This document shows, piece by piece, positions 1 to 33,076 of a stretch of DNA of 33,076 nucleotides; within the stretch, counting starts at the first letter, position 1; the number at the start of each line of letters is the position of its first letter. The stretch spans positions 23,484-56,559 of the forward strand of contig CAMYJF010000029.1 in the NCBI GenBank assembly GCA_947258555.1, in the 5' to 3' direction. The DNA comes from an uncultured Eudoraea sp. GTDB taxonomy: Bacteria; Bacteroidota; Bacteroidia; Flavobacteriales; Flavobacteriaceae. The notes beneath the pieces are model-generated. The model did no database searches, was not told where the DNA came from, and was given only the letters and a program-made list of their open reading frames with translations. Position numbers and translations under genes: made by a program.

Positions 1-280
1 CGGGTGAACCCGCATCAGTGGCACTTCCATAACTTTCGTTAGCCGGAAGGATCAAGGCACAAAGGACAGAAATAGTTTCCATCTCATGTTCGTTTAAAAA
101 TTGATCCTCATCCAACTCCTGGATCAGTTCGGCTTCTTCTGGTGTGCGTCCATAATTATAGGTCGCCAGTACTTTTTCTTCTTGTTCAGCTTCTACCTGG
201 GTTTTGCAGCCATGTAAGGCTAACCCACCGGCCACTCCGCCAAGCAATAGGGATTTTATACTTTTTCTCCTATCCATCAT
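1..280 (-). CDS. Gluconate 2-dehydrogenase subunit 3 family protein (partial, 3' end off the left edge)
   Basis: Only the first 93 or so residues are present. The N terminus has a TAT-like signal, with RRKSIK followed by a Gly/Ala/Leu stretch (LLLGGVAGGLALHGC). The Cys in that stretch could also serve as a lipobox. After a charged linker come the segments FLNEHEMETISVLCALILPA and ATDAGSP, typical of the small subunit (GluDH subunit 3) of membrane-linked FAD dehydrogenases. Its ATG (280-278) overlaps the TGA of the upstream GMC oxidoreductase (279-277), so the two are probably translationally coupled and form one complex. In known family members this subunit accompanies the GMC flavoprotein to the periplasm. 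The substrate cannot be inferred. The family call is from recognition of the fragment and from its partner. Confidence 0.8.
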   Translation of the reverse strand, partial: MMDRRKSIKSLLLGGVAGGLALHGCKTQVEAEQEEKVLATYNYGRTPEEAELIQELDEDQFLNEHEMETISVLCALILPANESYGSATDAGSP

Positions 281-1998
281 GTAATATTTTGTTGTTTCAA
301 TTGATCTACCAAAAATTCCGAAGCTCGCCATGCCAGAGCCATTATCGTCCAGGTACAGTTCTTGTCTGCCTGTGAAACAAAAGGACCTGCATCCATAATG
401 AAGACATTATCGCTATCATGAAGTTGCTGGTATTTATTCACGACGGAACGGGAAGGATCATCACCCATGCGGGTTGTCCCTACTTCATGGATTATCTGTC
501 CGGGAGCCAAAAGGCCGTAATCCTGATCAGGACCGGGACTGTCCCCAAGTACTTCACCTCCCATATTATGGATCAATTCTTCAAATGTAGATTGCATATG
601 CCTGGCCTGCTTACGCTCATTGTCGGACCAATTATAATGGAACCGCAAAACAGGAATGCCAAACTCATCCACTGTCGTTGGATCGATCTCACAATAGTTG
701 TCTTCCATGGCAATTGACTCTCCACGTCCGCCAAAACCAAGGACGGAGCCGTAATACTTTTTCACATCGGCGCGCAAACCATTCCCATAGCCGCCCGTTG
801 GGAGCCCAAAAAATTTATTGAATTCATTCGGATTGAAACCAAAGCCATAGTTAGGCATTCCAATACCGCCCCACACTTCAATATGGTAGCCACGTGGGAA
901 ATCAAGGTCCTTATTATCCAGCCACCAGGGGGAATACACGTGCATTCCACCAACCCCGTCTTCATTGTACATTTTTCGGTTCATCAAGCCGGGTATAAAT
1001 CCGGCACGACTGGCACCGGTAGAATCATGAAGATATTTCCCGACCATATTACTACTGTTCCCAAGGCCATTCGGGTGCTGTTTGCTTTTTGAGTTCAACA
1101 GAATGCGGGCAGAACTACAAGCAGATGCGGCCAAAACAACCACTTTAGCATTTAAGGCATATTCTTTTCTGTCTTCCTTATTTATATATGACACTCCAGT
1201 AGCCCTTCCTTCTTCATTTGTCTTCACTTCGCGAACCATACAGTTCACATACAGATCTACCTGTCCTCCATTTTTTTGTGCAGGGAATATCAGGCAAGAA
1301 CCGGATGAGAAGTCGGCATAAACCGAACAGGCCCTTGAGCATTGACCGCAATAAAAGCAGACCCCTCGTTCTTTATTGATCTTCTTGGTGAGCATGGACA
1401 TACGTGAGGGATATACAGGAACTCCTGTTTTCCTCGCTCCCTTGATGTAGAAAAGCTCGTGTAACCTGGGCTTAGGTGGAGGAAGGAAGAATCCGTCCGG
1501 ATCATTAGGAAGGCCTTCATTAGTACCAAAAACACCGATCTCCTTGTCTAGTTTGTCGTAATACGGCTTGACATCTTCATAGCCAATCGGCCAGTTATCG
1601 CCAAGTCCATCAACATCCTTATGCTTAAAATCTTTCGGGCCAAAGCGAAGTGAAATACGGCCCCAATGGTTGGTTCGGCCCCCGAGCATTTGAGATCGGA
1701 ACCAATCGAATTTGGTGCCATCTTTATGCGTATAGGGTTGCCCTTCAATATTCCATCCGCCGTAGGCCATATCAAAATCCCCAAAATCTCGCACCGTATT
1801 GGCACCACGCCTTGGAGATTCCCACGGCCATTTTAATTGGGTCATCTGATCCGGATCTTTTGGATCAAAATAGGGACCCGCTTCAACGACAGCCACTTTG
1901 AGTCCGGCATCGGCCAGGATCTTTGTGGCCATCCCGCCACCTGCCCCAGATCCTACAATGATCACATCATAAACCTGGGCTGATTCTTTTATTTGCAT
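277..1998 (-). CDS. GMC-family FAD oxidoreductase (sugar/alcohol dehydrogenase large subunit)
   Basis: This 573-residue flavoprotein starts with a Rossmann FAD-binding motif (VIIVGSGAGGG, residues 13-22) and the dinucleotide-fold acid VVEAG (37-41). It continues with the GMC segment LGGRTNHWG (105-113). The C-terminal GMC domain has HEVGTTRMG with His504 and NCTWTIMALA with Asn547, the usual His/Asn active-site pair. A cysteine-rich insert at residues 214-224 has spacing CxxCxxCxxxC, with a further Cys235. In some FAD glucose dehydrogenases a similar region binds an Fe-S cluster. No signal peptide is visible, so export with the TAT-signal partner encoded next (ATGA overlap at 277-280) is the likely route. 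Substrate is probably a sugar, sugar acid or polyol; this is inference. It is divergent from the SusC gene at 2220. Confidence 0.9.
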   Translation of the reverse strand: MQIKESAQVYDVIIVGSGAGGGMATKILADAGLKVAVVEAGPYFDPKDPDQMTQLKWPWESPRRGANTVRDFGDFDMAYGGWNIEGQPYTHKDGTKFDWFRSQMLGGRTNHWGRISLRFGPKDFKHKDVDGLGDNWPIGYEDVKPYYDKLDKEIGVFGTNEGLPNDPDGFFLPPPKPRLHELFYIKGARKTGVPVYPSRMSMLTKKINKERGVCFYCGQCSRACSVYADFSSGSCLIFPAQKNGGQVDLYVNCMVREVKTNEEGRATGVSYINKEDRKEYALNAKVVVLAASACSSARILLNSKSKQHPNGLGNSSNMVGKYLHDSTGASRAGFIPGLMNRKMYNEDGVGGMHVYSPWWLDNKDLDFPRGYHIEVWGGIGMPNYGFGFNPNEFNKFFGLPTGGYGNGLRADVKKYYGSVLGFGGRGESIAMEDNYCEIDPTTVDEFGIPVLRFHYNWSDNERKQARHMQSTFEELIHNMGGEVLGDSPGPDQDYGLLAPGQIIHEVGTTRMGDDPSRSVVNKYQQLHDSDNVFIMDAGPFVSQADKNCTWTIMALAWRASEFLVDQLKQQNIT

Positions 1999-2219
1999 GT
2001 TATGTGCTGCTTAATTGTGTTTTAAAAGTATTTAAAATTATCAACCCTAAACTAACAACATTACATTTTTAGGAGCATTCCTTAGTCATTTTAGCAATTA
2101 ATTAGTAATATTATCTCTTATTTAAATTCTTACGAAGGAATTGAGTGTCAATTAAATGAGAACAAAAACCCTCTAAATTCCTTAAAATCAGAAAACTATA
2201 TAATTAACAACTAAACATT
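1999..2219. other. Divergent AT-rich intergenic region (GMC gene / SusC gene)
   Basis: This 221-bp stretch separates the divergent GMC oxidoreductase and SusC-like genes and must hold the promoters of both. It is very AT-rich. I found no clear TAnnTTTG -7 element on either strand, no strong inverted repeat and no small ORF. Confidence 0.5.
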
Positions 2220-5200
2220 ATGAAAATGAAAAGTGATCATTTATCGCAAAATCCAGGGTATGGAATGATACGTACTGTCCTGGTGTTTTCCTTTTTATGC
2301 TGCTTTGTTGGATCACCAGCGTTCGCCTTTTCAGAGGCCGATCCTGTTTCATCAATGCTAGATGACGTGTTTCAACAAACCATTACAGGAACGGTTACCG
2401 ATGATACAGGAGCTCCTTTACCAGGTGCCAATGTATTAGTAAGGGGAACCACAACAGGAACCCAGACAGATTTTGACGGGAACTACACCATTACTGCCAA
2501 CGAAGGGGATGTAATACAATTTAGTTACATCGGCTATGCTTCACAGTCAGTAACTGTAGGCACCTCGACAACTATCAATGTAAGCATGCAAGAAGACGCA
2601 AGTCAGCTAGCGGAAGTTGTGGTTACTGGTTATACGTCCCAAACAAGGGGTGACATTACGGGCTCCGTTGCTTCCGTTGATATTTCAGAAGCAATCAAAG
2701 TGCCTTTAGTAAATGCCGCCGAAGCACTGGAAGGACGAGTTACCGGGGTATCCGTGACCAATTCAGGTACACCAGGATCCTCACCGAAAATCGTGATTCG
2801 GGGATTTGGTACCAGCAACAATACCAACCCTTTGTATATTATTGATGGTGTTCAGACAGATAACCCTTCTATTCTGAATAGTATTAATCCCGGGGATATT
2901 GATCAGATGAACGTCCTCAAGGATGGAGCAGCTGCCATTTACGGTGCCAGGGCATCCAATGGAGTTGTGGTCATAACCACGAAGAGCGGAAGTTACAACC
3001 AAAGCGAACCAACTGTAACCTTTAACGCCTATACCGGAGTATCCAGAGCAACAAATATTCCAGACCTGTTAAATCCCCAGCAGCACGGAGATATGATTTT
3101 CCAAAGTCTGGCAAATGATGGGGCCTCTGTGGAGCACCCGCAATATGGATCTGGTCCTTCAGCGGTAGTCCCGGCTACGGTGCAGGATTATACCCGAGTT
3201 GTTTCCTATGATCCTATTGTAAGAGCACCTCGTACAGCGACAGTAAATCCTAATGGTACGGACTGGTTTGAGGAGATCACCCAAAATGCGCCCACACAAA
3301 ATTTCGATCTTTCCATTTCAAATGGTAATGAAACCGGAAAATACTTTTTGTCTGCCAACTACCTTAATCGTGAAGGTATCGTGAACGAAACCGGATTTAA
3401 ACAAGGGGTAACCCGATTGAACTCTGAATTCAAAATCGGTGAAAAAATTAGAATAGGAGAACACCTAAATGCTTCGTTTTCGCGTCAAGCAGAAGGAACA
3501 CTAGAGTCTATTGGTATGGCCTATAGATTTACACCCCTGGTACCCGTTTTTGATGACGAGGGGGATTTTGCCGGATCAGGTGGTCCGGGCTTGAGTAATA
3601 CCCGGAATCCTGTGGCATTGCTTTCACGAGCAAAGGACAACTACAATAAGATATTCCGTGTGTTTGGTGATGTATATTTGGAAGCCGAACTCTATGAAGG
3701 ACTTAGTGTTAGGACAACTTTTAGTGGAAATGTTGAGACCTTTTCACAGCGAAGATTTCAGGCTTTGGATCCGGAATTCATTGAGCCTCTAGCTACCAAT
3801 ACACTTTTTGAACAGGATATCAATAATTATTCCTGGACCTGGACAAACATTGCCACATATACCAAATCATTTGGAGATCATAGTCTCGATGCCCTTGTCG
3901 GAGTAGAGGCTGTTGAAGAGAACAGTAAAGGAAAACAGATCCAGCGTAGTGGATTTTTGTTTGAGACACCCGACTTTTATCTCCTCGAGAACGGTAGTGG
4001 AGTGCCTGTTGTAGATTTCGCCTATGAAGGTGGAAACACCTTGTTCTCCATTTTTGGTACAGCGAATTATTCATATCAGGGCAAATATTATGCAACAGTC
4101 ACACTTCGAAACGATAAATCTTCACGTTTCCTAGGAGATAATCAGAGTCAGACATTCCCTTCCTTTAGTGCGGGCTGGAAAATGAGTGATGAAAATTGGT
4201 TCCCACAGGATGGATTTGTCAACAGGTTAAGGTTGAAAGCCTCATATGGAGAACTGGGTAACCAAACCCTGCCGACCAGTAACCCGACGATCAATATTTC
4301 CAATCTCAGCGAAACATTAGGTAATTATAGTCTTAATGGAAGCTCCATTTCAACAGGTGCGATCCTGGCCCAGGTTGGGAATCCGGATCTAAGGTGGGAA
4401 ACCAGTGTCACGTCTAATATTGGTATCGAATTAGGGATGTTTAATAATGACCTCTCACTTTCGGTTGAGTGGTTTGATATAGACACCGAGGATCTGATCA
4501 CACGGGATTTTAGTCTGATCAGTACGACGGCCATTGATGCTTCCGCTCCCCTGGTAAACCTGGGAGATATTCAAAATACCGGATTTGATATAGGTATCGG
4601 TTACCGCGGAGAGACCAGTGGCGGCTTTAACTATTCTATTGATGCAAATATTTCACACTACAAGAATGAGGTGAAAGACCTCATTAGTGATTTCCAGGTC
4701 GGTAGAACAGATCCCAGAGGTGGAGCCGTGCACCGTACTGAAGTAGGACGGGCTATTTCTGAATTCTATGGTCGAAGGGTCACAGGATTTGATAGCAACG
4801 GAAGGTTTACCTATGAAGATGTAGATGGTAACGGAATAATCGATGATGGAGACCGAACCTATATTGGTACGCCGCATCCTGATTTTACCTACGGTCTTAA
4901 TTTGAGCGCCGGTTGGAAAGGGATCGACTTTTCGGCATTTTTCTCTGGATCACAGGGTAACGATGCATATAATTATCAAAAGATCTTTACCGATTTCCCG
5001 ACTTTCTTTAATGGAAACCGGAGCACTCGAGTGCTGGATTCTTGGACACCGTCAAATACCAATGCGACATTACCTGCATTAAGCCAAACCATTACCAATG
5101 CAGAGACACAACCCAATTCTTATTTTGTAGAAGACGCATCCTTTTTGCGTTTGAAGAATCTACAAGTAGGATACACATTTGATACAAGTGTAACAGATGC

Positions 5201-5381
5201 GATTGGATTGGATATGCTGAGATTATATGTCCAGGGAACGAATCTGTTTACTATTACGGATTATCAAGGATTTGACCCTGAGGTCATTTCCGGCGATAAC
5301 TTATCTTTGGCTTTTGATGGGACAAACCCTGTTTACCCATTGGCGCAAATATTCACAGTAGGAATAAACACAAAATTCTAA
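2220..5381 (+). CDS. SusC/RagA-family TonB-dependent outer membrane transporter
   Basis: The 1053-residue protein matches SusC-like receptors in length and layout. A signal peptide (hydrophobic core about 18-32, ending PAFAF) is followed by a carboxypeptidase-D-like regulatory domain (about 54-125, ITGTVTDDTGAPLPGANV, FDGNYTI). Next is a TonB-box-like stretch (AEVVVTGY, 131-138) and a plug domain with PLYIIDGV (204-211) and VLKDGAAAIYGARASNGVV (232-250). The rest is a 22-strand beta-barrel pattern with alternating aromatic residues and a C-terminal Phe. It imports a ligand captured by the SusD-like lipoprotein encoded 4 bp downstream, driven by TonB-ExbBD. No ECF sigma/anti-sigma pair or hybrid two-component regulator is in the window. 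ATG at 2226 is an alternative start. The ligand is unknown. Confidence 0.95.
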   Translation: MKMKSDHLSQNPGYGMIRTVLVFSFLCCFVGSPAFAFSEADPVSSMLDDVFQQTITGTVTDDTGAPLPGANVLVRGTTTGTQTDFDGNYTITANEGDVIQFSYIGYASQSVTVGTSTTINVSMQEDASQLAEVVVTGYTSQTRGDITGSVASVDISEAIKVPLVNAAEALEGRVTGVSVTNSGTPGSSPKIVIRGFGTSNNTNPLYIIDGVQTDNPSILNSINPGDIDQMNVLKDGAAAIYGARASNGVVVITTKSGSYNQSEPTVTFNAYTGVSRATNIPDLLNPQQHGDMIFQSLANDGASVEHPQYGSGPSAVVPATVQDYTRVVSYDPIVRAPRTATVNPNGTDWFEEITQNAPTQNFDLSISNGNETGKYFLSANYLNREGIVNETGFKQGVTRLNSEFKIGEKIRIGEHLNASFSRQAEGTLESIGMAYRFTPLVPVFDDEGDFAGSGGPGLSNTRNPVALLSRAKDNYNKIFRVFGDVYLEAELYEGLSVRTTFSGNVETFSQRRFQALDPEFIEPLATNTLFEQDINNYSWTWTNIATYTKSFGDHSLDALVGVEAVEENSKGKQIQRSGFLFETPDFYLLENGSGVPVVDFAYEGGNTLFSIFGTANYSYQGKYYATVTLRNDKSSRFLGDNQSQTFPSFSAGWKMSDENWFPQDGFVNRLRLKASYGELGNQTLPTSNPTINISNLSETLGNYSLNGSSISTGAILAQVGNPDLRWETSVTSNIGIELGMFNNDLSLSVEWFDIDTEDLITRDFSLISTTAIDASAPLVNLGDIQNTGFDIGIGYRGETSGGFNYSIDANISHYKNEVKDLISDFQVGRTDPRGGAVHRTEVGRAISEFYGRRVTGFDSNGRFTYEDVDGNGIIDDGDRTYIGTPHPDFTYGLNLSAGWKGIDFSAFFSGSQGNDAYNYQKIFTDFPTFFNGNRSTRVLDSWTPSNTNATLPALSQTITNAETQPNSYFVEDASFLRLKNLQVGYTFDTSVTDAIGLDMLRLYVQGTNLFTITDYQGFDPEVISGDNLSLAFDGTNPVYPLAQIFTVGINTKF

Positions 5382-5385
5382 AAAA

Positions 5386-7071
5386 ATGAAAAAGAGAATC
5401 TTTTATTTATTAGCCATATTTACTGCAATAATTGCTTGTAGTGATGAATTTACAGAGGTGCCCGCTATTGGAGCTCTGAGTGATCAGACACTCCAGAATG
5501 AGCAGGGTGTAAACCTGTTGTTGGTTGGGGCCTATTCCGTCTTAGATGGAATCAGAAACAACCAGGGAGGTGCCGATTGGACCGTTAGCGGTGATAATTG
5601 GTGGTTCGACGTGCTCTCAGACGATGCCCACAAGGGTAGTACAGACGGTGACCAGGCTGATCTCTATCTATTGGAGATCTACGACTGGACATCTGCCAAT
5701 CCTTACCTGACAGTTTGGGATGGACGCTTTGCCGGTGTGAACCGGGCCAATGCTGTGATAAACCTGATCAATAATATTGAAGAAGGCGATTTTTCGTCAC
5801 AGCTGGCTGAAGCCCGATTCTTGAGGGGTCACTTCAACTTTGAATTGCAAAAGATGTTTGGGAATATCCCTTATATTTCTGAAGAAAATTTTGCAGCTAC
5901 GGAATTCAACCAACCCAATTCAGGGCCGATCTGGGATCAGATCGAGGCAGATTTCCAATACGCTGTGGATAACCTTCCGGCTACACAGACTGAGGCAGGA
6001 CGGCCTACATCCTGGGCAGCTAAGGCGTTTTTAGGAAAGGCTCATCTGTTCCAAAATGACACTGGAGCTGCAGGTACACTTTTCGAAGATGTGATCGCCA
6101 ATGGACCTTATGCCCTCTTACCTGAATTTGCAGATAATTTCAGGTTAGCCGGGGACAATAGTTCGGAATCAATTTTTGCCATCCAGTTTACCACTGACGG
6201 TGGACAATCCTTTAACGGAAATCGTGGAGGTACTTTGAACTTCCCGAATCCGGGTCCCTTTGGTTCCTGTTGTGGTTTTTATCAGCCTACTCAGGATTTG
6301 GTGAATGCCTATCAAACCGATGGTACAGGTCTTCCTCTCCTGGATACGTTTAATCAAACCGACGTGGCCAATGATTATGGAGTGAACAGCGCTGATCCAT
6401 TTACACCGCATGCCGGTCCGCTTGATCCAAGATTAGACTATACTGTAGGGCGCAGAGGAATAGATTTTAATGGCTACGGCTCACATGTAGGTAAAGATTG
6501 GATACGAGCCAGTTTTGCTGATATTTCGGGTCCATATCTGCCTAAGAAGAATGTGTATACATCTGGAGAAGATGGTAACACAGGAACAGGTGGTTGGGGA
6601 CAACAGCATTCCGGGATCAACTATCACCTTATGCGATATGCAGATCTGTTATTGATGGCAGCTGAAGTTGCTGTTGAAAATAATGACCTTGCCAAAGCCT
6701 TGGATTATGTGAACCAGGTTAGAAACCGGGCTAAGAGTTCATCTCCTGTTCTGGACGACACCGGTACAGCGCCTGCAGCTAACTATCAGGTAGAACCTTA
6801 TGCTGCTTTTGCTGACCAGGCAACAGCTCGTAAAGCTGTACGTTTTGAACGGCGTCTGGAATTGGGCATGGAAGGACACCGCATATTTGATCTTAGGAGA
6901 TGGGGTGTTACTGAAAGTGTATTGAACGCCTATGTACAAAACGAAGCACGAACCATTACAAATTTTGGTACGAAAGCAGGTACATATATGTCCAATATGG
7001 ATCTAATGCCGATCCCTATTAACGCTATTGACCTTAGTGGTGGTGTATTAACACAAAACCCTGGATTCTAA
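5386..7071 (+). CDS. SusD/RagB-family nutrient-binding surface lipoprotein
   Basis: This 561-residue protein begins with a lipoprotein signal (MKKRIFYLLAIFTAIIAC, acylated Cys18) and lies 4 bp after the SusC gene. SusD hallmarks are the N-terminal helical TPR region with AEARFLRGHFNFELQKMFG, the YADLLLMAAEVA helix, and the C-terminal block RFERRLELGMEGHRIFDLRRW (about residues 482-502). In this family SusD caps the SusC barrel and delivers a glycan or peptide. The gene is followed by a strong hairpin terminator at 7125-7152, so SusC-SusD probably form a discrete transcript, with possible readthrough into the VCBS gene. Ligand identity cannot be read from the sequence; the sulfatase and esterase genes nearby hint at a sulfated or acylated substrate (inference). 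Confidence 0.94.
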   Translation: MKKRIFYLLAIFTAIIACSDEFTEVPAIGALSDQTLQNEQGVNLLLVGAYSVLDGIRNNQGGADWTVSGDNWWFDVLSDDAHKGSTDGDQADLYLLEIYDWTSANPYLTVWDGRFAGVNRANAVINLINNIEEGDFSSQLAEARFLRGHFNFELQKMFGNIPYISEENFAATEFNQPNSGPIWDQIEADFQYAVDNLPATQTEAGRPTSWAAKAFLGKAHLFQNDTGAAGTLFEDVIANGPYALLPEFADNFRLAGDNSSESIFAIQFTTDGGQSFNGNRGGTLNFPNPGPFGSCCGFYQPTQDLVNAYQTDGTGLPLLDTFNQTDVANDYGVNSADPFTPHAGPLDPRLDYTVGRRGIDFNGYGSHVGKDWIRASFADISGPYLPKKNVYTSGEDGNTGTGGWGQQHSGINYHLMRYADLLLMAAEVAVENNDLAKALDYVNQVRNRAKSSSPVLDDTGTAPAANYQVEPYAAFADQATARKAVRFERRLELGMEGHRIFDLRRWGVTESVLNAYVQNEARTITNFGTKAGTYMSNMDLMPIPINAIDLSGGVLTQNPGF

Positions 7072-7124
7072 ATAAACACAAAGATTTTAATTTTAAGTCG
7101 TTAATTAACTTTTGAGTTAGTGTG

Positions 7125-7152
7125 AAAAACAGGGCAAAATTGCCCTGTTTTT
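7125..7152 (+). terminator. Rho-independent terminator after the SusD gene
   Basis: A perfect 13-bp inverted repeat, AAAAACAGGGCAA / TTGCCCTGTTTTT with a 2-nt centre, ends in a T run (7148-7152). It lies between SusD (stop 7071) and the VCBS gene (start 7176). Its A/T flanks make it potentially bidirectional. Confidence 0.88.
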
Positions 7153-7175
7153 CTTATTATAGCCAAAAAATTATT

Positions 7176-10100
7176 ATGAGAGAACACGGGCTAGTTCAAT
7201 TGTGCTTTTACCTGCTTTGTACGATCTTATTTTCTTGTTCACAACCCGGGCAAGAAGAAGCAAAGCTTTTCAGTCTGCTGGATGCAGATAAAACCGGGAT
7301 CAATTTCTCTAATGACCTCGTCGAAACAGACAGCCTTAATTATTTTACCTACGCATATATCTATATGGGCGGGGGTATATCTGCAGGAGATATTAATAAT
7401 GATGGGCTGATAGATCTCTATTTTACCGGTAACATGGTGCCCAATCGACTCTATCTCAATAAAGGAGGCCTGCAATTTGAAGATATAAGCGAGCAGGCCG
7501 GGGTTATCGGGGATGATCGCTGGTATACAGGGGTAACCATGGCCGATGTGAACAGTGATGGCTATTTGGACATCTATTGCTCTGTGGGTGGAAAGGATGG
7601 ACCCAGGAATAACCAACTATTTATCAATAACGGGGATCTTACATTTACCGAAGCCGCAGAAGAATACGGGCTCGCAGATATGGGCAACAGTGTACAAGCC
7701 ACATTCTTTGATTATGACAAGGATGGGGATCTCGATATGTACATGGCCAATTACCCCCCTACTGCCTTTGATGCACCTAATCAGCATTATCTGCTTAAAA
7801 TGCAATTCGGGAAGGGCGATGAGATGGATAAATTATATCGGAATGATGATGGCACGTTCAATGACGTGTCCAGGCAAGCCGGACTCTCTTCTTTCGGACT
7901 TTCCCTGAGCGCTACGATCGGTGATATAAATAATGACACCTGGCCGGACATCTATGTTTCCAATGATTTTAGTTCGCCCGATTATCTGTTTATCAATAAT
8001 CATGATGGAACTTTCACAGATCAAGTACGTGAACTGACCAAGAACACCTCATTTTATGGCATGGGGGTGGATATTGCTGATTTTAATAATGATGGCCTTT
8101 TAGATATTCTACAGGTGGATATGACGGCTGAAGACAATCGCCGTAGCAAAGCCAATATGGCCAGTATGAATCCTGCACTTTTTTGGAGTACAGTAAATTC
8201 CGGATTCCATTTTCAGTATATGCAGAACAGTCTGCAGATGAACAATGGCATGCTACGCGATACCCTTCCTGATTTTAGCAATATATCCCGCTTAGCGGGG
8301 GTATCTTCAACAGATTGGAGCTGGGGTCCATTATTTGCAGACCTCGATAATGATGGCTGGAAAGACATTTTTATCTCCAATGGTACACGGCGGGAAGTTA
8401 ATAACCGCGATTACTTTCTTGCCTGGGAATCCGAAGGTAGACCTACAGATCGGCTTTTAGAGCGGGCCTTATCGATTCCATCGGAAAAAGTAGATAATTA
8501 TGTGTTCAGGAATAACAAGGACCTGACTTTTGAACGGACAAATGAAATATGGGGACTTACCGCAAAAGGATTCTCCAATGGATCTGTTTATGCAGATCTT
8601 GATAATGACGGGGATCTCGATATTGTGACCAATAATATTGATGATCAGGCATCGATATTTGAAAATCGAAGTTCTGAAGAAAGCAACTCAATAACCATGC
8701 GATTTAATGGGCCAGCCAAAAATCCAATAGGGTTGGGAGTCCGTGCTTATACATTTGTTAATGGTCATAGCCAAATGCAGGAACTCACATTAAGCCGCGG
8801 ATTTCAATCTTCGGTCGCACCTCAATTACATTTTGGTTTGGGTAATATATCTGCGATCGATTCCGTTAAGATCCAATGGCCTGATAATACTGAGCAAGTA
8901 TTAGTGGATATCTCTGTAAATCAAATCCTAACAATAAACTACAGCGATTCATTTCACCCAACTACCATTGAAGAGTCAGCGATTGATAAACTATTTACAA
9001 CCCATGAAACACTTGCCCCATACCTGCATATTGAAAATCTATATGATGACTATATACAGGAAATACTGCTGCCTCACCGAACATCAATGTTAGGTCCGGG
9101 TATTGCTGTTGGAGATCTCAACGGTGATGGGTTGGACGATTTGGTCGTCGGGGCAGCGACCCGGTATCCGATGGGAATATATTTTCAAAAAAATGGTGGC
9201 TTTGAGCGTCAACTTCCCTCATGGCTGGAAAACGATAGCCAATTTGAAGATCTGGACGTACATATTTTTGATGCTGATGGAGATGGCGATAATGACCTGT
9301 ATGCAGTAAGTGGTGGTAATGAATTTCCGCCCGGGAGCCCTATGTTGCAAGACCGACTTTTGCTAAACAATGGTAAGGGAAAATTTCAAACCGCTTCCGG
9401 CGCATTGCCCCAAATTTCAGCAAGCGGATCCAGGGTGCATAGCCATGATTTTGACAAGGACGGCGATTTGGATCTCTTCGTTGGTGGACGCTTGGTCCCC
9501 GGTAATTATCCGGCACCTGCACAGAGTTACATCCTCGAAAATATCACGGCCAATGGTATTGTAAAATTTGAAGATGTGACAGCCAATATAGCCCCAGACT
9601 TACTGAAGGTCGGAATGGTTACAGATGCCCTGTGGACGGACTATAACAATGACGGACATACTGATCTGTTCCTTGTTGGCGAATGGATGCCCTTGACGAT
9701 TCTGGCATATGATGGTCAATCTTTTGTAAATAAAACTGCAGATCTGGGATTAGAGGGATCTAACGGATGGTGGTTCAGTATATCTGAAGGGGATTTTGAC
9801 GGGGATGGCGATATGGATTACATGGCCGGGAACTTAGGGCTTAATTTTAAGTATAAGGCTGCTGAAGATGCCACATTTGACATTTACTACAATGACTTTG
9901 ACCGCTCGGGGACCAATGATATTGTGCTGAGCTATTTTAATGGAGGTAAAAAATACCCGCTTCGAGGCAGGGAATGTTCTTCACAACAAATGCCCGGGAT
10001 CAAAAAGAAATTTGAAAACTATGCCTCTTTTTCCGAGGCTACCCTGGAGGATGTCTATACAACTGAATTCCTTGAGGAATCTCTTCACTATTCCATAAAA

Positions 10101-10508
10101 TCGTTTGCCAGTGTATACATTGAAAATGACAGCGGGAATCTTAAGATGCGACCGCTGCCGGTACTAGCTCAAATATCAAGTATCCACCAAATTTTAGTAG
10201 ACGATTTCGATGGCGACATGCATTTAGATGCGCTAATTGCGGGAAACCTGCATCATGCTGAAGTGGAAACACCGCGTAACGATGCCAGCAACGGTCTATT
10301 CCTGAAAGGCGATGGGACCGGTCAGTTTCAATTAATTGAAGGGCGAAAATCAGGTTTCTATGCCCCTGGAGATGTGAAAGATATGGCGCAGCTAAGTATA
10401 CAAGATGAACGTTATATTGCTTTGGCAAAAAATGGAGATAGCCTGCAATTCGTTAAGATCAATAAAAAACTTACCAGTTCTCTAGCTGCTCTAAAGCCTC
10501 TTCAGTAG
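7176..10508 (+). CDS. VCBS/FG-GAP repeat lipoprotein with ASPIC/UnbV domain (CRTAC1-like)
   Basis: I place the start at ATG 7176, because a GTG at 7122 in the same frame lies before the terminator hairpin and adds no signal sequence. From 7176 the protein (1110 residues) begins [21 protein letters not shown], a lipoprotein signal with Cys21. It carries about a dozen FG-GAP/VCBS calcium-loop motifs ([45 protein letters not shown]), so it is likely a pair of Ca-binding beta-propellers. At about residues 504-588 an ASPIC/UnbV-type segment sits between them ([27 protein letters not shown]). Such proteins are common beside SusC/SusD pairs in Bacteroidota and are thought to be surface-exposed binding or adhesion proteins; the ligand is unknown. 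Its last 38 nt overlap the convergent YyaL-like gene. Confidence 0.88.
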
Positions 10509-12555
10509 TTTTTACAGGCAGTTTGCACGTATGGTTCTGACAAACGTAAATTAGGGTCTCCCCTTCTACAAACCTGCTTTCAAATAAAGGCTCCTGACTT
10601 TCAGTCGCTGTTTGGACAATGAGCGCATTGGGCAAATAACGACTTTGTAGCTCCTGTGCATTTGCCTTAGCCGCGTCTCCTACAATAGCGATCTCGAAAT
10701 ATGGGTAAAGCATTCGTAGTAATACAGAGTTCCAATGGGAATAACTATCCGGGCTCCCGGAACTACGAGCTAAGATGGTAGCCACCATGGTTTCAGATTC
10801 ATCAAGGGTTTCAGTATCATAGTCTATATGACCAAGCTTCAATTTATTCTCTGCCATTACGGCATTTGGGGAAGGCATCACATCATCATTTGTCTTAACC
10901 ACTGTGGCGATCAACTCATTGCCTTCATTATACCGATACATACCGGAAACCTCATCTTTAAATTTCGTTTCAGCCAATGCCTGCAAGTCACGCCCTTCCT
11001 CAAGGTATTTTGTTACACCCGTCACAGAATACAATTCGACACATGCCCTGGCCATAAGCGCATAATCCTCTAAGAAGCCTGCAATCCGCTTCCCTCCTTC
11101 TTTGTAGGTATGAAGCAAGCCTTCTGCATCCCTGTTATGTTTCGTCAGAAATTCATAGATTCCCTCCGCTTTAATCAAGTAATCCTTGTTTCCCGTAGCT
11201 TCAAAAGCATCCACATATCCCGAGATGAGTAAAGCGTTCCAGGAGGTTATTATCTTATCATCAAGGCCAGGTGCAACACGTTTAGTACGCGCCTGCATAA
11301 GAGCAGTATGCCAACTTCGTTTGATATTCTGAAGCGCATTCAGGTCCATGTTGTTTGCTTTGCCGAACTCGTCATTGCTAATTTCCCTGTACAATATGTA
11401 TTTGCTCTCTTCCCAGGCTGCATTAGGATGTATGCCATAATAGCTGGCGAAAACATCATACTCTTCGGTCAACAAAGTTTGGAGTTCCTCTGCAGTCCAG
11501 GTATAATATTTGCCCTCTACCCCTTCACTATCGGCATCAAGGGCTGCATAATAGGCCCCCTGCTGATTGCTTAGATCCCGATCCAGGAAAGTTGTCGTGC
11601 GTTCAATTACTTCCTTGTAGGCGGGGTCTTTAAATACTTGATACGCTGCGGCATACAAACTTAAGACTTGGGCGTTATCGTAAAGCATTTTTTCGAAGTG
11701 GGGTACTTTCCAGTAAGTGTCTGTACTATAGCGATAGAATCCACCGCCCAGCTGGTCCATGAGTCCGCCCATTAGCATTTTATCAAGTGTCGTTTTTACA
11801 AACGACTTGGCGTCTTCGTCTCCGGTGGCATTCCAGTATTGCAGTAAGAACATCAAATTACCGGGCATCATGAATTTCTGGTCTGTTTTCTGACCTCCCC
11901 ATTCCAGATCCCAAAAGTCCTTCCACTGTTCAATACTGCCTTGCAGCTGTCCAGTATCGAAGGGAGTATCCTCTGCAGGCTTTTCTACATAGTTGACAGC
12001 TTGAATGCCCTGGGCTACCTGATCCCCATAGCTATAGGCCGTTGCAGGGTCTTCCTCATATCTTGCGGAAACATCTTTTAATATCTGTACCCACTGTGAT
12101 TTTGTATGATAAGTGCCGCCGTAAAGCGGTTTACCATCAGGCAAGGCGATGACATTTAAAGGCCATCCCCCGGAACCGGTAAGCAATTGGGTGGCTGTCA
12201 TGTAGACTTGATCCACATCGGGCCGTTCTTCCCGATCTACTTTAACGGAAATAAATTTCTCATTCATCAGCTCGGCAACCTCAACATCTTCAAAAGTTTC
12301 CTTCTCCATAACGTGACACCAATGGCATGACGAATAACCCACGCTAATGATCACCAATTTATCCTGGGCCTTGGCATCGTCCCAAATAGAATCACTCCAG
12401 GGTCGCCAGTCTACCGGGTTATGGGCATGCTGGAGTAAGTATGGACTCGTTTCATCGATCAGGGCGTTGGTATAGGCATGATCTTTCTTATTGCTCTTGC
12501 ATCCCAAGAGCACAAACGATAGCCCAATTAAAACGGATATGTTTTTAATACTCAT
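10471..12555 (-). CDS. YyaL/SPATA20-type thioredoxin-domain protein (DUF255), lipoprotein form
   Basis: From ATG 12555 this 694-residue protein starts [19 protein letters not shown], a lipoprotein signal with Cys19; ATG 12576 would add seven residues. The thioredoxin-like DUF255 domain follows, with [31 protein letters not shown] (CxxC at 77-80) and [17 protein letters not shown] long six-hairpin (alpha/alpha)6-type region with [15 protein letters not shown] and [11 protein letters not shown] comes next. The C-terminal [10 protein letters not shown] is also typical of the family. The biochemical role of the family is not firmly established; a redox or sugar-epimerase-like function has been suggested from folds. 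The start overlaps the sulfatase end (12545), so it is in that operon. Family members are mostly cytoplasmic as far as I know, so the lipoprotein signal is notable. Confidence 0.9.
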
Positions 12556-14020
12556 TCTTGTGTTTATAATCTCCATATCGGTACTTGACCGTTCGTTTAA
12601 GGGGGATCTTCATCCCTTTAGTTTTTTCAAGCCAGTCATATAAAGCCTCAGTGAGTGCTTTTGCTGTTTCCTGCTGATCTGCATCCCCAATTAAGTTATA
12701 CATCTCTGCCGGATCTTTTCTAATATCGTACAATTCATTACGATCCCAAATGCCGTGGTACTTGATGAATTTATACTGATCTGTTCGAACTCCAAATACA
12801 GTTGGTGTCATCGGAAAGTCGTACTCCCAATAATACTCATAGAATATTCGCTCGCGCGCATTGCTTAGATCCTTGCGCTGTAAAATGGGCAGGAAAGACA
12901 TTCCAGGCATATGTTCAGGTTTGGGTATTCCTGCCTGATCCAGGATGGTAGGCGCAATATCAATATTCTGAACCATTTCAAGCGGTTGTATACCCCCTTC
13001 AAAAAGTTCAGGGCAATGAACAAGTAAGGGGACTTTCACTGATTCCTCATAAAAATGTCGTTTGTCAATTAAACCGTGTTCACCCCAACTGAAACCGTTG
13101 TCGCCCATATAGATAACCAAAGTAGATCGATCCAGGCTGTTCGTTTTTAAATACGACATCACTGCTCCGACACTCTCATCTACACCGAGTAAAGTTTCGC
13201 AATAATCTTGCACCAATTCCTGCAGATCGCCATTCCCGTGATACATATAATCCACCCCATGCCAGCTAACCCTTTGGTCGGCTACCCATTGCGGCCACTT
13301 CAGATCTCTGTATTCTCCTGTTTTAGTCTGGTCATAGGTTGATGGCGGCTTGATCTTTTTTCCCTTGTACCGGTCTTTATGTCTTCGGGCCGGTTTAAAA
13401 GCGGCATGAACGGCTTTATGCGACAAATACATGAAGAAGGGTTTATTGCCATCACGATTGTCAAGCCAATCTAAGGCACGTTCTGTAAGCAGATCCGTAA
13501 TGTAGGTAGAATCGGTGTATGTTTTCTTTTGCCCATTAATATTCAAAGTAGGATTGTAGTATACGCCTTGTCCTTTAAAACTCTCCCATTGATCAAAGCC
13601 AGGTTTTGGATCATCACTGTCATCGCCCATATGCCATTTTCCAAAGAATCCGGTTTGATAGCCAGCGGCCTGTAAATAAGTTGGGAAATAAGTGAGGTTT
13701 CCAGGATCCGGTGCCTGATTGTCCACAATAGTATGTGCGTGGGAGTACATTCCTGTCAAGATGGAAGCCCGACTGGGAGAACATAAGGATGTTGTAACAA
13801 AAGCATTGGGCAGATAGGCACCTTCTGCCGCTAAGGCATCCATATTAGGCGTTTCCAGCCAGGGAACTTTCCCGGTAAAGCCCATATAATCATAGCGATG
13901 ATCGTCCGTTAATATAAAAATGATGTTTCTGGGTTGCGCTTCTTCTTGCGAATGAACCCATGAAATTCCCAGAAAAAGCAACATCATCCATAAAATAGAC
14001 AGCCTCTTCCTCTTATTCAT
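12545..14020 (-). CDS. Exported Cys-type sulfatase (S1 family)
   Basis: I choose ATG 14020 (491 residues) because it begins a clean signal peptide ([20 protein letters not shown], cleavage near HSQ); an upstream ATG at 14098 adds a charged extension. The sulfatase core starts [16 protein letters not shown], with metal ligands Asp39-Asp40. The formylglycine motif is [12 protein letters not shown], with Cys80 converted by an FGE- or anSME-type maturase that is not in the window. Further active-site blocks are FGKWHMGD (Lys128, His130) and [20 protein letters not shown]. The C-terminal segment [16 protein letters not shown] is usual for S1 sulfatases acting on glycans. The exact subfamily and linkage need a SulfAtlas comparison. 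It overlaps the hydrolase gene upstream by 8 nt and the YyaL gene downstream by 11 nt. Confidence 0.93.
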
Positions 14021-14732
14021 CTTGCTTCTTTTGATCCATAAACCATAAATATACCTCCTCTGTGGTATATGCTCGTTCCCAGGCGTTATGTGCGACATCT
14101 TCGTAACGGGTAAAGATAACCGGATATCCCATTTCCTTGAGTTTGGCTACCATATTTTCGGAATGCTCCACAGGAATTACTTTATCGAGCGCACCATGAA
14201 AAACCCAGATGGGCATTTTCTTATTGATCCAGTGCGCATAGGGAACCGGTGTCATCCCACAGACGACCATCATAGCAGCAAATGTATCCGGGTATTGAAC
14301 GACCATTTCCCAGGCTGCACTACCTCCCCTGCTTAATCCGGTAAGGTAGATCCGATCTGGATCCACCCGATTCTCTTCAATTACTGTTTCCAGCAATTCC
14401 ATTACAGCGCGAATATTCCACCATTTTTTAGGATGCGGATGCTGTGGCGCTAATACCATGAATGGAAACTGCTTCCCTTCCGCGAGTAATTTAGGAGGTC
14501 CATTCGTTTTAAGGGCTTCGAGATCTTGTCCGGACTCCCCGCCCCCGTGAAGGAAGAGCAATAAGGGGAATTTATCTGTTTCCCGCTCTTCGTATTCCTT
14601 CGGGAAATACAGATAATACCGCAAGTTCTCGGTCACTACAGTTTCTTCCTCTGCTTCTATCAATTGTGACTGGGCAGCACAAGAACTGATAGTGGTTAGC
14701 AGAATGAGTATAATAATTTTCATTGATTTCAT
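14013..14732 (-). CDS. Exported alpha/beta hydrolase, esterase/prolyl-oligopeptidase type
   Basis: The 239-residue protein (ATG 14732; ATGs at 14750 and 14723 are alternatives) begins with a hydrophobic signal ending ISSC, a probable lipobox. The alpha/beta hydrolase fold shows LLLFLHGGGESGQD (oxyanion region), the nucleophile elbow YLTGLSRGGSAAWE (Ser134), the acid in FHGALDKVIPVEHS (Asp183), and the catalytic His in EDVAHNAW (His215). This pattern fits secreted esterases related to CE1/PHB-depolymerase and dienelactone-hydrolase-like proteins, which remove acyl groups from polysaccharides or small esters. It is the first gene of the hydrolase-sulfatase-YyaL overlap group. Downstream of the copper operon the gap to the small ORF at 14786 is only 53 bp, so readthrough from there is possible. 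Substrate unknown. Confidence 0.85.
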   Translation of the reverse strand: MKSMKIIILILLTTISSCAAQSQLIEAEEETVVTENLRYYLYFPKEYEERETDKFPLLLFLHGGGESGQDLEALKTNGPPKLLAEGKQFPFMVLAPQHPHPKKWWNIRAVMELLETVIEENRVDPDRIYLTGLSRGGSAAWEMVVQYPDTFAAMMVVCGMTPVPYAHWINKKMPIWVFHGALDKVIPVEHSENMVAKLKEMGYPVIFTRYEDVAHNAWERAYTTEEVYLWFMDQKKQDE

Positions 14733-14785
14733 GGCAACTAAGAAATTCATTTTAAAGATGCAATAAACCTAGTTAAAATAAACTT

Positions 14786-14893
14786 TTACAGCTCCACATT
14801 TCTATGTAGCAGAGCCATTTTAGGGTTCATTTGAGATGTTGTCGACTTATCTTCATTGTGGTCGATATTTCCGTGACCTTCATGTCCGGTCAT
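14786..14893 (-). CDS. 35-residue His-containing small ORF at the end of the copper operon
   Basis: The ATG (14893-14891) overlaps the TGA of the CusB-type adaptor (14892-14890) as ATGA, the same coupling seen between the cusA and TolC-like genes of this operon. It encodes 35 residues beginning MTGHEGHGNIDHNEDK and ending with ALLHRNVEL before TAA. Four His residues (4, 7, 12, 30), three Met and several acidic residues could bind Cu or Ag, but no family is recognised. It has no signal peptide. It could be a real small protein or a fortuitous frame opened by the ATGA. Conservation downstream of cusB in relatives would decide. Confidence 0.4.
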   Translation of the reverse strand: MTGHEGHGNIDHNEDKSTTSQMNPKMALLHRNVEL

Positions 14894-16134
14894 TGTTTTT
14901 CCCCTTCCCGGTTCATCATCGACTTCTTGCCTTGCAATTGAGCAGCAGCATCAATGGTGAAGGTGCCATTTGTGACGATCTCATCACCACTGGAAAGGCC
15001 TTCAACAACCTCATAACGGTTACCTATCTTAGATCCCAGCTGTATTTCCTGCATCTCGAATACAGGCTCCTGTGGATTGGGTTTTATATACACCACGGAT
15101 CGCTCACCGGTCCATAATACGGAAGATGTTGGAACAGTAATCCTTTCAGAGCTTGCCTTTGTAGCTACAGAAACGCTGCCTTCGATGAACATTCCAGGTT
15201 TAAAAAGACCCTTATTATTTTGAAGCGTACTCCGTACCATGATCGTTCGGGTGCTTGTAGTAAGTACTTGATCTATAAAGGAGATTTTAGAATCAAAGTT
15301 CTGGTTAGGAATTGCCTGACTCTTGATCCTGATGGATTGACCAACCTTTAATGAATTGATCTGATTTTCATATGCGTCAAATACGGCCCAAACCGAAGTC
15401 AGGTTTGCAATCTTGAACAGCGCTTGCCCCTGCTTCACATAATCTCCTTCTGATACCAATTTCTCCTTAACGATCCCACCAACTGTGGCATAAATGGGAA
15501 AATTCTCCTGGATTGCACCAGAGTCCTCAATCTTCCGGATCTGGCTATCAGACAGCTTCCAAAGCTTCAGTTTATTCCGAACCGCATCATAGAGCTGGGG
15601 CTGGGATTCCTTCAGGGCCGCTGCCGTTAGTAATTCCTGCTGCGCCGCTACCAATTCCGGGGAATAGATTCGGCCAAGTAAGGTCCCTTTCTTTACCGTT
15701 TCGCCTGTATAATTCACTTGAAGCCTTTCAATTCTTCCAGTGAAATAAGAAACCTGCACCGTATTGGTCTCCTCGTTTTCCTTAATAGTCCCAGAAAGTA
15801 GCATTTGCTGTCCGTCACTGGCTCCTGAACCTACAACTTCTGTTTGCACATTGGCTAATTGCATCGCATTCTCCGTCATGCGAAATTGATTTTCCGAGAG
15901 TTCAGATCCACCATTATCTGCCAGGATCAAGTCCATCCCACATATTGGGCAACTTCCGGATTCTGGTTGGCGGATCTGGGGATGCATAGAACAAGTCCAG
16001 ATCTCTTCGGATGTTGCAATAGATGTTTCCTCATGGACATGTGATTCAGAATTACCTCCAAAAAAGAGATATCCCAGTAGTACTCCTGCCAGTACAGCAG
16101 TAACAATATAAACTGACGTCTTGTTAGCGTTCAT
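14890..16134 (-). CDS. cusB: CusB-type RND efflux periplasmic adaptor with metal-binding N-terminal domain
   Basis: The 414-residue membrane fusion protein has an N-terminal hydrophobic anchor (about 8-26), a short His motif (SHVHEE) and a heavy-metal-binding domain at about residues 45-72 with WTCSMHPQ and SCPICGMDL (Cys48, Met50, His51, Cys62, Cys65, Met67). Next come the adaptor barrel-sandwich and hairpin domains (TGRIERLQVNYTGETVKKG, IYSPELVAAQQELL) and the beta-barrel and membrane-proximal domains (VWAVFDAYENQINSLKVGQ, VTNGTFTIDAAAQLQGK). It links the CusA pump to the TolC-like channel and may hand periplasmic Cu(I)/Ag(I) to the pump through the Cys/Met/His module. It overlaps the PepSY gene upstream by 11 nt and the small ORF downstream by 4 nt. 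Confidence 0.93.
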   Translation of the reverse strand: MNANKTSVYIVTAVLAGVLLGYLFFGGNSESHVHEETSIATSEEIWTCSMHPQIRQPESGSCPICGMDLILADNGGSELSENQFRMTENAMQLANVQTEVVGSGASDGQQMLLSGTIKENEETNTVQVSYFTGRIERLQVNYTGETVKKGTLLGRIYSPELVAAQQELLTAAALKESQPQLYDAVRNKLKLWKLSDSQIRKIEDSGAIQENFPIYATVGGIVKEKLVSEGDYVKQGQALFKIANLTSVWAVFDAYENQINSLKVGQSIRIKSQAIPNQNFDSKISFIDQVLTTSTRTIMVRSTLQNNKGLFKPGMFIEGSVSVATKASSERITVPTSSVLWTGERSVVYIKPNPQEPVFEMQEIQLGSKIGNRYEVVEGLSSGDEIVTNGTFTIDAAAQLQGKKSMMNREGEKQ

Positions 16135-16843
16135 CGATCTGTTTTTTCCTGTTTATTAAATTTTTTATTGAATTTGAAGTGATAAACCACAGTAAAAATC
16201 CACTCATTATTGTGATCAATCCTAATACCGAGAATGCCCTTAGCAGTGTGGTATTAAAGTCATCCCTTCCTTCATAATCCATCGTATGGGTCATCCATAA
16301 GAAATCGAACCATCGCCAGGATCGAAAACGCACGCGTTGGAATGATCCATCTTTTGCTGAAATATAGGCTTTGACATTTTCCGGATGGTCATAGTTTACC
16401 ACATAGGCCGGTAATGACCTCCCCCTGTATTCATGATGTTTCCCAACTTCTGTAAGCCTGTCAACAGACAAGACCTTCAAATCGGATCTCATATGCCTGG
16501 TTGCTTGTTCCAGGGCTTCTGTTTGTGAGATCTCCGATTTGCGCTCCCCTGTCCGTGCATGTAATAATTGTTCATTGTTGATCCAATAATACGGCTGTTC
16601 CCCGATCGTCCTGAGCTCCAGACTTTCAACAGGATCATTATAATCCAACTCATTAAATGATATTAGCTCCTTATGTTTCAACGGTTCCACTTCCGCCCTG
16701 AAATGGTCTCCGTGAATTTCATCGATATCCGTCCAGCTGAAATAGAGGCCGCTGATCGTCCACAAAAAGAACTGGATACCGAGGAAAATACCCAGGTATC
16801 GATGTGATTTACGGATCCAGTTTGCTGTTTGTCTTGTTACCAT
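16124..16843 (-). CDS. PepSY domain-containing membrane protein
   Basis: This 239-residue protein starts NWIRKSHRYLGIFLGIQFFLWTISGLYFSW, here described as the typical first segment of PepSY-associated TM proteins: a basic cytoplasmic start and one helix (about 15-37). The periplasmic region (about 38-200) contains a PepSY-like stretch with SQTEALEQATRH, and a second TM lies at about 205-226 (FSVLGLITIMSGFLLWFIT). PepSY-TM proteins are often linked to iron or copper transport and reduction; the exact role is not known. The position between copA and cusB, with 3 bp to copA and an 11-nt overlap with cusB, indicates a part in metal handling at the inner membrane. It is shorter than the multi-TM PepSY family (about 380-500 residues). 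Confidence 0.85.
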   Translation of the reverse strand: MVTRQTANWIRKSHRYLGIFLGIQFFLWTISGLYFSWTDIDEIHGDHFRAEVEPLKHKELISFNELDYNDPVESLELRTIGEQPYYWINNEQLLHARTGERKSEISQTEALEQATRHMRSDLKVLSVDRLTEVGKHHEYRGRSLPAYVVNYDHPENVKAYISAKDGSFQRVRFRSWRWFDFLWMTHTMDYEGRDDFNTTLLRAFSVLGLITIMSGFLLWFITSNSIKNLINRKKQIDER

Positions 16844-16846
16844 ACT

Positions 16847-19243
16847 TTATATTTTCATTGTTCGCAATCGAAGGGCATTCCCAATAACCGATACAGAGCT
16901 GAAGCTCATTGCCAGTGCAGCGATCATTGGGGAAAGTAAAATCCCGAATATCGGGTAAAGCACCCCAGCTGCAATGGGTATACCCAGTGTATTATAGATC
17001 AGTGCAAAAAATAAATTTTGCTTAATATTTTTCATAACCCTGTTACTAAGGTTTCGTGCCTTTACAATTCCTTTTAAATCGCCTTTAACCAAGGTGATCG
17101 AAGCACTTTCAATAGCCACATCCGTTCCGGTGCCCATGGCTATTCCTACATCACTCTGGGCCAAGGCCGGTGCATCATTGATGCCATCTCCTGCCATCGC
17201 AACGACTTTTCCTTCTTCTTGTAAATCACGAACAATGCTAAGTTTATCTTGCGGGAGCATTTCGGCTTTAAAATCTGTCAAACTCAATTGACCAGCGACT
17301 GCTGCCGCGGTATCCCTCTGATCTCCGGTAAGCATGATCACATCGATTCCCTTTTCTCTCAATGATGATATTGCTGTTTTCGAGCTAGCTTTGATCTTGT
17401 CTCCCAATACGACTAAACCCCCTATTTCATTTTCAACAGAGATCAAAGGGACCGTGTGGCCTTTTTGTTGGAAGGATCTCATACGCTGACTAACGTCCTC
17501 TGAAATAGGAATACCTGCTTCTTCCATCAATTTTTGGTTTCCTACCATGATGCGCTTCCCATCCAGCATGCCGGATACGCCTTTGCCCGTGTGGGATAAA
17601 AATTCCGACACCTCCCCGGACTGAATTCCAACCTGGTCGGAATGGTGTACTATGGCTTCTCCAAGTGGGTGTTCGCTTTTTCGGTTGACGGAGGCAGCCA
17701 TTGACAGCACCTCCTCTTCACTAAATTTTCCTGATGTGGATACCACAGAAAGTACCGAGGGCTTTCCTTCGGTGATCGTGCCGGTCTTATCTATGATCAA
17801 TGTATCTACTTTGCTCATGGTCTGGAGTGCTTCCGCGTCCTTAACCAAAACACCCGACAACGCTCCTTTACCTACGCCTACCATTACAGACATGGGTGTT
17901 GCCAAACCAAGGGCACATGGACATGCGATTATCAATACGGCTATAGCATTGACGAGCGCATATACATAGGCGGGTTCCGGACCTATCCATGCCCAAATGA
18001 TGAAAGTGAGCACGGCGATAAGAACAACAATGGGTACGAAATACGAGGAGATGGTATCCGCCAGCTTTTGGATGGGAGCCTTTGATCGGCTGGCTTGATC
18101 CACCATTTCAATGATCTGAGATAGCAAGGTGTCTGCACCTACTTTTTCTGCCTTAAGTACAAAAGAACGGTTGCCGTTTAAGGTGCCTGCACTGACCCGG
18201 TCTCCTTTGGACTTCGTCACTGGAATGGGTTCCCCGGTTATCATGGATTCATCGACACTACTTTCCCCTTTATTGATCATACCATCTACAGGAATTTTTT
18301 CACCGGGCTTTACCCGCAGCAGGTCTCCTTTTTGAATTTTATCTATAGCGATGATCTCTTCTTTCCCATCGACTATTCGTGTAGCCTGATTGGGGGCAAG
18401 CCTGAGGAGTTCTTTCACAGCTGCATTGGTTTTTCCGTGTGCCCGGGCTTCCAATACCTGCCCGAGTAGCACCAGGGTCAGAATTACGGTAGCGGCTTCA
18501 AAATACACATGGACGGTTCCAGATTCCGTGATGAATTGAGCCGGGAACACTTCAGGAAAGACCATCCCAAAAATACTGAATACCCATGCCACCCCTGCCC
18601 CAATGCCAATAAGCGTAAACATATTCAGATTCCAGGTCCGAATGCTCCTGTAAGCCCGTTCAAAGAACATCCAGGTCGCATAAAATACCACAGGTAAGGA
18701 GAGGGCCAGTTGCACCCAATTCCACCTACGTTGCGACATCCATTCAAATATGGGATTCTCAGGGATCATCTCACTCATAGCGATCAGGAAAATCGGTAGG
18801 GTAAAGCCCAGTGCTACCCAGAATTTACGGAGGAGCTTTTTATATGTCGTTTCCTCAGATGTCTGCTCCGAGACCATGGGCACAAGGTCCATACCACAAA
18901 CGGGGCAATCTCCAGGTTTGTTATAGCTTTTATCCCCTTCACAGCGCATCGGGCAATAAAATGTCCCGGTGCCGTGCCCTGACATCTTCTTGTCAGATTT
19001 CGGATGATTCTCTTCGGGGTATGCATGTTGACCCGGCATATGAATACTATACCTGCCCCCATCATCAATAAATGCCCGTTGCATTACCTCCAGGGGGATA
19101 TGATGATCCATTTCAAGAACCGCCTCTGCCTTCTCCAGATCGACATGCACATGATTGACACCTTCGATGCGAGACAACAAATCTGTTACGTGGCTTTGGC
19201 AACCATCGCAGCTCATTCCTTGTATTTGATACGTGTGTGTCAA
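16847..19243 (-). CDS. copA: CopA-type P1B-1 copper-exporting ATPase
   Basis: The 798-residue ATPase exports Cu(I)/Ag(I) from the cytoplasm. Domains are one HMA domain (GMSCDGC, Cys12 and Cys15), a heavy-metal-binding insert at about 95-123 ([19 protein letters not shown]), and eight TM helices with the ion-site motif CPC at 441-443. The actuator loop has TGEP (336-339). The phosphorylation motif is [11 protein letters not shown] (Asp485), followed by the nucleotide-binding HPLGEA and the hinge [20 protein letters not shown]. The start codon is TTG at 19243-19241: no in-frame ATG or GTG precedes it before a stop, and the first ATG (Met10) would cut the first HMA strand. It lies 16 bp after the TolC-like gene. 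The second metal-binding domain resembles the one at the N terminus of the operon's CusB-type adaptor. Confidence 0.96.
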
Positions 19244-19259
19244 GGCTTTATAGTGTTTA

Positions 19260-20477
19260 CTATTGTATTAAATAATTAACCAAGGTCGCATTGATAAAAT
19301 ATTTTTTCATCGCCGCTACCTGTTTTAGTCGAAACCTCAATTGTAATTCCTGTATATCCAAAATATCGTCAAAATCAATAGTTCCCGTTTCATAGGATTT
19401 CATCAATATTTCTTCGGCATTACGAGCTTTTTCCAAGTTACGATCCTGGGTGCTAAATTCGATTCTGGCTTCATTGCGTTCCGCAATAGCTTTATCCAGT
19501 TTGGCATAGAGAATATTTTCTCGCTCCGAGCGATCGGCCAAAATAGCTTGCTGTCTAAGCTCATTCTGCCTGCTGATAGACCGGTAACGGGTATCAAATA
19601 AAGGGACTGAAAACGAAACCATGGGCATTACAATGTCTTTCCCATTATCACTGAATTCCATTGCCGGCCTCTCTTCCACTGAAACATAATCCAGACCTAT
19701 ACCTAAATCAGGGGCTTTGCTCTTTTGATTGACACGTTCGGCATATTGAATGGATTCAAAGAGTTTATCAAATTTAATGAGCTCAGGATGTACTAAAATA
19801 CTATCTGCGGAAATTTCACGGTCTTTTTGGGGTAAAGAACTTAACACTACAGTGGTGATCTCTGATTTGGAAACCCTATTCATTAGCGCATTCATGGTCG
19901 ATTCAACCGCGGAAATTTTCTCCCTGATAATTTTATTCTGTCCCTCCAGTTCCTGCTGTCTGATCTGCAGTTGAAGTACATCGACCACGGATGCTTTATT
20001 CACCTGTAAGGCAGTTAGCGCTAATTCTTCATAGCTTTTCAATAAGAGTATATTCTCTGTTAAAACCATTCCTTCCTGATTCAAGGCCATGAGCTCATAA
20101 TAGGAATTGCTCACTTGCAATGCAAGTTGCCTCCTGGCGACAACCCAATCCTGGTAGGTACCATTAGCAAGAGATTGCGCATAGTTTTCCCGGGCCGTGA
20201 TAGTTCCGAACCATGGAAGCATTTGTCGCCCAGAAATACGCCATTTTTGTGCTCCTGTACGGGTTTCCGGTTCACTGACAAAATAGCCGGCACTAAACTG
20301 GGTTTGAGGCAAGGCGCCAGCTTCATTGATTTTTTCCGATGCTGCATCATACAGCAATTCATACGCCTGGAGTTTGGGATTGTTTTGCTCGGCTTCGAGA
20401 AGGAAGTCTTGAAGCGACTGGCCCTTCACCAAGAATGGCAACATAAGTATGGTACTAAACAAAAGAAGATTTTTCAT
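19260..20477 (-). CDS. TolC-like outer membrane efflux protein of the Cus system
   Basis: The 405-residue protein has a signal peptide ([19 protein letters not shown]) and two long coiled-coil, Gln/Glu/Ala-rich repeats typical of the outer membrane efflux protein family. The first covers about 22-200 ([19 protein letters not shown]), the second about 215-405 ([34 protein letters not shown]). It would form the trimeric channel taking metal out through the outer membrane with the CusA and CusB homologues. Its ATG overlaps the cusA TGA as ATGA (20474-20477). It is somewhat short compared with CusC (about 450 residues). No lipobox is seen, unlike E. coli CusC. Confidence 0.9.
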
Positions 20478-23400
20478 CGAGCTATTTCTTTAAGTTTTAT
20501 TTCCTGATACCAGCTATATAGGATAGGTACTACGAATAAGGTTATCAAAGCGATCAACATACCCCCAAAGGAGGGGATCGCCATAGGGATCATAATATCG
20601 CTTCCTCTTCCAGTTGATGTCAATATGGGCAACAAGGCTAAGAGGGTTGTTCCAGTGGTCATCAGGCAAGGCCTTATACGCTTTTGCCCGGCCTCTAACA
20701 CAGAATTGCGAATTCCTTCGATGGATTTAGGTTTGTTTCGGCCAAAAGTCTGAGTGAGATAGGTGGCCATGACTACGCCATCATCTGTTGCTATTCCAAA
20801 TAATGCAATAAAACCAACCCATACGGCCACGCTTAAGTTTATAGTGTGCATCTGGAAAAGCTCACGCAGGTTTTCCCCTAAAAAGGAAAAATTTAAAAAC
20901 CAGTCCTGTCCATATAACCAGATCATTAGAAATCCACCGGCAAAAGCTACAGCGATCCCGCTAAACACCATTAGGGTTGTTGGAACCGATTTAAATTGGA
21001 AATACAGGATCAGGAAAATGATGACCAAAGACAGGGGTACGACCAGGGAAAGGGTCTTCTCCGCTCGTAACTGGTTTTCATAAGTGCCGGCAAAAGTATA
21101 GGAAATACCTTCAGGTATGATAAACGACCCATCCCTGATCTTTTCAGTGATCAATCCTTGTGCCGCCTCTACCACATTTACTTCCGCAAATCCATCAAGT
21201 TTGTCAAATAGGACATAGCCCACAAGAAAGGTGTCTTCACTCTTAATAATTTGAGGTCCTTGTTCATAAGAGATCTCGGCCAGTTCGCTCAAAGGTACCT
21301 GGGCACCACCTGAAGCCGTGATCAAAACGTTTTTAATATCTTCATGATCCTCGCGAAACTCCCGGGGATATCGCACCATGACATTATACCGTTCCCTTCC
21401 TTCCACAGTTTGAGTCAGCGGCACACCGCCGATGGCCACCTGGATGACTTGTTGCACATCTTCAACTACTATTCCATAGCGTGCAAGGCGCTCCCTGTCA
21501 ATATCGATCAGCAAATAGGGTTTGCCCACGATCCGCTCGGCAAATACTGCTTCATCTTTTACGCCTTCCACCTGCTTTAAAATATTTTCAAGTGAAATAC
21601 CAAAAGCTTCGATTTGAGCCAGGTCAGGTCCTTTGACCTTTATGCCCATAGGCGCCCGCATCCCGGTTTGAAGCATAACCAAGCGTGTTTGTATGGGTTG
21701 CAGCTTAGGGGCGGATGTAACTCCGGGTAAACTTGTCGCCTTCACGATCTCATTCCATATATCATCAGGTGATCGAATATGGTCTCGCCAATTGCGATAA
21801 AACTCCCCATCTTCATCCGGAACGAGTTGGTCATACCCAATTCCCTGTGCCGCAAAATGGGTAGTTCCACCATCTTTTAAAACGAATTGGTTGTTCTCAT
21901 CTACTTTAAAGCGTTCACGCCGCCCTTCCTGATTTTCCATAAATTCAGGTTTATACTGGATCAGGTTTTCATACATACTGAGGGGCGCAGGATCCAGAGC
22001 CGATTCTACCCTTCCGGCCTTACCTACTACGGTTTGTATTTCAGGGATATTGGCAACCGCCATATCCAATTGCTGAAGGACCCGTTTGTTTTCTTCTATA
22101 CCGGCATGTGGTAAGGAAGTGGGCATCAATAAAAATGAACCTTCATTAAGTGCCGGCATAAATTCTTTACCGGTGTTTCGCATAATGATCACGCCCCCTA
22201 TGAGGATTAGCAATGGAAGGAGTAGAAATAGTAATCTGTTGACCAGCGCCCAGCCCAGGATACGGGCATAATAACGGATAAAAAGTTTAAACAAACCCAG
22301 GAGCCCCAGGCATACAAATACTACAAATACCAGGTTTATCACAATGCTCCGGTCAATACCTAAAGGGCGCCAATACTGGGCCAATATTATAACGATCGCC
22401 AAAACTGTTATTCCTATATGGATCCATGTCTTCCATTTTGAATTAATAATCTCACGGATCATCAAAATACCGGCCACTCCTAATGCAAAGAGGAGCAATC
22501 CCAGTTCAAATCCTTTGATCACGAACCAAATACCTAACAGTATTAAGATACTGTTGAATATATATTTGAGAGGATTCCTGGTCTTATTTCTTCTAAAGAT
22601 CATTGCCGCAAATGGCGGGATTATAAATAAGGTAATGACGATCGAGGCTACCAATGCCATTGTCTTTGTAAATGCAAGGGGCCTGAATAATTTACCTTCG
22701 GCCCCGATCATGGTAAATACGGGAATGAAACTGATGATCGTGGTAAGCACCGCTGTCACAATTGCTCCCGACACCTCTGTGGTTGCATTATAGACGATCT
22801 CATTAATGCTTTTGTCTTCATTTTCCGAATCCAGATGGCGAATGATATTTTCAGTGAGGATCACCCCAACATCTACCATGGTACCAATTGCTATTGCAAT
22901 ACCAGACAGCGCAACAATATTAGCATCCACACCAAATGCACGCATCGCAATAAAGACCATTAGGACGGCAACAGGCAGCAAACCCGAAATTAAGATAGAA
23001 GCCCTGAGATTGAATACCATGATCAGGATCACGAGAATGGTGATCAGGATCTCATACGTTAGGGCATCATTGAGCGTACCCAATGTTTCTTTGATCAATT
23101 CAGTACGGTCGTAAAAAGGAACTATAGTGAGTTGGGAAGTCCTGCCGTCAGTCAAAGTCTTTGAAGGGAGCCCTGTCTTGACTTCCTCCATTTTTGCCTT
23201 TACATTTTGAATGACCTCCAGGGGATTTGCTCCATACCGGGCCACGATAACACCTCCAACAACTTCTGCACCTTCCTTGTCCAATAGGCCTCGTCGTGTG
23301 GCGGGGCCCATTGATACTTTTGCGACATCTTTTATCCGCAATGACGTGAATTCTTCTACATCGATCACGGCATTTTCTATATCGGAAATGCTTTGAATGT

Positions 23401-24160
23401 ATCCCAAACCCCGCACAAGGTATTCGGCCTTATTGATCTCCAGGGTCTGGGCTCCAACATCGCGGTTGCTGCCTTTAACGGCCCTGACGATCTGGTTCAG
23501 ATCTACCTTGTATTGTCGCATCAATTCCGGATCCACATCGATCTGATACTCGCTGACATGCCCGCCAATAGAAGCCACTTCAGACACTCCGCTTGCGGAA
23601 GCCAGGGAATATTTTACATAGAAATCCTGGATGGTGCGCAATTCCTGCAAATCCCAGCCTCCGGTGACTTTTCCCTCCAGGTCCCGACCTTCCAGCGTAT
23701 ACCAAAAAATCTGTCCTAATGCGGTGGCATCAGGGCCCAATGACGGACTCACACCTTCCGGGAGCAAGCCGGCAGGAAGTGCATTAAGCTTCTCCAGGAT
23801 CCGACTTCTGCTCCAGTAAAATTCTACGCCTTCTTCAAATATGATATAGATGCTGGAAAACCCGAACATAGAAGAACTGCGGATCGTTTTCACACCGGGG
23901 ATGCCCAATAAAGATGTTGTCAACGGATACGAGATCTGATCTTCCACATCCCTTGGTGATCTACCTTCCCATTTTGTAAAAACGATCTGTTGATTTTCGC
24001 CAATATCCGGGATCGCATCAACGGCCACCGGATATTTAGGCAGACCTCCCAGATTCCAGTCAAAAGGGGCATTCATCAAACCCCAGCCGATAAATAGCAG
24101 CAAAAGAATAACTGAGACTAGTTTATTCTCAATGAGGAATTTTATGGTTCTATGTAACAT
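20474..24160 (-). CDS. cusA: CusA/CzcA-type heavy-metal RND efflux pump (enlarged, 1228 residues)
   Basis: This inner membrane proton/metal antiporter is recognised by VDAIPDIGENQQIVFTKWEG and RSPRDVEDQISYPLTTSLLG near the N terminus. The TM4 proton-relay segment is GIAIAIGTMVDVGVILTEN (Asp430). The monovalent-metal signature is TRLVMLQTGMRAPMGIKVKG, with Met829 aligned by motif to the E. coli CusA Met cluster. The C-terminal TM block has GIATDDGVVMATYLTQTF and RIRPCLMTTGTTLLALLP. The protein is about 180 residues longer than E. coli CusA. Extra hydrophobic segments lie between TM6 and TM7 (about 533-627), and an acidic insert sits in the periplasmic domain (about 738-800). The Met-rich motif and the CopA partner favour Cu(I)/Ag(I) over Zn/Co. 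Confidence 0.95.
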   Translation of the reverse strand: MLHRTIKFLIENKLVSVILLLLFIGWGLMNAPFDWNLGGLPKYPVAVDAIPDIGENQQIVFTKWEGRSPRDVEDQISYPLTTSLLGIPGVKTIRSSSMFGFSSIYIIFEEGVEFYWSRSRILEKLNALPAGLLPEGVSPSLGPDATALGQIFWYTLEGRDLEGKVTGGWDLQELRTIQDFYVKYSLASASGVSEVASIGGHVSEYQIDVDPELMRQYKVDLNQIVRAVKGSNRDVGAQTLEINKAEYLVRGLGYIQSISDIENAVIDVEEFTSLRIKDVAKVSMGPATRRGLLDKEGAEVVGGVIVARYGANPLEVIQNVKAKMEEVKTGLPSKTLTDGRTSQLTIVPFYDRTELIKETLGTLNDALTYEILITILVILIMVFNLRASILISGLLPVAVLMVFIAMRAFGVDANIVALSGIAIAIGTMVDVGVILTENIIRHLDSENEDKSINEIVYNATTEVSGAIVTAVLTTIISFIPVFTMIGAEGKLFRPLAFTKTMALVASIVITLFIIPPFAAMIFRRNKTRNPLKYIFNSILILLGIWFVIKGFELGLLLFALGVAGILMIREIINSKWKTWIHIGITVLAIVIILAQYWRPLGIDRSIVINLVFVVFVCLGLLGLFKLFIRYYARILGWALVNRLLFLLLPLLILIGGVIIMRNTGKEFMPALNEGSFLLMPTSLPHAGIEENKRVLQQLDMAVANIPEIQTVVGKAGRVESALDPAPLSMYENLIQYKPEFMENQEGRRERFKVDENNQFVLKDGGTTHFAAQGIGYDQLVPDEDGEFYRNWRDHIRSPDDIWNEIVKATSLPGVTSAPKLQPIQTRLVMLQTGMRAPMGIKVKGPDLAQIEAFGISLENILKQVEGVKDEAVFAERIVGKPYLLIDIDRERLARYGIVVEDVQQVIQVAIGGVPLTQTVEGRERYNVMVRYPREFREDHEDIKNVLITASGGAQVPLSELAEISYEQGPQIIKSEDTFLVGYVLFDKLDGFAEVNVVEAAQGLITEKIRDGSFIIPEGISYTFAGTYENQLRAEKTLSLVVPLSLVIIFLILYFQFKSVPTTLMVFSGIAVAFAGGFLMIWLYGQDWFLNFSFLGENLRELFQMHTINLSVAVWVGFIALFGIATDDGVVMATYLTQTFGRNKPKSIEGIRNSVLEAGQKRIRPCLMTTGTTLLALLPILTSTGRGSDIMIPMAIPSFGGMLIALITLFVVPILYSWYQEIKLKEIAR

Positions 24161-24220
24161 GATTTGATATGATTAAACAAAAATTCAATAGGATTTTCCA
24201 ACAAGGGAAATGGAAGACCA

Positions 24221-24238
24221 GGACCTATTTTCAGGTCC
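24221..24238. repeat. Short perfect inverted repeat between HYC_CC_PP gene and cusA
   Basis: GGACCT-6 nt-AGGTCC is the only clear dyad in the 98-bp gap before cusA. No T run follows it on the minus strand, so a terminator is unlikely. It could be an RNA hairpin adjusting cusA expression relative to the first gene, or chance. Confidence 0.35.
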
Positions 24239-24258
24239 GAGCTTGAATTATGTTTATA

Positions 24259-24672
24259 TCAAATCAGAAAGGATTCCCAGAGCACCTGTCTATCGAAGAT
24301 GATCAGGGGTGGGGAATATTCTGCGAAAGGTAAGTTTTGTTCGGCGGGACTTGTATATAAGTCTATGTAACTTAGGGTATAGGCTAAAAGGAATTGCTGC
24401 TGATCTAGATCCAATGCATTCCATGAGAAAGCCAATTCATCTTGCCCTTCCTGGCTGATCTCTTGATCCGTGCAGCACTTCATAAGATTCATTGGGCATT
24501 TTTGTTCCCCATCGGCCAGAAGTTTCATGCCGCAATCTGCAGAATCGTCAAAGAAGCTGTAATCTACCAGCGAATCCCCACAGAAATGCATATCCATGGA
24601 GAAGGATACTGTTGAAAACAGTACCAAAAAGGCCATAAGTACGGCGCCGGTTTTGAAGCTAATGTCCTTCAT
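24259..24672 (-). CDS. HYC_CC_PP family small exported cysteine protein
   Basis: From ATG 24672 (a GTG at 24675 precedes it) this 137-residue protein has a signal-like N terminus (KTGAVLMAFLVLFSTVSFS). The mature part has spaced Cys residues: MHFCGDSLVDYSFF (His29, Cys31), Cys47, KCPMNLMKCC (Cys59, 66, 67), and a late YSPPL. The order H-x-C, CC, PP is the signature after which this Bacteroidota family is named. Members are commonly found beside heavy-metal RND pumps; the function is unproven, but a periplasmic metal-binding or sensing role fits the Cys/His/Met content. It is the first gene of the copper operon (98 bp before cusA), so the operon promoter probably lies in 24673-24907. Confidence 0.8.
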   Translation of the reverse strand: MKDISFKTGAVLMAFLVLFSTVSFSMDMHFCGDSLVDYSFFDDSADCGMKLLADGEQKCPMNLMKCCTDQEISQEGQDELAFSWNALDLDQQQFLLAYTLSYIDLYTSPAEQNLPFAEYSPPLIIFDRQVLWESFLI

Positions 24673-24757
24673 CACAGAAACAAAACTACAAAAATACTAG
24701 AATTATTGTCTTGTTTAACAGAAGTTTGGGCTAACCGTTTATCGATAAGGCCTTTCA

Positions 24758-24812
24758 TTATGGGGTACACATGCCTTCAGCGGACATAAAAAATCGCAGT
24801 ACTACCCCATTA
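24758..24812. repeat. Imperfect inverted repeat in the divergent region upstream of the copper operon
   Basis: The arms 24758-24767 (TTATGGGGTA) and 24803-24812 (TACCCCATTA) match at 9 of 10 positions, with a 35-nt spacer. It lies between the copper operon (start 24672) and the divergent transglutaminase gene (24908), so it could bind a regulator of either. The rest of 24673-24907 shows no gene. Confidence 0.35.
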
Positions 24813-24907
24813 ACTGCTTTTAGGACTTAGATTCCTTGAACAAAATACCTAATTGGGTTACAAAAGGAAATATTGTACATTACTACTCATATAAAATTGC
24901 TTCTGAA

Positions 24908-25219
24908 ATGACATACTACCGGATTATCTGCGTCTTTTTGATCGGACTTTTTATAGCCTGTAATTCAAAACAAGAGCAAAAGAAACCAGAAAAAGAGCTG
25001 GCTTCCATTGATGTACCAAAAGTGGTAACAGCCGACATTGAAGCAGGCATTGAAGCCAATATTGCAGCAAAGGTTGAAGAAGGAGAGGGTTATTTCATTT
25101 TGGATTCGTTGAAACTTCAATTAGTACGTGTGCATACGGAATATCTTTCCAATTTAGGACCCAGGCGTCATTTTGCCTGTGTAGATCTGGCCGATATCAG
25201 TGGTGATATTTTTTCTTAA
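24908..25219 (+). pseudogene. 5' fragment of a frameshifted transglutaminase-like lipoprotein
   Basis: The ATG at 24908 starts MTYYRIICVFLIGLFIAC, a lipoprotein signal; an in-frame TTG at 24836 adds no signal. The frame continues with an acidic linker and a small N-terminal domain (LVRVHTEYLSNLGPRRHFAC) and stops at TAA 25217-25219, just after a run of six T (25209-25214). The -1 frame is open from 25207 and joins directly into the transglutaminase frame. The two pieces therefore look like one gene broken at the T6 tract: the signal is on this piece and the catalytic core is on the next. It may be a real mutation, a homopolymer sequencing error, or, less likely, recoding. Confidence 0.75.
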
Positions 25220-25236
25220 AAGGCGATCCAGGGAAC

Positions 25237-26235
25237 ATGGAAGTTACCGAAACTACATTGCACAAACTTAATGGCAAACCCATGTATACCTGGAAGCAAC
25301 GCAAGGATAAAACCTGGTATAGGGTTCCTGTCGAAGGTGCTTCAGAGGATCTGCTAGGTGTTATTCAGGGGGAAGACAGGTTTGAATTTACATACGAGGT
25401 AACCCTGCCGGAAATGAAAGAAGCCGGTAAGATGTGGATCCCTATTCCTAAATCTGATCCCTTTCAAACTATAACTCAAGTTTCCCAGACAATCCCGGTA
25501 TCTCATCAAACACTTGATGAAACGGAGTTTGGAAACTCCATCTTATATCTTGATCTCTCTCCGGAAGACAGCGGAAAAAAACTGGAATTGGTCTACGATG
25601 TGCACAGACAGGAAAAAAAGGCATACACGGATAATACCGCGGCAACAAATTATTTGAACGCCAGTGTGTTAATGCCGGTGGGTGATCGATTTGAAATATT
25701 GGCTGATTCCATCATCGGGGACAAAAGTGAAGGCGGTGCCATCATGCAGGCAAGAGCACTGTATGACTATATCATTGACAATATGCGTTATATGAAATTT
25801 GGGGATTATGGCAAGGGCGATTCGGTCTACGCCTGCGATTCACTTACTGGTAATTGTACGGAGTTTCATTCGCTCTTTATTTCCCTGGCCCGGTCGGCAG
25901 GAATACCGGCACGTTTTGCAATTGGTGCTGCGATCCCATCAGATAGGGATTCCGGAGGAATTGACGGGTATCATTGCTGGGCGGAATTCTATGCCGAAGG
26001 CAAGTGGTGGCCGGTAGATATCAGTGAGGCCAACAAGTATACGGCCCTATCTACATATTATTTTGGAAGACATCCGGCAAATAGGATAGAGTTCAGCAGA
26101 GGCCGGGATCTCATAGTAAACCCCGGGCCTCAAACCGGACCTATAAATTTTCTCGCCTATCCAGTAATGGAGGTCGGCGGTAGTCCCATAATTGCCAAAT
26201 CTTTTTTTTCCTTTGAAAGGAAAACCGACTTATAG
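25237..26235 (+). CDS. Transglutaminase-like domain protein (3' part of the frameshifted gene)
   Basis: This 332-residue frame (first ATG 25237; open from 25207) holds a complete transglutaminase/protease-like core. The nucleophile is in GNCTEFHSLFISLARSAGIP (Cys207), the His in DGYHCWAEFY (His246), and the Asp in KWWPVDISEA (Asp261). An N-terminal beta domain (about 45-125, FEFTYEVTLPE) precedes it. Bacterial members act as proteases, amidases or cross-linkers, often periplasmic. As annotated alone it has no signal peptide; the lipoprotein signal lies in the preceding fragment in another frame, so the protein is probably not exported unless the frames are joined. Its stop is 9 bp from the end of the convergent HPEGEE lipoprotein gene. 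Confidence 0.82.
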   Translation: MEVTETTLHKLNGKPMYTWKQRKDKTWYRVPVEGASEDLLGVIQGEDRFEFTYEVTLPEMKEAGKMWIPIPKSDPFQTITQVSQTIPVSHQTLDETEFGNSILYLDLSPEDSGKKLELVYDVHRQEKKAYTDNTAATNYLNASVLMPVGDRFEILADSIIGDKSEGGAIMQARALYDYIIDNMRYMKFGDYGKGDSVYACDSLTGNCTEFHSLFISLARSAGIPARFAIGAAIPSDRDSGGIDGYHCWAEFYAEGKWWPVDISEANKYTALSTYYFGRHPANRIEFSRGRDLIVNPGPQTGPINFLAYPVMEVGGSPIIAKSFFSFERKTDL

Positions 26236-26244
26236 CAATTAAAA

Positions 26245-26508
26245 CTATCCCTGGATAGTATCTTTAGGATGCTCTTCGCCTTCCGGGTGTTCTTCCCCTT
26301 CAGGATGCTCTTCACCTTCAGGGTGTTCCTCCCCTTCTGGATGTTCTTCACCTTCAGGATGTTCTTCACCTTCTGGATGGTCAGCCGCCTGTTCTGTAGC
26401 TTCTTCCTTCTTTTTCTGATCTCTGCAGGAATACATCGTCCCAACCAGGAACAAGCTCGTTAAAAGCAACATCAGCGTGAATGGTAATAGTTTTTTAATT
26501 CGGTTCAT
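26245..26508 (-). CDS. Small lipoprotein with six HPEGEE hexapeptide repeats
   Basis: I use ATG 26508, since the longer frame begins with TTG at 26514. The 87-residue product starts MNRIKKLLPFTLMLLLTSLF and has a lipobox ending MYSC (Cys28). It then has a short Lys/Glu linker and six consecutive HPEGEE repeats followed by HPKDTIQG. The mature part is thus an acidic, His-spaced, low-complexity chain that would extend from a membrane and could bind divalent or copper ions; this is inference from composition. The repeat is encoded by 18-bp units. A 7-bp hairpin (ACTATCC/GGATAGT, 26244-26259) overlaps its 3' end and is followed on the minus strand by TTTAATT, perhaps a weak terminator. No characterised family is recognised. 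Confidence 0.8.
   Translation of the reverse strand: MNRIKKLLPFTLMLLLTSLFLVGTMYSCRDQKKKEEATEQAADHPEGEEHPEGEEHPEGEEHPEGEEHPEGEEHPEGEEHPKDTIQG
26267..26380. repeat. 18-bp tandem repeat (six units) encoding HPEGEE
   Basis: Six 18-bp units run from 26267 to 26374, with a partial seventh to about 26380. They read GGATGCTCTTCGCCTTCC on the plus strand, with differences mostly at third codon positions (for example GGGTGTTCTTCCCCTTCA). The peptide is identical in all units while codons differ, which suggests selection on the peptide rather than a very recent slippage expansion. Confidence 0.9.
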
Positions 26509-26592
26509 GATCAACTTGTTTATATTAATACAAATTCAAGCGTAATAGGAAATATGAATCTTCTAAAAATAAGAAAATTTAAAGCATCCTCA

Positions 26593-26647
26593 CTTAGTAA
26601 TTCTAAGTTTGGTGCTGAGAATTTCTATTGAACTTAGAAATACTGAG
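26593..26647. promoter_or_regulatory. 17-bp imperfect inverted repeat upstream of the PfkB-GH65 operon
   Basis: The arms 26593-26609 (CTTAGTAATTCTAAGTT) and 26631-26647 (AACTTAGAAATACTGAG) are complementary at 15 of 17 positions around a 21-nt spacer. It is the clearest structure in the 331-bp intergenic stretch 26509-26839 between the divergent HPEGEE and PfkB genes. It may be an operator or a pair of operator half-sites. The left arm itself is partly palindromic (AACTTAGAA-like). No convincing TAnnTTTG promoter was found here, and no small gene. Confidence 0.45.
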
Positions 26648-26839
26648 TATTAATCGTGATATCTTTAACGGTATATCTCATACGGATATAGTTCATCTAA
26701 ATCATTCAAGACGATCTACTTTCCTTTATTTAAAACCTTAACGAGTATTTTATTACCTTTCATTCTTCAGGAAGCCAGAGTACCATTTTTAATCAAAACC
26801 GCTAGCTTAAAGATTACTATTAATCTAAAATATAACGCC

Positions 26840-27823
26840 ATGCCCAAATACAATATCGCCGTTCTCGGACCAATACCAAGGGATCACATAACAACTCATC
26901 ACGGCGAGGTTATCGAAAAATACGGCTGTGCAACCCATACGGCTATCGGTTTGGCAATGCTATTGGGTGATGAGGGTGTGGTATACCCTGTTTCACATGT
27001 CAGAAAAAAAGACGAGAAAGCAATCAAGGATATCTTTAAAGAATATAGCAATATAGATACAAGTCACATCACTTCCGATAAGGACCGGGGTGATGTCATA
27101 AGTTTAAAGTTTGTTACCCAAAATAAGCGATTGGAAAAACAAACAGGTTTTATGAATCCGATCACGAGAAAGGATATTAAAGGGCTGTTACATTGTGATG
27201 TGTTTGTGTGCGTACCGATAACGGATTATGAGGTGCCACTTGGTACGCTGAAATATATTAAAAAGAAGAGCAGTGGAATAATAATATTTGATGCCCACGG
27301 GCCTACGAATACGGCGACCATTACAGGAGACAGATTCATTAAGTTCTGGATTTCTCGTGACCAGTGGCTGCCCTATATCGACGTTTTAAAAATGAATCTT
27401 GAGGAGTCAAAATGTTGCTGGTTCGAAAAAGAATATCAGGCCGAGGAACTTGGTCATTTTGAAAATCTGGACATGGATCATTTACCCCCTCTCGCAGAGC
27501 ATTGCCTTAAACTTGGAATAAAGTCACTCATAATAACCCTTGATTCAGAAGGTGGAGCAGTCTTTTTTATGAAGGATGGCCGGGTACATCATGAAATGGT
27601 CAAATCGGTTAAAGTTGAGAATGTAATTGACACAACCGGTTGCGGAGATTCTTTTGCAGGGGGATTGGGTTACGGCCTGTTGGAAGATAAGACCGATTAC
27701 ATAAAAGCGGCCAAATATGCAAATGCTTTAGGAGCATTGCGAACCCAAGGGCGCACCTTTGATGTCTTTAAAACCAAGGAAGAAACCGATAAAATAATTA
27801 TTGAAAACTATGGAAGTATCTAA
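26840..27823 (+). CDS. PfkB-family (ribokinase-like) carbohydrate kinase
   Basis: The 327-residue cytoplasmic protein has the PfkB C-terminal signature DTTGCGDSFAGG (264-275) with catalytic base Asp270 and the anion-hole GCG. Upstream it has LIITLDSEGGAVFF, the usual strand before the nucleotide site, and LKMNLEESKC in place of the typical LKxNxxEA. The N-terminal substrate side is unusual: YGCATHTAIGLAMLLGD stands where canonical members have GGxxxNxAxxLAxLG, so the double Gly and Asn are missing. It phosphorylates a sugar or sugar-like alcohol with ATP; the substrate is not predictable. Its last 14 nt overlap the GH65 start, so the pair is translationally coupled, suggesting the kinase acts on a product or alternative substrate of that phosphorylase. 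Confidence 0.88.
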   Translation: MPKYNIAVLGPIPRDHITTHHGEVIEKYGCATHTAIGLAMLLGDEGVVYPVSHVRKKDEKAIKDIFKEYSNIDTSHITSDKDRGDVISLKFVTQNKRLEKQTGFMNPITRKDIKGLLHCDVFVCVPITDYEVPLGTLKYIKKKSSGIIIFDAHGPTNTATITGDRFIKFWISRDQWLPYIDVLKMNLEESKCCWFEKEYQAEELGHFENLDMDHLPPLAEHCLKLGIKSLIITLDSEGGAVFFMKDGRVHHEMVKSVKVENVIDTTGCGDSFAGGLGYGLLEDKTDYIKAAKYANALGALRTQGRTFDVFKTKEETDKIIIENYGSI

Positions 27824-30191
27824 CCAACCGAAAAACCAAGATTACCTATCGCTATTGAGTAGCCCGGAATGGTTGGTGGAAGAAAATACATTCGATAAGA
27901 ATAAAACCAGTTTTTACGAAACCATTTTTACAGTTGGAAATGGTTATTTAGGTACACGTGGCTCTTTAGAGGAAGGTCATGAGACTGCATGGCCGGGCAC
28001 CTATATCAATGGGGTATTCGACCATTATGATTCTTTTGTGGTCGATATGGTCAACGCCCCTTCCTGGTTAGCAGTATCGATTTGGGTAGAGGGCACAAAA
28101 CTCAGCATTCACAATTGTGAACTAATTGAATATAAACGAAAATTGGATATTAAGAAGGGGGTGCTACACCGCCTTACCCGGTTCAAAGATTCGGAGGGCC
28201 GAATTACCCGATACGAAAGCCTTCGTTATGCCAGTCTTTCCGACCGCCATCATTTTGAGGTCAGCGGGAAAGTCACCCCGGAAAATTACGCCGGAAACAT
28301 TGACATAACTAGTGAGATAAATGGAGATGTACTGAACCTGGATCTGACGCCAGCCTATAAAGAAAAACCGCAATTCGAACCTGAAATGAAATGGATTAAA
28401 TGGTCGAAGAGCAGGCATTTAAATGCAAGAAGCACTCAAGTATTGGAGAAGTCCACCTATTTGGAAATGGAGACATTAGAAAGGCCACACCATATTGGGT
28501 ATGCCTCAGCACTTCAGGTATCGGCACCCCACGTACTGGTTTCTGAAGCGGATTATAATAAAACCACACAAAGGGCGAGGTTTACCGCGAAAAAAGGTGA
28601 AGGTATCGACTTTCATAAATTGACTTCCATTTATACAAGTAGGGATGTCGAAAAATCTAAACTGAAAGCCACTTGCATAAAAACTTTGGAAGCCAATTTA
28701 GCCAAGAGTTTCACAGAACGATTTAATGACCATGTCCTGGCATGGGCCCAAAAATGGGACGATTGTGATATTATCATCGAAGGGGACGATAACATCAACA
28801 ATGCCGTTCGTTTTAACATATATCACCTGTTGATCACGGCCAATGAGTTTGATCCCAAGGCCAATGTTGGAGCTAAAAGCCTATCTGGCGAAGGCTATCG
28901 GGGACACATTTTTTGGGATACGGAGATCTTTCTCCTTCCTTTTTATACGTTTACCCAGCCTGCTATGGCCGAAGCACTTCTGCTTTATAGATACAACACC
29001 AAAGAGGGGGCCCGGGATTATGCCAGGGAAGGTAAGCATGATGGTATCAGATATCCGTGGGAATCAGCCGATACAGGTCATGAAGTCACACCTGAGTGGA
29101 CAGCAGATGGCACAGTACGAATATGGACCGGCGAACGCGAACTTCACATCACTTCCATGGTGGTATATGCTATGATCACGTATTATGAGGCCACAGGAAA
29201 TATTGATTTTATATTGGATTATGGGGCCGAGATACTTTTCGAAACGACTCGTTTTTGGCAAAGTAGGTTGGAATACAACAAGAAAGAAGACCGATATGAA
29301 TTGACTGAGGTCGAAGGGCCTGATGAATTCCATCATTTGGTGAATAATAGTGTTTATACAAATTGGACGACTAAATGGAGCATGCAAAAAGCGGTGGAAT
29401 ATTATCATAAACTGCAAAGGGAACATTCCGAAGAAATCGAACCTTTACTAAACAGTCTGGCCCTGGATCAGAAAGAGGTTGACGAGTGGAAAAGGGTTGC
29501 CGAAAAGATTTATATCCCGTATGAACCCAAAAAGAAATTAATTGAAGAATTTGAGGGATATTTTGGCCTTGAAGACATACCGATAACCAAGTGGGACGAA
29601 AACGATATGCCGATTTATCCTTCCGGTTATGACCATGACAATTGCGATACTACTACCCTGATCAAACAGCCTGATGTGGTTATGCTGATGTACATACTTC
29701 CAGATGAGTTCGATGAGGAGGTGAAAAAAGCAAACTACGAATACTATGAGGCACGTACCATGCATAAATCTTCCTTAAGTCCGAGCATTCATACTATAAT
29801 GGGTATTGAGACCAATAATCATGAAAAAGCACTCCAATATTTTGAACGCGCGGCCTATGTAGATTTGATCGATAACCAAGGTAATACCGAAGATGGGATC
29901 CACATTGCTTCTGCAGGCGGTACTTGGCAGGCGGCGGTAAACGGCTTCGGGGGTTTACGCGTTAAAAACGGGCAACTAACTTTTAAACCCTGGCTTCCTA
30001 AAAAGTGGAAGAGTCTCAAATTTAAAATCAAATGGCGAGGAACTGATCTAAAAGTCCACGTATCACATGAGCAGATCAGCTTTATATGGATTAGCGAGAC
30101 CATTAAAAATTTAGCTGTTCTCGTTATGGGAAAAGAAATTCGTTTAGAACCTAATCAAGAAATTTCGGTTCCCTTAGGATTAGAGTCTTAA
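27810..30191 (+). CDS. Glycoside hydrolase family 65 enzyme, likely disaccharide phosphorylase
   Basis: I choose ATG 27810 (793 residues) over the in-frame TTG at 27801. The N-terminal beta-sandwich (FYETIFTVGNGYLGTRGSLEEG) leads into the (alpha/alpha)6 catalytic domain with SGEGYRGHIFWDTEIFLLPF. The catalytic acid lies in EVEGPDEFHHLVNNSVYTNW (Glu506), and the phosphate-binding loop is KSSLSPSIHT (Ser654-Ser655). These mark an inverting GH65 phosphorylase, which splits an alpha-glucoside with phosphate to beta-glucose 1-phosphate plus an acceptor. Candidates include kojibiose, nigerose, maltose, trehalose and glucosylglycerol-type activities; the substrate cannot be chosen from sequence. No signal peptide, so cytoplasmic. 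It overlaps the PfkB kinase gene; the usual partner, beta-phosphoglucomutase, is not in the window. Confidence 0.92.
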   Translation: MEVSNQPKNQDYLSLLSSPEWLVEENTFDKNKTSFYETIFTVGNGYLGTRGSLEEGHETAWPGTYINGVFDHYDSFVVDMVNAPSWLAVSIWVEGTKLSIHNCELIEYKRKLDIKKGVLHRLTRFKDSEGRITRYESLRYASLSDRHHFEVSGKVTPENYAGNIDITSEINGDVLNLDLTPAYKEKPQFEPEMKWIKWSKSRHLNARSTQVLEKSTYLEMETLERPHHIGYASALQVSAPHVLVSEADYNKTTQRARFTAKKGEGIDFHKLTSIYTSRDVEKSKLKATCIKTLEANLAKSFTERFNDHVLAWAQKWDDCDIIIEGDDNINNAVRFNIYHLLITANEFDPKANVGAKSLSGEGYRGHIFWDTEIFLLPFYTFTQPAMAEALLLYRYNTKEGARDYAREGKHDGIRYPWESADTGHEVTPEWTADGTVRIWTGERELHITSMVVYAMITYYEATGNIDFILDYGAEILFETTRFWQSRLEYNKKEDRYELTEVEGPDEFHHLVNNSVYTNWTTKWSMQKAVEYYHKLQREHSEEIEPLLNSLALDQKEVDEWKRVAEKIYIPYEPKKKLIEEFEGYFGLEDIPITKWDENDMPIYPSGYDHDNCDTTTLIKQPDVVMLMYILPDEFDEEVKKANYEYYEARTMHKSSLSPSIHTIMGIETNNHEKALQYFERAAYVDLIDNQGNTEDGIHIASAGGTWQAAVNGFGGLRVKNGQLTFKPWLPKKWKSLKFKIKWRGTDLKVHVSHEQISFIWISETIKNLAVLVMGKEIRLEPNQEISVPLGLES

Positions 30192-30235
30192 ATACATCCG
30201 GTACATACTATTAATAGCCATAGTGAGAGGAAAAT

Positions 30236-30267
30236 AAAAAACCACGCCAATCTTGGCGTGGTTTTTT
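30236..30267 (+). terminator. Strong bidirectional terminator after the GH65 gene
   Basis: A 13-bp perfect stem AAAAAACCACGCC / GGCGTGGTTTTTT with a 6-nt loop (AATCTT) ends in T6. It lies between the convergent GH65 gene (stop 30191) and the lipoprotein gene (stop 30364), and the A/T flanks allow termination from both sides. Confidence 0.9.
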
Positions 30268-30363
30268 GAGTTTTAGGACGTGTGATCTATTGTGCCTAAT
30301 AAGGCAATTCCGGCCGTTGGCGGCTAGGTTGTCTTTGGAATTATGAGTGATGCATCGATTCCA

Positions 30364-31464
30364 TTACTGGCGTTCAAAGTAGTAACGCCTTATTTCCTCT
30401 ATTCCATCCTGGTCATCGTCCTGGGATTCGGTGATCAGGAATGAATTTCCAACAAGTTCAATAGTACCATCCAGAACAAGGCGTGCATCTCCAGTATCCA
30501 GAGTAAATTCCTCGTCCAACTCGCCATTGATAATTCCCCTGAAGTAGTATTCCACAATGGTAAGACGGTTGCTTTCTGTAACAAATGCCCACCTGCCTTC
30601 GCTGATATCTTCAAATGATTCTTCAACATAAACAGCTTCACAATTTTCAGAACTTAAACCACCATCCAGCCAGCGCTCCAAGCCATTGAATAATGCCCTG
30701 TAAGTTCCGTCTGAATTAATTTGCACTTCGCCTAAAGTCCTGGTATAGCACTCACTGGCACTGATAGCCTGCCCGTCATTACATTCAAAAGAATACTGAT
30801 AACAAGCCTCCATTCCCGTTTCAAATGTTACTGTTTGCCCGTCTTCGTTGCGCTCTTCGCGTACCATGACCCAGGCACCATCCATTTCATCCATTCCGCC
30901 CCAACTCTCAACAGTAACACATACTTGCTCAGGTTCACTGATATTACCTTGCTCGTCATAGACACAGATTGTATAACAGAATTGCCCCGGGGGTAGATCC
31001 ACACCGAAATCCACATCGATCTCTGCATCCGTATTTTTACGGGTTATTGAAGATGGGATATTCCCGTTAAAAGATAGACCTGATGCCTTTCTGCCTTTAC
31101 CGGATGCATTTGCGGCGATGTTAATATCGAAGTAGTCCGATGCCGCCACTCCGTACTGAAGGTATGCGCCAACAGGGTTTCCATCGGAATTGAAGTTAAT
31201 ATCAAATCCTTCACCTAAGAAGGCCGTAGTAGAGGAATTTGATACGTCAAGCGTAATAGCACCATTAGGTGTGGGAAGATTCCCCTGAACTTTGCTGGCA
31301 CCTGCTATAATTGCCTCGGTCGATACATCATCTGCCTGTAATTGAACACTTTCCAATTGTGCAGCCTGTTGAGTAGTAATCGCGTTACTTTCTACATTAT
31401 CACTGGTACAAGAAAAAAATAAGCCCAGCATAATAATGAGAACTGGATTAACATAATATTTCAT
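30364..31464 (-). CDS. Hypothetical lipoprotein with two-part beta-rich structure
   Basis: The 366-residue protein starts MKYYVNPVLIIMLGLFFSC (lipobox Cys19). After a Gln/Ala-rich linker, residues about 60-190 form a Gly/Asn/Asp-rich beta domain with an immunoglobulin-like or PKD-like feel (FCYTICVYDEQGNISEPEQ). Residues about 190-366 form a second domain that starts GAWVMVREERNEDG, contains several Cys (ACYQYSFEC, SECYTR, ENCEAVY) and ends with RRYYFERQ. The second domain resembles the lipocalin-like small lipoproteins frequent in Bacteroidota, but I cannot assign a family. It is monocistronic, with a terminator between it and GH65. Likely surface or periplasmic; function unknown. Confidence 0.8.
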   Translation of the reverse strand: MKYYVNPVLIIMLGLFFSCTSDNVESNAITTQQAAQLESVQLQADDVSTEAIIAGASKVQGNLPTPNGAITLDVSNSSTTAFLGEGFDINFNSDGNPVGAYLQYGVAASDYFDINIAANASGKGRKASGLSFNGNIPSSITRKNTDAEIDVDFGVDLPPGQFCYTICVYDEQGNISEPEQVCVTVESWGGMDEMDGAWVMVREERNEDGQTVTFETGMEACYQYSFECNDGQAISASECYTRTLGEVQINSDGTYRALFNGLERWLDGGLSSENCEAVYVEESFEDISEGRWAFVTESNRLTIVEYYFRGIINGELDEEFTLDTGDARLVLDGTIELVGNSFLITESQDDDQDGIEEIRRYYFERQ

Positions 31465-31694
31465 GGTGTAAAGTATTGATTTTTTTGTAAGTTATTTCCT
31501 TCTTTATTTGAAGGCAAAAATTTGTTGTGAATTCCAGAAAACTGCATATGAAAGTTTAAAGTATTGAGGTTTAGAAAATTACTTGGCCTGTAGTTTATAT
31601 TGATTTTGGAGATAGAAAATCGGTGAAGACAGGGGGGTAAAAAGCTACAAGGCGATGCTTTAAATCTATATTTTGAACTAGGAATTAACAACGA
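31465..31694. other. AT-rich intergenic stretch upstream of the hypothetical lipoprotein
   Basis: This should hold the promoter of the minus-strand lipoprotein gene. I see no clear TAnnTTTG element, no RNA gene and no credible ORF; the frames here run across non-coding sequence. Confidence 0.4.
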
Positions 31695-31745
31695 CAGGAT
31701 TACGCCCCTCGATAAACTCGGGATAACCCCTACGGCGTGATCCTG
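31695..31745. repeat. Imperfect palindromic intergenic element
   Basis: Arms CAGGATTACGCC (31695-31706) and GGCGTGATCCTG (31734-31745) pair at 11 of 12 positions, around a 27-nt centre with two direct CTCG copies. A second small hairpin, CAACGC-TCC-GCGTTG (31748-31762), follows. The local GC content is well above the flanks, as expected for a dispersed palindromic repeat. No coding function is evident. Confidence 0.5.
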
Positions 31746-31791
31746 ACAACGCTCCGCGTTGAAAATCAAAAAAAGAAAACTGCTTCTCTTT

Positions 31792-31827
31792 AAAAACTAA
31801 AGCAAGCTTTGTTTTTAAAGCTTGCTT
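31792..31827 (-). terminator. Terminator of the tRNA-Arg transcript
   Basis: An 11-bp perfect stem AAGCAAGCTTT / AAAGCTTGCTT (31800-31810 and 31817-31827) with a 6-nt loop is followed on the minus strand by TAGTTTTT. It lies 28 bp after the tRNA 3' end. Confidence 0.8.
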
Positions 31828-31855
31828 CGTTTCCACTCTTTTTTTGATTTATTCG

Positions 31856-31929
31856 TGATCGCGACAGGATTCGAACCTGTGACCGTCTGCTTAGAAGGCA
31901 GATGCTCTATCCAGCTGAGCTACGCGACC
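31856..31929 (-). tRNA. tRNA-Arg (anticodon TCT)
   Basis: The 74-nt gene folds as a cloverleaf. The acceptor GGTCGCG pairs with CGCGATC (one G-U), the D arm is GCTCAGCTGGATAGAGC, and the anticodon stem-loop is TCTGC-CTTCTAA-GCAGA with anticodon TCT. The T arm is ACAGG-TTCGAAT-CCTGT and the discriminator is A. CCA is not encoded. It would read AGA/AGG codons. Its first 12 nt also occur in each unit of the tandem array just upstream. Confidence 0.95.
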
Positions 31930-32123
31930 TTGTTGCGGAGCGAAGCTGCCTGTCCGTCCGTAGTGAAACGTAGGAGGAAGCTACGCGACCTTGTTGCGGA
32001 GCGAAGCTGCCTGTCCTGCCTGTCCGTCCGTAGTGAAACGTAGGAGGAAGCTACGCGACCTTGTTGCGGAGCGAAGCTGCCTGTCCGTCCGCAGTGAAAC
32101 GAAGGAGGAAGCTACGCGACCTT
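31920..32123. repeat. Tandem array upstream of tRNA-Arg, each unit carrying the tRNA 5' end
   Basis: Three units of 61, 70 and 61 bp (31920-31980, 31981-32050, 32051-32111) and a 12-nt start of a fourth (32112-32123) are nearly identical; the middle unit has an extra 9-bp duplication (CTGCCTGTC). Read on the tRNA strand, every unit boundary repeats AAGGTCGCGTAGCT, that is, the first 12 nt of the tRNA plus two leader bases, followed by a non-tRNA segment (CTTCCTCC...CGCAAC). The same 14-nt word therefore occurs at 31918-31931 (the true tRNA) and 32110-32123 (the promoter-proximal end). Confidence 0.92.
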
Positions 32124-32153
32124 ATTTCAAAAAGTGCCCAATCTATGGCGGGG

Positions 32154-32161
32154 CAAATATA
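32154..32161 (-). promoter_or_regulatory. Candidate -7 promoter element for tRNA-Arg
   Basis: The minus strand reads TATATTTG, an exact fit to the Bacteroidota TAnnTTTG -7 consensus, with a T-rich stretch about 18-24 nt upstream but no exact -33 TTTG. It lies about 25-30 nt before the first copy of the tRNA 5' end, a normal distance for a short leader, and on the far side of the tandem array from the intact tRNA. Confidence 0.55.
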
Positions 32162-32413
32162 CTAAGGGTTGCTAGAGTAAAAAAATAGTGAGCAATACTC
32201 TGTTTGTAAAAATTGAGCCTCAACTATTCAAAAATCGATTTGAAAAATTTATAGAATTGATTATCAAATTATTACGATACATATATTGATATAATACCCG
32301 CGATTCTAATCAAAATCGAGGAGCTGAAGCAAGAAAATAGGCAAGATTTTAGCAAGCGGAGCGTTATAAGAATAACACTAATACAAATGTAATCTTTTTC
32401 TTATAAACTACGT
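32162..32413. other. AT-rich intergenic region before the FIST gene
   Basis: No ORF, RNA gene or strong hairpin is visible. It should carry the promoter of the plus-strand FIST gene and the upstream part of the tRNA promoter. Confidence 0.4.
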
Positions 32414-33076
32414 ATGCAGATTTCACAACATAAACTGAAGCAACCCAGCGACTCCAGGGACTTGGCTTTTGATTTTGAACCTAGCGTATTTTTTCTTTTT
32501 GCTTCCCCTAAATTTCCTGAAATAGGTGCTTTGGTGGCAAGTCTTCGAGAAAAATATGAAAACACCCTTCTTTTTGGGTGTTCAACAGCAGGGGAAATAA
32601 TTGGAAATGAAGTGGCTGATGCCTCCGTAATTTTAACAGCGGTTACTTTTGAAAAAACACGATTAAAATTGGTGCAGGTCGACCTTACCGAACACTGCGA
32701 ACATTGTGCAGACGCAGGAAGCAAGATAAGTTTACAGCTGGCCAGTGAAGATCTCAGACATATCTTTGTACTTAGTGATGGCCTGCATGTAAATGGGGCA
32801 GAATTGGTCAAAGGACTACGTTCTCAAGTTAGTCCGAACGTTAGTATCACTGGCGGTCTTGCCGCTGATGGTGAAGACTTCCAACATACATTTGTTATAC
32901 ACAATGAGGATGTTTCCCCAAAACGTATCGTAGCCCTTGGTTTTTATGGTGCCGACCTGAAAGTGGGTTATGGCTCCAAAGGGGGTTGGGATAGTTTTGG
33001 TATTGAAAGAAACATTAAAAAAAGCAGTAATAATGTACTCTACGAACTGGATGGTCAACCCGCACTTGAGCTCTAT
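32414..33076 (+). CDS. FIST N-terminal domain sensor protein (partial, 3' end off the right edge)
   Basis: The frame is open from ATG 32414 to the window end (221 codons). The translated part starts MQISQHKLKQPSDSRDLAF and shows FIST-domain hallmarks: VFFLFASPKF, TLLFGCSTAGEIIGNEV, HIFVLSDGLHVNGAELVKGL and SITGGLAADGEDFQHTFVI, then RIVALGFYGADLKVGYGSKGGW. FIST_N is a sensory domain thought to bind small ligands, possibly amino acids, usually followed by a FIST_C domain and sometimes linked to a histidine kinase or methyl-accepting protein. The C-terminal output is not visible. No signal peptide, so cytoplasmic. Confidence 0.88.
   Translation, partial: MQISQHKLKQPSDSRDLAFDFEPSVFFLFASPKFPEIGALVASLREKYENTLLFGCSTAGEIIGNEVADASVILTAVTFEKTRLKLVQVDLTEHCEHCADAGSKISLQLASEDLRHIFVLSDGLHVNGAELVKGLRSQVSPNVSITGGLAADGEDFQHTFVIHNEDVSPKRIVALGFYGADLKVGYGSKGGWDSFGIERNIKKSSNNVLYELDGQPALELY

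Follow-up and report, generated by a model that had tools for sequence, protein, structure and literature searches.

An intact tRNA-Arg(TCT) gene lies on the minus strand of the window, by which we mean the whole analysed stretch of 33,076 nucleotides from an uncultured Eudoraea sp. Between this gene and a candidate promoter element, three tandem units are found, each of which opens with the first nucleotides of the same tRNA, and a hairpin is located on the other side of the gene (Table 1).

Table 1. Features of the tRNA-Arg(TCT) locus in window coordinates
Feature	Position	Strand	Remarks
Intact tRNA-Arg(TCT)	31929..31855	minus	sole copy found in the 95% complete assembly
Unit 3, 61 bp, adjoins the tRNA	31930..31990	minus	tRNA nt 1-12 at 31979-31990
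Remainder of unit 3: palindrome insert, CAGCT, inverted 5'-end remnant	remnant at 31932-31941	minus	
Unit 2, 70 bp	31991..32060	minus	design of unit 3 plus an internal 9-bp duplication; nt 1-12 at 32049-32060
Unit 1, 61 bp, promoter-proximal	32061..32121	minus	nt 1-12 at 32110-32121; 2 base differences in the palindrome
TATATTTG, candidate promoter element	32154..32161	minus	fits TAnnTTTG; position compared with unit-free relatives
Hairpin downstream of tRNA-Arg	31692..31747	minus	DNA fold z -4.27

The 14-mer AAGGTCGCGTAGCT at the junction of leader and tRNA occurs four times in the window, always on the minus strand (31918-31931, 31979-31992, 32049-32062 and 32110-32123, at a spacing of 61, 70 and 61 bp). 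When up to 2 mismatches are allowed, exactly these four matches are recovered against 0.11 expected, and four were reached in 0 of 100 shuffles; TRF describes the array with a period of 61, 3.2 copies and a score of 317. Only the innermost copy runs into a complete tRNA-Arg(TCT), which starts at 31929. The distance from TATATTTG, which fits the promoter consensus TAnnTTTG, is 32 nt to the outermost copy and 224 nt to the real tRNA. The first-pass annotation, which had described four junction copies at about 61-70 bp, a complete tRNA only at the copy farthest from the promoter and a promoter-proximal copy diverging after 12 nt, was accurate in these respects, as each unit opens with GGTCGCGTAGCT, identical to tRNA nt 1-12. 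Its 14-nt shared junction holds for these 12 nt, but the preceding AA varies and is outside the shared rule, since the outermost copy in the relative G020 reads TTTTGGTCGCG.

The general order of a unit begins with tRNA nt 1-12, continues with a palindrome of the form TCC..GGACAGG placed between nt 12 and 13, and resumes with CAG, as in tRNA nt 13-15. After CAG, some units hold more of the tRNA D-loop; TTCGC with a remnant of the tRNA 5' end in inverted orientation often follows, and a spacer then leads to the next copy or to the intact tRNA. The stretch between copies had been put at about 47 bp and ascribed to an inserted element with a 14-bp target duplication. It measures 49 bp (58 bp in unit 2, with the 9-bp duplication inside) and, judged from its CAG and its inverted 5'-end remnant (pairing at 5 of 7 positions for the window unit, listed as L078), is partly tRNA-derived and not wholly foreign. 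The idea of a 14-bp target duplication is not supported, the duplicated piece being the tRNA's own sequence from at or near nt 1.

On the other side of the gene, the downstream hairpin opens with GTCAGGAT and closes with the inverse of this, AATCCTGTCG, which agrees with the tRNA 3' arm over 10 nt. It looks like a broken 3'-end copy of tRNA-Arg that falls below the length criterion of the genome-wide copy count given below, and pieces similar to it are also seen by eye 3' of tRNA-Arg in relatives. Elsewhere in the window (26262-26379), an 18-bp tandem repeat (period 36, score 173) lies between two ORFs of at least 100 aa.

Copies, their own tRNAs and the choice of 5' end

Upstream 5'-end copies in the host genome are not confined to tRNA-Arg. 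A copy of the tRNA's own first 12 nt (at most 1 mismatch) is present within 350 bp upstream of 6 of the 27 tRNAs (Gly gcc, Val tac, Ile gat, Arg tct, Phe and Asn), against 0/27 in the reversed control. Likewise, a copy of the own last 15 nt (at most 2 mismatches) lies downstream of 7 of the 27 (Gly gcc, Lys, Ile gat, Phe, Val gac, Arg cct and Arg acg; three flanks were shorter than 350 bp), also against 0/27. The 3'-end copies are less certain than the 5'-end copies, since at 28 tRNA-Arg loci of relatives, where a downstream 3'-end copy was found at 10 of 56 tRNAs, the foreign-tRNA control of this noisy test gave 23/436. In the Val, Ile and Asn copies, an identical 20-mer palindrome, CCTGCCTGCCGGCAGGCAGG, is seen by eye at A9^G10. 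It also precedes a tRNA-Lys 3'-end copy and recurs in a tRNA-like 3' end of Kerfeldbacterium (by eye), among loci nearly all of which had been fetched for tRNAs or units, and it is absent from the window. The Gly(gcc) copy continues through the anticodon region (by eye). At a further host locus (L268), 3' of tRNA-Met(cat), tandem units composed of the tRNA 3' end and a likely terminator are broken by another palindrome, and by eye this array resembles a mirror case on the 3' side.

Copies match the tRNA they precede, as judged by permutations whose figures are not strict probabilities, since the units are partly related by descent. Over nt 1-7, copy and downstream tRNA agree in 328 of 350 letters, versus 182 (sd 9) when permuted among units (50 of 55 innermost units were usable). 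Past the palindrome, agreement with the own tRNA's nt 16-22 amounts to 235 of 504 letters versus 181 (sd 6.8; 0/20000 permutations; 72 innermost units), and in 16 of these 72 the first four letters past the palindrome are all equal. The inverted arm, recognisable in 33 of 53 units, is complementary to its own copy in 122 of 231 letters versus 79 (sd 6.2; 0/20000), or in 51 of 112 versus 32.8 (sd 4.2; 2/20000) if only one unit per distinct heptamer is kept (16 units). For L158, the gene beyond the nearest tRNA was used, as the nearest one has unread bases. Since tRNA sequence tends to continue over nt 16-22 and an inverted piece of the 5' end closes the unit on the right, the sequence hosting the palindrome was probably a longer tRNA copy. 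At one locus (L245), a tRNA-Ala copy reaches the 3' end and carries palindromes in both the D and anticodon arms (by eye). The palindrome site T12^C13 and the motif recur across phyla. Of the 11 arrays listed, 4 (L053, L062, L068 and L110) have an outermost copy that has diverged from the tRNA, while the inner copies never differ from it.

The heptamer of the copy equals that of the tRNA in 52 of 68 units. In the 16 units that differ, all 7 acceptor pairs are formed by the real 5' end in 15 and by the copy in 4, and the inner end pairs better in 13, worse in 1 and equally in 2, a comparison that favours the real end because that end served to locate the 3' strand. Since the inner end keeps its acceptor pairing, it appears to be under selection, with the copies drifting. 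In ViennaRNA equilibrium folds of 33 units, the mean pairing with the tRNA 3' acceptor is 0.70 for the copies versus 0.17 for the real 5' end; in these folds, the real 5' end is presumably occupied by the inverted arm. The outcome may be different when the RNA folds during transcription or is bound by proteins. The earlier idea that the copies may act as decoy 5' ends is plausible from the folding, yet the sequence divergence points to the inner 5' end as the one kept functional. A role of the inverted arm in shielding the copy from mispairing is not supported at equilibrium, as copy pairing was slightly stronger with natural than with shuffled arms (higher in 25 of 33 units, lower in 8). Folded alone, a unit forms one long hairpin (z -2.27 in the window, -2.41 in G020); extension by 13 bases brings z to -0.35, and the entire leader together with the tRNA is unremarkable (z -1.57). 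RNAalifold finds one compensated pair of 7 and little covariation, with invariant blocks that are partly forced by the search pattern. In G339 and G150, which belong to one genus, the first four pairs of the palindrome are conserved although the bases differ (TCCT/AGGA and TCCA/TGGA).

Empty sites in relatives and wider distribution

The check for empty sites in relatives that had been suggested for this locus yielded empty and filled pairs in two genera. In g201, G206 lacks the unit in the 190 nt viewed and reads TATATTTGCCGGGCGAATCAAGA followed by GGTCGCGTAGCTCAG, whereas G378 has it and reads TATATTTGCCGGGCGAAATAAACA followed by GGTCGCGTAGCTTCTGCC, and the two have an almost identical leader between TATATTTG and the first GGTCGCG. 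In g124, G129 is empty and G328 filled, which gives a second pair. In g19, the site of G419 is empty and that of G020 holds an array; in G271, a tRNA piece with a different palindrome lies upstream. The pairs indicate that the outermost copy occupies the former tRNA start, and that units were added between promoter and gene. The proposal of an inserted element with subsequent tandem growth can be retained as regards the addition between promoter and tRNA and the tandem repetition, but not as regards a generic element. G001 and G002, which belong to the same genus as the host, gave no match to tRNA-Arg(TCT) at 1e-16 and none to the neighbouring ORF. At the 28 unit-free tRNA-Arg loci of relatives, TAnnTTTG is found within 130 nt upstream in 12, at 12 to 55 nt before the tRNA; the remaining loci mostly stand behind another tRNA or have no TAnnTTTG. 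As for carriers, one (L057) has TAnnTTTG 115 nt ahead of the first copy found, and another (L055) has none within the 330 nt searched.

A similarity search of 397 genomes of the family gave a match in 17, of which 13 lie beside a called tRNA (Arg, Met or His), one at a contig end in tRNA-like sequence (G267, by eye) and two away from tRNAs (G316 and G400), while G077 matches the tRNA alone. A pattern including the tRNA D-arm matched 14 of the 397 (control 0), two of them with no tRNA beside the match (L075 and L087), and a third pattern matched 3 of 395 genomes of the phylum, namely the host and, judged by eye, a broken copy of tRNA-Ala and an array resembling CRISPR. Given these low counts, the element is rare and patchy across the family and phylum genomes searched; patchiness also follows from the relatives' 28 tRNA-Arg loci, at which an upstream copy was found at 0 of 56 tRNAs. 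One candidate unit array (L244, in G642) was discarded, since it looks like a CRISPR array with the repeat GTTCACTGCCGGACAGGCAGCTTAGAAA, and its likeness to the tRNA units (GGACAGGCAGCTT) seems accidental.

In public genome contigs of 84,980 species, at least 118 pattern loci were found, a number that is not a census. Among the 118 listed, a complete tRNA follows within 420 nt downstream in 69, only a tRNA 5'-end copy in 7 and neither in 42; some of the latter (L096, L106 and L124) look like units at contig ends, and others like coding sequence from unrelated phyla. The six bases before TAGC recur exactly downstream in 50 of the 69 listed tRNA-adjoining loci. Sorted by hand, these 69, 5 of which are records also counted among the G genomes, fall into Patescibacteria and allied groups (23), Bacteroidota (22), Neomarinimicrobiota (15), Ignavibacteria (2), Kiritimatiellota (1) and Omnitrophota (1), with no group given for 5. 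The pattern CGGNGGACAGGCAG, which leaves out the tRNA 5' part, has 12 matches in 6 of 12 element-holding genomes, and all 12 stand before a tRNA (Arg, Ile, Thr, Ala, Val, His or Lys), a figure that speaks of location and not of frequency, since the genomes were picked for holding an element. With a looser pattern, 16 flavobacterial genomes taken from earlier matches gave 15 matches in 8 genomes, 10 at tRNAs and 5 not. Plasmids and phages yielded no sequence similar to the array. The single pattern match in a viral contig was dismissed, since ARAGORN calls no tRNA there and a tRNA-like sequence on the opposite strand explains the match (by eye).

Some further repeats were recorded along the way. 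A dispersed palindrome, GCCCGCCTTC..GTACGGAGGACAGGCAG, occurs in two genera with no tRNA called nearby (L208 and L216 in G214, L218 in G144). In the order-level relative G059, the 3' half of tRNA-Arg is repeated many times in copies of 37-51 nt (L048 and L049); no complete tRNA is called in these stretches, and the copies are perhaps attachment sites of several integrated elements. In G020, a 45-nt exact copy of the tRNA-Arg 3' end lies about 7.7 kb from the tRNA (L042) and a shorter one about 180 bp downstream of it.

Origin of the units and comparison with known systems

The explanation that we favour, with about an even chance of being right, is that the array consists of three partial self-copies of tRNA-Arg(TCT), whose D-arm was broken by a tRNA-directed palindrome (TCC..GGACAGG) and which were later amplified between promoter and gene. 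A partial tandem duplication of the tRNA 5' region would have left a spare copy next to the promoter, and the palindrome would have entered it at a site in the D-arm that it prefers, after nt 12 and before nt 13. The body of the spare copy would then have eroded to nt 1-12, palindrome, CAG.. and inverted 5'-end remnant, and unequal exchange would have multiplied the unit, so that the one nearest the promoter would be the oldest. Transcription would run from TATATTTG through a leader of about 200 nt, and RNase P would have to cut at the innermost 5' end, the only one joined to a tRNA body. The longer spare copy is favoured because the tRNA-Ala copy of L245 and the Gly copy run towards full length and tRNA sequence continues past the palindrome. 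Against this explanation stands a motif, TTCC..GGACAGGCAG, common to distant phyla and partly forced by the search pattern, although TTCC was absent from the CGGNGGACAGGCAG search and CTTCGC from the public-genome pattern. Since such sharing exceeds what duplicates decaying at random would show, some common origin or function of the palindrome is called for. Also against it, the equilibrium pairing of the copies with the 3' acceptor (0.70 versus 0.17 for the real end) would hurt processing and fits uneasily with a harmless leader, upstream copies are patchy (0 of 56 tRNAs at the 28 relatives' loci) and covariation is little. A real element is favoured by the motif common to several phyla and by one site being used repeatedly, and one may tentatively think, though we find it rather doubtful, of short palindromic tRNA-specific elements in Bacteroidota, Neomarinimicrobiota and Patescibacteria that enter the D-arm, rebuild the 5' end with a direct and an inverted copy, and form arrays growing from the inside.

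A strong rival, somewhat unlikely in our estimation, is accordingly an insertion in one step, in which a mobile palindrome would enter the D-arm and regenerate the 5' end in the same event as a direct and an inverted copy, whereby the gene would survive, and each further entry would place one more unit inside. It would account for a site T12^C13 and a motif that are identical across phyla, for direct and inverted copies that are tRNA-specific, for the empty and filled pairs of g201 and g124, for a 20-mer palindrome identical in copies of three tRNAs of one genome and for the divergence of outermost copies in 4 of 11 arrays. It agrees less well with copies that often extend past the insertion point, or that seem nearly complete and carry another palindrome in the anticodon arm. 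Transposases of the Y1 type, by which REPs are moved, bear on this rival in both directions: PF01797 was matched in 7 of 7 carriers outside the flavobacteria and in 4 of 11 flavobacterial ones, but neither in the host genome (G000, one of the 11) nor in 6 further flavobacterial carriers, and it was matched in 5 of 12 non-carriers. Mobilisation by Y1/RAYT is thus not supported for the host, whose case Y1 transposases leave unexplained; in other phyla they may still play a part. Moreover, the insert has no dispersed copies in the host genome: the test for REP-like dispersal, which covered the array's insert, gave 5 matches with at most 3 mismatches (3 of them the array) versus 5 in the reversed control.

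The units may instead be a functional leader RNA, with hairpins that control the maturation or amount of the tRNA, a view that we hold to be quite improbable. Single unit hairpins are stabler than shuffles in the window and in G020, the arms are complementary to the copy that they flank, and G339 and G150 keep four palindrome pairs with different bases; however, the stability fades with 13 more bases or in the leader with its tRNA, the units are patchy even inside genera and vary in number, covariation is little, and only the tRNA reaches the Rfam threshold at the locus. The equilibrium folds, which join the copy to the tRNA 3' strand, are what could be said for the outer copy as the true 5' end and the intervening stretch as an intron-like insertion in the D-arm, but the inner end keeps acceptor pairing where the copy differs (better in 13 of 16) and there are several copies per array, which makes this very improbable. 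Least credible of all is an assembly artefact or chance repeat, the possibility on which the earlier reading was to fail: two G020 contigs end inside the array, so that such arrays evidently trouble assemblers, but the units differ mutually, similar arrays exist in other genomes and none of 100 shuffles gave four copies.

Among known systems, the nearest case is the tyrT array of E. coli (rtT RNA), in which tandem units downstream of tRNA-Tyr each start with part of the tRNA 3' end. Here, too, tandem units hold one end of the adjoining tRNA and are probably co-transcribed with it, as the promoter position suggests, whereas the 5' end instead of the 3' end is copied, the units lie between promoter and gene instead of downstream, a palindrome sits in the D-arm, and many tRNAs in several phyla are concerned. 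Mobile elements at tRNA genes leave attL/attR copies of the tRNA end, usually the 3' end, and span kilobases with an integrase. As with these, the tRNA is restored and a copy of its end is left behind, but it is the 5' end, and the 49-58 bp between copies leave no room for integrase-bearing DNA. GTAG-type REP palindromes are short, with GTAG at the hairpin foot and with tandem units (PMC3733652). The present units look similar in these three respects, although their GTAG is tRNA nt 7-10; unlike REPs, they are of low copy and mostly at tRNA genes where tested, and the host genome has no PF01797 match. In the degenerate tRNA clusters of Planctomycetes, many tRNAs are partially degraded (PMC4807772); partly degraded tRNA copies are found here as well, but each is a copy of the very next tRNA and is broken by a palindrome. 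In contrast to IS elements and MITEs, there is no fixed-length duplication of an unrelated target, since the tRNA 5' end itself is duplicated and the upstream extent varies, and in contrast to a CRISPR array the whole unit repeats, without constant repeats separated by differing spacers. Searches of open-licence papers gave no description of such tRNA 5'-end arrays.

For the host, the finding means that a tRNA-Arg found once in the assembly is seemingly read through three false 5' ends and that comparable cases occur repeatedly in nature, which makes the choice of site by RNase P directly testable. The copies act like fossils and may preserve older tRNA sequence. For instance, in the tRNA-Phe of L117 the heptamer of the copy forms 7 Watson-Crick pairs with the 3' strand and that of the living gene 6 and a wobble, and it is possible that this copy preserves the older sequence. 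If the palindromes are mobile, they would represent a tRNA-specific type of element and, if there is indeed a class that enters the D-arm, host tRNAs would survive insertion into an essential gene.
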